A stretch of 64,000 nt of DNA from the NCBI RefSeq assembly GCF_001681715.1, contig NZ_LNWY01000004.1:62001-126000 (forward strand). The letters run 5' to 3'. Position 1 is the first letter of the stretch. Every line of letters starts with the position of its first letter. Of this stretch, positions 1 through 64,000 are shown one piece after another. The position numbers were made by a program, and so were the translations under genes. Source of the DNA: Tritonibacter mobilis (GTDB taxonomy: Bacteria > Pseudomonadota > Alphaproteobacteria > Rhodobacterales > Rhodobacteraceae). The notes beneath the pieces were generated by a model. It worked only from the letters and a program-made list of their open reading frames with translations, was not told the DNA's origin and ran no database searches.

Positions 1-89
1 ATCGAATTGGTACGCGTGTTCCGCTGAATTGGAAAGGGCGGAACATTTGTTTCTGGCTGGTAGACTCTGGGGGGACTGAGGGAGTGCGT

Positions 90-854
90 TCACACCATGA
101 CCCGAATGATGTTGATCCCTGCAAGCACCGCCAGCAACACGACCACCTTTTGGCGAAACCCCTCGGGTTTTGTGCGGGCGAAACCTTGGCTGCCGCACCA
201 CACGCCTGCACCGAGGATTGGAAAGGCGAGGGCCGCGGCAAATGCTGTTTCAACCGTGACCAACCCGTGTGACGACATCGCAGGCAGTGCCATCAGGTCG
301 ATCCCGGTGAGAAACACAATCATCGTCGCACGAAATGTCGCTGGGTTCATGGCTTGCGCCGATAGAAAGGCTGCGGTCGGCAGGCCGCCAACCCCGGCTG
401 CATTGGCCGTGCCGGAAATCACGCCAACGCCTGTGTGACCCAAGGCCCCAATCGGGCGTTTCAGCTGCCATCCGCTAAGCAAAACCAAACTGAGCACCAA
501 AATCAATCCGGACACCGCAAGCCGCGCCTGAACCGGATCAAGCCGGGCCATGATTGCCACCGCAGGGACGACCGCGATTGCCGCCCCAAGAAGCAACGCG
601 ACAGCTCTGCGCCAGTCCACATGGGCGCGGATGCCTCGGGCCTGAAAGGCGGTCATGACGATCTCGCAGATGAATACCATCGGGATCAACGGCAGTGGGT
701 TTGTCACCAGCGAGGCGAACACAATGAAAATCGCCGAAAACCCAAAGCCCGAATACCCCCGGATCACGGCTGCAAAAAACAGGGCTCCGGCCAGAAACAG
801 ACCCTGCGCTGCGGTCAGCGCAAACGGCAGATCTGGTATCATTGCCAGCGTCAC
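90..854 (-). CDS. tauE: TauE/SafE-family sulfite exporter
   Basis: A 254-residue hydrophobic protein with about eight membrane segments and the glycine-rich half-repeats of the TauE/SafE (DUF81) family, in the inner membrane. Its likely role is export of the sulfite released by Xsc; that is an inference from context, since the family also moves other organosulfur anions. The GTG start at 854 shares one base with the xsc stop codon (TAG/GTG), so the two are translationally coupled. An internal ATG at 842 is an alternative start. It is the last gene of the minus-strand xsc-tauE unit, and no intrinsic terminator is visible in the remaining 89 bases of the window edge. Confidence 0.85.
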   Translation of the reverse strand: MTLAMIPDLPFALTAAQGLFLAGALFFAAVIRGYSGFGFSAIFIVFASLVTNPLPLIPMVFICEIVMTAFQARGIRAHVDWRRAVALLLGAAIAVVPAVAIMARLDPVQARLAVSGLILVLSLVLLSGWQLKRPIGALGHTGVGVISGTANAAGVGGLPTAAFLSAQAMNPATFRATMIVFLTGIDLMALPAMSSHGLVTVETAFAAALAFPILGAGVWCGSQGFARTKPEGFRQKVVVLLAVLAGINIIRVMV

Positions 855-2632
855 TACGCTTGCTCCTGTGGGCGCATGTCCTGCGCTGAGATACCGGCCA
901 CTTTGATCGGTTTTGTCATTGCATCGCGGCGGAAGGGTTCACCCAGTTCCTGATTGATCATCGCTTCAATAAGGGTGGTGATGCCGTTCTTCTGGTCCTC
1001 AATCGCCTGATGTAGGGCCGAGGTCAGCTCCTCCATTGTGTGTGCCACGACCCCTTTCAGGCCGCAAGCCTGCGCGATCCCGGCGTAAGAGACCTGAGTG
1101 TCCAGTTCGGTGCCCACAAAGTTGTCGTCGAACCAAAGCGTCGAGTTGCGCTTTTCCGCGCCCCATTGGTAGTTGCGAAAGACCACCTGCGTGATCGCGG
1201 GCCATTCCGCGCGGCCGATGGCGGTGAGCTCGTTCACAGCGATCCCAAAAGCGCCATCGCCGGCAAACCCGACCACAGGTGTATCTGGGCAGCCGATCTT
1301 TGCCCCCATGATGGCGGGCAACCCATAGCCGCAGGGGCCGAACAATCCCGGTGCGAGGTATTTCCGGCCTGACTCAAACGATGGATAAGCATTGCCGGTG
1401 GCACAGTTGTTGCCAATGTCCGAGGAGATAATCGCCTCTTTGGGCAGTGCGGATTGGATGGCGCGCCATGCCATGCGCGGACTCATCCAGTCGGGTTTGT
1501 CCGCGCGGGCGCGTTGGTTCCATGTGGTGCCGGGATCATCGTCCTCATGGTCCATGGACGCAAGCTGCTGCGCCCAGCGAGACTTGGTTTGCGCAATCTT
1601 GGCCTTGCGAGCTGCACGACCCGAATCCCCGGCTCTGTCAGAGAGTTGGCTGAGGAGACCTTTGGCGACCTTGGCTGCGTCGCCAATGATGCCGATGTTT
1701 ATGGGTTTAGTGAGGCCAATACGATCAGGATTGATGTCGACCTGCACAATCTTGGCCTGCGTTGGCCAGTACTCCATGCCGTAGCTGGGCAAGGTAGAGA
1801 ATGGGTTCAGCCGGGTGCCAAGACACAGCACCACATCGGCCTCCCTGATCAACTCCATCGCTGCCCTGGAGCCATTATACCCCAAAGGGCCCGCAAAGAG
1901 CGGATGCGAACCGGGAAAGGCGTCATTGTGCTGGTAACCCACACAGACGGGTGCATCGAGCCGTTCAGCCAGTTCAATCGAGGCCGCAATACCGCCCGTG
2001 GACAGGACCACACCCGCACCATTCAGGATCACCGGGTTCTTGGCATGTGACAGCAGATCAGCCGCATGTGTTATCGCTGTCTCGCCACCGGCAGGACGTT
2101 CAAATTCAAGGGTGGCGGGCAGGGTGATGTCGATCACCTCGGTCCACATATCACGGGGAATATTGAGTTGCGCAGGCGCAGAGGCGCGCTTGGCCTGGCT
2201 GATCACCCGGTTCAGCACCTCCGCGACGCGGGATGGGTCGCGCACCTCTTCCTGATAGGCTACCATGTCCTCGAACAGCTTCATCTGCTCGACTTCCTGA
2301 AATCCGCCTTGGCCAATGGTCTTGTTGGCGGCTTGTGGAGTGACGAGCAGCAGCGGGGTGTGGTTCCAATAGGCGGTTTTGACTGCGGTCACAAAATTGG
2401 TGATGCCGGGGCCGTTTTGCGCAATCATCATCGACATCTTGCCGGTGGCGCGCGTGTAGCCATCGGCCATCATACCGGCAGACCCTTCGTGTGCGCAGTC
2501 CCAGAAGGTGATGCCTGCCTTGGGAAAGAGATCTGAGATGGGCATCATGGCGGATCCGATGATCCCAAAAGCATGTTCGATGCCATGTATTTGCAGGGTT
2601 TTGACAAAGGCTTCTTCAGTGGTCATGCGCAT
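854..2632 (-). CDS. xsc: Sulfoacetaldehyde acetyltransferase Xsc
   Basis: 592 residues, the usual Xsc length. This thiamine-diphosphate enzyme converts sulfoacetaldehyde plus phosphate to acetyl phosphate and sulfite in the cytoplasm. The protein opens with MRMTTEEAF and has a GIIGSAMMPISD stretch near the N-terminus, both typical of Xsc. The C-terminal ThDP domain carries a GDGAFG motif with the downstream asparagine. The open frame extends upstream to 2827, but the ATG at 2632 is preceded by GGGAG at 8 nt and matches the family start. It is followed by tauE. Two TauR-like direct repeats lie 60-90 nt upstream. Confidence 0.95.
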   Translation of the reverse strand: MRMTTEEAFVKTLQIHGIEHAFGIIGSAMMPISDLFPKAGITFWDCAHEGSAGMMADGYTRATGKMSMMIAQNGPGITNFVTAVKTAYWNHTPLLLVTPQAANKTIGQGGFQEVEQMKLFEDMVAYQEEVRDPSRVAEVLNRVISQAKRASAPAQLNIPRDMWTEVIDITLPATLEFERPAGGETAITHAADLLSHAKNPVILNGAGVVLSTGGIAASIELAERLDAPVCVGYQHNDAFPGSHPLFAGPLGYNGSRAAMELIREADVVLCLGTRLNPFSTLPSYGMEYWPTQAKIVQVDINPDRIGLTKPINIGIIGDAAKVAKGLLSQLSDRAGDSGRAARKAKIAQTKSRWAQQLASMDHEDDDPGTTWNQRARADKPDWMSPRMAWRAIQSALPKEAIISSDIGNNCATGNAYPSFESGRKYLAPGLFGPCGYGLPAIMGAKIGCPDTPVVGFAGDGAFGIAVNELTAIGRAEWPAITQVVFRNYQWGAEKRNSTLWFDDNFVGTELDTQVSYAGIAQACGLKGVVAHTMEELTSALHQAIEDQKNGITTLIEAMINQELGEPFRRDAMTKPIKVAGISAQDMRPQEQA

Positions 2633-2690
2633 GATGCGTTCTCCCAGAGACCGGACTTTGTTCTGGTGTAGGCGCGGTGCGCTGGGGGCG

Positions 2691-2722
2691 TTAGGGCCAG
2701 TTTTGCGGTGCAGTAGATCCAG
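2691..2722 (-). promoter_or_regulatory. Candidate TauR binding site upstream of xsc
   Basis: Reading the minus strand towards xsc there are two direct repeats, CTGGATCTAC (2722-2713) and CTGGCCCTAA (2700-2691), 22 bp apart, about two helical turns. They resemble the CTGGAC(T/C)TAA repeats reported for TauR of Rhodobacter capsulatus. The same arrangement occurs upstream of tauR and tpa. The assignment to TauR is inference. Confidence 0.6.
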
Positions 2723-2804
2723 TTCGCGCCTGAATGCGGCGTAAGGTCCTGGATGAGGGGCGCCCTCCCGCCCGTCCTCAATGTTTCTGCGAAACACATC
2801 GTCC

Positions 2805-2900
2805 CGTTGGGCCGGGCACCGCACCAAAGGTGCGGTGCCCGGCCCAACCCTGAGTGAAGCATCTATGATGCGTCCTGCGAAGGGGCGGGAGCCGCCCGCA
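2805..2900 (-). repeat. Two-module palindromic 3'-end element, copy 1 (after tauR)
   Basis: The element lies just after the tauR stop. Module 1 is GGGCGGGAGCCGCCC at 2883-2897. Module 2 is a perfect 19-bp stem (2807-2825 with 2829-2847) around an AAA loop, starting with the TTGGGCC motif. It probably ends the tauR transcript or protects its 3' end, and separates it from the xsc promoter. Related elements follow genes ending at 5929, 11851 and 58041. Confidence 0.6.
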
Positions 2901-2934
2901 AGCTACAGCAGACAGGGCCATAGTGGTGCCTGTG

Positions 2935-4401
2935 TCAGGCGCGATACGCGCGGATCGCATTGGCCACATGTGCGATACCCTGAGGAATGCGTTCAGATGC
3001 AATCGAGGAATAGCCGAGGCGGTAGAAGTTATGGCGCCGTGTGTCCTGCGCAAAAAAGGGCGCACCGGGCTCAATCAGCACACCCTTGTCGCGCAAACCC
3101 ATCCCGATTTGCCCCATGTCGACGTGATCTGGGGCTTGCATCCACAAAGACGAGCCGCCGTAAAGGCTGCGATTGGTGGGGGTCAACTCTTCAGCCTCCA
3201 CGGCTTTCTCCAGCACGGCGCGACGTTCCTGTAAAACCTTGGCGGTCCGCCGGATCTGGGCGTCGTAATGACCGAGTGACAGAAAATAGGCGACTGTGCG
3301 CTGGATGTGGCCGGGCGGGTGGCGCAGCACATTGGCGCGCAGCGCGCGCGCCTGTCGGATGAAGGGTTCCGAGCCCACCAGATAGCCGAGCCGCAGCCCC
3401 GGAAATAACGATTTGGAGAAGCTGCCGAGGTAGATCACGCGCCCGTCGCGATCAATGGATTTGAGCGCGGGTGAAGGTTGCGCGCGAAAGGACATTTCGA
3501 ATTCATAGTCATCCTCGACGACAACGGCGTCGATGTCGCGGGCGCGGTCGAGCAGCGCTTTGCGCCGGGCCGTCGGCATTGTCACGGTTGTCGGGCTTTG
3601 ATGGCTGGGGGTGGTGAAGACCACATCCGTATCCGGCGCAATCAGTTCGGGCGGCAGCCCGTCTTTGTCCACTTCGATCACATCAAGCGTGCAGCCCGTA
3701 TGGCTGAGTTGGTCGCGCAGCGTGTAATAGCTTGGGTTTTCGATGGCTGCCTTGCGCCCCGGTTGCAACAATAGCTGCACCACGGTCCAGAGCGCGTTTT
3801 GCGCACCCAGCGTGATCAGGATTTCCTCCGGTCGTGCAATAACCCCTCGACGCGGCAGGGTGTTGCGGGCGATATATTCGATCAAAAGCGGGTCGTCTTG
3901 ATCGTAGTAATCGCCAGTCATTGCGGCAAAGTCCTTTTGACCCAGCGCCCTGAGCGCGCAAAGCCGCCAATTGGCGTGATCAAACAAGGTTGCATCCGCT
4001 TGTCCGTAGATAAACGGGTAGCGGTAGCTGCGCCAGTCTCGGGGTTTGCGCGGACTGTCGCCGCCAGTAAAAACCTGCGTGATGGCGCGAGACCAATTGA
4101 CAGTATCGTGGCTCTTTTCAGTTGGCGAGAACGATGGTGGCACAGGGGCCGTTTCCGACACGAAATACCCAGATCGGCCGCGCGCGGTCAGATAATCATT
4201 GGCCACCAGTTCGGTATAGGCAAGCGTCACTGTGATCCGGCTAACGCCGAGATGGTCGGCGAGTTTGCGCGAGGAAGGCAGCTTTTCACCTGTACGGAAG
4301 CGCCCCGACAGGATGCCAGCGGCGATCATCTCTTGGATCTGCGCCTGAAGCGTGCCCTGCGCATCTGCGTTGAGAAAGAAGGTTTCGACAGAAATAGCCA
4401 T
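2935..4401 (-). CDS. tauR: MocR-type transcriptional regulator TauR
   Basis: 488 residues. Residues 15-80 form a GntR-type winged helix (LPSSRKLADHLGVSR recognition region). Residues 120-485 form a class-I aminotransferase-like domain with the PLP lysine in SFSKSLFPG at K330. This is the MocR architecture. TauR of Rhodobacter activates taurine genes in the presence of taurine and PLP. The assignment rests on the immediate xsc-tauE neighbourhood and on CTGGAC-type direct repeats at 4416-4447, 15-46 nt before its own ATG, which suggest autoregulation. PdxR or GabR relatives share the fold, but the context favours TauR. Confidence 0.88.
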   Translation of the reverse strand: MAISVETFFLNADAQGTLQAQIQEMIAAGILSGRFRTGEKLPSSRKLADHLGVSRITVTLAYTELVANDYLTARGRSGYFVSETAPVPPSFSPTEKSHDTVNWSRAITQVFTGGDSPRKPRDWRSYRYPFIYGQADATLFDHANWRLCALRALGQKDFAAMTGDYYDQDDPLLIEYIARNTLPRRGVIARPEEILITLGAQNALWTVVQLLLQPGRKAAIENPSYYTLRDQLSHTGCTLDVIEVDKDGLPPELIAPDTDVVFTTPSHQSPTTVTMPTARRKALLDRARDIDAVVVEDDYEFEMSFRAQPSPALKSIDRDGRVIYLGSFSKSLFPGLRLGYLVGSEPFIRQARALRANVLRHPPGHIQRTVAYFLSLGHYDAQIRRTAKVLQERRAVLEKAVEAEELTPTNRSLYGGSSLWMQAPDHVDMGQIGMGLRDKGVLIEPGAPFFAQDTRRHNFYRLGYSSIASERIPQGIAHVANAIRAYRA

Positions 4402-4415
4402 CGCAAGAGCCTATT

Positions 4416-4447
4416 CTGGACTTATCCGCGAGGCAATCTGGACTGTG
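4416..4447 (+). promoter_or_regulatory. Candidate TauR direct repeats upstream of tauR
   Basis: CTGGACTTAT (4416-4425) and CTGGACTGTG (4438-4447) are direct repeats spaced 22 bp apart, immediately upstream of the minus-strand tauR start. Unlike the xsc and tpa copies they read on the plus strand. The first nearly equals the published TauR half-site CTGGACTTAA. They could repress tauR or act on the divergent plus-strand side. Confidence 0.6.
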
Positions 4448-4581
4448 CATACGGTTAGGTATTTTCCTAATCTCGTTTCTTGCTTTAGCGGCAAGAGGTT
4501 AGGGGAGAGGCGAATTCCAACTTGCCAGGCACACAATAAAACCACAAAACTAGTTATATAGAATCAACTGGGAGATCTGGC

Positions 4582-4905
4582 ATGGATCCATCTGTCGCCG
4601 CGCAGGGCTTTGCTGCGATGGGATCTGAAGCACGCCTTGAGGTGTTGCGGGTCCTGGTGCGCGCGGGTGAGGCTGGCCTGAGTGTGGGCGAAATTCGCGA
4701 CCGCACCGGGATTGCAGCCTCTACGCTGGCGCATCATCTGAAATTCCTGACCGCCGCCGATGTGGTGACGCAGGAGAAGCTCGGGCGCAGCACTATCTGT
4801 CGCGCTGATTTCAAACATCTTGAGCGCCTTGCGGGCTTTATCCTCAGCGAATGCTGTCAGGATGAAGGTCTCGGGCAGCTTGGAAAGGTCGCGAACGATG
4901 GCTGA
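4582..4905 (+). CDS. ArsR/SmtB-family metal(loid)-responsive repressor
   Basis: 107 residues forming a winged-helix DNA-binding domain: GIAASTLAHHLKFLTAADVV is the recognition helix region, followed by the wing. It has an uncommon cysteine pair, C91-C92, near the C-terminus (SECCQDE) plus C73, possible thiol ligands for arsenite or another soft metal. GGGAG lies 8 nt before the ATG. The stop overlaps the start of the next gene by 8 bp, so repressor and permease form an operon. The true inducer cannot be read from sequence. Confidence 0.85.
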   Translation: MDPSVAAQGFAAMGSEARLEVLRVLVRAGEAGLSVGEIRDRTGIAASTLAHHLKFLTAADVVTQEKLGRSTICRADFKHLERLAGFILSECCQDEGLGQLGKVANDG

Positions 4906-5929
4906 TACATCTCTTTCTCCTCGCCCGATGCGCGCCGCTTGGGGTTGGCTGCAAAGCCCATGGACGCTCGGAGCGCTGATCCTTCTTGTGGTGGCGCTTC
5001 TGGATGGTGCAAATTTCTGGCCGGTGCTGACATTTGCGGCTGCGGCGCTGTTGTCGACATCCAAGTACATTCTCTTTGCGGTGACGCTCTTGGCGTATCT
5101 GAAGGCCACAGGCGCGGAAGCACTGGTCGCCCGGGCCTTTGTGGGGCGCGAGACCCGGATGATCTTCTTTGCGGCCCTTCTGGGCGGGTTGGCTCCGTTC
5201 TGTTCCTGTGAGGTGATCCCGTTTATTGCCGGGCTTCTGGCGCTGGGTGCGCCATTGGCAGCGGTGATGGCGTTTTGGCTCTCTTCTCCGCTGATCGATC
5301 CGCCAACCCTGTTGATCACGGCAGCGGCTCTTGGTTGGCCCTTTGCCATCGCCAAAGCGATCAGCGCGGTCGCGCTGGGCCTCTTTGGTGGGTTCGTTGT
5401 GAAAGCGCTGCGCGGAAGCGAACTGTTTGCGCAACCCCTGAAGAACGAGCCTATCAAAAGCTGCTGTGGTTGCGGCACGCCCAAGGCCGAACAGCAACCC
5501 AACTGGCGGTTCTGGCAAGAGGCCGAGCGACGCGATACTTTCCGCAAACAGTTTGTGGAAAACGCTCTGTTCCTGCTGAAGTGGCTCGCCTTTGCCTATG
5601 TGCTGGAAGCGCTCCTGGTGACATATGTGCGCCCCGAGTGGATTGCTTCGCTGGTGGGGGGCGAAGGGGTAGTGCCAATCGCAACCGCCGCTTTGGTCGG
5701 GATGCCTGCGTACCTGAACTCCTATGTGGCACCTCCGCTTTTGGCCGGATTGATGAGCCAGGGGATGAGCGCTGGTGCGGCGCTGGCCTTTATGGTGGCA
5801 GGTGCGGTGAGCTCGATCCCGGCGATGGCAGCGGTCTGGTCGCTGGTCAAACCACGGGTCTTTGCCACCTATTTGGCGCTGGGTATTTCCGGAGCGATCC
5901 TGTCGGGCGTCGTGTTCCAGATGGTCTGA
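4898..5929 (+). CDS. UPF0718/ArsP-like permease
   Basis: 343 residues with about eight to ten membrane segments and the family hallmark PFCSCEVIPF (C102, C104). A cytoplasmic loop carries KSCCGCG (C189, C190, C192). Members of this DUF318/YraQ-type family include ArsP, a trivalent organoarsenical exporter, and related Cu/Zn efflux permeases. With the overlapping ArsR gene upstream, metal(loid) efflux is likely, substrate unknown. The ATG at 4898 was chosen because it overlaps the arsR stop; the frame is open back to 4820. A palindromic element starts 10 nt after the stop. Confidence 0.8.
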   Translation: MADTSLSPRPMRAAWGWLQSPWTLGALILLVVALLDGANFWPVLTFAAAALLSTSKYILFAVTLLAYLKATGAEALVARAFVGRETRMIFFAALLGGLAPFCSCEVIPFIAGLLALGAPLAAVMAFWLSSPLIDPPTLLITAAALGWPFAIAKAISAVALGLFGGFVVKALRGSELFAQPLKNEPIKSCCGCGTPKAEQQPNWRFWQEAERRDTFRKQFVENALFLLKWLAFAYVLEALLVTYVRPEWIASLVGGEGVVPIATAALVGMPAYLNSYVAPPLLAGLMSQGMSAGAALAFMVAGAVSSIPAMAAVWSLVKPRVFATYLALGISGAILSGVVFQMV

Positions 5930-5938
5930 AAGCGAGCG

Positions 5939-6022
5939 CGGCGGGGGAGCTCCCGCCGACTCACGCCCCATGCTGACGCATGCGACATGAGTCGTTGGGC
6001 CGCGCGCCTTCGGCGCGGTTCT
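5939..6022 (+). repeat. Two-module palindromic 3'-end element, copy 2 (after the permease)
   Basis: Module 1 is the palindrome CGGCGGGGGAGCTCCCGCCG at 5939-5958. Module 2 is CGTTGGGC at 5993-6000 followed by a CCGCGC...GCGCGG hairpin (6000-6018). It begins 10 nt after the permease stop and reads in the direction of that gene. Confidence 0.6.
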
Positions 6023-6028
6023 GCTGAG

Positions 6029-6134
6029 AAGGCTCTGAGGGGCAGGTGTGCCCGTCAGAGCCTATTTCGATTGTGTATAGAGGCGCGCGTCAAGGACAGG
6101 CCGCCCGATGGGCGGGGCCTTGCGGCCTCCTTGA
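6029..6134. repeat. Two further intergenic hairpins
   Basis: Around 6029-6060 there is an inverted repeat GGCTCTGA/TCAGAGCC with inner GGGCA/TGCCC pairing. At 6089-6134 there is GTCAAGGA/TCCTTGAC enclosing further GC-rich stems. They lie between convergent genes (permease and GNAT) and probably serve as transcription stops. No long U-run is present. Confidence 0.45.
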
Positions 6135-6141
6135 CCCGCAC

Positions 6142-6723
6142 TCAGCGCGTGGACATATGGGCGAGATTTGCGCGCACCATGGGCCATTCTGCCGCGGTGA
6201 TGGAATAGACGGCCGTGTCGCGAATTGTCCCATTGGGCAGGATGCTATGCGCCCGCAGGATACCGTCAAGTTTGGCGCCAAGGCGCTCGATCGCAGTGCG
6301 GCTTTGGCGGTTCAGGACATGGGTGCGAAACTCGACCGCGATGGCGTCTTTTGCCTCAAAGGCGTGGGTGAGCATAAGCTGTTTGATCTTGGTGTTGAGA
6401 CCGGTGCGCTGCACCGATTTGCGATACCAAGTGGAGCCGATCTCGACGCGCCGATTGGTGTGGTCGACATTCATATAGGTGGTCATGCCTACCGCGCGTC
6501 CTGTCGCATCAAGGATGGCAAAGGGAACCATGCTGCCCGCGTCCTGAAGTGCGAGGCGACGGCTGATTTCCTGTTCAACTCTCTCCGGGGCAGGCACGGT
6601 TGTGTACCACAGGTGATGAAGAGCACCATCTGCGGCGGCATCCACCAGCTCCGGCGTGTGGTCATACGTGAGCGGCACAAGGCGCGCGCCCTCAGTTGAG
6701 AGGGAAATCGGGGTCATCCACAT
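6142..6723 (-). CDS. GNAT-family N-acetyltransferase (RimJ/RimL-like)
   Basis: 193 residues from the ATG at 6723. The order of elements fits the RimJ/RimL-type GNAT fold: an N-terminal strand pair, a central GMTTYMNVD strand, EIGSTW(Y), then an acetyl-CoA-binding helix (QRTGLNTKIK) and a C-terminal segment with RTHVLNRQSRTAIERLGA. It probably acetylates a small molecule or protein N-terminus; substrate unknown. The start is uncertain: ATG codons at 6723 and 6717 both have poor ribosome-binding sites. It sits between the permease and tpa with no obvious functional link to taurine. Confidence 0.75.
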   Translation of the reverse strand: MWMTPISLSTEGARLVPLTYDHTPELVDAAADGALHHLWYTTVPAPERVEQEISRRLALQDAGSMVPFAILDATGRAVGMTTYMNVDHTNRRVEIGSTWYRKSVQRTGLNTKIKQLMLTHAFEAKDAIAVEFRTHVLNRQSRTAIERLGAKLDGILRAHSILPNGTIRDTAVYSITAAEWPMVRANLAHMSTR

Positions 6724-6768
6724 GAGAAGAGTCTTTCTGTCTTGGGTGGTCTGCCTCGTGGAATGAAA

Positions 6769-6800
6769 GAAAGGTGGCCCTGTGAGAAGAGCCACCTTTT
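6769..6800 (-). terminator. Intrinsic terminator of tpa
   Basis: AAAGGTGGC (6770-6778) pairs with GCCACCTTT (6791-6799). Read on the minus strand the stem lies 30 nt after the tpa stop and is followed by a T-rich run. Confidence 0.65.
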
Positions 6801-6828
6801 GAAAATTACATCAGGCCAATTTCCAGTG

Positions 6829-8229
6829 TCAGCCGAAGACAGTCGTCAGCGCCTTATCTACCGCATCGGTGATCTTGTCGATGTCATCCGCTGTGGCAAT
6901 CAGAGCGGGCGAGAAGCACAGCGTGTTGTTGCGACCGGGCACCGAGCGGTTGGTGACGCCGATGATCACGCCGTGCGTTCCGCATTCCGCCACGACTTTT
7001 TGTGCCAGTGCCTCGTCCACCGGCTCTTTGGTGTCACGGTCGGTGACGAGTTCTGCGCCAAGGAACAGGCCCTTGCCGCGCACATCGCCGATAACGGTGT
7101 GCTTTTCCTGCAAGGCCCGCAGGTTGGACATCATCCGCTCGCCCATCTTGGTGCAGTTCTCAAGGAGGTTTTCGTCCTCGATGATGCGCATGTTCTCCAG
7201 CGCTGCGGCGGGGCCTGCGGTGCAGCCGCCAAAGGTGGAGATGTCGCGGAAGTAGTTCATCTTGTCTGAGGCATCGTTCTTAAACAGATCAAAGACCTCT
7301 TCTGTTGTGACCATGCAGGCGATGGCGGCATAGCCGGAGGCGACGCCCTTGGCCATGGTCACGAAGTCGGGTTTGATGCCGTAGTGCTGATAGCCGAACC
7401 AATGGGTCCCGGTGCGCCCGATACCGCAGACCACCTCGTCGATGTGCAGGAGCACGTCGTATTGCTTGCAGATCTCCTGCACGCGCGGCCAGTAGCCTTC
7501 CGGGGCCTCAATGACGCCGCCGCCTGCGGTGACGGGTTCAAGGCAGAGCGCGCCAACCGTCTCGGGGCCTTCGCGCAGAATGACCTCTTCGATCAGATTG
7601 GCTGCAGCGATGCCGAAATCCTCGCCCGAGAGATGATCCAGACCCAGCTCGTGCTTGCGGTATTCCATGCAATGCGGCACCCGCACAAAATCAGGTGCAA
7701 AGGGGCCGTATTGTGCGTTGCGCTCGTCCTGACCGCCTGCGGACATCGCCGCCAGAGTGGAGCCATGGTAATCGCGGTCGCGATAGAGGATCTTGGTCTT
7801 CTTGCCGCCGTATTTCTTGTGCGCGATCTGGCGCACCATCTTGAACGCCTTCTCGTTGGCCTCAGAGCCAGAGTTGCAGTAGTAGACACGCGACATGCCG
7901 GGCATCTTCTCGATCAGCTTTTCGGCGTAAAGTGCGCCGGGCACCGAGCCTGCCGCCTGCGCGAAATAGCACATCTTTATCATCTGGTCGTAGACCGCCT
8001 TGCAGATGCTTTCGCGCCCATAGCCGACGTTTACGGTCCAGACCGCACCGGACACCGCGTCGAGCCATTCCTTGCCGTTCTGGTCCCAAACGCGCATGCC
8101 CTTGCCCTCGACGATGATGCGGGGATCGGAGGACTCAAACGGCTTGTGCTGGACCAGATGGTGCCAGACGTGCGCTTTGTCGGCCTCAATAACGTGGCTG
8201 AGATCGTTGTCGGTGAACGTGCCGTGCAT
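6829..8229 (-). CDS. tpa: Taurine--pyruvate aminotransferase
   Basis: 466 residues, a class-III PLP aminotransferase in the cytoplasm. It transfers the taurine amino group to pyruvate, giving sulfoacetaldehyde and alanine. Sequence signs are YYCNSGSEANEKAFKM, the HIDEVVCGIGRTG aspartate motif and the PLP lysine in DFVTMAKGVASGY. The whole protein closely resembles characterised Tpa proteins in motifs and length. It is separated from xsc and tauR by three unrelated genes. Direct repeats matching those before xsc lie about 100 nt upstream, consistent with TauR activation. Confidence 0.93.
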   Translation of the reverse strand: MHGTFTDNDLSHVIEADKAHVWHHLVQHKPFESSDPRIIVEGKGMRVWDQNGKEWLDAVSGAVWTVNVGYGRESICKAVYDQMIKMCYFAQAAGSVPGALYAEKLIEKMPGMSRVYYCNSGSEANEKAFKMVRQIAHKKYGGKKTKILYRDRDYHGSTLAAMSAGGQDERNAQYGPFAPDFVRVPHCMEYRKHELGLDHLSGEDFGIAAANLIEEVILREGPETVGALCLEPVTAGGGVIEAPEGYWPRVQEICKQYDVLLHIDEVVCGIGRTGTHWFGYQHYGIKPDFVTMAKGVASGYAAIACMVTTEEVFDLFKNDASDKMNYFRDISTFGGCTAGPAAALENMRIIEDENLLENCTKMGERMMSNLRALQEKHTVIGDVRGKGLFLGAELVTDRDTKEPVDEALAQKVVAECGTHGVIIGVTNRSVPGRNNTLCFSPALIATADDIDKITDAVDKALTTVFG

Positions 8230-8325
8230 GACATGTTCCTTTCATGGCTTATTCGAAGAATGAGGAAGAACGCCGAGGCGGCGCACTTTGTCAAAAATCA
8301 GCAAAGGACAATTCGAAGGCGGGGG

Positions 8326-8358
8326 ATAGGTCCAGACGGACCCAATGCTTAAGGCCAG
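8326..8358 (-). promoter_or_regulatory. Candidate TauR direct repeats upstream of tpa
   Basis: On the minus strand CTGGCCTTAA (8358-8349) and CTGGACCTAT (8335-8326) are spaced 23 bp apart. A TTGACA-like -35 (8294-8289) follows about 30 bp downstream, with only a weak -10. That fits an activator-dependent promoter. The site also lies in the shared region with the divergent BKACE gene. Confidence 0.6.
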
Positions 8359-8521
8359 AACGATTTCAAAAAGAACATTTGTGCGTAAATGTTTCTATTG
8401 AGGACATATGTATCTGCGGGCAGGGTTTGCGTGACTTGGAAGGTCATGAGGCTCTGGTGCAGAATGTCGACGCGATCAGCAGCGCCGCCAAAGCTCATGT
8501 GGCAGATGAGGATCCAAAACG

Positions 8522-9334
8522 GTGACGGAATTCACACTAATGGTTGCGCCAAACGGCGCGCGGCGGGGCAAAGATGATCACCTCGCGCTGCCGCTGACCG
8601 CAGAAGAACTGGCCGCGACCGCCAAGGCATGCCACCAGTTGGGCGCGCAAGCTCTGCACATGCATGTCCGGGACGATGAGGGGGTGCATTCGCTTGATGC
8701 GGGACGCTACCGGGATGCGATTGCAGCGGTGACGGAATGCGCGCCTGCCATGAGCATTCAGATCACCACCGAGAGTGCAGGTCTTTTTGATGTCCCGGCG
8801 CAGCTCGCTTGTCTTGAGGCGCTGCGCCCGGCAGCGGCATCCGTCTCGGTGCGAGAGATGGCACGGGATGCGGCGCTGGCGGCACGGGCCTATGCGGTTT
8901 GCGCTGAAGCGGGCACACAAGTGCAACATATCCTTTATACGCCCGCTTGTGTGGCGCAGCTACAGGCGTGGTACGCAGATGGGACAGTGCCGCAAGAGAT
9001 GCGCGATGTGATCCTTGTGTTGGGGCAATATGCCACCGGCCAGCCCGCAGCGCCTGCAATGCTACCTGAGTTTTTGGCGCTGATTGCACCACTTGCTCTC
9101 CGGTGGTCGCTTTGTGCCTTTGGGCCGCAGGAACATGTCTGCCTGCTTGCGGCGATCAAAGCCGGGGGACAGGTCCGGATTGGGTTTGAAAACAGCCTTG
9201 GCCCTGAAGATGGCGCGTCATGGGCCGACAACGCCGCGTCTGTCGCGGCCTTCCTGCAACAGGCCACCGCGCGTGGTCATATCCTTGCGCCACAAACGGA
9301 TGTGCCGGGCGCCAACCTGCGAGAGCCGACATGA
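8522..9334 (+). CDS. Beta-keto acid cleavage enzyme (BKACE, DUF849)
   Basis: 270 residues, a TIM-barrel zinc enzyme of the BKACE family. These condense a beta-keto acid with acetyl-CoA to give acetoacetate and a shortened acyl-CoA. Visible zinc ligands are the HMH pair in ALHMHVRDDEG and the glutamate of GFENSLG. The GTG start at 8522 has GAGGA 9 nt upstream. The gene overlaps the following aminotransferase by 4 bp (ATGA), so the aminotransferase probably supplies or consumes the keto acid. The keto-acid substrate cannot be predicted from sequence alone. Confidence 0.85.
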   Translation: MTEFTLMVAPNGARRGKDDHLALPLTAEELAATAKACHQLGAQALHMHVRDDEGVHSLDAGRYRDAIAAVTECAPAMSIQITTESAGLFDVPAQLACLEALRPAAASVSVREMARDAALAARAYAVCAEAGTQVQHILYTPACVAQLQAWYADGTVPQEMRDVILVLGQYATGQPAAPAMLPEFLALIAPLALRWSLCAFGPQEHVCLLAAIKAGGQVRIGFENSLGPEDGASWADNAASVAAFLQQATARGHILAPQTDVPGANLREPT

Positions 9335-10659
9335 GCCATATTTTTCCCCGTCATACCAAATCCGATCTGCCCACCGCAGTGGCAGGAGATGGCTGCTATC
9401 TGATTGATGCCAAGGGCAAACGCTATTTCGACGGCTCCGGTGGGGCCGCGGTATCCTGCCTTGGTCACTCTGATGCCGCGGTGATCAAAGCTGTGCAGGA
9501 GCAGGTTGAAAAGCTCGCCTTTGCGCATACCGGGTTTATGACCTCAGAGCCGGCTGAGGCTCTGGCGGATCTGCTCATCTCGCACGCGCCGGGATCATTG
9601 GACCGGGTGTACTTTGTTTCTGGCGGCTCCGAGGCGACAGAGGCGGCAATTAAACTCGCGCGGCAGTATCATCTGGAACGAGGAGAGCCGCAGCGCCGCC
9701 ATCTGATCGCGCGAAAGCAGAGCTATCACGGCAACACGCTTGGTGCGCTTGCGGCGGGCGGCAATGCGTGGCGGCGGCAGCAGTTTGACCCGCTCCTTAT
9801 CGGTGTGTCGCATATCGCGCCTTGCTATGAATATGTGGACCGGGCAGAGGGCGAGAGCAGCTTTGAATACGGGCAGCGTGTCGCCAATGAGCTGGAGGCA
9901 GAAATCCTGCGTCTTGGTCCTGACACGGTGATGGCGTTTATGGCGGAACCGGTGGTTGGGGCGACCTTGGGTGCGGTGCCAGCGGTTGAGGGCTATTTCA
10001 AACGGATCCGCGAGATTTGTGACACCTATGGCGTGCTTTTGATCTTTGATGAGGTGATGTGCGGCATGGGGCGCACCGGGCATCTGTTCGCCTGCGATGC
10101 GGACGGTGTGGCACCTGATATCCTCTGCATCGCAAAGGGGCTCGGTGCCGGGTATCAACCTATCGGCGCCATGCTCTGCTCAAGCGAGATTTATGAGGCA
10201 ATTGCACAAGGGACCGGGTTCTTCCAGCACGGGCATACATACCTCGGGCATCCGGTGGCGACAGCGGCGGGGCTTGCGGTGGTGCAGCAAATGCTGACGC
10301 GCAATCTGGTCGAACGTGCGGCTGAAATGGGCACGCAGTTGCACGCTGCTCTGATAGAGCGCTTCGGTCAGCATCCGCATGTGGGCGACATTCGGGGACG
10401 GGGCCTCTTTCGTGGGGTGGAGCTGGTTGAGGATCGCGAGACCAAGACACCTTTCGACCCCGCACATGGATTGGCGGCACGTATCAAACGGGCCGCGTTA
10501 GAGGCCGGGTTGATCTGTTATCCGATGTCCGGCACCCGCGATGGTCGCTATGGCGATCACATCCTGCTGGCCCCGCCGTTTATCGTGAATGATGACCAGA
10601 TCGGTGAGATTTGTGACAAGCTGACCTTCGCAATAGAACAGGGCCTCGGCGCGATCTGA
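9331..10659 (+). CDS. Class-III PLP aminotransferase (aspartate aminotransferase family)
   Basis: 442 residues from the ATG that overlaps the BKACE stop. Class-III motifs are present: FVSGGSEATEAAIKLARQY, LIFDEVMCGMGRTGH, and the PLP lysine in ILCIAKGLGAGYQP. It is an omega-amino-acid-type transaminase of unknown substrate, related only distantly to Tpa. Operon placement with BKACE suggests it deaminates a beta- or omega-amino acid to a keto acid that BKACE then cleaves (inference). The frame is open to 9220, but that stretch overlaps BKACE and is not typical of the family. Confidence 0.85.
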   Translation: MSHIFPRHTKSDLPTAVAGDGCYLIDAKGKRYFDGSGGAAVSCLGHSDAAVIKAVQEQVEKLAFAHTGFMTSEPAEALADLLISHAPGSLDRVYFVSGGSEATEAAIKLARQYHLERGEPQRRHLIARKQSYHGNTLGALAAGGNAWRRQQFDPLLIGVSHIAPCYEYVDRAEGESSFEYGQRVANELEAEILRLGPDTVMAFMAEPVVGATLGAVPAVEGYFKRIREICDTYGVLLIFDEVMCGMGRTGHLFACDADGVAPDILCIAKGLGAGYQPIGAMLCSSEIYEAIAQGTGFFQHGHTYLGHPVATAAGLAVVQQMLTRNLVERAAEMGTQLHAALIERFGQHPHVGDIRGRGLFRGVELVEDRETKTPFDPAHGLAARIKRAALEAGLICYPMSGTRDGRYGDHILLAPPFIVNDDQIGEICDKLTFAIEQGLGAI

Positions 10660-10801
10660 CCGAGTGGTCGTCCGGTCTGTAGGGGTGGCGCGATTGTATC
10701 GGCAACACCGCCGCCCATTGCACTGCGCTTTTGGATGGTTTCAATATGCCTGCGACACATATGGACATCACGCGCTCCGGCGGAACTAAAGGACAGGGAT
10801 C

Positions 10802-11851
10802 ATGAGCCAGTACACACAAACGCCCGGCGCACAGCACAATCAGGTGCTTTGTGATCTGCGCAGCGATACGGTGACCCGCCCCGATGCAGGGATGCGCGCG
10901 GCCATGGCAGAGGCCGAAGTCGGTGACGATGTCTACGGTGAAGATCCAAGCCTCAATCGCCTTGAAGCCTCAATCGCAGAGCGTGCGGGCAAGGAGGCGG
11001 CCCTGTTTTTGCCGACGGGAACTCAAAGCAACCTCGTCGCCATGCTGGCCCATTGCGGACGCGGTGAAGAGGTGATCACCGGGCGCGATTATCACGTCTA
11101 TAAATATGAGGCTGGCGGTGCCTCGGCGCTGGGTGGGATTATTCTTGATCCGCTGAAAGTCTCTGCGGATGGCGGGTTGGAACCTGCTGATATTACCGCT
11201 GCGGTTAAAGAAGATGACTCGCACCATCCGATTTCGCGGCTGTTGTCATTGGAAAACACCCATAACGGCAAGGCAGTGTCTCTCGCACGCCTTGATGCCT
11301 GTATCGTGCCTGCACGCGAGGCGGGATTGTCGGTGCATCTGGATGGGGCGCGGGTGTTTAATGCGGTGACAGAACTGGGATGTGATCTGGCCGAGATTGC
11401 CAAACGCTTTGACAGTGTTTCCATCTGCCTGTCCAAAGGGCTCGGGGCACCTGTGGGTTCTGTTCTGGTGGGGCCAAAGGACCTGATCGCGCGGGCGCGC
11501 CGTTTGCGCAAAATGGTGGGCGGTGGCATGCGTCAGGCCGGTGTACTGGCAGCGGCGGGGCTTTATGCGCTGGATCACAATGTGACCCGGCTTGCTGAGG
11601 ATCATGCAAGGGCGGCCACGCTCGCTGAAACCCTGCGCGCATTGGGGGCAGGTGCCGTCGATCACAATACCAACATGGTCTTCTTCACCCCCGCCGATGG
11701 TGACAACGCGGCGCTGGGCGTGGCACTGGCCAAAGCGGGTGTGGTGCTCTCTGCCGGAGGCACCGGGGCCATCCGCATGGTGCTGCACAAAGACGTCACC
11801 AGCGAGGGGTTTGATGCGACCCTTGCCGCGCTCAAATCCTATTATAGCTAA
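10802..11851 (+). CDS. ltaE: Low-specificity L-threonine aldolase
   Basis: 349 residues, a fold-type-I PLP enzyme cleaving L-threonine or L-allo-threonine to glycine and acetaldehyde. Motifs are DLRSDTVTRP at the N-terminus, the active-site ENTHN segment, the HLDGARVFNA aspartate motif, and the PLP lysine in SICLSKGLGAPVGS. An AAGGACAGG region precedes the ATG. It lies 142 nt after the aminotransferase on the same strand and may share its transcript. Together these genes look like an amino-acid catabolic set. Confidence 0.9.
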   Translation: MSQYTQTPGAQHNQVLCDLRSDTVTRPDAGMRAAMAEAEVGDDVYGEDPSLNRLEASIAERAGKEAALFLPTGTQSNLVAMLAHCGRGEEVITGRDYHVYKYEAGGASALGGIILDPLKVSADGGLEPADITAAVKEDDSHHPISRLLSLENTHNGKAVSLARLDACIVPAREAGLSVHLDGARVFNAVTELGCDLAEIAKRFDSVSICLSKGLGAPVGSVLVGPKDLIARARRLRKMVGGGMRQAGVLAAAGLYALDHNVTRLAEDHARAATLAETLRALGAGAVDHNTNMVFFTPADGDNAALGVALAKAGVVLSAGGTGAIRMVLHKDVTSEGFDATLAALKSYYS

Positions 11852-11863
11852 GGTTTAGTACGA

Positions 11864-11985
11864 GGCGGGGGGCGCTCCCGCCCCCGATCCAAGCAGCAAT
11901 AGCTGCTCTGCTCGGCGTTGGGCCCTGCGCCGCGCCACAGGCGCGGCGGGTCACGCCTGACGCTGAACGACGCGCCGCTGCCGCC
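11864..11985 (+). repeat. Two-module palindromic 3'-end element, copy 3 (after ltaE)
   Basis: Module 1 is GGCGGGGGGCGCTCCCGCC at 11864-11882. Module 2 is CGTTGGGCC at 11916-11924, followed by a GCGCCGCGCC/GGCGCGGCGG-type hairpin (about 11927-11950). It starts 13 nt after the ltaE stop and fills the convergent gap with the next minus-strand gene. Confidence 0.6.
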
Positions 11986-11994
11986 AGCAGGGTC

Positions 11995-12756
11995 TCAGGC
12001 CCGTAGGTTCGCGTGGGCTTTTTTGAGATCCGCGCGCGCCTGAAGAAACGGTCCAGCACCGTAACTCAGCCTTGATGCGCCAAGTGCGGTGGCTGTATCG
12101 AGAGTGCGCAGATCTCCGATCATCATAAGGTTCACAGGGTCTGTGGCGCTTTCGACGATTTGCGCGATCAGATCGGGCGCCGTCAGCCCCGGTACAAAAA
12201 AGCAGTTGGCCCCGGCCTCTGCATAAGCGGCCTGGCGTTGGAGGGCGTCCGGGATCTTGCCCGGGTGTGTCGCGGGGGCGGTGCCCAAAAAGAGATCGGT
12301 GCGGGCGTTGATAAAGAGCGGAACGCCCTCCTCATCAGCGATCGCTCTGATGGTCCTGATCCGCTCCGCTTGGGTGGATATCGCATGCAGCCCCGCGCCA
12401 TTGACCACCCGGTCCTCAAAATTGATCCCCACAGCCCCGGCGCGGATGATTTTGCGGGTGTTTTCGGCAAGCGCAGCAGGGGTGGTGGCATAGCCGCCTT
12501 CAAAATCCACAGAGACAGGGACTGCTACAGTGGCGCAGATACGCTCGACAATTCGCAGCACGAAATCCAGCGGGATGGATTCGCCATCCTCATACCCATG
12601 TGCTGCGGCCATCGCCCAGCTGCCGGTTGCAACCGCTGGCACGCCTTCGTCGACCAGCGCCTTGGCACCTGCTGCATCCCAGATGTTGTAGAGCACAAGC
12701 GGATCGCCCTTCCTGTGCAACTCCGCGAAACGGATGGCTTTCTCAGTTTGCGACAT
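11995..12756 (-). CDS. Isocitrate lyase/PEP mutase-superfamily protein
   Basis: 253 residues from the ATG at 12756, which has AGGAAA 7 nt upstream; the open frame runs to 12843. Superfamily signs are YNIWDAAGAKAL at the N-terminus, the metal-binding acidic segment VDFEGGYA, NFEDR and INARTD. Members cleave C-C or C-P bonds of 2-hydroxy or phosphono acids (oxaloacetate decarboxylase, carboxyPEP mutase, methylisocitrate lyase), and the exact reaction is unknown. It lacks the K-K-C-G-H motif of true isocitrate lyases. It is transcribed towards ltaE and away from recR, with a free-standing 5' region. Confidence 0.8.
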   Translation of the reverse strand: MSQTEKAIRFAELHRKGDPLVLYNIWDAAGAKALVDEGVPAVATGSWAMAAAHGYEDGESIPLDFVLRIVERICATVAVPVSVDFEGGYATTPAALAENTRKIIRAGAVGINFEDRVVNGAGLHAISTQAERIRTIRAIADEEGVPLFINARTDLFLGTAPATHPGKIPDALQRQAAYAEAGANCFFVPGLTAPDLIAQIVESATDPVNLMMIGDLRTLDTATALGASRLSYGAGPFLQARADLKKAHANLRA

Positions 12757-12953
12757 GGCGGTTTCCTTTTGTCTTTTGTTCTGCTGCGTGGGGCATTCCC
12801 ATGTGGGAGCCTGCAGCCACTGGATCAGCCAACTGGATAGCACATGTAGAAAGCTGCGCCGCCGGAGAACGGGCGTTTATTCAAGGTTTTGGAGTATCGT
12901 GCGTTCCACGCCCAGCAGGCGCGCGCGGCTCCTCAAATGTAGGTTTGAGAGGG

Positions 12954-13553
12954 TTAAATCTCTTTGCGCGCCCGAAGGGCTGCAGAAATCGTGCCATCGT
13001 CGAGATAGTCCAACTCGCCCCCGATCGGCACGCCCTGCGCCAGCGATGTTAGCTTGACGCGACCCTCCAGCTGATCGGCGATGTAATGCGCGGTGGTCTG
13101 CCCGTCGATGGTGGCATTGAGCGCGAGGATCACCTCGTTCACGCCTTCCGTCGCCACACGGTCCACAAGTCGCGGAATGCGCAGATCTTCTGGCCCCACG
13201 GCATCCAGTGCGGACAGCGTGCCGCCCAGAACGTGATAGCGGCCCTTGAACACGCCCGCGCGCTCCATCGCCCAGAGATCAGCCACATCCTCGACCACAC
13301 AGAGTTCGCCATTGGCGCGTGTCTCATCCGCGCACAGCGCACAGATGTCGCTGGTGCCCACATTGCCGCAGTTCAGGCATTCGCGCGCGGTCTCTGCCAC
13401 GCGGCCCATGGCGTCGGCCAAGGGGGTCAGAACCAGCGCACGCTTGCGGATCAGGTGCAGTACAGCCCGGCGCGCGGAACGCGGACCAAGCCCCGGCAGC
13501 TTGGCCATCAATGCGATCAATGCCTCGATTTCACTGTTGTCCTGCGCCGCCAT
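12954..13553 (-). CDS. recR: Recombination mediator RecR
   Basis: 199 residues, the standard RecR length. It has an N-terminal helix-hairpin-helix ([12 protein letters not shown]), a four-cysteine zinc finger (C59, C62, C71, C74) and a Toprim domain with [10 protein letters not shown]. It loads RecA onto SSB-coated DNA with RecO/RecF. It normally follows dnaX and ybaB. Here ybaB lies just upstream on the same strand, but an intrinsic terminator separates them and dnaX is more than 2 kb away. Confidence 0.97.
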
Positions 13554-13651
13554 GGTGCTGTCCTGTTCTGCTTCTGTTCAACTAGGCCGCATCACACCCA
13601 GAAGTGCAAGCCCTGCCTGCTCATTCTGCGCGCTGCCACCGCGACGACATG

Positions 13652-13675
13652 AAAAAAGGCGACCCTTGGGCCGCC
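13652..13675 (-). terminator. Intrinsic terminator between ybaB and recR
   Basis: On the minus strand GGCGGCCC pairs with GGGTCGCC (one G-U pair) around a two-base loop, followed by six T. It lies 23 nt after the ybaB stop and upstream of recR. Confidence 0.7.
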
Positions 13676-13697
13676 TGATCTCCGCATGTCACCTGCC

Positions 13698-14042
13698 TTA
13701 GAATGGCAGTTTCATGTCCTTGGGCAGGCCGAGACCATCGGTCAGCTTGGTCATCTCTTCCTGCGCGCGCTCTGCCGCTTTGGTTTGCGCGTCTTTCACG
13801 GCGGCAAGGATCAGGTCCTCGACCACTTCCTTGTCGTCGCCGTTAAAGATCGACGGGTCGATGTCGAGCGACTTCAGATCACCCTTGGCGCTGGCTGTGG
13901 CCTTTACCAGACCTGCACCCGCTTCGCCCACAACCATGATGTTGTGCAGCTCTTCCTGCATTTCACCCATCTTGGATTGCATTTCCTGGGCTTTTTTCAT
14001 CATCCCGGCCATATCGCCGAGGCCTCCGAGGCCTTTGAACAT
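13698..14042 (-). CDS. ybaB: YbaB/EbfC nucleoid-associated protein
   Basis: 114 residues with the glycine/methionine-rich N-terminus (MFKGLGGLGDMAGMMKKAQ), a long amphipathic helix, and a beta core with VKATASAKGDLKSLDID, as in YbaB/EbfC proteins. These dimeric proteins bind DNA and affect nucleoid structure. The gene is usually co-transcribed between dnaX and recR; here an AraC-type regulator lies directly upstream instead of dnaX. Confidence 0.95.
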   Translation of the reverse strand: MFKGLGGLGDMAGMMKKAQEMQSKMGEMQEELHNIMVVGEAGAGLVKATASAKGDLKSLDIDPSIFNGDDKEVVEDLILAAVKDAQTKAAERAQEEMTKLTDGLGLPKDMKLPF

Positions 14043-14153
14043 ATCCTATCACTCCTGATGTCAGGTTTGCCTTGTTAGATACGTGCGCGACCCCGCGCAG
14101 GCAAGGGTAAAGCCGGGAAAGGCCCGTCGCATTCTGATATGTTTGGCCACGCT

Positions 14154-15089
14154 TCATCCCTGATGCGCGCGAAACCGCTCCCGATAGGCACCGGGGGTGA
14201 GGCCGGTCACGGATTTGAAGGCGCGAGCAAAGGCGGGCACATCGCGATAGCCCACGTCCCACGCGATCTGCGCGATGCTGTCTTGCCCGCGCTCCAGTGC
14301 GCCGCGTGCCTTCTCCACCCGCAGTGCTTGCAAGTAGGTGGCGGGAGGCAGTCCGGTGGCGGCTGTGAAGTGGCGCACAAAGGATCGCTCAGATAGGTTT
14401 GCGACCGCTGCCAAGGTCGGTACAGTCAGGGGCATGCCATAGTGACGATCCATGTGACGCTGCGCGGCCAGGACTGGTATGTCGCCATGGTGTCGCGGGG
14501 GCGCAAAGCTAGAATAGGCACGTTGCTCCCGTCCGCTTGGGTCGATCAGCAGGTGGCGGGCCAGGCGCGTGACCATTTCCGCCCCATACCAGCGTCCCGT
14601 CAGATGCAGGCCTAGATCGGTCCACGCCATCAGTCCTCCGGCGGTGATCACATCATGGTCGTCCACAAGGATATGCTCCGGTGCGAGGCGCACATCTGGA
14701 AATGCCTGTCGAAACTCCGCCTCCAGTGCCCAATGGGTGGTGGCCGGTCGGTGATCCAATAGCCCGGCCTGCCCAAGCCAGAACGCGCCGGCGCAGACAG
14801 AACAGGCCAGCGCGCCTTGGGCATGTTGTTGCGCCGCCCAATCCACCAGTGGATGGTCGGGGGCAGGGCGGGTGTCCTCGATCGAGGGTACAAACACGAG
14901 GGCCGCAACCGGTTTTGAAGGCAGGGTATCCCAAGCGCAGATTTGCAGATCCAGCGCTCGGCTGCTGGGGCTGAGACGCGGGATCAGGGCAAAGAGATCG
15001 GCCAATCCCCAGAGCGCGGCGCGCTGCGCACCCGGAGCGTCGATCAGAACAACAGGTTTGTTTGGCGTATTTTGCATATAGATAGGCAT
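14154..15089 (-). CDS. GlxA-type AraC transcriptional regulator
   Basis: About 311 residues. The N-terminal two thirds form a DJ-1/PfpI (glutamine amidotransferase-like) domain with ACSVCAGAFWLGQAG at the nucleophile elbow. The C-terminal third is an AraC domain with two helix-turn-helix motifs (VANLSERSFVRHF and AWDVGYRDVPAFARAFKSVTG). It is divergent from the cysteine hydrolase at 15160, its likely target. The start is uncertain: ATG codons at 15089 and 15077 and a TTG at 15098 are all possible, none with a clear Shine-Dalgarno. An imperfect inverted repeat (TTGGCGTAT / ATGCGCCAA, 15062-15098) may be an autoregulatory operator. Confidence 0.85.
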   Translation of the reverse strand: MPIYMQNTPNKPVVLIDAPGAQRAALWGLADLFALIPRLSPSSRALDLQICAWDTLPSKPVAALVFVPSIEDTRPAPDHPLVDWAAQQHAQGALACSVCAGAFWLGQAGLLDHRPATTHWALEAEFRQAFPDVRLAPEHILVDDHDVITAGGLMAWTDLGLHLTGRWYGAEMVTRLARHLLIDPSGREQRAYSSFAPPRHHGDIPVLAAQRHMDRHYGMPLTVPTLAAVANLSERSFVRHFTAATGLPPATYLQALRVEKARGALERGQDSIAQIAWDVGYRDVPAFARAFKSVTGLTPGAYRERFRAHQG

Positions 15090-15159
15090 ATGCGCCAAGT
15101 GTGGCGGTGGTCAAGTTGCGCCAGTCTGACCCTTGCGACACGTGCAAAGGAGAAGACAG

Positions 15160-15705
15160 ATGCCAAAAATCGCCCTGATACTGATTGACATTCAGAACGA
15201 CTATTTTCCCGGAGGTGACTGGGAATTGCACGAGATGACCGCCGCCAGCGCACAGGCCGCAGAGCTCTTGCGGGCGGCGCGGGCGCAAAGCGATCTGGTT
15301 GTGCATATCCGGCACGAAAACCCAAATCCCGATGCGCCGTTCTTTCGCACTGGCTCAATGGGGGCGGAAATACATGCCTCGGTTCTGCCAAAAGACGGGG
15401 AGGCGGTGTTGATCAAACACAGGTCCAACAGCTTTCACGGCACCCGCTTGCAGGAGTTGCTGCAAGACGCCGAAGTTGAAGAGGTGATCCTATGCGGGGC
15501 GATGAGCCAGATGTGCGTGGACGCCACCGCGCGGGCCGCAGCAGATTTTGGCTTTGGCGTGACCATTGCCGAGGATGCCTGCGCCGCCCGCGCAGTTGAA
15601 TTCGGCGGTGTGTCTGTGTCGGCTGAACAGGTCCACGCTGCATTTATGGCCCCATTGGCGATGGGCTATGCCAAGGTGGTCAAAGCGGCGGAGGTGCTGC
15701 GCTGA
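15160..15705 (+). CDS. Isochorismatase-like cysteine hydrolase
   Basis: 181 residues. The aspartate of LILIDIQNDYF, a later lysine (VLIKHRSNSFHGT) and the cysteine of GAMSQMCVDATARA form the catalytic triad pattern of the isochorismatase/nicotinamidase family. The GG(D/E)W region and length suit a small-molecule amidase or hydrolase; substrate unknown. AAAGGAGA precedes the ATG by 6 nt. It is divergently paired with a GlxA-type AraC regulator, a common regulator-enzyme arrangement. Confidence 0.85.
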   Translation: MPKIALILIDIQNDYFPGGDWELHEMTAASAQAAELLRAARAQSDLVVHIRHENPNPDAPFFRTGSMGAEIHASVLPKDGEAVLIKHRSNSFHGTRLQELLQDAEVEEVILCGAMSQMCVDATARAAADFGFGVTIAEDACAARAVEFGGVSVSAEQVHAAFMAPLAMGYAKVVKAAEVLR

Positions 15706-15724
15706 TCTCAGGGCAGGAGCCGGG

Positions 15725-15754
15725 CATGGATGGGCTCACAGAAGCCTATCCATG
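15725..15754. terminator. Hairpin between convergent genes
   Basis: CATGGAT (15725-15731) pairs with ATCCATG (15748-15754), with partial inner pairing. It lies between the cysteine hydrolase and dnaX ends. No long U-run follows. Confidence 0.4.
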
Positions 15755-15761
15755 ACAGGGG

Positions 15762-17588
15762 TTATTCCTCAAACGGATCCCACTCGTCCTCGACCTCAGG
15801 CAGGGCCTCGGCCTGAACTTCAGCGGCCAGTTCTTCCTGCGTGCGGATCTTGGTGATCTTCGCCTTGGGGAAATTCTGAAGCACCGCCTGCACCAGAGGA
15901 TGCGCAGAGGCTTCGGCACGCAGGGCGTTTTCGGCAGCGTCACGCAGTTCCGCAATCGTTGGCGCATCACCATCTGGCGCAATGGAGACCACCCAGCGGC
16001 TTCCGGTCCAGTTTTGCAAGGCAGTGCCGATGCGGGCAGCGAGGTCCTGCGGTGCATTTGCGGCGGGGGTGAAGGTGATGCGGCCCGGTTGATACGACAC
16101 CAGCCGCACGCCCCCCTCGACCTCGACCAGCAGCTTCACATCGCGGTGTTTGCGGATCAGTTCGATCACATGTTCAAAACTCGGATAGCGCGCCAAGGCG
16201 CTGTCCACACGCGGCGCAAGTGCTGCCATTTGCCCGCCACTTGCCGACATAGTGTGCCCACCATTGGGGCCACCGCCGGGGGCGCCTTGCGGCGGGGCGG
16301 AGGCGTAAGCCGGAGCCCCGCCTCCCCCGCCCGCCGCAGGCGACCCCATGCCTTGCATGGGGTGTCCCCCACCTGGACCACCTGGATGTGGCGGCGGGGG
16401 GGTGTCCTGCAGTTTGCGAACCAGTTCCTCGGGCGAGGGCAGGTCGGCCACATGGGTCAGGCGGATCACCGCCATCTCTGCCGCCATCATCGCATTGGGT
16501 GCGGCGGCGACTTCCTCGAGCGCTTTGAGCAGCATCTGCCACATGCGCGTCAGTACCCGCATCGGCAGGCGGCTGGCCATATCCTGTCCGCGGGCGCGCT
16601 CATCCGGGCTGATGGTCGGATCTTCTGCCGCATCGGGAGTGATCTTTACTACCGACACCCAATGGGTGATCTCGGCCAGATCGCGCAGCACCGCCATCGG
16701 GTCCGCGCCCTCGGCATATTGACCAGACAGCTCCGTCAGGGCCGCCGCCGCATCGCCGCGCAGGATCATATCCATCAGATCCAGCACCCGGCCCCGGTCC
16801 GCAAGACCGAGCATCGCGCGCACCTGATCCGCTGTGGTCTCCCCCGCACCATGGCTGATCGCCTGATCCAGCAGTGAGGTCGCATCCCGTGCGGAACCTT
16901 CTGCCGCGCGGGTAATGAGCGCCAGCGCATCTTCGGCGATCTCGGCTGTCTCATTGGTGGCGATCCGGCGCAGCAGATCGATCATCACTTCCGGCTCGAT
17001 CCGGTGCAGGTCAAACCGCTGACAGCGCGACAGCACCGTCACCGGCACCTTGCGGATTTCGGTCGTGGCAAAGATGAACTTCACATGCGCCGGTGGCTCT
17101 TCAAGCGTCTTCAAGAGCGCATTGAAAGCAGAGGTCGACAGCATGTGGACCTCATCGATGATGTAGATCTTGTAGCGGGCCGAAGCCGCGCGATAGGCCA
17201 CACTGTCGATGATCTCGCGGATGTCACCCACACCGGTGCGCGATGCGGCATCCATCTCCATCACATCCACATGGCGACCTTCCATGATCGCGGTGCAATG
17301 TTCGCATTTGCCGCAGGGCTCCGTGGTCGGGCCGCCCTGACCGTCCTCACCGATGCAGTTCATGCCCTTGGCGATGATCCGCGCGGTGGTGGTTTTACCG
17401 GTGCCGCGAATACCCGTCATAATGAAGGCCTGCGCAATGCGATCCGCGGCAAAGGCGTTCTTCAGCGTGCGCACCATCGCGTCCTGACCGACCAGATCGG
17501 CAAAGGTCTCGGGCCGATACTTGCGTGCCAGAACCTGATATTGTCCGCTTTGCGGTGCGCTGGAGGTCTCGGGGCTGTGCTCGCTCAT
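15762..17588 (-). CDS. dnaX: DNA polymerase III subunits gamma and tau
   Basis: 608 residues from the ATG at 17588 (frame open to 17696). AAA+ clamp-loader ATPase: P-loop GIRGTGKTTTAR (residues 59-70), zinc-binding cysteines C78, C92, C95, C98, DEVHML Walker B, and SRC sensor region. After domain III there is a glycine/proline-rich linker (about residues 400-460), then the tau-specific C-terminal domain ending in DEWDPFEE. It loads the sliding clamp and binds the polymerase core and DnaB. No A-rich slippage site for a gamma form is obvious. The usual partners ybaB-recR are separated from it by two accessory genes. Confidence 0.97.
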   Translation of the reverse strand: MSEHSPETSSAPQSGQYQVLARKYRPETFADLVGQDAMVRTLKNAFAADRIAQAFIMTGIRGTGKTTTARIIAKGMNCIGEDGQGGPTTEPCGKCEHCTAIMEGRHVDVMEMDAASRTGVGDIREIIDSVAYRAASARYKIYIIDEVHMLSTSAFNALLKTLEEPPAHVKFIFATTEIRKVPVTVLSRCQRFDLHRIEPEVMIDLLRRIATNETAEIAEDALALITRAAEGSARDATSLLDQAISHGAGETTADQVRAMLGLADRGRVLDLMDMILRGDAAAALTELSGQYAEGADPMAVLRDLAEITHWVSVVKITPDAAEDPTISPDERARGQDMASRLPMRVLTRMWQMLLKALEEVAAAPNAMMAAEMAVIRLTHVADLPSPEELVRKLQDTPPPPHPGGPGGGHPMQGMGSPAAGGGGGAPAYASAPPQGAPGGGPNGGHTMSASGGQMAALAPRVDSALARYPSFEHVIELIRKHRDVKLLVEVEGGVRLVSYQPGRITFTPAANAPQDLAARIGTALQNWTGSRWVVSIAPDGDAPTIAELRDAAENALRAEASAHPLVQAVLQNFPKAKITKIRTQEELAAEVQAEALPEVEDEWDPFEE

Positions 17589-17815
17589 GAGGGCCTTTCG
17601 GATGGTCTTTGAGGGCGTGCCGCTGGATTCGCGAGCCACGCCAATGATCCTGTGCAAACTAAGCGCCGCTGTCCGCTTCGTCCACCGCTGTTGCACGGGA
17701 ACCCGGCAGAATGGGGGAGGTGACAGAAAAGGCTACCTGTCTGAGACTTGGCGGGGTTAAGATAGCGTGAAGGTATCGCGGAAATTACGCCGCGCCTCCC
17801 GGGGGGGGAGAGTAA

Positions 17816-18346
17816 ATGGTGAGTGCTACGAATTTGCAGCCGCAGTCGGCTGTGCAGACCCTATCGCTTCACGCGCTGTCGTTTGGGGACGGCATATTGG
17901 CGCTGAGCCGCGCGCCCGGCGCTGGGGGGGATTACGCGGGTGATTTGCGTTTGATTCGTGAATGGCGCCCGTCAATGGTGATTTCGATGACCACGCGGGT
18001 GGAGCATGTGATTCTCGGCGTTGAGAACCTGGGCACGGATATACAGGGCCTCGGCAGCCGTTGGTTCCATATGCCGGTCGAGGATTATCAAATCCCCACC
18101 GAAGAGATGGACGAACACTGGCAACACATCAGCACGATGGCCCGTCAGGCCATGTCTGGCGGTGGCCGGGTTCTGGTCCACTGCCGGGGAGGCTGCGGTC
18201 GATCCGGCATGGCGGTGCTGCGGTTGATGATCGAAAGCGGCGAGCCTGCCGAGGCAGCGCTCAGCCGCCTCAGAGCGCTGCGGCCCTGCGCCGTCGAGAC
18301 AGATGCACAGATGGCGTGGGCCTTTGGCAGACGGTCCCCGACCTGA
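17816..18346 (+). CDS. Dual-specificity-like protein phosphatase
   Basis: 176 residues. The cysteine phosphatase signature HCRGGCGRSG gives the nucleophile C123 and the phosphate-binding R129. D90 in PVEDYQIPT is a probable general acid. This CDKN3-like bacterial family acts on phosphotyrosine or phospholipid-type substrates; the substrate here is unknown. No signal peptide, so cytoplasmic. A GGGGGGGAG stretch precedes the ATG. It is divergent from dnaX and convergent with the next gene. Confidence 0.82.
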   Translation: MVSATNLQPQSAVQTLSLHALSFGDGILALSRAPGAGGDYAGDLRLIREWRPSMVISMTTRVEHVILGVENLGTDIQGLGSRWFHMPVEDYQIPTEEMDEHWQHISTMARQAMSGGGRVLVHCRGGCGRSGMAVLRLMIESGEPAEAALSRLRALRPCAVETDAQMAWAFGRRSPT

Positions 18347-18366
18347 ACTGAAGGCTGCGCTGAGGG

Positions 18367-18825
18367 TCAGACCTCAGCGCGCTGGTCGTGATAACTGCGC
18401 ACAGGTCGCGCCTCGCCAAAGGCGCGCGGAATTTCCGATACACATGTGCTGCTCATCGTGTTGGCATCACTGGACAGCATCGCATCAGCGAACCGATCCA
18501 GCGTTTCGGTCTTGGTCGATGAGGTCACGTCACAGAACACCCGAATGCGGCTGTGGTTGGCAGCAAAGCGCGCAGGGCAGGCTTTCTCGCATCCATCTAG
18601 GCGGCTCTCTCCACTGATTTCAAAATCGTCCTGTGTCAGTGGGCGCGCGCTATCGAGCGCCTGTGCCAAGGCTTTCAGCATCCGTTGTGCCGCCGGGCAG
18701 GGGCGCCCCAGATGCATACATGTGGTCGACACAAATTCATGTGATCGCTGTTGGTCCATTCTCTGCGTGCCCTCCGCACCAAGATAGTTGTGACGGGGCA
18801 AAATGAGAGACTTCGGGCGAGACAT
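18367..18825 (-). CDS. Small cysteine-rich protein, DUF1636-like, under cobalamin riboswitch
   Basis: 152 residues from the ATG at 18825, or 130 from the ATG at 18759, which has GGAGGG 10 nt upstream; the start is undecided. Cysteines are grouped as TTCMHLGRPC near the N-terminus and DGCEKACPARF plus VFCDV in the middle. This resembles the thioredoxin-like ferredoxin-type DUF1636 family found with cobalamin genes. I recognise it only moderately. The strongest clue is position: a cobalamin riboswitch on the same strand lies about 90 nt upstream and no other gene is served. Synthesis should fall when B12 is plentiful. Possible roles are cobalt/B12 metal handling or electron transfer. Confidence 0.6.
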   Translation of the reverse strand: MSRPKSLILPRHNYLGAEGTQRMDQQRSHEFVSTTCMHLGRPCPAAQRMLKALAQALDSARPLTQDDFEISGESRLDGCEKACPARFAANHSRIRVFCDVTSSTKTETLDRFADAMLSSDANTMSSTCVSEIPRAFGEARPVRSYHDQRAEV

Positions 18826-18913
18826 TGCCCCTAAATGCTAAATGGCGGGCAAGAGCGGTCAGCCGTCAGACCTCCTCCAGGACACCCCGCCCGGTTTCAG
18901 GTTCGTATCATTG

Positions 18914-19085
18914 ATGGCAGGTCTCCTGACTTGCGGGTCATTGCGTACCGGCCCTTCCCGATCCTATTGGCCAATGTGGCCGTGTCGGATCAGTGGTCTT
19001 GCCGGGGTACTCGCCGCCTACAGTTGCGGGGGCAGTCACGGACTTGGCGGGGCATATGCCCGAACCTCACCGTATTCCCTTTTCA
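18914..19085 (-). promoter_or_regulatory. Cobalamin (AdoCbl) riboswitch
   Basis: Read on the minus strand the region has, in order, GGGAATACGGTGAGG, a GGGCATATGCCC hairpin, the B12-box-like core CCCCCGCAACTGTAGG, a variable peripheral domain, and the 3' core AGTCAGGAGACCTGCC. This is the conserved layout of the cobalamin riboswitch. It precedes the DUF1636-like gene. The leader between it and that gene contains GGAGGAGG and GC-rich pairs that could form the expression platform. Confidence 0.88.
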
Positions 19086-19231
19086 TTCCGTCCTCGGATA
19101 GAGAAACGAAAACCATCTCAAGAAGAGGTAGCGAGCGCGCTGCCGACTCGTCAATAAAGATCTTGCTGCACGTGCAAAATCACCCCTGCCGTTCGATTGT
19201 GTTTGGGAGGTGTGGGCAAACGCCCAGAGAC

Positions 19232-19258
19232 AAAAAACCCGCCAGAGGCGGGGCTTTT
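19232..19258. terminator. Bidirectional terminator of the SRP RNA gene
   Basis: CCCGCC (19238-19243) pairs with GGCGGG (19247-19252) around AGA. There is an A-run on the left and a T-run on the right. On the minus strand it lies directly after the SRP RNA. Confidence 0.75.
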
Positions 19259-19265
19259 TATAAAG

Positions 19266-19365
19266 TGAGAGGTTGGACATCGACCCAAGCGGGGCTCGTT
19301 GTGGCTGCTTCCTTCCGGACCTGACCAGGTTGGCGAGGCGCTTGCCCGCGCCAACCCCTCGAATC
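19266..19365 (-). ncRNA. ffs: Signal recognition particle RNA, small bacterial type (4.5S)
   Basis: The minus strand carries the near-invariant apical domain GGTCAGGTCCGGAAGGAAGC followed by AGCC, and the termini pair (GAGGGGTTGG with CCAACCTCTC). The length of about 100 nt and the GGAA tetraloop fit the short bacterial SRP RNA that binds Ffh. The ends are approximate. A U-tailed hairpin follows. Confidence 0.92.
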
Positions 19366-19594
19366 CCGATATAGGGAAGTGACGATACAATGACAACCCG
19401 CAGCCTGGGCGATTTCCTGACCCGATGCGCGTGGAAAGGAAGGCAGAGGTCTACGGTGAAGGTGTCGCTGAGGCGGTGGGTGTAATCCAATAACCGCGCC
19501 GGGGTTGCCTTGGCATCCCCGACATCGCAATGGCTGAGGTACTCAGCGCTTATCACGACGCTCTTTGATGATGCGCAGCTCTAAATGGTGCCAC

Positions 19595-21490
19595 TCAGAG
19601 CTGTAGTTTCAACGCTACAAAGCCTGTATCCAGCTCGGTCGCGCTTTGGGCGACGTCATCCGGCAATTCATGCAGGTGGCGGTGCACGCCGGGGCCTGTG
19701 ACGGCAATCGCCTCCACGCCGAGGTTCGGACGGATGCGCCACGGATAGGGTGCCGCTGCCAATGGATCGGCTGGCAGGGTCGACGTCACATAGGCCCCGA
19801 CAGTGTCGCGGATCATCTGCGGTGGCAGCGAGAGAGCCTGCGCCTGATCAAGCATACGAAAGTTGCCGCCTCCGCTGCTGCGGTAGCTGTTGAAGGCAAC
19901 TGCGAACCTCTGGGCCGGTTGCAAAGGGTGCCCCTGCCAGCGCAGATTTCTGATACGGCTTGCCGCATCGTTTAAGAGGCGTCCATCGGCATCAAAACGT
20001 GCCGGTGCTGTCGGGTCGATTTCATACTCCAAGCCGAAGATCACATCGAAGTTGTGTCCGGCCCGCGCAGGATTTGCCAGCAGGCGGTCAGGAGCATTGG
20101 GCTCCAACTGATTAAACAGCCCTGCCGACATGTCCAACCAGTCCCGCAGGTGCTGTGCGTCAACGATAATGCAGCGCAATTCGTTTGGATAAATGTAGAT
20201 GTCGGCCACATGGCGGCGCGAAATCTCTCCTGCGGGCACATCGGTGTAGTTGAACGGCCCCGCGCGCCCGCCAAATTTAGCCGGTGCGACTGCCGACAAA
20301 AGCGGCAGGTCGGCGAATTCTGATTTTGCAAGGGTCGGGCGAACAGCAGCGGCTTGCGCGGCGGCGGTGAGAGCGAGTGCGCGATCCTCGCCAAAATAGG
20401 TGAAATAGGAGTGGTGTGGCGTTGCGAGCGTGCCAACATTTGTGGCCATATCGGCGCGGGTGCGCTGATGAATATCGCTCAGTGCGTTGACCAGTTCCGG
20501 TGCCTCCGGGACCACCGGTACGAGACCATCTCGGGTCTGATGTGCAACCGGGCGCAGGGTGCAGTCTCCCTGCGTGACACGCCAGCCTTTCGGCGTGCGG
20601 ATCAGGTCTAGGTCGATCACCCCGAGGTGTGAGCCACTGGAGCCGGGCATCACCACGGGAACACCCAGCCCGGCATCCTCACCATCGGGCGCGGGCAGCA
20701 ACAAATGGGTATGTCCGCTCACAGCTGCATCAAGACCGGGCAAGTGCGACAAAGGTCTGAGCGCGTTTTCCATCCCCGCGACTTGGTCAGTCTGGCCCAG
20801 CCCGGTATGTGCCAATGCGATCACCACATCGGCCCCCGCCTTGCGCAGATCCGCGATCGCGGCGCGTGCGCTGCTGAGGATATCGTCGACACGCAGACGC
20901 CCCTCCAGATGATCGGCATCCCAGAGCATGGTTTGCGGCGGCAGTATCGACAACAGCCCGATCTTTACGTCCGGCGCATCTGCGGGTGCATAAGGCACAC
21001 GCCTGCGCAGCATTAGGGTCTTTTGAACAGGCAGCGCATGGGCGTCGGCAAGGGGTGTAATATTGCTGCAAACCGCCGGGCAGGGCAGCGCAGAGAGCGC
21101 CCGGGCAAGGACAGGAAGGCCGAAATTGAACTCATGGTTGCCAAGACCGACGGCATCATAGCCCAAGACCTCAAAGGCACGGATCGACGCAGGGGTGGCA
21201 TTTGGATCAGCGGCGTCAGTTTCGGCAAGCGGAGAGCCCTGCAACCAGTCGCCATTGTCGACCAACAGTGTAATCGCACCGGAGTCTGCGGCCTCTTTAC
21301 GGGCCGCGCCAATCAGGCTTGCAGTGCGACTGAGGCCAATTCCGGGGTGCTCTTGATCGGTGTAATAGTTGTAGCTGAGCAAATGGCTATGGACATCCGA
21401 GGTGGCCAGCACGCGCAATCGTCCCGATAATTCTGATCGGTCGCTAGCACCCTCATCTGTCCCCGTGGTGCCTTGGTCGTCTTCGGTCAT
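19595..21490 (-). CDS. CpdB-like 2',3'-cyclic phosphodiesterase / 5'-nucleotidase-family protein
   Basis: 631 residues from the ATG at 21490; a GTG at 21520 is an alternative. N-terminal metallophosphatase domain with ATSDVHSHLL, DNGDWLQGS, GLGNHEFNFG, ALAHTG and SGHTHLLLP metal-binding motifs. The C-terminal 5'-nucleotidase domain has the FNSYRSSGGGNF substrate region. Family members hydrolyse 2',3'-cyclic nucleotides and 3'-nucleotides, normally in the periplasm. Here the N-terminus is acidic and polar with no signal peptide or lipobox, suggesting a cytoplasmic form or an unrecognised export route. Confidence 0.85.
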   Translation of the reverse strand: MTEDDQGTTGTDEGASDRSELSGRLRVLATSDVHSHLLSYNYYTDQEHPGIGLSRTASLIGAARKEAADSGAITLLVDNGDWLQGSPLAETDAADPNATPASIRAFEVLGYDAVGLGNHEFNFGLPVLARALSALPCPAVCSNITPLADAHALPVQKTLMLRRRVPYAPADAPDVKIGLLSILPPQTMLWDADHLEGRLRVDDILSSARAAIADLRKAGADVVIALAHTGLGQTDQVAGMENALRPLSHLPGLDAAVSGHTHLLLPAPDGEDAGLGVPVVMPGSSGSHLGVIDLDLIRTPKGWRVTQGDCTLRPVAHQTRDGLVPVVPEAPELVNALSDIHQRTRADMATNVGTLATPHHSYFTYFGEDRALALTAAAQAAAVRPTLAKSEFADLPLLSAVAPAKFGGRAGPFNYTDVPAGEISRRHVADIYIYPNELRCIIVDAQHLRDWLDMSAGLFNQLEPNAPDRLLANPARAGHNFDVIFGLEYEIDPTAPARFDADGRLLNDAASRIRNLRWQGHPLQPAQRFAVAFNSYRSSGGGNFRMLDQAQALSLPPQMIRDTVGAYVTSTLPADPLAAAPYPWRIRPNLGVEAIAVTGPGVHRHLHELPDDVAQSATELDTGFVALKLQL

Positions 21491-21753
21491 TCTATGCCAT
21501 TCATCGTCGCTCGTCGGCACCGCTCCGTGATTGTCTCGCGTCCGGTGCTTCTCTCATTCGTTAACAAATAGAAGAACAGAGACAGGGGGGCGTGCGGAAC
21601 CCTAACGAGAGGCTTTTTTCGAGTTTTTGAAAAGCGTGGCATTTTTGCTTGTGTCACACATGGGAATGCGGCATCGCCTGTCTGCAATGATGAAACGTCA
21701 TCCCCTTTTGCGGACGGTGGCTGGCAGCAACGCATTTCAATAGCGAGACAGTC

Positions 21754-22737
21754 ATGAAGCGAGCGGAGCAAGTAACCTTTGGCGGCAGCGGACTGGATCG
21801 CGCGGCGCATTTGCGCACGCAGACCGCGACATTAGATCAGCTCTGGGGTGCGGCAGACGTGCAAATCGTGCTTTTGTGGCGCGGCAAGCCCTTATGCGTC
21901 TGCAAGCGCGGTCACTCTGACGCGGAAGGGCTGGCCTATCTGCAAAGCGATCATGCCCTTGTGGCGGGGCGACGGAATGATGCGCTTTTTCTGGGACGAA
22001 ATGCGCAAGGGGCAGGTTACTTTGCCGTGAGCCTAGACGATTGGGAGCCCGAAGATCTGGATGCTTCCAGCCTTAACAGTTTCCTTGATCCAAGCGAGCA
22101 GCGTCACCCAGATTTGCCCGAAGCTTATGCATTTATGGAGTTGCGCCGGGTGATGACGCATCTTTCGGCGCGTGAGGCAGAACTTGCGGCGACCGCAAAG
22201 GCGATGCTGGGCTGGCACGCAACCCATGGGTTTTGCGCCTGTTGCGGTCATGCCAGCAGGGTCGAGCAGGCCGGATGGCAGCGTCGCTGCCCAAGCTGCA
22301 ATGCCCCGCATTTTCCACGAACTGACCCTGTTGTGATCATGCTGATCACCCGTGGCGATCGCGTGTTGCTGGGGCGGTCACCGGGGTGGCCGGAGGGCAT
22401 GTACTCGCTGCTCGCGGGCTTTGTGGAGCCGGGAGAGACCCTCGAAGCAGCGGTGCGCCGCGAAGTTTATGAGGAAACCGGAGTGAAGGTGGGCGAGGTC
22501 GGCTACTTGGCCAGCCAGCCTTGGGCTTTTCCTATGTCGTTGATGTTTGGCTGTTATGGTGTTGCAGTCAGCGAGGACATCACCCTTGATCCGCAAGAGA
22601 TCGAAGAAGCATTCTGGTTGACACGCCAAGAGGTGATGGACGCTATCGCAGGCAATCACCCAAAGGTGCGCGCCCCGCGCAAAGGGGCAATAGCGGGGTT
22701 TCTTTTGGAAAACTGGGTTGCAGATACACTTGAGTAA
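21754..22737 (+). CDS. nudC: NAD(+) diphosphatase NudC
   Basis: 327 residues. A zinc ribbon is seen as FCACCG and CPSC. The Nudix box GFVEPGETLEAAVRREVYEE continues with TGV. The NudC-specific SQPWAFPMS motif follows. It hydrolyses NADH/NAD to NMN and AMP and removes NAD caps from RNA. The N-terminal domain is poorly conserved as usual. It is probably expressed from the gap shared with the divergent CpdB-like gene, and the SRPBCC gene follows 72 nt later. Confidence 0.95.
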   Translation: MKRAEQVTFGGSGLDRAAHLRTQTATLDQLWGAADVQIVLLWRGKPLCVCKRGHSDAEGLAYLQSDHALVAGRRNDALFLGRNAQGAGYFAVSLDDWEPEDLDASSLNSFLDPSEQRHPDLPEAYAFMELRRVMTHLSAREAELAATAKAMLGWHATHGFCACCGHASRVEQAGWQRRCPSCNAPHFPRTDPVVIMLITRGDRVLLGRSPGWPEGMYSLLAGFVEPGETLEAAVRREVYEETGVKVGEVGYLASQPWAFPMSLMFGCYGVAVSEDITLDPQEIEEAFWLTRQEVMDAIAGNHPKVRAPRKGAIAGFLLENWVADTLE

Positions 22738-22809
22738 CCAACATAGTTTATCATTATGCCATAGCCCACGGTGAAATGATGTTTTGCCGTTCCAACGACA
22801 GGTCCTGAT

Positions 22810-23277
22810 ATGCACTTCGAAACCAAAGAAGATACCGATAGCTCCATTGCAGAGGCGTTCGCGGCCGTCACGGACTTTGAAAGCTTTGAGCGGTCGGCCA
22901 TCCGGCGAGGTGTTGAAGTGCATCGCAATGGGGACGGCTCCACCGCGCCAGAAGATCTGTCATGGGATGTCGTCTTTATGTTTCGCGGATCAGAGCGGAA
23001 GATGCGGCTGGAAATTCTGGAATACGATGCCCCCAATGTGGTGGTCTTTTCCGCAACCGGCAGTGGCATGACGGGTGAGTTGCGCGTCGATCTGATGGCA
23101 TTATCGTCGCAACGCACACGGATGACGGTGCGTTTGGACCTGCGGCCCAAAACACTGGCGGCGCGCCTGCTGGTGCAATCGCTGAAATTGGCACGCAACA
23201 AGCTAAACCGTAAATTCCGCAAACGTGTTGCCGAATTTGCGATGCTGATTGAAGAACGCCAAACTCAAATCGCCTGA
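22810..23277 (+). CDS. SRPBCC-family protein
   Basis: 155 residues with the START/Bet v1-like pattern: an N-terminal strand, IAEAFAAVTDFESFE helices, several beta strands (LSWDVVFMFRG, MRLEILEYD, RMTVRLDLRPKT) and a long basic C-terminal helix (KLNRKFRKRVAEFAML). These proteins bind a hydrophobic ligand or act as coenzyme Q/lipid carriers, and the ligand is unknown. It lies 72 nt after nudC in the same direction and is closed by a U-tailed hairpin. Confidence 0.7.
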   Translation: MHFETKEDTDSSIAEAFAAVTDFESFERSAIRRGVEVHRNGDGSTAPEDLSWDVVFMFRGSERKMRLEILEYDAPNVVVFSATGSGMTGELRVDLMALSSQRTRMTVRLDLRPKTLAARLLVQSLKLARNKLNRKFRKRVAEFAMLIEERQTQIA

Positions 23278-23306
23278 TCATCAAGTTTTCGTGAAATCTT
23301 ACATCG

Positions 23307-23326
23307 AACGGCGGCAGCCGTTTTTT
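23307..23326 (+). terminator. Intrinsic terminator after the SRPBCC gene
   Basis: AACGGC/GCCGTT stem around GGCA, followed by TTTT; 30 nt after the stop. Confidence 0.75.
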
Positions 23327-23510
23327 GGTTACTTCTTTGTTTTTAAAAGCATTTGCCCTGTGAGCGGGATGTGAATCGCGGCTGTGCTGCGACTGCAAAA
23401 AAGGTTCATTTGAAAGTACTTTTTACGCTGGCAGCATTTGAAATTTTGAAAGTTGTTAATCGCCTTGTGGCACCGTCGTAACAGGAACGGCACGACCCAA
23501 GGAATAACGA

Positions 23511-25565
23511 ATGTACCGCTTGCTGGACTGTATTACACAGGAACACCATTTTGGACTTGTTGCTGTGGCTGCCTTGATATGTGTGATCGGATCGGTGATT
23601 TCCGTTCATATGTCCGGTCGCCTCACGGAATGGACCGGGAAACGACGCTTGGTTCAGTTGCCGCTGGCGGGTTTGATCACCGGGGCCACTATCTGGTCGA
23701 CGCATTTCATTGCCATGACGGCTTATGAACCGGGCTATGAGCACGGGTATGAACCCATTTTGACGGGCGCATCGCTGTTGGTTGGCGTGCTGGGCTCTTT
23801 TGCTGCCAATGCTGGGCTTGCTTTTGCACGCGGAGCGGCAGCACCAGTCATGGCCGGCGCGATTTTTGGGATGACGGTGTCGGCCATGCATTACACGGGC
23901 ATGCGCGCCTATCTGCTGCCCGGCACGATCCAGTGGAATATCGGAACCGTGATCGTGTCTGTGGTCTTGGGGGCTGGTCTTGGCGCGTTGAGCTATGGTT
24001 TGATCACGCGGCGCATGCGGGGGATTCCTGGGCGCGTCTGGCCTGCACTGGCGATGGTTCTGGCCATATGCTTGATGCATTTCACTGGCATGAGCGCGAT
24101 TGAAATCCGCCTTGATTCCTCCATTGAGGTGCCGCCCAAAACCATCTCGGATAACGCAATGGCGCTGCTGGTCTTTGCTGTGACAGCCATCATCCTGCTG
24201 ATCGCCATGGCTTCTGCCAGCATTGAGGTGAACATGGAGGGAGAAACCCGTCATCAGCTGAACCATGCGGCCACCCATGACCCGCTGACGGGCATGCCCA
24301 ATCGTATGTGGCTTACCCGCAAGCTGGATGCGCTTAAAATCCGTCTCGATGAAAATGAAACGGCGCGCGCCGCAATCATGACCGTGGATCTCAACCTGTT
24401 TAAAGAGGTGAACGATGTCTATGGCCATGCCGCAGGGGATGCGGTTCTGCGTCAGGTCGCCTTGCGCCTGATCGAACAGGAAGGCGAGGGAGAGTGCATT
24501 ACCCGCGTGGGCGGGGATGAGTTTGTCGCGATCAAAGAAGGTTTCCGCCGTATCGAAGAAGTGCAGAGCTTTGCCGAACGTCTGCATGCGGCAATTGTTG
24601 AACCCATTGATCTGGATGAGGTGTCGCTGCGGGTGGGGGCGTCGATCGGGATTGCCACAACGCTGGAAGACGGCCGCGATCCCGCTGACTTGTTGCATAA
24701 GTCTGACGTTGCCATGTATCGCGCAAAGTCCGAACCCGATACGCCGATTTGCCAGTTCAATGCGGAAATGGACCGTCGTAGCCGCGAAAAAACCCAAATG
24801 GTGCATGATTTGCGCCAGGCATTGCAGCACGACGAATTCGAATTGGTTTACCAGTTGCAAAACGCGCTCGATACATTGGCGCCAGTCGGTTTTGAGGTGT
24901 TGCTGCGTTGGAACCACCCGAATCGAGGCCGCGTTTCTCCGGCGGAGTTCATTCCCATTGCAGAAGAAACGGGCCTGATCCGTGACATCGGGCGTTGGGT
25001 ACTGCGTGAGGCATGCCGAGAGGCGGCGCAGTGGAGCCGCCCTTATAGTGTGGCCGTCAATGTCGCCCCACAGCAATTGGTGCAGCCTTCCTTCATTGAG
25101 GATGTGATGGATATCCTGATGGAGACCGGAATTGATCCTGCGCGTCTTGAGCTGGAGATTACGGAGGCCAGCATCATCGACGATCAGGCCCATACGCTGA
25201 AAGTGATGCATAAGCTGAAAGCCATCGGGATTCGCATTGCGATGGATGATTTTGGCACTGGCTATTCATCGCTGGCCACTTTGCAGGCCTTCCCGTTTGA
25301 TAAGATCAAAATAGACCGCAGCTTTGTGCAGGATGTTCACAAGGATGCCCAACGTGCGGCGATTGTACGCTCTACGCTGCTGTTGGGGGCCGCGCTGGAC
25401 ATCCCGGTCTTGGCCGAAGGGGTCGAGGTGGAGGACGAACTGAGTTTCTTGCGCGGTGAGAGTTGCGCTTCTGTGCAGGGCTATTACTTTGGCCAACCAA
25501 TGTCGCGCGAGGATATGCGCCGGATTGCATGTGACGACGATGATGCCGCCGAAAGTGCTGCTTGA
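23511..25565 (+). CDS. MHYT-GGDEF-EAL membrane-bound c-di-GMP protein
   Basis: 684 residues. Residues 1-235 hold seven membrane helices with three MHYT-type repeats (STHFIAM at 63-69, AMHYTGM at 125-131, LMHFTGM at 188-194), a proposed copper-linked sensor of O2, CO or NO. The GGDEF domain has intact GGDEF at 334-338 but no RxxD inhibitory site before it. The EAL domain reads EVLLR (from 462) and keeps the downstream ENEITE-, DDFGTG-, KID- and AEGVE-type residues, so both cyclase and phosphodiesterase activity are possible. It is monocistronic, between two terminating neighbours. Confidence 0.92.
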   Translation: MYRLLDCITQEHHFGLVAVAALICVIGSVISVHMSGRLTEWTGKRRLVQLPLAGLITGATIWSTHFIAMTAYEPGYEHGYEPILTGASLLVGVLGSFAANAGLAFARGAAAPVMAGAIFGMTVSAMHYTGMRAYLLPGTIQWNIGTVIVSVVLGAGLGALSYGLITRRMRGIPGRVWPALAMVLAICLMHFTGMSAIEIRLDSSIEVPPKTISDNAMALLVFAVTAIILLIAMASASIEVNMEGETRHQLNHAATHDPLTGMPNRMWLTRKLDALKIRLDENETARAAIMTVDLNLFKEVNDVYGHAAGDAVLRQVALRLIEQEGEGECITRVGGDEFVAIKEGFRRIEEVQSFAERLHAAIVEPIDLDEVSLRVGASIGIATTLEDGRDPADLLHKSDVAMYRAKSEPDTPICQFNAEMDRRSREKTQMVHDLRQALQHDEFELVYQLQNALDTLAPVGFEVLLRWNHPNRGRVSPAEFIPIAEETGLIRDIGRWVLREACREAAQWSRPYSVAVNVAPQQLVQPSFIEDVMDILMETGIDPARLELEITEASIIDDQAHTLKVMHKLKAIGIRIAMDDFGTGYSSLATLQAFPFDKIKIDRSFVQDVHKDAQRAAIVRSTLLLGAALDIPVLAEGVEVEDELSFLRGESCASVQGYYFGQPMSREDMRRIACDDDDAAESAA

Positions 25566-25630
25566 TCAGAAATCTGCTGCGCGGTCCCTGTGGCTGCCTT
25601 GGGCAAATGCCGGGGCAGCCCTTTGGGCGC

Positions 25631-28600
25631 TTAATGAAAGTCCCGGCTTGGAAACAACCGTTTGGCCTGTTCGCGCGGGTGGCGTGCGCTTGACGTGACC
25701 TGTCTGGAGCGTGGGGCATCATCGGCTTGAGGTTGGGTGATGCCGATAGCCTCATCCAGCGGATGGCCAAGATCCGAGAGACGGTGCGACATGTCGGTAA
25801 TTTCCTGCGCGATCAGATGCACGATAATCCCTTCGCGTTGCAGATACCCGCGCACTTGCAGCAACCGCCCGCCCATCACGATGCGGCGGTATTGCTCGTA
25901 GACCTTGGGCCAGACGACAATATTACTGACCCCGGTTTCATCCTCCAACGTCAGGAAGATAACGCCGGATGCGGTGCCCGGACGCTGACGGGTGATTACC
26001 AGACCGCAGACCGTGTGACGCCCCAGCGGCACCGTCTGCAGCGCCGCATGCGGGGTAAGGCCCGGCAAGGAGGGGCGCAGCAATTCCATCGGATGCGCGC
26101 GCAAGGTCAGCCGCGTGGCCACGTAATCCTCTACCACTTCTTCGCCCAGATGCATCACGGGCAAATCAACCGATGGCTCAGAGATACTCTCACCATCAAT
26201 CGGATCGTTAAACAGGGGCAGTGGCTGTGGGCTGCGAATGGCCTTGACCTGCCACAGAGCATCGCGGCGCGTGAGCCCCATGTCTGAAAACGCATCCGCC
26301 TCGGCCAGCCGTGTCAACACGTCGGGACGCACCCCAGCCCGGAGCCACAGCGTGTCCGGATCAGGATAGCCATTGCCGCGTGCCGCGGTGATCCAGCCTG
26401 CATCCTCTTCGCGAAACCCTTTGATCTGGCGAAATCCCAGCCGCAGGGCCAGCGCGCCATCGGGGCGGCGCTCCAGTTGGTTGTCCCAATCCGATGCATT
26501 GACGCAGATGGGCCGGATCTCGACCCCATGTTCGCGGGCATCGCGCACGATCTGGGCCGGGGCGTAAAACCCCATTGGCTGAGAATTCAAAAGCGCGCAG
26601 GCAAAGGCTGCCGGGTAATGGCATTTGAGCCAGGCCGAGACATAGGCCAGCATGGCAAAGGCGGCGGCGTGGCTTTCGGGAAAGCCATAGTCGGCAAACC
26701 CCTCGATCTGAGAAAAACAGCGCGCGGCGACCTCTGGCGCGTAGTCTTTATCCAGCATGCCATTGATGAATTTATCCCGAAACGTGCCAATGGTGCCCAT
26801 CCGCCGAAAGGAGGCGAGCGAGCGGCGCAGGTGGTCGGCCTCTTCTGGGGTGAAGCCCGCACCGACCACGGCGATTTGCATGGCCTGTTCCTGAAACAGC
26901 GGCACGCCCAATGTGCGTTTGGTGACCTGTTCCAGCTCCGGGCCAAAGGGCTCGGGTTCCTCTAGTCCATGGCGACGGCGGATATAGGGCTGAACCATAT
27001 CGCCCTGAATGGGGCCGGGGCGTACAATTGCCACCTCGATCACCAGATCGTAAAACTCCTGCGGCCGCATCCGGGGCAGAAAATTCATCTGCGCCCGGCT
27101 TTCCACCTGAAAGACCCCCACCGCATCTGCGCGGCACAGCATGTCATAGGTGGGCTTATCCCGTTGTGGGACCGAGGCAATGGACCATGTCTTTCCCTCA
27201 TGCGTTTGTAGCAGGGCAAATGCCTTTTGCAGACAGGTCAGCATGCCGAGCGACAGCACATCGACCTTCAGGATGCCAAGTGCGTCGATATCGTCCTTGT
27301 CCCATTCGATCACGGTGCGATCTTCCATCGCGGCGTTCTCAATCGGGGTCAGTTCGTCCAGCCGTCCTCTGGTGATGACAAAGCCGCCGACATGTTGGGA
27401 CAGATGCCGGGGAAAGCCGATGATATCACCGATCAGCCGGATGGTCTGCATCAGGCGGCGATCCTGAATGTTGAGGCCCAGCTCTTCGATGCGTTTCAGG
27501 TCAACGCCGCCGTTGCTCATGCCCCAGATCTGCCCCGAGAGACCCGCCGTGACATCCTGTGACAGGCCCATGACCTTGCCCACCTCGCGGATGGCGGCGC
27601 GAGAGCGGAAATGGATCACGGTGGCGCAAAGCCCGGCACGCTCGCGGCCATATTTTTGGTAGATCCACTGGATCACCTCTTCGCGGCGTTCATGTTCGAA
27701 ATCCACGTCGATATCTGGTGGCTCGCCCCGGTATCGCGAGACAAACCGCTCAAACACCATGGTGATCATATCGGGGCTGACGTCGGTGATGCCGAGCAGA
27801 TAGCACAGGATCGAATTCGCTGCTGATCCGCGCCCCTGACACAGGATGTTTTGCGATCTGGCGTATTGCACGATGTCATGCACGGTCAGGAAATAGGCGG
27901 CAAAGCCCAGATCTGCGACGAGGTTCAGCTCCTTTTTCATAAGAGTAATGGCCTTCTCTGACGGCCCGTCAGGATAGCGCCGCTTCAGCCCCTCAACGGC
28001 AAGCCGTTCGAGCCGCACCTGCGGGGTTTCTCCGTCAACAATTTCATGGGGGTAGTCATAGGACAGCTCGCCGAGATCAAAGCTGCATTTATCTGCGATC
28101 TCCAATGTGCGACGCAGGGCAGCGGGGTGGGCGCGAAACAGCCGGGCCATATCCGCGCCTGCCTTGAGGCGGCGCTCGGAATTCAGCAAGGCGCGGCTGC
28201 CGATTTCATCAATGGTGATATGTTCGCGCATACAGGTCAGCACATCCGCCAGCGGCCTGCGACTGGCGCGGTGCATCAGCACATCCCCCACCGCAACCAT
28301 GGGCGCGCTTGTGACCTGTGCAGCCTGCGCGCAGGCAGCCAGATAGGCCTGATCGCTGCCATCATAACGCGGGGCTGCCCCCAGAAACACATGATGCGGA
28401 AAGGCCTGTTGCATCCTGCGAATGTCAGGAATGGCCGTCTTCAGCTCCGCTTGCGGCAGGGCAATCAAGGTCATGCCACGACAGGACGCCAGCAGATCCT
28501 TGGTGTCCAGATGGCATTCACCTTTGGGCGCGCGCCTTTTGCCAAGGGTCAAAAGCCGGGTCAGGCGGCTATAGGCGGTGCGGTCGCGGGGCAGGGCGAT

Positions 28601-29011
28601 CCAGTCGGTCTGGCTGTCGCGCAGCACCAGACGACAGCCAACGATCAGCTTGGGCAGTATCGGGGTGGCTGGTTTTTCGAGCGTGGCGGCGTTGCCAATG
28701 TCTTGTCGTGAGGAAGGATCAATGCGCTGGTGCGAGCGGATCTGAACACCCGCCTCCGCCTCACGCCGCAGTTCTTTTAGGGCACTCCATGCGCGCACCA
28801 CCCCGGCCAGTGAATTGCGATCGGTGATCGCAATGGCCGCCAGTCCCAGCTCCGCTGCGCGCGTCATCAGCTCTTCGGGGTGGGAGGCCCCGGTCAGAAA
28901 GGTAAAGTTGCTGGTCACGCACAGCTCGGCATAGCCGGGGCCGGTCTGCTGAGTGCGCAACCTCTCTGGGCTAAAGGCTTCGACCGGGCGGTGGGTTCGG
29001 TTGGGTTCCAT
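25631..29011 (-). CDS. dnaE2: Error-prone DNA polymerase DnaE2 (ImuC)
   Basis: 1126 residues from the ATG at 29011, which overlaps the imuB stop (ATGA); the open frame runs to 29125. C-family polymerase: PHP domain (ELCVTSNFTFLTGASHPEEL), palm with PDIDVDFEHERR, thumb/fingers, and a C-terminal OB domain. It is the catalytic partner in the ImuA-ImuB-DnaE2 translesion complex used for SOS mutagenesis in bacteria lacking Pol V. It is shorter than DnaE1, as typical. Confidence 0.95.
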   Translation of the reverse strand: MEPNRTHRPVEAFSPERLRTQQTGPGYAELCVTSNFTFLTGASHPEELMTRAAELGLAAIAITDRNSLAGVVRAWSALKELRREAEAGVQIRSHQRIDPSSRQDIGNAATLEKPATPILPKLIVGCRLVLRDSQTDWIALPRDRTAYSRLTRLLTLGKRRAPKGECHLDTKDLLASCRGMTLIALPQAELKTAIPDIRRMQQAFPHHVFLGAAPRYDGSDQAYLAACAQAAQVTSAPMVAVGDVLMHRASRRPLADVLTCMREHITIDEIGSRALLNSERRLKAGADMARLFRAHPAALRRTLEIADKCSFDLGELSYDYPHEIVDGETPQVRLERLAVEGLKRRYPDGPSEKAITLMKKELNLVADLGFAAYFLTVHDIVQYARSQNILCQGRGSAANSILCYLLGITDVSPDMITMVFERFVSRYRGEPPDIDVDFEHERREEVIQWIYQKYGRERAGLCATVIHFRSRAAIREVGKVMGLSQDVTAGLSGQIWGMSNGGVDLKRIEELGLNIQDRRLMQTIRLIGDIIGFPRHLSQHVGGFVITRGRLDELTPIENAAMEDRTVIEWDKDDIDALGILKVDVLSLGMLTCLQKAFALLQTHEGKTWSIASVPQRDKPTYDMLCRADAVGVFQVESRAQMNFLPRMRPQEFYDLVIEVAIVRPGPIQGDMVQPYIRRRHGLEEPEPFGPELEQVTKRTLGVPLFQEQAMQIAVVGAGFTPEEADHLRRSLASFRRMGTIGTFRDKFINGMLDKDYAPEVAARCFSQIEGFADYGFPESHAAAFAMLAYVSAWLKCHYPAAFACALLNSQPMGFYAPAQIVRDAREHGVEIRPICVNASDWDNQLERRPDGALALRLGFRQIKGFREEDAGWITAARGNGYPDPDTLWLRAGVRPDVLTRLAEADAFSDMGLTRRDALWQVKAIRSPQPLPLFNDPIDGESISEPSVDLPVMHLGEEVVEDYVATRLTLRAHPMELLRPSLPGLTPHAALQTVPLGRHTVCGLVITRQRPGTASGVIFLTLEDETGVSNIVVWPKVYEQYRRIVMGGRLLQVRGYLQREGIIVHLIAQEITDMSHRLSDLGHPLDEAIGITQPQADDAPRSRQVTSSARHPREQAKRLFPSRDFH

Positions 29012-30489
29012 CAGGCGAACTCCCCCTGCACAAACCAGCCCGGTGCTTGCGGCGTAAAAAACAGCCACAGCCTGCGCCCTTCTTGGGTCTCCACCCGCCA
29101 ATAATCGCGCAGCCCGCTGCGCCACGCCTCATCCTCCAGCCACCACTCGGGACAGATGCGTTCGGGGCCTATGGCGCGACCGGTGGTCAGCGCCATACGC
29201 CGCCAGCGAAACCGTTGGGGCGGATGCGGCGTACGCCCTGCAATGGGTTCCGGCGCAAAGAGTACAACCGGGCGCGGGCGGGCCGGGCACCAATGACGCA
29301 CAGGTTCTGAATAGGCAGCGGGTGAGATGATGAAGCTGCGTTCTGGGATGTGGCTGTCAGCGGGCAGGAACCGCTGGATGTTTTCCAGCCCAACCCGCGT
29401 GCCAAGACGAGAGATCAAGTCATCGAGCTTATCCTTGCGTCCGGCGGACACATGGTTGATCTGCCGGGCGGGCAGCGGTTCCACCACGGTTGCCTCAAGG
29501 CGCAGACGCTCGATGCCAAACCCTGCGTCCAGATCCTTCAGCCCGCGCTCGAACAGGGGCAGGATGCGGTGCGGATCATGCAAAGGGCGCGCAAGGCGCA
29601 GCTCAACCTGCTGACTGTCACGGTCCACGCGCCCCAGCGTCACGCAGAGCCTGCGCGCACCGACCTCCTGCGCCTGCAATTTGGGGCAAAGCTGCCCCAG
29701 CAGTCCCTGGATACCCGCCATGACATCCCCGATCAGGCCGATGGGTTCGGGCAAGGTCAGGCGCACGCCGTAATGGGGTGGCTCCGCTTGTGGGCTGATC
29801 TCCTCGGGCTGGTCCCCAAGGGCCTGATCCAGCCGCATCAGCGCGGCCGGGCCAAAACGGCGGGTCAGAGGCGCGCGCGGCGTTGCGGCCAGTTCACGGA
29901 CTTTGCGTATCCCCAGACGTTGCAGCGCAACCGAGGTCTCCGCACCCAAGCGCAGCGCAGCAACCGGCAGGGAACCGATGGCGTCTAACATCGCACCTGC
30001 GGGGGCGATCCCCTCGCCGTGACGGGCCAGCGCCCATGCGGCCCCGCGGGTGTCGCCCAAGCCGATCCGCACCGTCATTCCCGCGCGGGCCAGTCGATTG
30101 CGCATTTGCGCCAGCATGGCGCCCTCACCCCCAAAGAGATGGGTTGACCCGGTGATGTCCAGCACCAGCCCGTCCTCCCCCTCCAGCCCAACCCACGGGC
30201 AATAGCGTGTGGCCCAGCGGCGCAGCCCCTGCAGAAACCGCTGATCCTCTGGCGGATGCGCCACGTGGCTGCGCAGGTCCGGGCAAAAGGCGCGCGCATC
30301 AGAATAGGTCATACCCTTATGAAGTCCTTGCGCCTCGGCCGCGGCATTGAGGCAATAAATCCGGTTGGCGTTGTTCTCTTTGAGGGTCAGGGCAAAGGGA
30401 CCATCAATCGGATTCAGTCGTAACGCCCGGTCACTTGCCAGCCGGGGAAACCATAGCGAGACGACGCGACGCTCTATCCCATCGAACAT
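29011..30489 (-). CDS. imuB: Inactive Y-family polymerase homologue ImuB
   Basis: 492 residues from the ATG at 30489 (MFDGIERRVVSLWFPRL). This start overlaps imuA by 59 bp; the upstream extension to 30621 lies wholly inside imuA and is unlikely to be used. It has a Y-family polymerase fold and a C-terminal region, but the first catalytic acidic motif is replaced by SLWFPRLASD, so it should not polymerise. It scaffolds DnaE2 and the beta clamp. The stop overlaps dnaE2. Confidence 0.92.
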   Translation of the reverse strand: MFDGIERRVVSLWFPRLASDRALRLNPIDGPFALTLKENNANRIYCLNAAAEAQGLHKGMTYSDARAFCPDLRSHVAHPPEDQRFLQGLRRWATRYCPWVGLEGEDGLVLDITGSTHLFGGEGAMLAQMRNRLARAGMTVRIGLGDTRGAAWALARHGEGIAPAGAMLDAIGSLPVAALRLGAETSVALQRLGIRKVRELAATPRAPLTRRFGPAALMRLDQALGDQPEEISPQAEPPHYGVRLTLPEPIGLIGDVMAGIQGLLGQLCPKLQAQEVGARRLCVTLGRVDRDSQQVELRLARPLHDPHRILPLFERGLKDLDAGFGIERLRLEATVVEPLPARQINHVSAGRKDKLDDLISRLGTRVGLENIQRFLPADSHIPERSFIISPAAYSEPVRHWCPARPRPVVLFAPEPIAGRTPHPPQRFRWRRMALTTGRAIGPERICPEWWLEDEAWRSGLRDYWRVETQEGRRLWLFFTPQAPGWFVQGEFA

Positions 30490-31006
30490 ACCAGACACCC
30501 AATGTTCCTGATTTGTTCTTGATAAGCTCCCATCGCTGCAGAGTCGAGTCCCCGGCGCGATCATTGGCACATTCATCGGCGTCAAAATGCGGGGTGCAGC
30601 GCCAGCGGGTTTCGGCGGCATTGCTGCCCATACCCTCTGGGATCAGGGCGAGAGCGATGGATTTGCCTTCTTTCGCAGCCAGTTGCAACCGCCGCCCTTC
30701 GGTGAGACCCAGCGGTTTTGTGAGGCTCACGATGACCAGCGCCACCGCACCGGAGCGCAGAGCCTCCTCTGTCACGGCAAGAGCTTCGAGCTGGCTCTGG
30801 GCGTTGCACAGCAGCAGGTCGGCCGGATCCATAAAAGTGGCGAATCCATCCGGATTGACTCGTGCCACCTCCCATGTTTCGCGCACCCAGAGCACCTGCC
30901 CACCGCGCGCGGCGGCCAGTGCAAAAGCAAAGCTATAGGCCCCCGCGCCGCAGACTTCATGGGCGCGACCTTCAACGAGGGGGAAGGGCAGGGAGGATTG
31001 GACCAT
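30431..31006 (-). CDS. imuA: ImuA, RecA-like mutasome protein
   Basis: 191 residues, a RecA/SulA-like core with a degenerate nucleotide-binding region (EVCGAGAYSFAFALAA) and a beta-rich C-terminal part (TRWRCTPHF). It is the first gene of imuA-imuB-dnaE2 and helps assemble the translesion complex. Expression is expected to be SOS-controlled. I looked for a perfect alphaproteobacterial LexA box (GTTC-N7-GTTC or GAAC-N7-GAAC) in the 75 bases upstream and saw none. Confidence 0.85.
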   Translation of the reverse strand: MVQSSLPFPLVEGRAHEVCGAGAYSFAFALAAARGGQVLWVRETWEVARVNPDGFATFMDPADLLLCNAQSQLEALAVTEEALRSGAVALVIVSLTKPLGLTEGRRLQLAAKEGKSIALALIPEGMGSNAAETRWRCTPHFDADECANDRAGDSTLQRWELIKNKSGTLGVWYVRWDRASRRLAMVSPAGK

Positions 31007-31080
31007 GGCTCATATTCAAGGCAAAGAAGGGGGCAGGGTCAACACCCATACACCGCCCGCGCAGGAATGTCTCGTGCGTC

Positions 31081-31692
31081 TTAGGGTGTCAGCCCGGCAG
31101 CGATGGAACGGGCCGCATTTCCAATAAATCCATGCATGTCATCTGCCTCTGTGCCCGCCCGCGCCCGCAGTCCAAGGGAGTGCAGTACAGCGGCGGCCAT
31201 TTCTGCGGCGGCTTGTCTGGCGCCCTCTGGTGCGTCCGGCGCGGTGTGGTCAAACAGGCGACGAAACTGGGTATCGGTTTGCACGAGACGCTGGGCCAGG
31301 CGGCTGCGAATCTCCGGGTGGGTGGGGGCTTCTGCCACGGCAGTGGAGAACACCAGACAGCCCCGCGCCTGTGCCCGGCTGTAGATTTCCAGCATGGCGG
31401 TATAGATGATCCGCAGGGCATCCTCGGGCGTGGCATCGCGGGGCACCTGACGGTTCAGATCGCCCTGCACACGGATGACAAAATCATCCATCGCGCGCAG
31501 GAACATTTCTTCCTTGTTGCCAAAGGCGGCATAAAGGCTGGGGCGGACAAGGCCGGTGGCCTTGGAGAGATCATCGAGCGAGGTGGCCGCATAGCCCTTC
31601 TGCCAGAAGGTCTCCATGATGGTCTGCCGTACCGCGCGTTCATCGAACTTGCGCGGACGGCCCCGACCCCGTGTCTGCCCCGCCTTGCTCAT
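31081..31692 (-). CDS. TetR-family transcriptional regulator
   Basis: 203 residues. A basic start (GRGRPRKFDE) is followed by a TetR helix-turn-helix, ATSLDDLSKATGLVRPSLYAAFGNKEEMF, quoted here only by its first and last parts (ATSLDDL, SLYAAFGNKEE), then a ligand-binding helical domain with ARGCLVFSTAVAEA. The YezE-like subgroup responds to small electrophiles or solvents. The start overlaps the stop of the upstream HD-domain gene (ATGA), so the two are co-expressed and the regulator probably controls its own operon. Confidence 0.9.
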   Translation of the reverse strand: MSKAGQTRGRGRPRKFDERAVRQTIMETFWQKGYAATSLDDLSKATGLVRPSLYAAFGNKEEMFLRAMDDFVIRVQGDLNRQVPRDATPEDALRIIYTAMLEIYSRAQARGCLVFSTAVAEAPTHPEIRSRLAQRLVQTDTQFRRLFDHTAPDAPEGARQAAAEMAAAVLHSLGLRARAGTEADDMHGFIGNAARSIAAGLTP

Positions 31693-32321
31693 TCGGGGAA
31701 ATCCGCCCCGTGCAGCACATCGCAGAAATGGGGCTGGTGAAAGCCCGGCACATGGCGATGGGCCACATCAGCGCCAAAATTATGCATCGCGGTCATGGGC
31801 TTGGCTTTGTAGATCCGGGTGAGCGCTTGTTCCATGGCCTTTTTGAAACCCAGACGGGGGTAGGCGTCAAGCACCTGTTCCATCACCTCCGGCGTGATGT
31901 GGTCATGTGGGATAACGCCCACGTCCAGCCCCGCGCCGATCTGCACCAGCGCGGCCTCGGGCGATTTTTTCTGCGGGATCGAAAATGTGGTGTGCAGCGC
32001 AATCGCGTCCCAGACCCGGTCAATGCGCGATTGCTCGACGTTTTGCGTTGCAAGGAAGGTGGCGGCGGCATCGGCGGCGTCCACCTCAAAACGATCCTCC
32101 GCCATATAGGTTTCTGTGAGGCCGAGATCATGCAGCATGGCGGCGATGTAAAACAGCTCCGGGTCATATTGCGTGCCCGTTGCACGCGCCGCCAGCGCGC
32201 CAAACACATATGAGCGGCTGACATGGTTATAAAGGAAGGGATCGCTTGCCATGCGCGCCATCTCTTCGGCGGCGGAGCAAAGGGCCGTGTCGGGCGGGGT
32301 GACGAGGTCAGTGAGAAGCAT
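31689..32321 (-). CDS. HD-domain phosphohydrolase
   Basis: 210 residues with the HD motif in AAMLHDLGLTE, an upstream histidine in YNHVSRSY, and HTTFS plus HDHIT later, consistent with a metal-dependent HD hydrolase resembling the cyanamide hydratase-like group. AGGA lies 9 nt before the ATG. The substrate is unknown. It is first in a two-gene operon with a TetR regulator, so it may detoxify or turn over the molecule the regulator senses (inference). The 5' region contains an AT-rich segment (32345-32390). Confidence 0.8.
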   Translation of the reverse strand: MLLTDLVTPPDTALCSAAEEMARMASDPFLYNHVSRSYVFGALAARATGTQYDPELFYIAAMLHDLGLTETYMAEDRFEVDAADAAATFLATQNVEQSRIDRVWDAIALHTTFSIPQKKSPEAALVQIGAGLDVGVIPHDHITPEVMEQVLDAYPRLGFKKAMEQALTRIYKAKPMTAMHNFGADVAHRHVPGFHQPHFCDVLHGADFPE

Positions 32322-32415
32322 CGAAAGTATCCTGTCTTGAAAGGTTCGCCTTTTATTATGCGATTCGGTATAAAATAAAAGAGCCGATACCCAAAACGAC
32401 CTGCAACAAAAAGAA

Positions 32416-32437
32416 AAGGCACCCCGAAGGGTGCCTT
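32416..32437 (-). terminator. Intrinsic terminator of the fab operon
   Basis: AAGGCACCC pairs perfectly with GGGTGCCTT around a four-base loop. On the minus strand it is followed by TTCTTTTT, 23 nt after the fabI stop. Confidence 0.85.
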
Positions 32438-32460
32438 AACAGTCTGAATTCTAATTGAAA

Positions 32461-33255
32461 TCAGAGGTGTTCTTGCTGCGGCATGCCAAGGATGTGAAAG
32501 CCGCCATCGACGCGGATGATCTCACCCGTGGTGTAGGCCCCTGCATCCGAGGCCAGATAGACCGCTGTGCCGCCCACCGCTTCAAGGGTGGCATTGGACC
32601 GCAAGGGGGCGTTCTGCTCGGTGTGCTTGTAGGTCTTGCGCGCACCACCGATCGCAGCCCCGGCGAGCGTTTTCATCGGGCCGGGAGAGATCGCATTGAC
32701 GCGGATACCATCGGGGCCGAGGTCATTGGCCAGATAGCGCGTGGCGCTTTCCAGCGCAGCCTTGGCCACACCCATCACATTGTAGTTCGGCGTCACCCGG
32801 TTGGAGCCACCATAGGTCAGCGTCATCATGGTACCGCCGCCGTTTTCCTGCATCAACGGATAGGCGCGACGCGCCACCTCGATGAAGGAATAGGCGGAGA
32901 TATCCATGGAGTTCTTGAAGTTCGCGCGGCTGGTGTTGATGAACCGGCCGGTGAGTTCGGTCTTGTCCGAGTAGGCAATCGCGTGAACGAGAAAATCAAT
33001 CGTCGGCCAGCGCGCGCTCAGCTGTTCGAACGCGGTGTCGAGCGACGCATCATCGGTGACATCCACATCCACCATGAAATCGCTGCCTACAGAGGCCGCG
33101 AGCGGCTCCAGACGTTTGCCAAAGGCTTCACCCTGATAGGTAAAGGCCAGCTCGGCCCCTGCCTCATGCATCGCCTTGGCGATCCCCCAAGCGATGGAGC
33201 GGTCGTTTGCCACCCCCATGATCAGGCCCCGTTTGCCGGCCAATACTCCTGTCAC
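32461..33255 (-). CDS. fabI: Enoyl-[acyl-carrier-protein] reductase (NADH) FabI
   Basis: 264 residues from a GTG at 33255, chosen because AAGGA lies 9 nt upstream and the result, MTGVLAGKRGLIMG, matches FabI. A TTG at 33264 would overlap fabB but has no spaced ribosome-binding site. It is a short-chain dehydrogenase-type reductase with the NADH-binding GVANDRSIAWG, and catalytic Tyr and Lys in PNYNVMGVAKAA. It completes each fatty-acid elongation cycle. It is last in fabA-fabB-fabI. Confidence 0.95.
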   Translation of the reverse strand: MTGVLAGKRGLIMGVANDRSIAWGIAKAMHEAGAELAFTYQGEAFGKRLEPLAASVGSDFMVDVDVTDDASLDTAFEQLSARWPTIDFLVHAIAYSDKTELTGRFINTSRANFKNSMDISAYSFIEVARRAYPLMQENGGGTMMTLTYGGSNRVTPNYNVMGVAKAALESATRYLANDLGPDGIRVNAISPGPMKTLAGAAIGGARKTYKHTEQNAPLRSNATLEAVGGTAVYLASDAGAYTTGEIIRVDGGFHILGMPQQEHL

Positions 33256-33260
33256 GGTCG

Positions 33261-34490
33261 TCAATCCTTGTACTTGCTCAGAACCATGGACCCGTTGGTG
33301 CCGCCAAAGCCGAAGCTGTTGGTCATGACACTGTCGAGCCCTGCGTTTTCAACATATTGCGTGGCCACTTCGCCCTCTTCGATGCCCTCGGCAAGGGTGT
33401 CGACGTTGATGGACGGCGTGATGAAATCATTGTCCAGCATCAAGAGGCAGAAGATCGCCTCCAGCGCGCCCGCTGCGCCCTGTGCGTGGCCGGTCATGGA
33501 TTTAGTCGAGGAGATCGGCGGCACATTGCCTGCGCCGAATACACGGCGTGCGGCTTCAACCTCGCCCACATCGCCCACCGGCGTCGAGGTGCCATGCGCG
33601 TTGATATAGGAAACCTTGCGGCCTTCGGGCAGGGTTTGCAGCGCCAGACGCATCGCGCGCTCGCCGCCCTCGCCAGAGGGGGCCACCATGTCGTGACCAT
33701 CGGAGGTCGCGGCAAAGCCGGTCACCTCGGCGTAGATCTTGGCCCCACGTGCCAGCGCATGTTCCAGATCCTCAAGCACCACAATGCCGCCACCGCCGGA
33801 GATCACAAACCCATCGCGGTTCTGATCGAACGCACGGGAGGCTTTTTCGGGCGTGTCGTTAAACTTCGAGGACATCGCGCCCATGGCGTCAAACAGACAG
33901 GACAGGGTCCAGTCCAGTTCCTCGCCGCCACCGGCAAACATCACGTCTTGCTTGCCCATCATGATCTGCTCAGCCGCGTTGCCGATGCAATGCAGCGAGG
34001 TGGAGCAGGCCGAGGTGATCGAGTAGTTGATGCCCTTGATCTTGAACGCGGTCGCAAGATTCGCGGAGATCGTCGAGGACATGCATTTCGGCACCGCAAA
34101 GGGGCCGATGCGCTTGGTTGCGCCGGTTTTCAACACGGTCTGATGCGCGGTCAGCATCGACGAGGTCGATGGCCCGCCCGAGCCGGCCACCAGGCCAGTG
34201 CGCTCGTTGACGACCTGATCGTCCGAGAGGCCCGCATCCGCAATCGCCTGGCTCATGGCGATATGGGCATAGGCGGCACCCGGACCCATGAACCGCAGGG
34301 TTCGCTTGTCCACATGCTCGGCCGGATCAATTTTCAGCGTGCCCGCGATCTGGCTGCGAAAGCCGTGTTCGGCCATCTCTTCGCTGGCGACAATGCCGGA
34401 TTTCCCGGCCTTCAAGGAGGCGATGACCTCCTCGGCATTGTTCCCGATCGAGGAGACGATCCCCAAGCCGGTGACGACGACGCGACGCAT
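33261..34490 (-). CDS. fabB: Beta-ketoacyl-ACP synthase I
   Basis: 409 residues from the ATG at 34490, with GGAG 8 nt upstream. Thiolase-fold condensing enzyme: nucleophile C162 in TSACSTSLHC, and histidines in NAHGTSTPVGD and SMTGHAQGAAG. With FabA it directs the anaerobic route to unsaturated fatty acids. It lies between fabA and fabI in one operon. Confidence 0.96.
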   Translation of the reverse strand: MRRVVVTGLGIVSSIGNNAEEVIASLKAGKSGIVASEEMAEHGFRSQIAGTLKIDPAEHVDKRTLRFMGPGAAYAHIAMSQAIADAGLSDDQVVNERTGLVAGSGGPSTSSMLTAHQTVLKTGATKRIGPFAVPKCMSSTISANLATAFKIKGINYSITSACSTSLHCIGNAAEQIMMGKQDVMFAGGGEELDWTLSCLFDAMGAMSSKFNDTPEKASRAFDQNRDGFVISGGGGIVVLEDLEHALARGAKIYAEVTGFAATSDGHDMVAPSGEGGERAMRLALQTLPEGRKVSYINAHGTSTPVGDVGEVEAARRVFGAGNVPPISSTKSMTGHAQGAAGALEAIFCLLMLDNDFITPSINVDTLAEGIEEGEVATQYVENAGLDSVMTNSFGFGGTNGSMVLSKYKD

Positions 34491-34571
34491 GTTGCGTACT
34501 CCTGTAACTGGTGTGAAGGGGGCGCACCCCGCATCATGGGCCCGAAGCCCCAAGCTGATCCGGAGGGTGGA

Positions 34572-35081
34572 TCAGTTCTCGGAGAGGGCCACCTTCATAT
34601 CCTTAACCTGATAAATCACTTCTCCATCCGCTTCCACGATCCCGTCTGCGACGCCCATGGTCAAGCGGCGGGTCTGTACAGCTTTGGTGAAATTGACGCG
34701 ATAGGTCAGCATTTTGCGATCCGGGCGCACCATGCCGGTCAGTTTGACCTCACCAACGCCAAGGGCATAACCGCGCCCCTGCCAGCCACGCCAGCCGAGG
34801 TTGAAGCCGGTGAGCTGCCACAGGCCATCAAGACCAAGGCAGCCGGGCATGATCGGGTTGCCGGGGAAGTGGCAGTCAAAGAACCACAGGTCCGGGGTGA
34901 TGTCGAATTCTGCGAGGATATGGCCCTTGCCATGCTCGCCGCCATCGGCGCTCACTTCGGTGATGCGGTCCATCATCAGCATGGGCGGCGCGGGCAGCTG
35001 CGCATTGCCGGGTCCGAACAGCTCGCCTCTTGCACATTTAAGCAGGTCTTCCTTGTCAAAGCTGCTGGGATATTGGGTCAT
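34572..35081 (-). CDS. fabA: 3-hydroxydecanoyl-ACP dehydratase/isomerase
   Basis: 169 residues from the ATG at 35081, AGGAG 12 nt upstream. Hot-dog fold with catalytic H71 and D85 in the [19 protein letters not shown] region. It dehydrates and isomerises C10 acyl-ACP to start unsaturated fatty-acid synthesis. It is the first gene of fabA-fabB-fabI, divergent from the iron regulator irr, an arrangement common in Rhodobacterales. The open frame upstream to 35318 is intergenic. Confidence 0.96.
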
Positions 35082-35311
35082 GTGCGGGGCAACTCCTGCC
35101 TGTGAGGTCTGATATAGGTTCACCGCTCCCATTAGCACCGCGTTTACATATCCTGCAAGGGGAGCACGTCGCCGCAGGTGCAAAGGCGACCCAAGGGCGG
35201 GTTCTGTGCAACGCGACCCAATATACGAAAGCGATTTTTGCAAATCCGTTTGAAAAAGGGCAATATGATGCGATATAAGCCTGAGGTCGCAATGAACGCT
35301 AGGAAGGTGAC

Positions 35312-35740
35312 ATGACACCGACCCATGAAGAGAATGCCAACAAGTGGCTGATGGAAGCGGGCCTTCGCCCGACCCGCCAGCGTGTGACGCTGGCTGCTCT
35401 GCTCGTTGGCGATGGACAGCACCGCCACGTGACCGCAGAGAGCCTGTTTGACGCCGCCAAGGACGACGGGGCCGCCGTGTCGCTGGCCACGGTCTATAAT
35501 ACGCTCAGGGCGTTTTGTGATGCGGGTGTTTTGCAGGAAATCACGGTCGATGGCTCCAAAAGCTATTTCGACACCAATGTGCATGACCACCCCCACTACT
35601 ATTGGGAGGGAGAGGGCCGGGTCTCGGATGCCCCGTCCGAGGAGCTGGTCATCCAGTCCCTGCCGCAACCCCCCGAAGGGATGGAGATTGCGTCGGTCGA
35701 TGTGGTGATCCGCCTGCGCAAGAAAGCAGAGCGTAGCTGA
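35312..35740 (+). CDS. irr: Iron response regulator Irr (Fur family)
   Basis: 142 residues. N-terminal winged helix ([14 protein letters not shown] ... [12 protein letters not shown]), then the metal/heme region [12 protein letters not shown] (histidines at 91, 93, 95) matching the His cluster typical of Irr rather than the CxxC motifs of Fur. Irr represses iron-rich processes and activates iron uptake under iron limitation, its stability depending on heme. AGGAAGG lies just before the ATG. It is divergent from fabA. Confidence 0.9.
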
Positions 35741-35757
35741 AATTCAGACGGTTCGTG

Positions 35758-35822
35758 GATGGGGGCGCTGCCCCCTCGGCGCTTGTGCGCCTCACCCCCG
35801 AGATATTTCTGAAAAGCTGAAA
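35758..35822 (+). repeat. Palindromic 3'-end element, second type, copy 1 (after irr)
   Basis: GGGGGCGCTGCCCCC palindrome, then a GGCGC-TTGT-GCGCC hairpin, then a tail CGAGATATTTCTGAAAAG plus CTGAAA. It begins 18 nt after the irr stop, between convergent genes. A similar tail occurs after phoH. Confidence 0.5.
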
Positions 35823-35851
35823 ACAGGCTTTCGCGGTTCTATCGCGTCGGG

Positions 35852-36736
35852 TCAGAACCATTGCCCCGGTTCCATCAGGCCCAGATCCAGAAGTTGGCGC
35901 GAATGCCATTCGAATGGTGCCGAGTTGTGCCACTTGAAGCTCTTGATATCAAAGGTCGATCCCGGATTGCGTTTCAGCGCTTTGGCGGCGCGAAATGAGC
36001 AGATCGCAGCGGTCAGGTTGTGATGCCATGGGCAGGCATAGGTGTTGTATTCCTGATCGTTGAACGTGTGATCGTCTTGAAGCTGCAGCCCCTTTTTGAC
36101 ACGAAACAGCGCAATCCGGTCGATTTTGCGGCTGGCTTCGGGAATGTGCTCCTCATGCCGCCAGCGGATGCCGCCAAAGAAATCCAACTGGCGGTCCCTT
36201 GGGTGGCCTGTCTCGGGATCACTGCGCCCTTGGGCGTAATAGCCGGATTTGTCCAGACAGGCATCCTCGATCGAAACCGCACTTGGGTGCGCGTCCAGAT
36301 CTCCTGCATAGATATCAATCACATAAGTCAGCATCGCATCACGCCGTTCTTCGGTGTGAAAGGCCAGCATCTCGTTGACGGTGCGGGTCTCGCAAAACGG
36401 ATAGAAAAGATACTCGCCATTATAGCAATAATAGAGCCAGCACCCCGGAGTGGCTGCGGCAATAATGCGGTTCACTGCTGTGATGACCGCGTCCGCGCTG
36501 GTGCAGTCGTAGGGCACGCGGTGGATCAGGTCCTCCACATCCGAAGGCACATCAAACGCATCGGGCATCAAGGCGACAACCGATGTGAAGCCGCAATTCA
36601 GATGGTGGCGCAGGGTGGTGCCGATCTCCACCTCATCCTCTGCAAAAATCAGTGCCACCGGCCCTTTGGCCAGAATGGGCTTGCCGGTCTGAAGGAAATC
36701 CTCCAGCGCGCCGTATATCATCGGGGCTGTCCTCAT
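35852..36736 (-). CDS. Conserved hypothetical protein, possible glycosyltransferase-2-like
   Basis: 294 residues from the ATG at 36736. The N-terminal half alternates strands and helices ([32 protein letters not shown]) as in family-2 glycosyltransferase-like proteins. [15 protein letters not shown] segment takes the place where the DxDEF motif of the Glyco_tranf_2_4 group would be. The C-terminal half is rich in His, Trp and Tyr. No signal peptide. Catalytic competence is doubtful without the acidic motif. It is divergent from miaB. The assignment is tentative. Confidence 0.5.
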
Positions 36737-36885
36737 GCTCTGCTCTGGCTCTTTCACCGAGCGCCTTCTGGTCTTTGCGGATAAAATCGGGTAATTGCCC
36801 TGCCATTGCAAGCGGCCTCAATTCGCGCTATGCGCAGCCGCTGTTCAATCCGCCTTGGCCCACCCCGAAAAAGGTAGCTCACGTC

Positions 36886-38208
36886 ATGTCCGCGCCCAAG
36901 AAACTCTACATCAAGACCTATGGCTGTCAGATGAACGTTTATGACAGTGAACGCATGGCGGAAACGCTGGGCGGGCAGGGCTATGTGGAGACCAAAACCC
37001 CTGATGATGCGGATATGATCCTTTTGAACACCTGCCACATTCGCGAAAAGGCCGCAGAGAAGGTCTATTCCGAACTGGGGCGGTTCAAAGGTCTGAAGGC
37101 GGAAAAACCCGATCTGAAGATCGGCGTGGCGGGCTGTGTGGCGCAGGCCGAGGGCGAGGAAATCATGCGTCGTCAGCCGCTGGTGGATCTGGTGGTCGGC
37201 CCACAGAGCTATCATCGTCTGCCCGAGATGGAAGCCAAAGCCGGTGCCGGTGAAAAAGTGCTCGACACGGATTTCCCCGAGGAAGACAAATTTGAGAAGC
37301 TGAAGCGTCGCCCTAAGGCCAAACGCGGTCCCACCGCGTTTTTGACCGTGCAGGAAGGTTGCGACAAATTCTGTGCCTTCTGTGTTGTGCCCTATACGCG
37401 CGGGGCCGAAGTCTCTCGCCCTGCGGACCGTATCCTGCGCGAAGCCGAGGATCTGGTGGAGCGCGGCGTGCGCGAAATCACCCTGCTGGGCCAGAACGTC
37501 AACGCTTATCACGGCGCGGGCCCCAACGGGGATATGACGCTGGCGCAGTTGATCTGGGAGCTCGACAAGGTGGAGGGGCTGGAGCGCATCCGGTTTACCA
37601 CCTCGCACCCCAATGACATGATGGATGACCTGATCGAGGCCCATGGCACTTGCGCCAAGCTGATGCCCTATCTGCATCTGCCCGTGCAGGCAGGATCGGA
37701 CAAGATCCTGAAACGGATGAACCGCAGCCACACCGCCGAGAGCTACATCCGCCTGATCGAACGTATCCGTGCGGCACGCCCCGACATCCTGATTTCCGGC
37801 GATTTCATCGTGGGTTTCCCCGAAGAGACCGAAGAGGATTTTCAGGCAACGCTCGATCTGGTGGAAGAAGTGAAATACGGCACCGCCTATTCCTTCAAAT
37901 ACTCTACCCGTCCCGGCACGCCAGCGGCAGAACGCGCGCAAGTGGACCCCAAGGAAGCCGACGACCGGCTGCAACGGCTCCAGGCTCTGCTGACCCGCCA
38001 GCAACGCGAGGTGCAGGATAGCATGGTCGGGCGTGAGCTTGGTGTGCTGTTTGAAAAGAAGGGCCGCTTTCCGGGGCAGATGGTGGGCAAGTCCGATTAT
38101 CTCCACGCGGTGCATGTGGCCGATTGCGACGCAGAGATCGGCGATCTGCGCCGGGTGCGGATCGTCTCTTCGGGTGCCAACTCGCTCGCGGGTGAGTTGA
38201 TCGCCTAA
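36886..38208 (+). CDS. miaB: tRNA-2-methylthio-N6-dimethylallyladenosine synthase MiaB
   Basis: 440 residues from the ATG at 36886 (AAGGTAG 9 nt upstream; frame open to 36652). Radical-SAM methylthiotransferase: N-terminal cluster cysteines C14, C50, C84, radical-SAM motif [10 protein letters not shown] (C159, C163, C166), and a C-terminal TRAM domain (about 375-440). It adds the methylthio group to A37 of tRNAs. It opens the miaB-phoH-ybeY-corC-lnt neighbourhood. Confidence 0.96.
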
Positions 38209-38242
38209 CGACCCCCCCACTCGATCTGAGGGCAATTTTAAA

Positions 38243-38274
38243 GGGCGCGGCCAGTCAGTGGCCGCGCTCTTTTG
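38243..38274 (+). terminator. Intrinsic terminator of miaB
   Basis: GGGCGCGGCCA (38243-38253) pairs with TGGCCGCGCTC (38259-38269), followed by TTTT. From 38281 to 38553 no gene is seen; the stretch is relatively AT-rich and presumably holds the promoter of the OmpA-like gene. Confidence 0.8.
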
Positions 38275-38553
38275 GTTTCAAAATGATGCATTCAGATGAG
38301 GGTCGCAGAGGTGTGCGACTCAGTTCTGATGGGGGTTTTCATTCATTTTTTCGAATTTCTGATCGATTGACCGCTCTGCGTGGGCAATGTTTTGCTGGCC
38401 CCGTGACTGTTTCTCAAATTCGCCTCAGGGGCTGGGTTTTTCCCCCTTTAACCCCCCGATATTCAGGGAAAATTAGTATAAACTGATGAAGTAATTAGGA
38501 CCGCGGAGGCCAGAAGGTGCTCTCTGATGTGGGCCAACTGAAGGAAGCCTGTT

Positions 38554-39132
38554 GTGTTTAATCGAATGTTAGGCAAAGCCAGCGCGGCCCTCGCTTGCGC
38601 GGCCCTCGCTGTCTCGCTCTCGGGCGTCTCGCCTGTCGCTGCTCAGGATGCAAACCCAATCCGGGCAGAGCGTTACATCCCCACGATCTGGGTCGACCCT
38701 GACGGGTGTGAGCACTGGGTCATGGACGACGGTGCCGAGGGTTATATGACCACCCACATGACCCCGGATGGCAAGCCTGTGTGCCGTCGCGGACAGCTTT
38801 GTGGCATGATGCCCACCGATCAGTTCTTTGCAACTGACGGCAGCACGGTGAATGCCGCCGGACGCAAGCGCTTGCAGGAATGGTTCCGCAACGCAATGCC
38901 GGGCACTCGCTCTTTTGTGGTCGCGGGGCATACCGATAGCCGGGCCTCTGACGAATACAATATGGCGTTGTCGCAACGCCGCGCGGATGCGGTCGCGCAG
39001 ATTGGCCGTTCGGTCGGGGCGCGGATCAAGGACGTGCGCGCCTATGGCGAGCGCAGCCCGCGTGTGCCCAATCGCGGTGCTGCCAATCTGGCGCAAAACC
39101 GCCGTGTCGAAATCTACTGTATCCGCCGCTGA
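38554..39132 (+). CDS. OmpA-family peptidoglycan-binding outer-membrane/periplasmic protein
   Basis: 192 residues from a GTG with AAGGA 8 nt upstream. Residues 1-30 are a signal peptide (cleavage near VAAQD). Residues 44-80 carry a short Cys-containing module (IWVDPDGCEHW ... TPDGKPVC). Residues 90-192 are an OmpA-like domain with VVAGHTDSRAS and QRRADAV. It should anchor to peptidoglycan. The Cys module recurs in the next gene, 11 nt downstream, so the pair are probably co-expressed and related by duplication or partnership. Confidence 0.85.
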   Translation: MFNRMLGKASAALACAALAVSLSGVSPVAAQDANPIRAERYIPTIWVDPDGCEHWVMDDGAEGYMTTHMTPDGKPVCRRGQLCGMMPTDQFFATDGSTVNAAGRKRLQEWFRNAMPGTRSFVVAGHTDSRASDEYNMALSQRRADAVAQIGRSVGARIKDVRAYGERSPRVPNRGAANLAQNRRVEIYCIRR

Positions 39133-39143
39133 GGGGCCCGATC

Positions 39144-39449
39144 ATGACATTTACCAAGGCAATCGCCGTTCTGACGCTTGGCCTCGCGCTCGCGGCCTGT
39201 GAAAACACGGGCGATAAGACTCGTGATCGCAACTTCTTTGATGGTGGAGACGGCGATCTTGCCGGGCTGACCGCAGGTATCTGGGTGGATCCGCAGGGCT
39301 GTGAGCACTGGATCGTCGACGATGGTGTCGAGGGGTATCTGGACCCGCGCCGCACGCCCGACGGCAGGCCCGTGTGCAACAGCGAATTGCCGCGCAGCAC
39401 CGCCTCCGGGCCCTTCAAGAGCGGATCTCGCTTTGAAGATCCCATTTGA
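39144..39449 (+). CDS. Small lipoprotein sharing a module with the preceding OmpA-like protein
   Basis: 101 residues. A lipoprotein signal peptide ends in the lipobox LAAC (residues 16-19). Residues 45-80 repeat the module of the upstream protein: IWVDPQGCEHWIVDDG, EGY and TPDGRPVC, with both cysteines kept. No other domain. Location is the inner leaflet of the outer membrane or the inner membrane. Function unknown; the shared module suggests a common partner or a disulfide-stabilised fold. Confidence 0.8.
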   Translation: MTFTKAIAVLTLGLALAACENTGDKTRDRNFFDGGDGDLAGLTAGIWVDPQGCEHWIVDDGVEGYLDPRRTPDGRPVCNSELPRSTASGPFKSGSRFEDPI

Positions 39450-39510
39450 TCCTGTCTGCCTGATCTTGCGGGCGGCCTGATTCTCAGGAGTTAACTTTGA
39501 TGGCAGCGAT

Positions 39511-39549
39511 ATGTGGGCGTCTCCAGTGCGGAGGCGCCCACATGGCTTT
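39511..39549 (+). terminator. Intrinsic terminator after the lipoprotein gene
   Basis: ATGTGGGCGTCTCC pairs with GGAGGCGCCCACAT (one wobble) around AGTGC, followed by a short T-run (CTTTTGG). Confidence 0.75.
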
Positions 39550-39674
39550 TGGCGAATGCACGCCGACGGAATGTTTCAGTTCCGTGAAATCCTGCCGGTG
39601 TTTGAGGGCTGGCCCTTGCGCGGGCGCGCGCGGAGAGGCAGACTGAGAGGGCAATACCAAAACAGGAGAGCCGT

Positions 39675-40691
39675 TTGGCCACTAGTGTTCTGCCCCCGTC
39701 TTCCGAGCACGCCCAGCCACCCGAAGTGTTGCTGGAATTTCCTGACAATCGACTACTGATAGAGCTTTGCGGCGAATTTGATCGCAACCTCGCTGAAATC
39801 GAGCAGCGCCTTGGCGTGCAGATTGTGCGACGTGGCAATCAGTTGCTTGTGCATGGCGATGCGGAACTGCGCCAGCAGGCCGGTGAGCTGTTGCAGGTCC
39901 TATATGAGCGTCTTGAAAGCGGCCGCCCGGTGGAGCGTGAAGATATCGACCGGGAAATCCGTCTGGATCGCTCGGACGAAGACAGCGACGCAGGCCCTGA
40001 CAGCCAGCTTGAGATGTTCTCGGGCGGCAAGGTCGAGATCAAGACCCGCAAAAAACTGGTGGAGCCGCGCACCGACGCGCAGAAGGCCTATGTAAAGAAC
40101 CTCTTTGAGCATGAGATGGCCTTTGGCATCGGGCCGGCGGGGACGGGCAAGACCTATCTCGCCGTGGCGGTTGGGGTCTCGATGTTTATTCAGGGGCATG
40201 TGGACAAGATTATCCTCTGTCGCCCTGCCGTTGAGGCAGGCGAACGTCTGGGGTTTCTGCCTGGCACACAGGAGGAGAAAGTCGACCCTTACATGCAGCC
40301 GCTTTATGATGCGCTGAATGACTTCCTCCCGGGCAAGCAGCTGGCCAAGCTCAAGGAAGAAAAAACCATCGAGATTGCGCCTTTGGCCTTTATGCGTGGG
40401 CGTACGCTCTCCAATGCCTTTGTGGTGCTGGATGAGGCGCAAAACGCCACCACCATGCAAATGAAGATGTTCCTGACCCGTTTGGGCGAAGGATCACGCA
40501 TGGTGATCACTGGTGACCGCTCTCAGGTCGATTTGCCGCGCGGGGTGCAATCGGGCTTGCAGGATGCCGAACGCCTGCTGACGCCCATCCCCAAGATCTC
40601 GTTCAATTATTTCACCGCGAAGGATGTGGTGCGCCACCCGCTGGTGGCGGCGATCATCGAGGCCTACGACAAGGACGAAATCTCCGGCTGA
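39675..40691 (+). CDS. phoH: PhoH-family ATPase
   Basis: 338 residues from a TTG start with GGAG 7 nt upstream. N-terminal KH-like region, then an ATPase domain with P-loop GIGPAGTGKT (151-160), Walker B VVLDEAQNAT and the ITGDRSQVD motif. PhoH-like ATPases are linked to RNA metabolism and act next to YbeY in many bacteria. Here a minus-strand GNAT gene separates it from ybeY. Confidence 0.93.
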   Translation: MATSVLPPSSEHAQPPEVLLEFPDNRLLIELCGEFDRNLAEIEQRLGVQIVRRGNQLLVHGDAELRQQAGELLQVLYERLESGRPVEREDIDREIRLDRSDEDSDAGPDSQLEMFSGGKVEIKTRKKLVEPRTDAQKAYVKNLFEHEMAFGIGPAGTGKTYLAVAVGVSMFIQGHVDKIILCRPAVEAGERLGFLPGTQEEKVDPYMQPLYDALNDFLPGKQLAKLKEEKTIEIAPLAFMRGRTLSNAFVVLDEAQNATTMQMKMFLTRLGEGSRMVITGDRSQVDLPRGVQSGLQDAERLLTPIPKISFNYFTAKDVVRHPLVAAIIEAYDKDEISG

Positions 40692-40784
40692 GGGTGCCTG
40701 TGCCCTGCGCCCCTGCCGCGGCCAATGGTGGTGGCGGGCAGGGCAGATGCCTTCGGCGAGGATATTTATGAGAAGTTGAAAGGC
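40692..40784 (+). repeat. Palindromic 3'-end element, second type, copy 2 (after phoH)
   Basis: A CCCTGCC...GGCAGGG stem is followed by the tail CGAGGATATTTATGAGAAG and TTGAAAG, nearly the same as the tail after irr. It lies between the convergent phoH and GNAT genes. Confidence 0.45.
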
Positions 40785-41264
40785 TCAGTCTGCAAGATCG
40801 TATCGCATGAAGGCGCTCTCGGGGTGGGCTTTGTAGTCGCCATAGGGCGCGCAGTATTGGTAGCCGAGGTTTTCATAGAGCGCGCGGGCCGCGTCAAAAG
40901 GCGGCAATTGGTCAGATCCGGTTTCCAGCAGCAAGGCACGGGCACCTGATTGCGCCGCAATCTCATGCAAGGACAGCATGAGGGTCCGGGCGATGCCGCG
41001 CCCGCGGGCACGAGATGCCACATGAACGGATTTGACTTCCATTTGCCCGTCTCCGAGATCTTTGAGCGCGCCACATGCCAGAGCAACCTCACCCTCATAG
41101 ACTGCAAAAAAGCGGATGTTCGCCGCCTGCAACCCCTGCAGGTCAAGCGCGTGACGGGCCTCGGGGGCGCTGGCGGCCGAGGAATGCGCCAGATGCGCCG
41201 CCAGAAGGGGGCGGATGTCAGGGCTGGAGGGATCGGCAGGGCGAATGTCGAGTGCTGCGGTCAT
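40785..41264 (-). CDS. GNAT-family N-acetyltransferase
   Basis: 159 residues from the ATG at 41264, AAGGA 9 nt upstream. GNAT core: VHVASRARGRGIARTLM is the acetyl-CoA-binding loop (RxxGxA), then LLLETG and ALYENLGY. The PanZ/YhbS-like small-substrate type is typical. Substrate unknown. It interrupts the phoH-ybeY linkage on the opposite strand. Confidence 0.85.
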   Translation of the reverse strand: MTAALDIRPADPSSPDIRPLLAAHLAHSSAASAPEARHALDLQGLQAANIRFFAVYEGEVALACGALKDLGDGQMEVKSVHVASRARGRGIARTLMLSLHEIAAQSGARALLLETGSDQLPPFDAARALYENLGYQYCAPYGDYKAHPESAFMRYDLAD

Positions 41265-41342
41265 TCGGTCCGGTCCTTGTTGAGAATGGGCACACTGTGA
41301 AAGGTTCTTTTTTTCCATGTCGGGTCAAGCTATGGCGGCACT

Positions 41343-41855
41343 ATGATATTGGATGTTGTGATCGAAGATGACCGCTGGGATGCGGCTGCGCTTAATAAAC
41401 AGGCAGAAGTCGCTGTGGCGGCCACGCTTGCGTATCTGGGGCTTCTGGATGAGGACTGGGAAGTCACTGTGCTGGGTTGTGATGATGCGCGGATTGCGGA
41501 CCTCAATGCTGAGTTTCGCGAGAAACCAAAGCCGACGAATGTGCTGAGCTGGCCTGCGCAAGAACTTGCCGCTGCGCAGGAGGGGGGGCAACCTGCGCCG
41601 CCCGAGGTGGATTTTATGGGCGACGCGGCCTTGGGCGACATCGCGATTTCCTATGAAACCTGCATGAAAGAAGCGGAAATAGCGCAAAAACCGCCCGAGG
41701 ATCATATCCGCCATCTGCTTGTTCACGGAACATTGCATCTTTTGGGGTATGATCACATTCGTGACGGCGACGCCACGGTTATGGAAACTTTGGAGGTTGG
41801 GATACTTGGCAAACTGGGTATCCCTGACCCATATATCATAGAGGACGGGTCGTAA
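41343..41855 (+). CDS. ybeY: Endoribonuclease/rRNA maturation factor YbeY
   Basis: 170 residues. The zinc motif HGTLHLLGYDH has ligands H128, H132 and H138. Earlier conserved TNVLSWP and LGDIAIS segments are present. It processes 16S rRNA 3' ends and takes part in ribosome quality control. The following corC begins 22 nt downstream. Confidence 0.95.
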   Translation: MILDVVIEDDRWDAAALNKQAEVAVAATLAYLGLLDEDWEVTVLGCDDARIADLNAEFREKPKPTNVLSWPAQELAAAQEGGQPAPPEVDFMGDAALGDIAISYETCMKEAEIAQKPPEDHIRHLLVHGTLHLLGYDHIRDGDATVMETLEVGILGKLGIPDPYIIEDGS

Positions 41856-41877
41856 GTGGCCTTTTTGGAATGGATCA

Positions 41878-42780
41878 ATGGGCGATATAGAAGGCAGTTC
41901 TAACGCAGCGCATGGCGCGCTGCAGGATATTGAAGCGATGGAACCGAAGTTGAACGGGGTCGAAACGCCCGGGTTCCTGAGCAAGATTTTCGGGAGTTTC
42001 TCCCAGACCGCTGAGGACGATGTGCCAGATAACGGCAATGAAGAAGTTTTGGCGGACCCGCCACCGGGCATGATGAACCTGCGCCGTTTGCGGGTGGAGG
42101 ATGTTGCGATCCCCACCGCAGAGATTGACGCGGTGCCGGTGACCATTTCCCGTGATGAGCTGGTGCAGGTCTTTCGTGACACAGGGTTTACCCGCATTCC
42201 GGTCTATGAGGGCACGCTTGATACGCCCTTGGGCTTTGTCCACCTCAAGGATCTGGCCCTCACTTATGGTTTTGAGTGCGAGAGCGATGATTTTGATCTC
42301 GCGCATATGCTGCGGCCCCTGCTGTTTGTGCCACCATCGATGCCGATTGGCGTTCTGCTGACCAAGATGCAGGCGGAGCGTCGGCATATGGCGCTGGTGA
42401 TTGATGAATACGGCGGGGTTGATGGGCTTTTGACGATTGAGGACCTGATTGAGCAGGTTGTTGGTGAGATCGAAGACGAACACGACAGCGGCGAAGATCA
42501 GACCTGGGTTCAGGAAAAGCCCGGCTGCTATGTCGCGCAGGCCCGTACTCCACTGGGCGAGTTTGAGGGCGAGATTGGTATTCCGCTCACCCAGCACGAG
42601 GATGTGGATGGCGAAGAAATCGACACGCTGGGGGGGCTTGTGTTCATGCTGTCCGGGCGCGTTCCTGCGCGAGGAGAAGTGATCCAGCATCCCGAAGGCC
42701 CGGAATTCGAGGTCGTCGATGCCGATCCCCGCCGGATCAAACGGCTTCGCGTGCGCCTGCCCGGCCTCGCGGCAGAATGA
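41878..42780 (+). CDS. CorC/YbeX-type CBS-domain transporter-associated protein
   Basis: 300 residues. After a variable N-terminus there are two CBS domains (about 75-200), with DEYGGVDGLLTIEDLIEQVVGE quoted only as DEYGGVDG and EDLIEQVVGEI, then a C-terminal CorC_HlyC domain (about 210-295). YbeX proteins are linked to Mg/Co efflux and to ribosome metabolism. It overlaps lnt by 4 bp, so ybeY-corC-lnt form one operon. Confidence 0.92.
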   Translation: MGDIEGSSNAAHGALQDIEAMEPKLNGVETPGFLSKIFGSFSQTAEDDVPDNGNEEVLADPPPGMMNLRRLRVEDVAIPTAEIDAVPVTISRDELVQVFRDTGFTRIPVYEGTLDTPLGFVHLKDLALTYGFECESDDFDLAHMLRPLLFVPPSMPIGVLLTKMQAERRHMALVIDEYGGVDGLLTIEDLIEQVVGEIEDEHDSGEDQTWVQEKPGCYVAQARTPLGEFEGEIGIPLTQHEDVDGEEIDTLGGLVFMLSGRVPARGEVIQHPEGPEFEVVDADPRRIKRLRVRLPGLAAE

Positions 42781-44303
42781 TCTTGCCGCCTGTGCTCCGA
42801 AAAGCTGGCCCGTTTGGGCTGGCCGTGGGTGCAGGCGCGCTGATGGCGCAAGGCCTTGCGCCTGTGTCCGCAATCTGGGTGATGCCACTGGCGCTCTTGG
42901 TGATTGCGGCGTTGTTTCAGTCGATGCCCACACCGCGCCATGCTGCAGCACTTGGCTGGCTCTTTGGCTGCGGATACTTCGGGTTTGGCCTGAGCTGGAT
43001 CATGGAGCCATTTCAGGTGGATGCCGCCACCTACGGCTGGATGGCACCGTTTGCGCTGATGTTGATGGCCGGGGGCCTGTCGCTCTTTTGGGGGCTGGCG
43101 TTCTGGGCGGCAGCACGGCTAGGTCGAGGCGACTGGCGCTTGCTTGCGCTCATCGGGTTTTGGGGGCTGGTGGAACTGGCCCGCGCCTATGTGCTCACAG
43201 GGTTTCCATGGGCGGGCTTTGCCCAGCTTGCGCTGCCCGGCGATGTGGTGCTGCGGGCGGTGCCGTGGGTTGGCTCGCACGGCGTGATGCTTGCGATTTT
43301 GCTCGCTATTCTCCCTGTCGTGTTAATCCGGCAGCGACCGTTTTGGGCGCTGGTGCCGGCCGTTCTGGTGGCCGTTGCGATGGCATGGCTGCCGGAGGCG
43401 CGCCCCTTTGGCGGCAACTTGCCTCTGACAGAGCAAACGGTGCGCCTTGTGCAGCCAAATGCACCGCAAGCGGAGAAATGGCTGCCTGAAAAACGCTGGC
43501 TTTTTGTGCAACGGATGCTGGAGTATACGGCAGCAGAACCGGATCGCGCGGGTGGGCGGCGTCCTGATCTGGTGATCTGGCCAGAAACATCGATCCCGAC
43601 GCTACAGAACTACATAGATGAAATCAGACCCGCTTTGATCGAGGCCGCGCGGGGTGCGGAGCTGTTATACGGTATCCAGCGCGAGGAAAACGGGCGCTAT
43701 ATGAACTCTGCGGTGGTGATGAGCGCTGAGGGTGAGGCGCTCGACATCTATGACAAGATGCACCTTGTACCCTTTGGGGAATATATGCCGCTCCCGAAAC
43801 TTTGGGAGAGGTTCGGCGTCTTCGGCCTCGCCTCCCGCGCGAAGGGTGGCTATGCGCCCGGCACGCAACGCAGGCTTCTTGATACGATCGCAGGCCGGGC
43901 GCTTCCGTTGATCTGTTATGAGGGTGTTTTTGCTCAGGACGTGAATGCAGCACCTGCGCGACCGGACTATCTGGTCCTCATCACCAATGATGCGTGGTTT
44001 GGCAGTTATTCCGGCCCTTACCAGCATCTGGTGCAGGCACAGTTGCGCGCGGCCGAGCAGGGTTTGCCGATGCTGCGCGCCGCCAATACCGGGGTCTCTG
44101 CGGTGATTGATCCCTATGGTCAGCTGCGCGACAGTTTGCCGCTGAATACCGCAGGTTATCTTGACGCGCGTCTTCCCGAACCATTGCCACCTACGCTTTA
44201 CAGCCGCACCGGCGATTGGCCCACAGCCCTCGTGGCGCTGCTGCTGGTCGGTGTCTCTGGCCTGCCACGTTTGGTTGTGAAACGCAGGCGAACACTTGCT
44301 TAA
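42777..44303 (+). CDS. lnt: Apolipoprotein N-acyltransferase
   Basis: 508 residues. Six or seven N-terminal membrane helices, then a nitrilase-type periplasmic domain with catalytic E270 (WPETSIP), K327 (YDKMHLVPFGEY) and C380 (LICYEG). It adds the third acyl chain to lipoproteins. It is the last gene of the ybeY-corC-lnt operon. Its product would act on the lipoproteins encoded at 39144 and 63802. Confidence 0.95.
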   Translation: MILPPVLRKAGPFGLAVGAGALMAQGLAPVSAIWVMPLALLVIAALFQSMPTPRHAAALGWLFGCGYFGFGLSWIMEPFQVDAATYGWMAPFALMLMAGGLSLFWGLAFWAAARLGRGDWRLLALIGFWGLVELARAYVLTGFPWAGFAQLALPGDVVLRAVPWVGSHGVMLAILLAILPVVLIRQRPFWALVPAVLVAVAMAWLPEARPFGGNLPLTEQTVRLVQPNAPQAEKWLPEKRWLFVQRMLEYTAAEPDRAGGRRPDLVIWPETSIPTLQNYIDEIRPALIEAARGAELLYGIQREENGRYMNSAVVMSAEGEALDIYDKMHLVPFGEYMPLPKLWERFGVFGLASRAKGGYAPGTQRRLLDTIAGRALPLICYEGVFAQDVNAAPARPDYLVLITNDAWFGSYSGPYQHLVQAQLRAAEQGLPMLRAANTGVSAVIDPYGQLRDSLPLNTAGYLDARLPEPLPPTLYSRTGDWPTALVALLLVGVSGLPRLVVKRRRTLA

Positions 44304-44320
44304 TCTCTCAAAGGTATAGA

Positions 44321-44349
44321 TTGACCAGATACCCGAGGGCGCATACTGC
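44321..44349 (+). promoter_or_regulatory. Candidate promoter of metK
   Basis: TTGACC at 44321-44326 and TACTGC at 44344-44349 are 17 bp apart. Transcription would begin about 7-10 nt later, at the 5' edge of the riboswitch, which supports the call. Confidence 0.45.
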
Positions 44350-44357
44350 GTTCTTTA

Positions 44358-44410
44358 ATGCTGCCACAACGGCTTCCTGGCGTGGCGGATATTCATTCAA
44401 TGGAGCACAC
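44358..44410 (+). promoter_or_regulatory. SAM/SAH riboswitch controlling metK
   Basis: The segment has GCCAC (44363-44367) pairing with GTGGC (44382-44386) around ACAACGGCTTCCTGGC, then an AT-rich spacer and GGAGC just before the ATG. TTCC in the loop can pair with the GGAG Shine-Dalgarno (one G-U), forming the pseudoknot that hides the ribosome-binding site. This matches the compact SAM-SAH class found upstream of metK in Rhodobacterales. Binding of S-adenosylmethionine should lower MetK synthesis. Confidence 0.85.
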
Positions 44411-44415
44411 CTCTT

Positions 44416-45597
44416 ATGAGCCGTACCAACTACACCTTCACTTCGGAGTCCGTGTCCGAGGGGCATCCTGATAAGGTCTGTGACCGGATTTCAGATGCCG
44501 TTCTCGATGCGCTGATCGCCGAGGAACCCGAGGCGCGCGTTGCCGCCGAGACCTTTGCCACCACCAACCGTGTGGTCATCGGTGGCGAGGTTGGCCTGTC
44601 TGATCAGGCCAAGCTGAAGGACTATATGGGAAAGATCGACGAGATCGCCCGCGCCTGTATCAAGGATATCGGCTACGAGCAGGACAAGTTTCACCATGAA
44701 ACTGTCGAGATCACCAACCTTCTGCACGAACAATCCGCGCATATTGCGCAGGGCGTCGATGCCGCGGATGACAAAGACGAAGGCGCCGGTGATCAGGGCA
44801 TTATGTTCGGTTTTGCGACCGATGAAACCGATGCCCTCATGCCCGCCCCAATCCAGTTTTCGCATGCGATTCTGCGTCGCCTTGCCGAAGTGCGCAAGGA
44901 TGGCACATTGCCGGTTCTTGGCCCCGATGCGAAATCCCAGATCTCGGTCCGCTACGAGAATGGCCAGCCGGTCGAGGTGACCTCGCTGGTTCTGTCCACG
45001 CAGCACCTTGATGAAAGCCTGACCTCAGCCGACATCCGCGCTTTGGTGGAGCCGTATATCCGCGAAACTCTCCCCGAGGGGTGGTTGACGCAGAACACCG
45101 TCTGGCACGTCAACCCGACCGGTAAATTCGTCATCGGTGGCCCTGATGGCGACGCGGGCCTCACCGGGCGCAAGATCATCGTCGATACCTATGGCGGTGC
45201 AGCACCCCATGGTGGCGGCGCGTTCTCCGGCAAAGATCCGACCAAAGTGGATCGTTCTGCCGCTTATGCTGCGCGCTATCTGGCCAAGAACGTGGTTGCA
45301 GCGGGTCTTGCAAACAAATGCACCCTGCAGCTGTCTTATGCGATCGGTGTTGCGGCACCGCTCTCGATCTACGTGAACACCCATGACACCGGCAATGTGC
45401 CGGACGAGCGGATTGAGACTGCGATCCGCCAGTGCATGGATCTCACACCGCGCGGTATCCGGACCCATCTGGAGCTGAACAAGCCGATCTATCAGCGCAC
45501 CGCAGCCTATGGTCACTTTGGCCGCGCGCCAGAAGCCGATGGGGGTTTCTCGTGGGAGCGTACGGATCTGACCGAGGCTCTGAAAGGCGCGGTCTAA
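44416..45597 (+). CDS. metK: S-adenosylmethionine synthetase
   Basis: 393 residues, the standard length. The ATP/methionine motif [19 protein letters not shown] appears near the N-terminus, and [19 protein letters not shown] is the P-loop-like signature. It makes SAM from methionine and ATP. Its translation is controlled by the riboswitch covering its ribosome-binding site. A U-tailed hairpin follows. Confidence 0.97.
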
Positions 45598-45631
45598 GCG
45601 CAAAACGCGGGCACCTCTGGGGTGACCGGAG

Positions 45632-45659
45632 CGGGCGGGGGCAACCTCGCCCGTTTTTC
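45632..45659 (+). terminator. Intrinsic terminator of metK
   Basis: CGGGCG (45632-45637, extended by GGG) pairs with CGCCCG (45648-45653), followed by TTTTT. From here to 45908 no gene is seen apart from the palindrome noted at 45778. Confidence 0.8.
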
Positions 45660-45777
45660 TTTACCGACAAGTAACACACTATGGCAGCACTGCTGACGTA
45701 GCTGAGTACCCGTTGCGCCGGCACCGTGCGCCCCCTCGCGGAAATTGTGCAACGACAGGGCAGGACGGGTGCCGCAT

Positions 45778-45795
45778 TGTTTCGCATGCGAAACA
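45778..45795. promoter_or_regulatory. Perfect 18-bp palindrome, operator-like
   Basis: TGTTTCGCATGCGAAACA is a perfect palindrome 114 bp upstream of the ClpP-like gene and 180 bp after metK. It is flanked by short direct copies of CATTGT. The dyad length and centre suit a dimeric repressor site; the cognate regulator is unknown. Confidence 0.4.
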
Positions 45796-45908
45796 TTGTG
45801 GCAGAGGTGCTGACCTATTTGCGCGCAGAACGGGTTTGCTCAATGCCCCTGCGTCCCGCTATTGAAAAGGGGGCAGGCAGAACCTGTCAGATCTAAAGGG
45901 GAGCGGTG

Positions 45909-46571
45909 ATGGCAGCGAGAAATTGGGCGTTTGCCTTGAGTTTGGGTTGTCTCGGAGCTTTGGCAGGGCCGGTGACCGCGCGTGAAGGCGGCGGCGAAGG
46001 GCGTCTTTATGTGGACGGCGAAACCCTTGTATTTGATACCGAGACATTGCCGGATGACGAGCCCGGCGAAATCGTGATTTCGGACATCGACCTGTTTCGC
46101 AGCCTGTTGCAAGAGCAACCCGGCATTGGCACTTTGAGGCTCAATTCGAGTGGCGGAAGTATCTACGCCAGTTCTGAAATTGCGTGGATCGTCTCTGATT
46201 ACGGCCTCAACACGCAGGTGGATGGCGAATGCGTCAGCGCTTGCGTTGATATTTTCCTCGCCGGTGCGCAGCGGCACATGACGCTTGGATCTAAGATCGG
46301 CTTTCATCGCCGCTCGTGGTCCCCTGAGGCGGTCGAGGGGTATTACAATGATCTGCGGGACAGCCGGGGCTGGAATACGCCGTTTGTGTTTGGCTCCTGG
46401 ATCTACACCGATACGCAGCGCGAAATGTATGAATACCTCAGCTATATGGTTGACCGGGGTGTGGACGCGGCATTTGCAATCGAGACCTTGCAGGTCGACT
46501 CTGGTGACGAGTGGTATCCCTCTCGACTGCGCCTGATGTCGGCGGGTGTGCTGCGGGATGACGTGCCCTGA
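45909..46571 (+). CDS. Exported ClpP/crotonase-fold protein
   Basis: 220 residues from the ATG at 45909, AAGGGGAG upstream. Residues 1-24 form a signal peptide. The body has the ClpP-like pattern LRLNSSGGSIYASSEIAW, followed by GECVSACVDIFLAGAQR where the serine of SAC would be the nucleophile, then GSKIGFHRRSW supplying a histidine. Such periplasmic or membrane-facing ClpP-like proteins are common in Rhodobacteraceae and of unknown function. Confidence 0.7.
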   Translation: MAARNWAFALSLGCLGALAGPVTAREGGGEGRLYVDGETLVFDTETLPDDEPGEIVISDIDLFRSLLQEQPGIGTLRLNSSGGSIYASSEIAWIVSDYGLNTQVDGECVSACVDIFLAGAQRHMTLGSKIGFHRRSWSPEAVEGYYNDLRDSRGWNTPFVFGSWIYTDTQREMYEYLSYMVDRGVDAAFAIETLQVDSGDEWYPSRLRLMSAGVLRDDVP

Positions 46572-46705
46572 GTGTCGCGATGCGCCTAGGGGCAAGCCTC
46601 ACCGCTTGACCTTTGGGGCCTTGTGCTGCAAGTGGGGGCGCGATTTTGCCTGCCTTCTCGGGTGGGTCTGTCCGATATGAGTTCACCAGAGAAAGCCCGC
46701 ACCAG

Positions 46706-47473
46706 ATGTCCGACAATGACGCAAGCACCCCTTCTGCCATCGCCGCTGATGGTCTTGACGCTGCAGGAAAGCACGCGTCAGGTGCGCCATGGCGGAACTT
46801 TTATGGCCGCTTCAAAGGTAAAACCCTGAAGCCCAATCAGGTGCGTGACCTTGACGAAATGCTGCCCGAACTCAGCCCCGGCGCTGTTGGGTGGGACGAA
46901 AATCCCGATCGTGAGCCGCTCGACCTTGAGGCGCTGTTTGGTGGTCGTGATGTCTGGCTGGAGGTCGGGTTTGGCGGTGGCGAACATCTCGCGCATCAGG
47001 CGGCCTCGAACCCGGATGTGGGCATCATTGGCGCTGAACCTTATGTGAACGGCGTTGCCATGCTGCTTGGTAAGTTGCGCAAATCCCCAGCCGAGAACGT
47101 GCGTGTCCATGCCGGTGATGCCCGCGATCTGATGGATGTTCTGCCCGCACAGAGCTTGTCGCGGGCGTTTCTGCTCTATCCCGACCCGTGGCCGAAGGCG
47201 CGCCACCACCGGCGTCGTTTTGTGACGCAGGAACATCTGGAACCCTTGGCGCGGGCGTTGAAACCGGGCGCGATCTTTCGCGTGGCGACCGACATTCCCG
47301 ACTATGTGCGCCAGACGCTGGAAGAAGTTCCAAAGGCCGGCTTCACATGGCTTGCGGAGGGGCCGCAGGATTGGCGCCAGCCGTGGGGGGATTGGATTTC
47401 CACTCGTTATGAGCAAAAGGCTCTGCGGGAAGGGCGCACGCCGCATTACCTGACGTTCCAACGCCAAGGCTGA
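46706..47473 (+). CDS. trmB: tRNA (guanine-N7-)-methyltransferase
   Basis: 255 residues from the ATG at 46706 (frame open to 46613). Rossmann methyltransferase: WLEVGFGGGEHLAH is the SAM-binding motif I, and the RAFLLYPDPWPKARHHRRRF signature is diagnostic of TrmB. It methylates G46 in tRNA variable loops. The N-terminal 30 residues are extra and low-complexity relative to E. coli. The ribosome-binding site is weak. It makes use of the SAM produced by the nearby metK. Confidence 0.95.
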   Translation: MSDNDASTPSAIAADGLDAAGKHASGAPWRNFYGRFKGKTLKPNQVRDLDEMLPELSPGAVGWDENPDREPLDLEALFGGRDVWLEVGFGGGEHLAHQAASNPDVGIIGAEPYVNGVAMLLGKLRKSPAENVRVHAGDARDLMDVLPAQSLSRAFLLYPDPWPKARHHRRRFVTQEHLEPLARALKPGAIFRVATDIPDYVRQTLEEVPKAGFTWLAEGPQDWRQPWGDWISTRYEQKALREGRTPHYLTFQRQG

Positions 47474-47497
47474 TCATCTGCCCAAGCGGATAAAGAA

Positions 47498-47528
47498 CAA
47501 TACCCCCGCCCTCGGGGCAGGGGTATTG
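47498..47528. terminator. Bidirectional hairpin between trmB and the nitroreductase
   Basis: CAATACCCC pairs with GGGGTATTG with a GC-rich inner part, between convergent stops. No U-run follows on either side. Confidence 0.5.
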
Positions 47529-47580
47529 CGAGGTCAAATCGCGCGGGAGGTGGTCCGAACCGCATGCGGCTCGGGCGCGA

Positions 47581-48210
47581 TCAGTCGATTTCTGTGACCA
47601 GTGCCGCCTTGGATTTACGCACCTTCGGCATTGGCAGCAGCCAGTCGCCGTCCTCTGCACGGGTGCCAAGTGGCAACAACACTTTGGCGCGCAATCCTTT
47701 TGATCGAAGATCAAGGATCTCATCTACCTGATCAGGGTCAAACCCTTCCATCGGGGTGCTGTCCACCCCAAGCTCTGCCGCTGCCGCCAGCGCAAACCCA
47801 AGCGCGATATAGGCTTGATGCGCGGCATGGGCGTGGTTGATCTCGGCCGGGCGGGGCAAAAGCATGTCCTTGAGGTTTGCATAATAGCTCTGAAGCAAAT
47901 CAGAGTCGCCACGTTCCTCAACCATCTGGGTCACCACAGCATCAATGCGCTCGGCGGTGTAATTGTCCCATGCGGCAAAAACCAAGAGGTGCGACCCATC
48001 GGTGATCTGCGCCTGATCCCACGAAACCGGGCGGATTTTCTCGCGCAGGTCCTTGTTGCGGATCACCAGAAGTTCAAAGGGCTGCACGCCGCTTGACGAT
48101 GGGGCCATGCGGATCGCCTCGACGATCTGTGCGACCTTTTCCTCAGGAACCGGTTTTGAGGGGTCCATTTTCTTGGCGGCGTAGCGCCAGTTTAGCTTGT
48201 CCAGAAACAT
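47581..48210 (-). CDS. NfsB-like NAD(P)H-dependent nitroreductase
   Basis: 209 residues from the ATG at 48210, AAGGA 8 nt upstream. It is an FMN-dependent nitroreductase: the N-terminal NWRYAAKKMD, the MAPSSSGVQPFELLVI FMN-binding segment, and GVDSTPMEGFD near the C-terminus are typical of the NfsB/MhqN group. Substrate could be quinones or nitro-compounds. The 190-bp upstream region contains several operator-like palindromes, so expression is probably inducible. Confidence 0.85.
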   Translation of the reverse strand: MFLDKLNWRYAAKKMDPSKPVPEEKVAQIVEAIRMAPSSSGVQPFELLVIRNKDLREKIRPVSWDQAQITDGSHLLVFAAWDNYTAERIDAVVTQMVEERGDSDLLQSYYANLKDMLLPRPAEINHAHAAHQAYIALGFALAAAAELGVDSTPMEGFDPDQVDEILDLRSKGLRAKVLLPLGTRAEDGDWLLPMPKVRKSKAALVTEID

Positions 48211-48255
48211 AGGAAGCGTCCTTTTGTATGCGTGTTGTCGCAGACATAGCAACTA

Positions 48256-48313
48256 AACTGATCAGTTCAAGTTATTATCTCGACGTCGAGGTTTATTTAG
48301 ACATCGAGATATC
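48256..48313. promoter_or_regulatory. Operator-like palindrome cluster upstream of the nitroreductase
   Basis: AACTGATCAGTT (48256-48267) and CTCGACGTCGAG (48279-48290) are perfect 12-bp palindromes. A further half-site CATCGAGATA (48302-48311) is an inverted partner of TATCTCGACG (48277-48286) with one mismatch. TATCTCGA-type dyads are typical of MarR/HxlR-class repressors (family knowledge, not shown here). Confidence 0.45.
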
Positions 48314-48401
48314 AAAGGACAAGCCCCAGACGCAGAGTTTTCCGATAAAACCGCCGCGCGGCACCAACTTGGGCCGCGTGGCAGAACTCGGCTCAGGTCG
48401 A

Positions 48402-49013
48402 TTAACGCGCCTGACGGGCTTCAATTGCGGCAATGGCCTGCGCCACTGCCTCGTCAATTGTGAGGGTGCTGGTATCAACAATCACCGCGTCATCTGCTGG
48501 CCGCAACGGGGCTTCAGCGCGGTTCATGTCGCGCTCGTCACGGGCTTTGACGTCGGCAAGAACTTCGTCGAGTGTGATGACGCTGCCTTTGCCGGTAAGC
48601 TCCAGAAAACGACGGCGGGCCCGCACCTCGGCGCTGGCGGTGACAAACAGCTTTGCCTCAGCTTCGGGGCAGATCACGGTGCCGATGTCGCGCCCGTCCA
48701 TCACCGCGCCGCCAGATCTGCGGGCAAAAGCACGCTGAAAATCCACCAGTGCGGCGCGCACTGCGGCAATCACCGCAACTTTTGAGGCCGCTTGCGCCAC
48801 CTCGGGGGTGCGCAGGTCCTCACGGTCAAGGTCGCTTACATCCAGTGCTTCAGCGGCCGTAACCGGATCGTCGCCATCGAGCATCTTTGCTCCGACCGCA
48901 CGATAGAGCAGGCCGGTGTCGAGGTGTCCAAAGCCAAAATGCGTGGCGACCGCCTTGGAAATGGTGCCCTTACCTGCGGCGGCGGGGCCATCGATTGCGA
49001 TAGTGAAGGCCAT
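48402..49013 (-). CDS. cmk: (d)CMP kinase
   Basis: 203 residues from the ATG at 49013, AGGA 6 nt upstream. The P-loop [11 protein letters not shown] (7-17), [12 protein letters not shown] and the lid region RARRRFLEL define cytidylate kinase, which makes CDP. It is read away from rpsA. In many alphaproteobacteria aroA-cmk-rpsA are co-directional, so this block appears inverted here. Confidence 0.95.
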
Positions 49014-49050
49014 GTGAGTCCTCATGGGTCGGAAACAGTAGAGGTCTTGT

Positions 49051-49554
49051 CTACCCAAGGTTGCCGCGACTGTCACGCGACATAGGGTGCCAACTGTAGG
49101 AGTCGTCGATCCCATCGCTTCCGGTCTGCTTAAACCCTACACGCTGGTAAAACCGCCCTGCCGGGCTGCCGGTCAAAGCAATCAGGCGGATTTCCTGACC
49201 TGTTGGCTCTGCCATCTGCTCCTGCACACTGCGGATAATCTCCGCGCCCAGCCCTGCGCCCTGTTGGTCAGGCGCAATATAGAGGTGATCGAGGTAGAGA
49301 TGATCCGGCATTTGCCGCACCACAATAAAACCGGCAAGGTCCTGCCCAGCATAAAAGGCCGCCGTCGCCTCCGCATCAAAGTGATCCAGAAACCGGCGGC
49401 GCACGCGGTCAGGATCAAACCGTCCCGCCGCCTCCAGACTGGGCCGCATGGCCTTGGCGCGCAGCTCCGCCAGCTCTAACGGGTCGAGGGCGGTGCCTGT
49501 CACGATGCGAAAGTCACGCGGCGGCGACAGGCGGGTGACGTCCGCCTTAGCCAT
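49051..49554 (-). CDS. GNAT-family N-acetyltransferase
   Basis: 167 residues from the ATG at 49554, which overlaps the aroA stop by 8 bp. GNAT motif: [20 protein letters not shown] (acetyl-CoA loop QxxGxG) and GRFYQRVGF. Substrate unknown. It is embedded in the aroA-cmk operon and translationally coupled to aroA. Confidence 0.85.
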
Positions 49555-50899
49555 TCGACCGGGTGATATGCGCACCAAGATCGCCCATGAGCCGCTCAAA
49601 AATCGGGAAAGAAGTGGCGATCGGGCTGCCATCATCGACAGAGACCGGGTTCTGCGCCCCCATGCCCATCACCATAAAGGACATGGCAATCCTGTGATCG
49701 AGGAAGCTTTCGGCAGTACCGCCCCCTTTGACGCCCTCGGGGCCACAGCCCTCGACGCTCCACCAGTCTTCGCCTTCCTCGACGGTGACGCCATTGGCGC
49801 GCAGGCCCTTTGCCATTGCGTCAATGCGGTCGCTTTCTTTGACCCTCAATTCCTTGACGCCTGCCATCATGGTGGTGCCAGTGGCAAAGGAGGCCACAAC
49901 AGACAGGACGGGATATTCGTCGATCATGGATGCGGCGCGCTCTGGCGGCACCTCGATCCCTTTCATCTCGGGCGAGTATTTGGCACGAAGGTCTGCCACC
50001 GGCTCGCCACCCTCGGTCCGAGGGTTCTCAAACGTCAGATCCGCGCCCATGTCTTGCAGAGTGTAGAACAAGCCCGCGCGGGTCGGGTTGAGACCAATCC
50101 CCGGCACCAGCACGTCAGAACCGGGTGTGATCAGCGCGGCGCAAACCGGGAAGGCGGCAGAGGAGGGATCACGCGGTACCGCAATCACTTGTGGTTTCAG
50201 CTCAGGCTGACCGGTGAGAGTAATCACGCGGCCCTCCTCGGTGTCCTCAACCGTGATTTCAGCCCCAAAGCCCGCAAGCATCCGCTCGGAATGGTCGCGG
50301 GTGGCTTCGCGCTCAATCACCACGGTTTGGCCGGGCGCATTGAGGCCTGCAAGCAGAACCGCAGATTTCACCTGCGCCGACGGCACCGGCACCTCATAGC
50401 GCACCGGCACGGGCTCGGCCGCGCCAACGATGATCATCGGCAGACGGCCGCCCTCGCGGCCCACAGATTGCGCGCCAAAGAGCGCAAGCGGATCGGTCAC
50501 ACGCGCCATCGGGCGTTTGTTGAGCGATGCATCGCCGGTAAAGGTCGCGGTAATCGGCGAGGTCGCCATCGCGCCCATGATGAGCCGCACACCGGTGCCG
50601 GAATTGCCGCAGTCGATGACGTTTTCCGGCTCGGCAAAGCCGCCAACACCCACGCCAAAGACGGACCATTCACCACCGCCGTGATTGACGACCTCTGCCC
50701 CGAAAGCCTGCATCGCCTTGGCGGTGTCCAGCACGTCTTCGCCCTCAAGGAGGCCGGAGATTTTGGTCTCACCCACGGCCATTGCACCAAGGATCAATGA
50801 GCGATGCGAAATCGATTTGTCGCCGGGGACATGCGCCTCGCCTTTGAGGGGGCTTGCGCGGCGGGAGGTCATCGGGATGGGCGTGCCGTGGCCGGACAT
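49547..50899 (-). CDS. aroA: 3-phosphoshikimate 1-carboxyvinyltransferase (EPSP synthase)
   Basis: 450 residues from the ATG at 50899, GGAG 7 nt upstream; the ATG at 50914 has no site. Signature motifs [17 protein letters not shown] and [10 protein letters not shown], and later RVKESDRI and DHRIAMS. It makes EPSP from shikimate-3-phosphate and PEP in the shikimate pathway. Its product chain feeds tryptophan synthesis by trpF and trpB further along. It is divergent from the KAP NTPase. Confidence 0.97.
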
Positions 50900-50970
50900 G
50901 TGGGCTCCTCTCATCAGTCGGTCGCAAAAGCTGTTAGCGCATTCACCCCAGCACGTCCACGCAGAAGAGA

Positions 50971-52488
50971 ATGGGAGTGTGGCGGAGATTGTTCACCGTT
51001 GCGCGCGGCGATAGTCTGTACGGAGATTTGAAAAAAGACGGATTGGGCAGGGCATTGGATACGAACGAAGAGCCTAAGGTGGCTTGGGAGGGGGATACCC
51101 TCGGATATAAGGAGGTCGGTGAGACCTTCACTACGCTGGTCAAATCGGTGAAAGACGATACCAAGGTCATCTCGATCGAAGCTGGCTACGGGCGGGGCAA
51201 GACCTTTTTTCGCAAGCACTGGGCTGAGCATTTACGCCAGCAAGAGGAGGTCGTGATCGAGATCGACGCGCATCTGTCGGATCATTCGGGAGATCCCGTG
51301 CTGACCTTTATTGGGGCATTGGTGGATGCGTTGCCGGAGGGCGAAACCTCGACGGGGAAGAAACTCGTTGAGAAGGGACGGAAATACGGCGGGTTGGCGC
51401 TTCGGACTGTTTTGCGTGTCGGGCTGCGGCAAGGGGCTGAAGAGATCTTCGATGCGATGACGGGCAAGGCGGTGGACGCGCTCGGGGAAAGCAACAAGGC
51501 TTTGAAAGATGCGACCAAAGAGTTTGGCGACGGGCTGTCAGAGGCGGCAGGTGACTTAGTTGTGTCGCAGATTGCAGCGGAGCGGATGCGGACCGAGGCG
51601 TTTCCCGCCCAGATGAGCGCCTTGCGGGATGCGCTGACCGGGGAGAGTGAAGAGGGTCGCGTGATCGTCATGGTGGATGAGTTGGACCGCTGTCACCCGG
51701 ACTACGCAACTGCGTTTCTTGAGGCGATGAAACTGGTCTTTGCGCACGATGGTTTTGTGTTCTGCCTGTTTGTGAATGACGAGTACCTCGAAGGGCTCGC
51801 CGCGCATCGGTTTGGTGCGATGAAGGCCGGGGAGCGGTATCTGGACAAATTCATCGACATTCGCCTGAAGCTGCCGGACACCAAGGAAGTGATTGCAGGG
51901 GCGGCGGAGGAACTGTTCAAAGGGCTGAGCGAAGCCGGTCATTTGACGCCGTTTGGCGAGGGTGATGAGTTCACGATTGAACGCGCCGCCCGGCTGGCGG
52001 GGGAGTTGGCCCCGTCGAGTGGATTGTCCATGCGGCAGATTAATCGGGTGTATCGCCGGATCGAGTTGGCGCTTCGATGCTACCCTGAGCAACCATTAGA
52101 TTACGCGTTGCTGGTTTGGTTGGCGTTTCGGGATGCGTATCAAGATACGCGAATGACGCCGGTTCAAGGCCAGTTCTTTGAGAAGTTACCGCGTTCACGT
52201 ATGTCAGAGAGAACATTTCAGCAACTGACAAATAATGCGCTACGCAGTGTTCACCATACAGATATAAAACGAGTTCAGGTACTAGCGAATGAGAGCTTTG
52301 CTGCGCTTCGCAAGGCCAACGTCGACGACCAAGCGCTAGCTGATTTTCTTCGAGGTAGTGATCTATGTTCTATCTTTGACGTGGAAATTCTCCGTTTATA
52401 CTTTTTGTCGGAACGCTACATACCAGAACACGAAAACGTCTTGAACGCCCTGCATCGTTATGAAGTCACTCCCGAAGATAGGGCCTGA
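50971..52488 (+). CDS. KAP-family P-loop NTPase
   Basis: 505 residues. Walker [11 protein letters not shown] (71-80), Walker B and the KAP hallmark [14 protein letters not shown] (234-246), then FVNDEYLE and [11 protein letters not shown] regions. Typical KAP proteins carry membrane segments between Walker A and B; here that interval (130-200) is helical and polar, with none, so the protein is likely soluble. From about 52190 to the end, base composition becomes clearly AT-richer than the first two thirds, suggesting recombination or transfer. KAP NTPases include phage-exclusion protein PifA; function here unknown. The Shine-Dalgarno is weak. Confidence 0.8.
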
Positions 52489-52599
52489 ATTGGGCAGGCG
52501 TGATGCTCTTTCTCACCGGGAAGGTCATGCACTAATCGGGTTGAAGGCCGGACGAGAAGGCGGGCCTTCGCCGGGGTGTGGCCAGCCGCAACCTTGCCC

Positions 52600-52628
52600 T
52601 TGCCAGCAAGGCCCAAACCGCCTATAAG
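52600..52628 (+). promoter_or_regulatory. Candidate rpsA promoter
   Basis: TTGCCA (52600-52605) and TATAAG (52623-52628) are separated by exactly 17 bp, leaving a leader of about 185 nt before rpsA. Small hairpins (for example GAAGGC/GCCTTC near 52556) precede it and may end the KAP transcript. No gene is seen between 52489 and 52819. Confidence 0.5.
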
Positions 52629-52819
52629 CCGCCTTGTCAACAGAGATGCGAAAACGCACCAGGACGGACGGAGCAGGGTCGGGGCATACCTCGGCCCTTT
52701 GTGTTTGTTTGTGGTTCCGCCCCCGCCCGCGATTCGCGCTTTGAACCGACCAACCCTGTTCAGACCGGTGGAGACAACCACTCGGCCAGCAAAACTCTGT
52801 AAAGGAAACCTGAGACCAC

Positions 52820-54496
52820 ATGGCTCAAACAACATCGATGGAGGAATTCGAAGCCCTCCTGCAAGAAAGCTTCGAAATGGACACCCCCGAAGAGGGTTCC
52901 GTTGTCAAAGGCAAGATCATTGCCATTGAGGCCGGTCAGGCCATCATCGACGTCGGCTACAAGATGGAAGGTCGCGTCGAACTCAAAGAATTCGCAAACC
53001 CCGGTGAAGCTCCTGAAGTTTCCGTTGGTGACGAGGTAGAAGTCTACCTGCGCGCCGCTGAAAACGCCCGTGGCGAAGCTGTTATCTCCCGCGAGATGGC
53101 GCGCCGCGAAGAAGCATGGGACCGCCTGGAAAAAGCATACGCAGACGACCAGCGCGTCGAAGGTGCAATCTTCGGTCGCGTCAAAGGTGGCTTCACCGTC
53201 GATCTCGGCGGCGCCGTGGCCTTCCTGCCCGGCTCGCAAGTTGACGTGCGCCCCGTGCGTGACGCAGGCCCCTTGATGGGTCTGAAGCAGCCGTTCCAGA
53301 TCCTGAAAATGGACCGTCGTCGTGGCAACATCGTTGTGTCCCGTCGTGCCATCCTCGAAGAGTCCCGCGCCGAGCAGCGTGCCGAAGTTATCGGCAACCT
53401 CTCCGAGGGTCAGGCCGTGGACGGTGTGGTCAAGAACATCACCGAATACGGTGCGTTTGTTGACCTCGGCGGTGTTGACGGCTTGCTGCACGTCACCGAC
53501 ATGGCATGGCGCCGTGTGAACCACCCCTCCGAGATCCTGTCCATTGGCGAAACCGTCAAGGTTCAGGTCATCAAGATCAACAAAGAGACTCACCGTATCT
53601 CCCTCGGCATGAAGCAGCTGCAGGAAGATCCGTGGGATCTGGTTGGCGCCAAGTACCCGCTGGAATCCGTCCACAAGGGTCGCGTCACCAACATCACCGA
53701 TTACGGTGCATTTGTTGAGCTGGAGCCCGGTGTCGAAGGTCTGGTCCACGTCTCCGAGATGTCCTGGACCAAGAAAAACGTGCACCCCGGCAAGATCGTT
53801 TCCACCTCGCAGGAAGTGGACGTCATGGTTCTGGAAATCGACGGCGCCAAGCGTCGCGTGTCCCTGGGCCTCAAGCAGACCATGCGCAACCCGTGGGAAG
53901 TGTTTGCAGAAACACACCCCGAGGGCACTCAGGTCGAAGGCGAAGTCAAGAACATCACCGAATTCGGTCTGTTCATCGGCCTCGACGGCGACATCGACGG
54001 CATGGTTCACCTCTCCGACCTCAGCTGGGACGAGCGTGGCGAAGATGCGATCCAGAACTACCGCAAAGGCGACATGGTTTCGGCCGTTGTCTCCGAAGTG
54101 GATGTTGAAAAAGAGCGTATCTCCCTCTCGATCAAAGCCCTGGGCGGTGACAAGTTCGCAGACGCCGTTGGCGGCGTGAAGCGTGGCTCCATCGTGACCG
54201 TGGAAGTGACCGCGATCGAAGACGGTGGTATTGAGGTGGAATACGAAGGCATGAAGTCCTTCATCCGCCGCTCCGACCTCAGCCGTGATCGTGCGGACCA
54301 GCGCCCTGAGCGTTTCTCCGTCAGCGACAAGATCGACGTGCGCGTCACCAACATCGACTCCAAGACCCGTCGTCTGGGTCTGTCGATCAAGGCACGCGAG
54401 ATCGCAGAAGAGAAAGAAGCCGTGGAACAGTACGGTTCTTCCGACTCCGGCGCGTCCCTCGGCGATATCCTTGGCGCAGCGCTGAAGAACGACTAA
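52820..54496 (+). CDS. rpsA: 30S ribosomal protein S1
   Basis: 558 residues with six S1 RNA-binding repeats; recurrent motifs are EYGAFVDLGG, DYGAFVELEPG and EFGLFIGLDGD, each followed by (L)LHV or LVHVSEMSW-type segments. S1 brings mRNA to the 30S subunit. Codon use is strongly biased to C-ending codons, as expected for a highly expressed gene. A strong intrinsic terminator follows. Confidence 0.98.
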   Translation: MAQTTSMEEFEALLQESFEMDTPEEGSVVKGKIIAIEAGQAIIDVGYKMEGRVELKEFANPGEAPEVSVGDEVEVYLRAAENARGEAVISREMARREEAWDRLEKAYADDQRVEGAIFGRVKGGFTVDLGGAVAFLPGSQVDVRPVRDAGPLMGLKQPFQILKMDRRRGNIVVSRRAILEESRAEQRAEVIGNLSEGQAVDGVVKNITEYGAFVDLGGVDGLLHVTDMAWRRVNHPSEILSIGETVKVQVIKINKETHRISLGMKQLQEDPWDLVGAKYPLESVHKGRVTNITDYGAFVELEPGVEGLVHVSEMSWTKKNVHPGKIVSTSQEVDVMVLEIDGAKRRVSLGLKQTMRNPWEVFAETHPEGTQVEGEVKNITEFGLFIGLDGDIDGMVHLSDLSWDERGEDAIQNYRKGDMVSAVVSEVDVEKERISLSIKALGGDKFADAVGGVKRGSIVTVEVTAIEDGGIEVEYEGMKSFIRRSDLSRDRADQRPERFSVSDKIDVRVTNIDSKTRRLGLSIKAREIAEEKEAVEQYGSSDSGASLGDILGAALKND

Positions 54497-54519
54497 TTCG
54501 TTCTTATAAAGATCAAGAG

Positions 54520-54551
54520 AGCCCCGCAGGAGCGATCCTGCGGGGCTTTTT
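54520..54551 (+). terminator. Intrinsic terminator of rpsA
   Basis: AGCCCCGCAGGA pairs perfectly with TCCTGCGGGGCT around GCGA, followed by TTTT. Confidence 0.9.
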
Positions 54552-54575
54552 CGTTGTGTGAGGTAAGTCTGGGAA

Positions 54576-54599
54576 GGGCACCCTCAGACGGGGGTGCCC
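54576..54599 (-). terminator. Hairpin after zinT
   Basis: GGGCACCC (54576-54583) pairs with GGGTGCCC (54592-54599). It lies 12 nt after the zinT stop on the minus strand. Confidence 0.6.
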
Positions 54600-54610
54600 T
54601 AAAGCGCAAA

Positions 54611-55264
54611 TTAGTGTGCGATCATCTCATGGACGATATCGTCACCGCTGTAGCTTGCTGGGTAGTAGGTCGGCCAGTTTGTCAGCTCTTCCAGCACCTT
54701 AGCGCGATCATCACCCCAGTAGAGGTGGTAGTGGCTGACGTTCTTTGGTGCGATGTTGTGGTCGCTGAACTGAATGAAGGCGGGCGCCTTGTCGTCGCCG
54801 CCCTCTTTCTTAAAGATGAAGCGCACACCCCGGTTGCCTTTTTTGTAGGTCAGCACTTCATAGCCATCGGAGACATATTCGCCGCCATAGCTCTCGCCGT
54901 TTGCGGTGAAGGTGACGGTCTGGCCGTCAATCTTGATGGCGTCCACATCTGTGCCGTAACCGGTCTCGTAATAGGCGCGATATTCTTCGGCCGATTTTTC
55001 GCCGTGCTCGGCCTTATGTGCGAGCACCGGGTCGAGCGTACCGTCCACGAGAAGCGGGTAAATCGATTGCCAGTTGCCTTCCCAGTCTGCCAGCGTCCGC
55101 GGCTGAATCTGGCTGTCTTCAAAGTACCCTTTGTAGATCTGCTCGTCATGAGAATGCGCGTGATCATGAGAATGATCATGCTTCGACCCGGCAATGACGG
55201 GGCTGGAAATGCTGATCGCCACAGAGGCCATAAGTGCAAAAGCACCGCGTGAAAGACGTGTCAT
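54611..55264 (-). CDS. zinT: ZinT-family periplasmic zinc-binding protein
   Basis: 217 residues from the ATG at 55264, AAGGA 9 nt upstream. Residues 1-25 are a signal peptide. A His-rich stretch (KHDHSHDHAHSHD) follows, then the ZinT fold with GYFEDSQIQPRTLADWEG and the metal histidines in FSDHN and SHYHLYWG. ZinT picks up zinc under limitation and passes it to ZnuABC-type importers, which are not in this window. It lies between rpsA and ihfB on the opposite strand. Confidence 0.93.
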   Translation of the reverse strand: MTRLSRGAFALMASVAISISSPVIAGSKHDHSHDHAHSHDEQIYKGYFEDSQIQPRTLADWEGNWQSIYPLLVDGTLDPVLAHKAEHGEKSAEEYRAYYETGYGTDVDAIKIDGQTVTFTANGESYGGEYVSDGYEVLTYKKGNRGVRFIFKKEGGDDKAPAFIQFSDHNIAPKNVSHYHLYWGDDRAKVLEELTNWPTYYPASYSGDDIVHEMIAH

Positions 55265-55288
55265 TGTGTGAGGTCCTTTGATTCGAGA

Positions 55289-55310
55289 TGTAATAACGTA
55301 ACAATTATTG
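55289..55310. promoter_or_regulatory. AT-rich dyad upstream of zinT, possible Zur site
   Basis: TAATAA (55291-55296) and TTATTG (55305-55310) form an inverted repeat (5 of 6) around CGTAACAA, 27-46 bp before zinT. Zur control of zinT is expected from the family; this site as the operator is inference. Confidence 0.3.
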
Positions 55311-55634
55311 AGAGTCTGATGGGGCCGCAAGGGTGACTTGTGATCCGCGCCATCACGTAGCTGGTTTCCGCAAATCGCGACGGTTCGGCGGATACGGGTG
55401 CGAATCGTTCACCGGCAGATGAGATTGCATCGGCGGATGATGGTGTTTTAGGGCGGCTCCGGCCCCGCATGGGCGCTATAATAAAGGGGTAAGCCGTGTG
55501 TTTTCACGGGCTCTGGATCATTTTCCTGCCGAGCCCCTTTCTAACCTGTTTGCGTAGAAGGGTTTTCTTCCTATAGTGAGGGCATCCTTGATGTCACAGC
55601 GGCACAGATAGGCGGCTTTGGGAGGTCCATACGC

Positions 55635-55922
55635 ATGATCCGTTCGGAACTGATTCAGAAGATTGCAGACGAAAACCCACACCTGTATCAGCGGGATGTA
55701 GAGCGGATCGTCAACACGGTCTTTGAGGAGGTCACCAACGCGATGTCGCGCGGTGACCGGGTTGAATTGCGCGGCTTTGGCGCGTTCTCCGTGAAGAAGC
55801 GCGATGCCCGTGTCGGGCGCAACCCGCGCACCGGTGAGACGGTTCATGTGGAAGAGAAGCATGTGCCTTTCTTCAAGACTGGCAAGCTGCTCCGGGATCG
55901 ATTGAACGGAAAAGAAGAGTAA
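55635..55922 (+). CDS. ihfB: Integration host factor subunit beta
   Basis: 95 residues: [11 protein letters not shown] start, the RGFGAFSVK hinge and the [10 protein letters not shown] arm with the proline that kinks DNA. With IhfA it bends DNA. GGGAGG precedes the ATG. TATAAT at 55477-55482 is a possible -10 but has no good -35. The region 55311-55634 otherwise holds no gene. It is followed at once by lapA. Confidence 0.95.
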
Positions 55923-56273
55923 ATGCGTTACATTCGCTATGCCGTATGGGGCGTTCTGGCGGTGGTGCTTGTCTCCGTCAGCCTCGCCAACCGCGGCCTC
56001 GTGAGTCTGAAACTTATGCCAGAGGCGCTGGCGGAATTGGTGGGGTTCAACCCTTCCATTACGCTGCCTCTGTTTGTTGTCGTCTTGGGCGGGCTGGCCC
56101 TTGGTGTCGCGCTTGGTTACGTGCTTGAGTACCTGCGCGAGCACAAACACCGCCGTGATGCGCGCGTCAAACATGGCGAAGTCAAAAAGCTCTCGCGTGA
56201 AGTGAAGCGTCTGAAACGGCAAAAGCACGAAGGCAAGGACGAGGTCCTCGCGCTTCTGGATGACGCTTCCTGA
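55923..56273 (+). CDS. LapA-like DUF1049 membrane protein
   Basis: 116 residues: two membrane helices (about 5-25 and 45-70) and a basic coiled-coil tail ([14 protein letters not shown]). The LapA/YciS family is linked to lipopolysaccharide assembly in enterobacteria. It starts one base after the ihfB stop, and trpF begins 2 nt after it ends. Confidence 0.88.
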
Positions 56274-56274
56274 T

Positions 56275-56922
56275 ATGGCTGAGATCAGGGTCAAGATTTG
56301 CGGCATGAAAACCCGCGCCGATATGGAGGCTGCGGCCTCTGCGGGTGCAGCCTATGTTGGCCTGAATTTCTTTGCAAAATCAGCGCGCTCGGTCTCGATC
56401 GCGCAGGCGGCTGCCTTGGCGTCAGAGGCTCCGGTGGGGCTTGCCAAGGTCGGGCTGGTTGTGAACCCAACCGATGCCGATCTGGACGCGATCACCGGTT
56501 CGGTTCCGCTTGATATGATCCAGTTGCACGGTCAGGAGAGCGTGGAGCGCGTGGCAGAGATCAAGTCCCGCTACGGGTTGCCGGTGATGAAGGTCATCGG
56601 TGTGGCGGAGGCGGCGGATCTGGCGCCCATCGATCTTTATGCGCAGGTGGCAGACCAGATCATGATCGACGCCAAAGCGCCAAAGGGCGCAAAGCTCCCC
56701 GGTGGCAATGGAGTGACCTTTGATTGGCAGCTGCTGGCGGGCAAGAAATACTGGCAAGCGCCTTGGATGTTGGCCGGTGGTCTGACGCCTGAGAATGTCG
56801 CTGAGGCCATCCGCAAGACGGGCGCGCGTCAGGTCGATGTGGCGTCAGGTGTCGAAACTGCGCCGGCGCAGAAAGATGCGGATCTTATGCGCGCGTTTGT
56901 CGAGGCCGCGCAGGCCGTCTGA
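56275..56922 (+). CDS. trpF: Phosphoribosylanthranilate isomerase
   Basis: 215 residues from the ATG at 56275; an in-frame ATG at 56260 would overlap lapA. TIM barrel with VKICGMKT (catalytic cysteine), [19 protein letters not shown], and AGGLTPENV. It makes CdRP in tryptophan synthesis. It is normally followed directly by trpB; here a LysR gene intervenes. Confidence 0.95.
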
Positions 56923-57195
56923 CAGGGCTTACCGTTTCAATTTCAGTCCTTTCTTGACCCATCTGAGCGCTCTGAGGCGCAACAGGCGTCTTTTCCGTTT
57001 GCGATAGCTGGCAAGGCGACGTCGCACCCTGTGCCGTTCGATTTGCCAATTGCTGTGTTCGGTCGAGCGCGGCGATCGCGGTTGCGTATAGATCAAAAAC
57101 ATCCCGCATGGCTTTCATTTGTGATAAGATGGCGGCAGGATTGCTGATGTTTTCTTGATGTTTGAGTGGGCGTCTTTGAAATCAGAGTTTCAAAA

Positions 57196-58041
57196 ATGAA
57201 AAAGAGTCCATCGCTTGATGATCTTGACCTTTTTGCACGCATCGCTCAGGCGGGCGGCTTGGCAGTGGTTGCACGGCAAAGCGGAGTGAGTGTGCCAACC
57301 CTCAGCCGTCGCATGCGGGCGCTGGAGTTTCAGATCGGAGTGCATTTGTTTGAGCGTGGCTCGCATGGCTATCGCCTGACTGCGCAGGGCCGGGCATTTC
57401 TGGGCGAGACCCGCGCGTTTCAGGCGGAAGCGCAACGTCTACGGCGGATGGTTACGACGCCTCTGATGGCTGAAGTTCGCATTACCGCGGGCAGTTGGAC
57501 CTCGGCTTTTCTGGCGCAGCAGTTGCCGCGGTTCTGGCAGGAGGATGCTCAGTGGCGCCCGGCCTTTCTGGAGGCTGATACGCGGCTGGATATTGCGCGG
57601 CGTGGCGCAGATATCGGCATACGAAACCAGCGTCCTGAACAGGCGTGGCTGGCTGGGCGTTGTACTGGGTCGATCACCTATGCGATTTACGCGATCACTG
57701 ATCAGGTTCGAGGCTATGTCGCTTTGCCTGAGCGCCACGCAAAAACGCCATCCGCAAGATGGGTCTGGGCCCACCATGGCGGCGAGGTCGCGGCTACGGC
57801 GCGTAGCCCGCGCATGTTGGTTGATCTGGCATGTGCCGGAGTGGGGCAGGTGGTTTTGCCTAGGTTTGCGGCCGCCATGTTTCCGGCGTTGCAGCAAGTT
57901 GGTCCAGAAATAGTGGAACTCTCGCATGTGGAGTGGCTGGTCTGCCATCACGACGGTCGGCATGACCCACCTGTGCGGGCTGCGCTAGAGGGGATCGCTG
58001 CTGTGCTGACCGATACCACCCTGCGCCCCATAGGAGCTTGA
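57196..58041 (+). CDS. LysR-family transcriptional regulator
   Basis: 281 residues from the ATG at 57196; a GTG at 57166 is possible. N-terminal winged helix (DDLDLFARIAQAGGLAVVAR, then SVPTLSRRMRALE) and a short substrate-binding domain. It sits on the same strand between trpF and trpB, breaking a conserved pair, with no proof that it controls them. A palindromic 3'-end element follows 4 nt after the stop. From 56923 to 57195 no convincing gene is seen. Confidence 0.88.
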   Translation: MKKSPSLDDLDLFARIAQAGGLAVVARQSGVSVPTLSRRMRALEFQIGVHLFERGSHGYRLTAQGRAFLGETRAFQAEAQRLRRMVTTPLMAEVRITAGSWTSAFLAQQLPRFWQEDAQWRPAFLEADTRLDIARRGADIGIRNQRPEQAWLAGRCTGSITYAIYAITDQVRGYVALPERHAKTPSARWVWAHHGGEVAATARSPRMLVDLACAGVGQVVLPRFAAAMFPALQQVGPEIVELSHVEWLVCHHDGRHDPPVRAALEGIAAVLTDTTLRPIGA

Positions 58042-58044
58042 CGC

Positions 58045-58130
58045 CGGAGGAGGCGGAGGCTCCCGCCCGCTCTTGTGCTTCCCCTTGGGAAGCCCATCGT
58101 GCCGTTGGGCTTGGCGCCGCGCGCGCCCGA
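58045..58130 (+). repeat. Two-module palindromic 3'-end element, copy 4 (after LysR)
   Basis: Module 1 GGAGGCGGAGGCTCCCGCCC lies at 58048-58067. Module 2 is CGTTGGGC at 58103-58110, followed by GGCGCCGCGCGC. Same order and orientation relative to the upstream gene as the other three copies. Confidence 0.55.
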
Positions 58131-58251
58131 AGCGAAACCACTCTGAAACCTTGCTTTCCACGGGTCGGAGGCGGAAATTGCCGAGAAATCTGTTTCTCTT
58201 GTTCTAAATGCGCTTTAGAACCAGCGCATACGGAAGACGGAGACACCACCC

Positions 58252-59511
58252 ATGGCCGAAGATCTCATCAACAGTTTCATGAATGGGCCGGACGAAAATG
58301 GTCGTTTCGGCATTTTTGGCGGTCGCTTTGTCAGCGAAACGCTGATGCCGCTGATCCTGAGCCTCGAAGAAGAATATGAGAAGGCCAAGGTGGACCCGGA
58401 CTTCTGGGCCGAGATGGACGATCTGTGGAAAAACTACGTGGGCCGTCCAAGCCCACTTTATTTTGCAGAGCGCCTGACCGAGCATCTGGGTGGCGCCAAG
58501 GTCTATCTGAAGCGCGACGAGCTGAACCACACCGGCGCGCATAAGGTCAACAATGTGCTCGGGCAGATCCTGCTGGCGCGCCGCATGGGCAAGACCCGGA
58601 TCATCGCGGAAACCGGTGCTGGCCAGCACGGGGTTGCCACTGCCACGGTCTGTGCCAAGTTCGGTTTGAAATGCGTCGTCTACATGGGCGCGCATGACGT
58701 GCGCCGTCAGGCCCCCAACGTGTTCCGCATGCGCCTGCTGGGCGCCGAAGTGATCCCCGTGACCTCTGGTCGTGGGACGCTGAAAGATGCGATGAATGAT
58801 GCGCTGCGTGACTGGGTGACCAATGTGCGCGATACATTCTATTGTATCGGCACGGTGGCTGGCCCGCATCCTTATCCGGCGATGGTGCGTGATTTCCAGT
58901 CGGTGATCGGCAAGGAAGTGCGCTGGCAACTGGCCGAGCAAGAAGGCGAAGGGCGTCTGCCTGATACTTTGGTTGCAGCCATCGGTGGCGGCTCAAACGC
59001 GATGGGGCTGTTCCATCCGTTCCTTGACGATAAGTCCGTGAATATCATCGGCGTCGAGGCGGGTGGCAAAGGCGTAGACGAGAAGATGGAACATTGCGCC
59101 TCCCTCACCGGCGGCCGTCCGGGCGTCCTGCACGGAAACCGTACCTATTTGCTGCAAGACGATGATGGGCAGATCCTTGAGGGGTTCTCGATCTCGGCCG
59201 GTCTGGACTATCCGGGCATCGGGCCCGAGCACGCGTGGCTGCATGAGACGGGCCGCGCGCAATATGTGTCGATCACCGACAAAGAAGCGCTGGAGGCGTT
59301 CCAGCTGTCTTGTGCGATGGAAGGCATCATCCCGGCGCTGGAGCCGAGCCACGCGCTTGCACATGTGATGAAGATCGCGCCGACCCTGCCCAAGGACCAC
59401 ATCATCGTAATGAATATGTGTGGTCGCGGCGACAAGGACATCTTCACCGTCGCGCGTCACCTTGGCTTTGACATGTCCGACACTGAAGAAGGCCGTGATC
59501 TCGAAGAGTGA
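58252..59511 (+). CDS. trpB: Tryptophan synthase beta subunit
   Basis: 419 residues. PLP lysine K98 in [19 protein letters not shown], and the PLP-phosphate loop [10 protein letters not shown]. It condenses indole and serine. No trpA is present in the window. It is separated from trpF by LysR, and likely has its own promoter in 58131-58251. Confidence 0.97.
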
Positions 59512-59543
59512 TCATCGCCCCATAAGATCGGACCAGATTCAGA

Positions 59544-59572
59544 GGCGCAGCCGCGGGGCTGCGTCTTTTTTT
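59544..59572 (+). terminator. Intrinsic terminator of trpB
   Basis: GGCGCAGCC (59544-59552) pairs with GGCTGCGTC (59557-59565), followed by seven T. Confidence 0.9.
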
Positions 59573-59701
59573 GTGGTTTTGACGGTGCAAACCGTAAAAT
59601 CGGGACCTGTCACCCGCGACGGGGTGAGCCGCTTTACTTGCTGTTATGACTGCCCGCGCCATCCTGAGCAGCGTTTCGTGTAGCTAATTCTCAGGTTTTT
59701 C

Positions 59702-62146
59702 ATGCAGCAAGACACCTTGCAGGCCGTTCAGCAACTTCAGCTTGCGGCAGACCATATGTGGACAATCATCGCCGCTGCTTTGGTGTTCTTGATGCAGCTT
59801 GGCTTTCTTCTTGTCGAAGCGGGTATGGCGCGGTCCAAGAACAGCATCAACGTTGCGCAAAAGAACATCACCGATTTCCTTGTGTCGGTCAGCGCCTTTT
59901 ATGTGCTGGGGTTCGGGTTGATGTTTGGTGTGTCCTACGGTGGCTGGTTTGGCACCGATAATTTTGCGTTCCAGCAGGCAGATGACTGGCAATACACGTT
60001 TTTTGTGTTTCAGGCGGTCTTTGCAGGTACCGCGGCCACCATCATGTCCGGTGCGGTGGCAGAACGGATGCGGTATGGCGTCTATGTGGCGGCGGCCTTG
60101 TTCATCGGTCTGCTGATCTACCCTGTGAGCGGCCACTGGGCGTGGGGCAATTTGCTGAATGGCGAGAACGCGGCCTATCTGGCGGACAAGGGGTTCATTG
60201 ATTTTGCCGGCTCGACCGTGGTGCATTCGGTTGGGGCGTGGGTTGCGCTGGCTGGCGTGGTTGTACTGGGCGCACGTATCGGCAAGTTCAACGCCGATGG
60301 CAGCGCCAATACCCTGCACGGCCATAGCTATGTGCTGGCAACAGGGGGCGCGATTATCCTCTGGGTCGGCTGGATTGGCTTTAACGGTGGCTCTACTACT
60401 GCGGCCAGTCCGGATTTTGCGCATATTGTCCTGAATACGCTGCTCGCGGCCTGTTTTGGCGGCGTCACGGGGATATTTTCGGGCCGTCTCATCGACCCCG
60501 TCAATGTTCCGCATCGCCCAATAAACGGCAGTCTTGCTGGGCTGGTGGCCATCACGGCTGGGTGTGACGCAGTCACTGTGCAAGGGGCGGTTCTGATTGG
60601 GGCCGGGGCAGGGATCGTGGTCGTTGCCTCTGAATGGGTGATGGAGAATATCCTGAAGCTGGACGATGTGGTCGGCGCGGTCTCCGTTCATGGGGTTTGC
60701 GGTGCGTTTGGCACAATCGCGCTCTCCTTTTTTGCGATGCCCGGAAAACTCACGATGGAGAGCGCGGGCGCGCAGGCACTTGTGCAACTGGAGGGCGTGG
60801 CGCTGGTTTTTGTCTGGGCCTTTGGTCTCAGCTGGCTGTTCTTCAAGGCCATTGATTTGACATTCGACATCCGCGTGCCACGTGAGGACGAGATGATCGG
60901 GCTCAACAGTACAGAACATGGTGCAACTCTGGGAACCGGCGCGCTTCAAAAGCAACTTGAGGCAATGACGCAAAATGGCGTTGATCTGACCCGTCGGCTG
61001 GATGAGAGCACCGGAGATGAAGCAGCGGAACTTGCAGCGTTATTCAATCCGTTCATCGATGAGGTGCACGATCTGGTCTGCGATATTCGCGAAAACGCGC
61101 GTCGGATGAAAAGCTCTTCATCGGGGCTGGAGTCCCTGTCCGTCGCGTTTCGCGATGGTGCTGAGAAGTCCGGTGCGCTGACTGGCGCGGTCAGCAAAAG
61201 CTCTGGCGAAGTGGCAGGACAGGCGCGCAACAATCGCGAGATTGCCGAACAAATCCTGTCGGAGATGACCCGGATTGCCAGCAGTGCAGAAGGCATGTCG
61301 GATGAGGTCACAGCCGTGTCAGACGCGATCGCTGAACTGATGAATTCTATCAGTCAGATTTCAGGCAATGCCAGTGCGACCAGTGGGGTCACCAATGAGG
61401 CCAATGTCCTGTCCGGCGAGGCGGTCGAGACGATGCACGCGCTCTCCAAAGCCTCAGAAGAGATTGAGGCCGTGGTTGGGCTTATCCAGAAAATCACTAT
61501 GCAAACCAATATGCTGGCCATCAACGCTGCGGTTGAAGCCGCGCGTGCAGGCGATGCAGGCAAAGGGTTTGCGATTGTTGCGGGGCAGGTGCGAAGTCTG
61601 GCCGCCGAAACGGACAAAGCGGCGGAGGAAATCCGGCAGCGGATCTCTCATATGCGCAACCAGTCCGATGACGCCTCGACAGTGATTTCCGGCATTACCG
61701 AATTGATGCAGGCCATCCATGCGTCGGTTGAGGGCATCACCAGCGAGGTTGAAAGCCAGCGTCGTGCGGCAGGGCGTGTGTCTGAACGTATGACAAGCGC
61801 ATCCAGCAGTGCGCAGACAGTGACACAGTCCATCCAAGACGTGCAGCAACGGGCAGAAACCGTGCGCAGTAATGCCACTCAGAATGAGGAACGCTTGTCG
61901 CGGAACGCGGCCACGGCCAGCGATCTGCAGGAGGATGCGCGAGAAAGTGCGGCGCAATCTGTGCTGCTTGCGGATGAGGCGAATGCGATCAATCTGCTTT
62001 CTGATGAGTTGACCACATCAGTAGAGCGCTTTGCCCTAAAAGAGGATGAGGCGGATCGGGATGCGGATTGGTTGGCGCAAGAGGCGCAACGACGACCGCA
62101 TGCGTCGGTCGAGGGGAAGACTGAGAAGAGGGCTGGCAGCGTTTAG
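59702..62146 (+). CDS. Ammonium transporter fused to a methyl-accepting chemotaxis signalling domain
   Basis: 814 residues. Residues 15-400 are a complete Amt: F107 and F227 (phenylalanine gate), W148, D167, and the twin histidines H175 (STVVHS) and H330 (VSVHGVCG). A typical Amt C-terminal IGLNSTEHG follows at about 399-407. Residues 428-460 (DLTRRLDESTGDEAAELAALF) resemble the second helix of a HAMP domain. Residues 470-790 are a coiled-coil chemoreceptor domain with the tip QTNMLAINAAVEAARAGDAG (601-620) and GFAIVA. There is no periplasmic ligand domain and no CheR-tethering pentapeptide. It is a likely ammonium chemosensor. GGATTGATTT-type promoter elements were not identified. Confidence 0.93.
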   Translation: MQQDTLQAVQQLQLAADHMWTIIAAALVFLMQLGFLLVEAGMARSKNSINVAQKNITDFLVSVSAFYVLGFGLMFGVSYGGWFGTDNFAFQQADDWQYTFFVFQAVFAGTAATIMSGAVAERMRYGVYVAAALFIGLLIYPVSGHWAWGNLLNGENAAYLADKGFIDFAGSTVVHSVGAWVALAGVVVLGARIGKFNADGSANTLHGHSYVLATGGAIILWVGWIGFNGGSTTAASPDFAHIVLNTLLAACFGGVTGIFSGRLIDPVNVPHRPINGSLAGLVAITAGCDAVTVQGAVLIGAGAGIVVVASEWVMENILKLDDVVGAVSVHGVCGAFGTIALSFFAMPGKLTMESAGAQALVQLEGVALVFVWAFGLSWLFFKAIDLTFDIRVPREDEMIGLNSTEHGATLGTGALQKQLEAMTQNGVDLTRRLDESTGDEAAELAALFNPFIDEVHDLVCDIRENARRMKSSSSGLESLSVAFRDGAEKSGALTGAVSKSSGEVAGQARNNREIAEQILSEMTRIASSAEGMSDEVTAVSDAIAELMNSISQISGNASATSGVTNEANVLSGEAVETMHALSKASEEIEAVVGLIQKITMQTNMLAINAAVEAARAGDAGKGFAIVAGQVRSLAAETDKAAEEIRQRISHMRNQSDDASTVISGITELMQAIHASVEGITSEVESQRRAAGRVSERMTSASSSAQTVTQSIQDVQQRAETVRSNATQNEERLSRNAATASDLQEDARESAAQSVLLADEANAINLLSDELTTSVERFALKEDEADRDADWLAQEAQRRPHASVEGKTEKRAGSV

Positions 62147-62162
62147 GCGCAGGCAATTGCGT

Positions 62163-62197
62163 GCCCCCTGTCTCATCAAATCGGCGAGACAGGGGGC
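62163..62197. terminator. Bidirectional hairpin after the Amt-MCP gene
   Basis: GCCCCCTGTCTC pairs perfectly with GAGACAGGGGGC (12 bp, 11-nt loop) between convergent genes. No U-run. Confidence 0.6.
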
Positions 62198-62209
62198 TGG
62201 AGATCGTGG

Positions 62210-62530
62210 TTACTTTTGCTGCAATACGGTTTCAAAACCCTCAAATTGCGGCGCACCAAGGATCGGGCTTTCGCCTTCTCGTTTGCCAGCATTGCGATGA
62301 GCCGCGCGGAATTGTTCGGATTTGGTCCATGCCTCGAAATCGGCGCGGCTATCCCAGATCACGTGGCTGGAATAGAGGGTGTATTCCTCGTTCTGCGGGC
62401 CTTTCAGCAGGCGAAATTCGCGAAATCCCTGCATTTCGTTCAGGCGGCTTTCGCGGTTTTTCCAAATAGTTTCAAAATCAGCCTCGCGGCCGGGGCGAAT
62501 TTTGAAGCGGTTCATGGCGATGTAGCTCAT
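62210..62530 (-). CDS. ABM-domain protein, HmoA/IsdG-like heme monooxygenase
   Basis: 106 residues, a ferredoxin-like antibiotic-biosynthesis-monooxygenase fold. N7 (MNRFKI), W59/W68 and H78 match the Asn-Trp-His triad positions of IsdG/HmoA heme-degrading enzymes. GFREFRLLKG is the usual second strand. Heme degradation for iron release is the probable role; a general ABM protein is the alternative. The region 62531-62887 upstream holds no convincing gene. Confidence 0.75.
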   Translation of the reverse strand: MSYIAMNRFKIRPGREADFETIWKNRESRLNEMQGFREFRLLKGPQNEEYTLYSSHVIWDSRADFEAWTKSEQFRAAHRNAGKREGESPILGAPQFEGFETVLQQK

Positions 62531-62887
62531 GCGTGATGTCCAGTCTTGCTAAAGCGCTGTGCCAAAACCTGAATCACAGCTTTTGGCAGGGCGCGAGAAG
62601 GGGTCATATGATGCGCTGCGCCCGACGGTTTCCCACCCTCAGCTCGAAGGCTGGGCGCGCAGATCTGCGGATGTGGGGCTAGCGTGTACGGACATCGTAC
62701 CTTGCTGGCGGCAGGTTTCACTAAACGCAAATACCGGCGCGGATCAAGTAAGAGCCTCATGTCTCTTGTTGGGGCTAAGGTATATGTTTGATTTTAAAAG
62801 ATCCAAGGGGCTCCATCCGCGCTCTGGGCAAGGGTTGGAGAATGCCTGCACCAGAAGCGTCTGCGCCCGTTTGGAGCGCAGATCGTG

Positions 62888-63619
62888 CTATTTGAACTTG
62901 TCGATGAGTTTTTGCATTGGGCTGCGGGCATCGTCTGGCGCCGATGCGGGGGCATCACCGGATGCGCCTTTGGCCGGAACTGGCGAGGCCCCCGGTCGCT
63001 CTTGTTGTGTTTTCTTGCGCGCGCCTGCGCCTTCGCCGGTGGAACTGCGCGGCGGGGCGACCCGCAGGGCGACAGCATTCATGAAACGTCCGCTGTCACC
63101 GGTCGCGAGCGATTGCGCGCCATCGGACAGGCCGCGCAGCAGATCGTCCAGCCAGCCCTGATCGGCCTTTGGGAAATCACGCAGCACATAGCCTGCGACA
63201 GCGTCCTTATGCCCCGGATGCCCAACACCCAGACGCACGCGTGCGTAATCTGCACCAATATGAGCGTGTATCGAACGCAGGCCATTGTGGCCCGCATGAC
63301 CGCCGCCCTGTTTGACCCGGCACTTGCCGGGCGCAAGATCAAGCTCGTCATGAAAGACCACCACATCTGCAGGGGTGAGCTTGAAAAATCGCAGCGCTTC
63401 CCCCACGGATTGACCGGAATTGTTCATGAAGGTCTGTGGTTTCAGCAAGATCACCTTCTCACCGGTCAGAGTGCCCTCGCTCATTTGTGCCTGAAATTTG
63501 GATTTCCACGGTGAAAACCCGTGATCAGAGGCGATCTGATCCAGCGCCATGAAGCCGATGTTGTGACGGTTGCCCGCGTATTTTGCGCCAGGGTTGCCGA
63601 GACCTACGAAGAGTTTCAT
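62888..63619 (-). CDS. pth: Peptidyl-tRNA hydrolase
   Basis: 243 residues from the ATG at 63619, AGGA 10 nt upstream (frame open to 63781). Catalytic H19 in [15 protein letters not shown], and [11 protein letters not shown]. It releases peptides from stalled peptidyl-tRNA. The core ends near residue 190; the remaining 50 residues are an Ala/Pro/Ser-rich tail (about 195-243), as seen in some alphaproteobacteria. Confidence 0.95.
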
Positions 63620-63801
63620 GCGCCGCTTTCCTGCTAGGTATTTTGGCGCAGTGATGCCTTTTTTTCTGCGGGAAATCCAGTGCAGGGGTGATAAACACCC
63701 TATGGTGCGGATCTTGCCACAAATCAGCCTTACCACGTTGCGAGGGCTGACAATTGATAAAACTGGGCACTTGGTGCGCATGGGATTTGAAGAGGGGCAT
63801 T

Positions 63802-64000
63802 ATGAATAAAACAGTCAATTCAAAACACGGCTCGGTGTCGAGCACTGAAGTTCCTGCGCGCAAATGGCGGCTAACGGGGGCTGTGCTGCTCAGCGCATCA
63901 CTGTTGGTGGGGTGCGCGGCCGTGGAACCGTTGCCCTCAGTGCCCACAAAGACCGGCAGCACCGTATTTGAGGCGCGGCAATCACTGGAGTTTTGTGCGC
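63802..64000 (+). CDS. Lipoprotein, 5' part only
   Basis: At least 66 residues, running off the window edge. AGGGG precedes the ATG by 5 nt. Basic residues (RKWR), a hydrophobic stretch and the lipobox LVGC (residues 37-40) form a lipoprotein signal peptide. After the cysteine it begins AAVEPLPSVP. No domain can be assigned from the visible part. Divergent from pth. Confidence 0.7.
   Translation, partial: MNKTVNSKHGSVSSTEVPARKWRLTGAVLLSASLLVGCAAVEPLPSVPTKTGSTVFEARQSLEFCA

Follow-up and report, generated by a model that had tools for sequence, protein, structure and literature searches.

The window (the whole stretch of 64,000 nucleotides that was analysed here) carries, at positions 59702..62146 of the forward strand, a gene whose translated frame and Pfam matches identify an 814-residue fusion of an ammonium transporter (Amt) domain with a chemoreceptor signalling domain, hereafter Amt-MCP. 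Translation yields a single uninterrupted 814-codon frame without an internal stop, as read in the first-pass annotation, and the layout proposed there, namely Amt followed by a HAMP-like segment and a chemoreceptor module, is recovered both with Pfam profiles and in an AlphaFold2 model. The gene follows trpB, which encodes the tryptophan synthase beta subunit (58252..59511, forward strand, named by sequence reading) and which marks the insertion site, being itself outside the system. The AlphaFold2 monomer model (24 sequences, mean pLDDT 81.5, pTM 0.59) comprises a high-confidence Amt fold, a short helix at residues 411-424, a connector and a long hairpin that starts at residue 440. Among solved structures, this model is closest to the sensor Amt 6eu6 and the Sd-Amt1 entries 8qj4 and 8qj3, with E. 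coli AmtB ranking below them.

The fusion is present and intact in two congeners, G005 (88% identity) and G007 (80%), neither with an internal stop, and at 98% identity in two Tritonibacter mobilis records; given these independent intact copies, a frameshift or assembly artefact is ruled out. In the comparison with the G005 copy, dN/dS was 0.055 for the Amt domain, 0.023 for the HAMP-like part, 0.020 for the tip, 0.068 for the C-terminal arm and 0.244 for the tail, figures that are rough because synonymous change is near saturation (dS 0.9-2.0).

The HAMP-like segment (60941..61075, forward strand, approximately residues 414-458) consists of a short helix, a connector and a second helix. The HAMP profile matches residues 415-455 at 15.7 bits, under the Pfam cut-off of 25; the same profile is matched at E <= 0.001 by 8 of 20 members of the Amt-MCP family, and the model places a helix-connector-helix at this position. 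The chemoreceptor hairpin follows (61076..62029, forward strand, approximately residues 459-776, tip glutamate 612) and includes the MCPsignal match (PF00015) at 61400..61867 of the same strand (residues 567-722; 107.2 bits against a cut-off of 34.6, E 1e-30). The conserved receptor tip is QTNMLAINAAVEAARAGDAGKGFAIVA, and the profile match together with the tip alignment upholds the earlier call of a signalling domain with a conserved tip. When the MCP half was compared with plasmid records, all matches beyond three Amt-MCP records were below 40% identity among the best 30 of 103 matching records.

Arm lengths were counted from the tip glutamate, with a loose HAMP-type motif as the anchor of the N-terminal arm. 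The anchors of the Amt-MCP arms lie 163 and 165 residues from the tip, as against 128 and 130 in native receptors, so that both arms are about 35 residues longer while staying symmetric. The native distances are nearly constant: the N-arm anchor is at one distance in 16 of 17 receptors, and wherever the arm is complete (16 receptors), the C-terminal aromatic residue sits at a distance of 130 residues from the tip, as it does in chain 6s1k, which we take to be Tsr. Long arms were considered as a trait of the whole family and rejected as such, given that only 14 of 27 Amt-MCP rows have a long N-arm, 7 of these 14 with the aromatic residue at 165. Six members (L065, L067, L068, L074, L092 and L132) form a shorter-armed subfamily, L137 has its anchor where native receptors have theirs, arm length deviates in L159, L166, L189 and L134, and the tip was not found in L160 and L208 in this survey of 27 rows. 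The 35 additional residues per arm would correspond to 36H plus ten heptads, a class absent from the available part of the MiST3 list (PMC6943060); we assign no heptad class because none listed there fits and because the additional residues could not be aligned with certainty.

From the membrane to the tip, the chain of Amt-MCP measures 224-235 residues, depending on whether the last membrane helix is taken to end at residue 388 (model) or 377 (hydropathy window). Among the 14 membrane-bound native receptors, the hydropathy window gives 230-238 residues for 12 and 261-264 for the other two, the native receptors L012, L015 and L020, which lack a predicted membrane helix, being excluded; for 11 Amt-MCP rows it gives 220-235 in ten and 303 in L059, whose last helix it failed to detect. 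All nine native receptors scanned contain HAMP, and five of them have a second, HAMP_2 match, below the cut-off in four cases. Because the chain lengths are similar, the reach of Amt-MCP may match that of the native receptors, perhaps through the trading of a HAMP for longer arms, as far as can be judged from sequence.

The methylation-site consensus pattern applied here comes from general knowledge of chemoreceptors. A motif scan of the Amt-MCP arms detected no full consensus site; at two places, 5 of the 6 fixed positions agree, so that the protein may still be methylated. Among the native receptors, 16 of 17 contain the full consensus, at -82 and/or +107 from the tip in all 16, and only L020 has no match. 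The consensus is absent in 21 of the 23 Amt-MCP rows that passed the filters, the two exceptions being L189 (a single match, at +138) and L060 (likewise one, at +114); L134, L137, L160, L161 and L208 failed the filters and were not counted, and L161 had no match in a separate scan. Chance matches arise in 0.16 of shuffles of the Amt-MCP arms and 0.11 of those of a native receptor, so it is the fixed places of the native sites that make the contrast real. At least one match is present in each of the four receptors without an Amt domain whose genes neighbour Amt or Amt-MCP genes in relatives, with the tip probably misplaced in the case of L239. A C-terminal pentapeptide that binds CheR is a feature, not a universal one, of methyl-accepting receptors; Amt-MCP ends in KRAGSV and lacks such a tether, which discriminates little because just 6 of 17 native receptors end in one. 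The missing full consensus and the missing tether suggest that Amt-MCP probably does not adapt through its own methylation. The description of the protein as a methyl-accepting receptor thus stands with respect to the MCPsignal domain and the tip and fails with respect to the canonical type, for which the full consensus and the CheR tether are lacking and the arms are unlike the native ones; by its signalling domain Amt-MCP is classified as a chemoreceptor, though not, on sequence criteria, as a canonical methyl-accepting receptor.

The host genome (4.7 Mb, 59 contigs) encodes the partners that such a receptor would need. A search for the CheA and CheW genes implied by the signalling route proposed earlier recovered both with the CheW profile, one each, surrounded by CheY, CheR, CheB, CheD and a receptor gene. 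There are 7 flagellin matches and 20 MCPsignal matches, including two partial ones and the Amt-MCP gene itself. A transposase gene (L047, 782-1129) adjoins the che cluster near a contig end, and a native chemoreceptor gene on contig C9 (L011) has an in-frame TAG inside the signalling region. The 7 kb surrounding the Amt-MCP gene have a counterpart, aligned at 95-97%, on a 1.26-Mb replicon of Tritonibacter mobilis F1926.

Amt-MCP was verified in at least 7 of 394 genomes drawn from the family, at least 5 of 385 from the class and at least 3 of 398 from the phylum, of which G919 lies outside the class; each count includes the window's own genome and is a lower bound, given the E-value limits and the at most 30 loci listed per draw. 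CheW is present in 7 of the 7 carriers found in the family draw, compared with 193 of the 394 genomes (hypergeometric P 0.0064), and in all 17 genomes behind one further set of examined loci. In G037, genes for MCP, CheW, CheB, CheR, CheY, CheA, CheY and Amt-MCP follow one another in this order on one strand; the Amt-MCP copy there is divergent, truncated at the end of its contig and placed apart from the main Amt-MCP group. Of 21 Amt-MCP loci examined besides that of G037, 18, the window's own among them, showed neither a che gene nor a second MCP gene nearby; CheY, CheB and CheR are encoded about 1 kb upstream in L059, and another receptor gene lies upstream in L054 and L058.

These features bear on an alternative that we regard as unlikely, if far from negligible, in which Amt-MCP signals outside the main receptor array, in a cluster of its own or as a decoy that titrates CheA and CheW, with little effect on steering. 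The arms, longer by about 35 residues on both sides than those of native receptors, the missing full methylation site and the single CheA/CheW pair of the host would all be compatible with such an arrangement. According to the available part of PMC7534058, one heptad more or less excludes a receptor from the main cluster, and under this rule Amt-MCP is predicted to sit in separate clusters. The comparable membrane-to-tip chain (224-235 residues against 230-238 in 12 of 14 native receptors), by which the reach may match, and the linkage to a che operon in G037 argue against it, and the excerpt of PMC9855816 on McpA of Shewanella oneidensis suggests that the heptad-length rule may bend.

The Amt domain (59759..60928, forward strand, residues 20-409) matches Pfam Ammonium_transp (PF00909) with 329.5 bits against a cut-off of 23.2 (E 3e-98) and TIGR00836 with 347.4 bits against 343.3. 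The pore residues named in the first pass (F107, W148, D167, H175, F227 and H330) are right in the protein's own numbering, by translation and by alignment to 6eu6. The pore set is complete, with F107 and F227 as the Phe gate, W148 and S231 in the filter, the twin His pair H175 and H330, and D167. In the available text of PMC5764959, the ammonium ligands of Ks-Amt5 are Q24, E31, N47, D50, T51, T109 and T112. Six of the seven are kept in the fusion, with Q32, E39, N55, D58, T113 and S116 as the equivalents of Q24, E31, N47, D50, T109 and T112, Ser replacing Thr in the last case. The seventh, T51, is not kept and corresponds to F59; of 24 Amt-MCP rows, the 22 without a gap have Phe or Leu at this position, and Phe is found there in 18 of 27 other fusions. 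The bulky residues F27, Y30 and F34 are described in the same part of that paper as closing the Ks-Amt5 pore (PMC5764959); F27 is kept as F35, and Y30 and F34 are replaced by V38 and M42. With two of the three pore-closing residues different, the fusion may still conduct ammonium.

With the T51 position left out, the site reads QENDT[ST]. Of 30 Amt-MCP rows, 28 carry this pattern (the remaining two are gapped), as do 59 of 65 other Amt fusions (2 gapped, 4 different), compared with 13 of 80 stand-alone Amts. Partial cores with an aligned span below 330 residues and exact duplicates were excluded, and 3 truncated rows are not counted; among the Amt-MCP rows, the gapped L024 duplicates the window's gene in shortened form, and L030 is the open piece of a broken copy. 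"Other fusion" was applied to proteins extended C-terminally by 150 residues or more, the output being named by Pfam for nine proteins of this class. Because all these sets were gathered by similarity to the Amt-MCP protein, they do not sample Amts at random, and shared descent may account for part of the pattern. Loop 5 is 20-21 residues long in 24 of 24 Amt-MCP rows and 20 in Ks-Amt5, with the same length in the window's protein; since stand-alone Amts have 14-20 residues there, a long loop 5 is not specific to sensor Amts.

In the Amt tree, one group of 59 rows (SH-aLRT 99) unites every fused row with Ks-Amt5 and 7 stand-alone Amts. Within it, the MCP rows do not form one clade, with details made unsure by long branches. 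The tree does not establish a single origin of the fusion, because the 24 MCP rows require 4 changes, at least 2 of them forced by starred branches. Judged from the site and its grouping with Ks-Amt5, the Amt part is of the sensor type. A stand-alone sensor-type Amt (L071, 4884-6191) has a separate chemoreceptor gene (7197-9548) about 1 kb downstream, the pair being possibly a split version of the fusion, and tandem pairs of sensor-type Amts adjoin a response-regulator protein in L135 and L136. For L080 and L111, stand-alone Amts with the site pattern, no signalling domain was detected in the scanned neighbours. Other outputs also occur: L138 (628-2730) joins an Amt to a class III nucleotide cyclase domain (Pfam Guanylate_cyc), and L140 (673-2706), by similarity to it, another such fusion. 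The host itself contains a second Amt fusion on contig C4, Amt-GGDEF-EAL, with the sensor-site pattern (L046, 1489-4209). It also has a separate AmtB adjoined by a gene assigned by sequence reading as GlnK-like; a Pfam match on contig C45 was rejected as a further Amt, being partial and barely over the cut-off.

Would Amt-MCP then be mainly a transporter, with a tail that places uptake near the array or couples flux to it and no signal from a dedicated binding site? The fully kept pore residues and the loss of two of the three Ks-Amt5 pore-closing residues fit this explanation, which we nevertheless consider improbable. The sensor-site pattern in 28 of 28 ungapped Amt-MCP rows against 13 of 80 stand-alone Amts speaks against it, as does the low dN/dS of the HAMP-like part and the tip relative to G005, and for uptake the host already has AmtB and its GlnK-like neighbour.

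The occurrence of the gene within the genus is patchy. A search of 13 genomes with the protein detected it intact in 3 and broken in 2 (G002 and G008), with no match in the other 8. Amt-MCP follows trpB in 3 of 17 genomes; pth, named by sequence reading, lies downstream of trpB without Amt-MCP in 9, and neither gene is found after trpB within the examined stretch in 5. The interrupted copies of two relatives (L030/L051 and L031/L070) are not within the examined stretch downstream of trpB. Another copy (L244, 5929-10875) is on a conjugative plasmid of Phaeobacter inhibens P88, with recombinase and IS481 transposase genes downstream. That the fusion was acquired and is on its way out, without a present function, could be read from this patchiness, from its place after trpB in only 3 of 17 genomes and from the two broken copies, but is very improbable in view of the low dN/dS that the three intact copies show in both halves, saturated as dS is.

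We therefore favour the reading in which Amt-MCP acts as a chemoreceptor that senses ammonium directly and does not adapt through methylation of its own, which is probably correct on the present sequence evidence. The earlier proposal that it senses ammonium and signals directly to CheA and CheW is supported in part, by the sensor-type site, the tip, the che genes and flagellins of the host and the che linkage in G037. The favoured reading also draws on the Amt tree group shared with Ks-Amt5, the structural ranking of the model, the separate AmtB available for uptake, the presence of CheW in every carrier of the family draw and the low dN/dS of the Amt domain, HAMP-like part and tip. Against it stand the changed T51 and pore-closing residues, the arms unlike those of native receptors, the broken or missing copies in the genus and the scarcity of che genes near the examined loci. 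Binding, coupling, output and behaviour can be sketched from Ks-Amt5 and established chemoreceptor biology. External NH4+ would pass the Amt selectivity filter and bind an intramembrane site like that of Ks-Amt5; the bound ammonium would displace the C-terminal strand of the Amt domain (GLN..EHGATLGTG), in which E405-H406 is invariant across 24 aligned sequences. The strand would pass the change to the HAMP-like switch and then down the coiled-coil hairpin, whose tip would control the cell's single CheA/CheW kinase, such that ammonium biases swimming. The receptor would report the level of ammonium rather than only its change, unless neighbouring receptors adapt it in trans.

The difficulty of combining an Amt trimer with receptor dimers, raised in the first-pass annotation, is real. 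Two Amt trimers provide six strands, as in one trimer of receptor dimers, and on paper the two symmetries can be reconciled in this way. It is doubtful that Amt-MCP stands for a class of chemoreceptors in which a trimeric transporter is the sensor, no methylation memory is built in, the absolute ammonium level is reported to CheA and the core-unit geometry is set by the Amt trimer. The favoured reading and the alternatives overlap, and their likelihoods are not shares of one whole.

Taken together, Amt-MCP appears to be an Amt sensor with a chemoreceptor output and apparently without methylation adaptation of its own. If so, bacteria would gain a direct ammonium sense for swimming, and a structural question is posed, namely how a transporter with three-fold symmetry can drive a signalling hairpin with two-fold symmetry. 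A testable prediction on adaptation follows from the missing methylation consensus, and the six-residue site may help to separate sensor-type from uptake Amts in genomes. Receptors of this kind can go unseen, as illustrated by the plasmid relative in P. inhibens, which is annotated just as an ammonium transporter. Among the literature matches listed, whose scope left out most subscription journals, no title or abstract start describes the protein. Such fusions may be mentioned in the 2009 review by Tremblay and Hallenbeck.

Among known systems, Ks-Amt5, the ammonium-sensor histidine kinase of Kuenenia stuttgartiensis (6eu6), has an Amt domain 43% identical to that of the fusion by structural alignment and differs in its output, a histidine kinase instead of a chemoreceptor hairpin. 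In the available part of PMC5764959, Ks-Amt5 is described as lacking HAMP, so that coupling would differ from that through the HAMP-like segment of the fusion, and binding currents without translocation are reported. The Sd-Amt1 receptor of Shewanella denitrificans (8qj3, 8qj4, 8qpf), likened to the fusion by entry titles and structure match, is an Amt-type receptor with 38-39% identity to it and shorter chains of 644-661 residues, compared with 814. The host Amt-GGDEF-EAL protein and the Amt-kinase and Amt-cyclase fusions of relatives share the Amt tree group with the fusion and differ in their output domains. Canonical chemoreceptors, Tsr and the 17 native receptors among them, have MCPsignal and the conserved tip in common with Amt-MCP, in which a transporter replaces the periplasmic sensor domain and which departs from the native receptors in its arms, longer by about 35 residues, and in lacking a full methylation consensus. 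Aer, the aerotaxis receptor, senses redox state via a PAS domain and is able to work without methylation-based adaptation; its comparison with Amt-MCP used the sequence match of the tip region (31cj).
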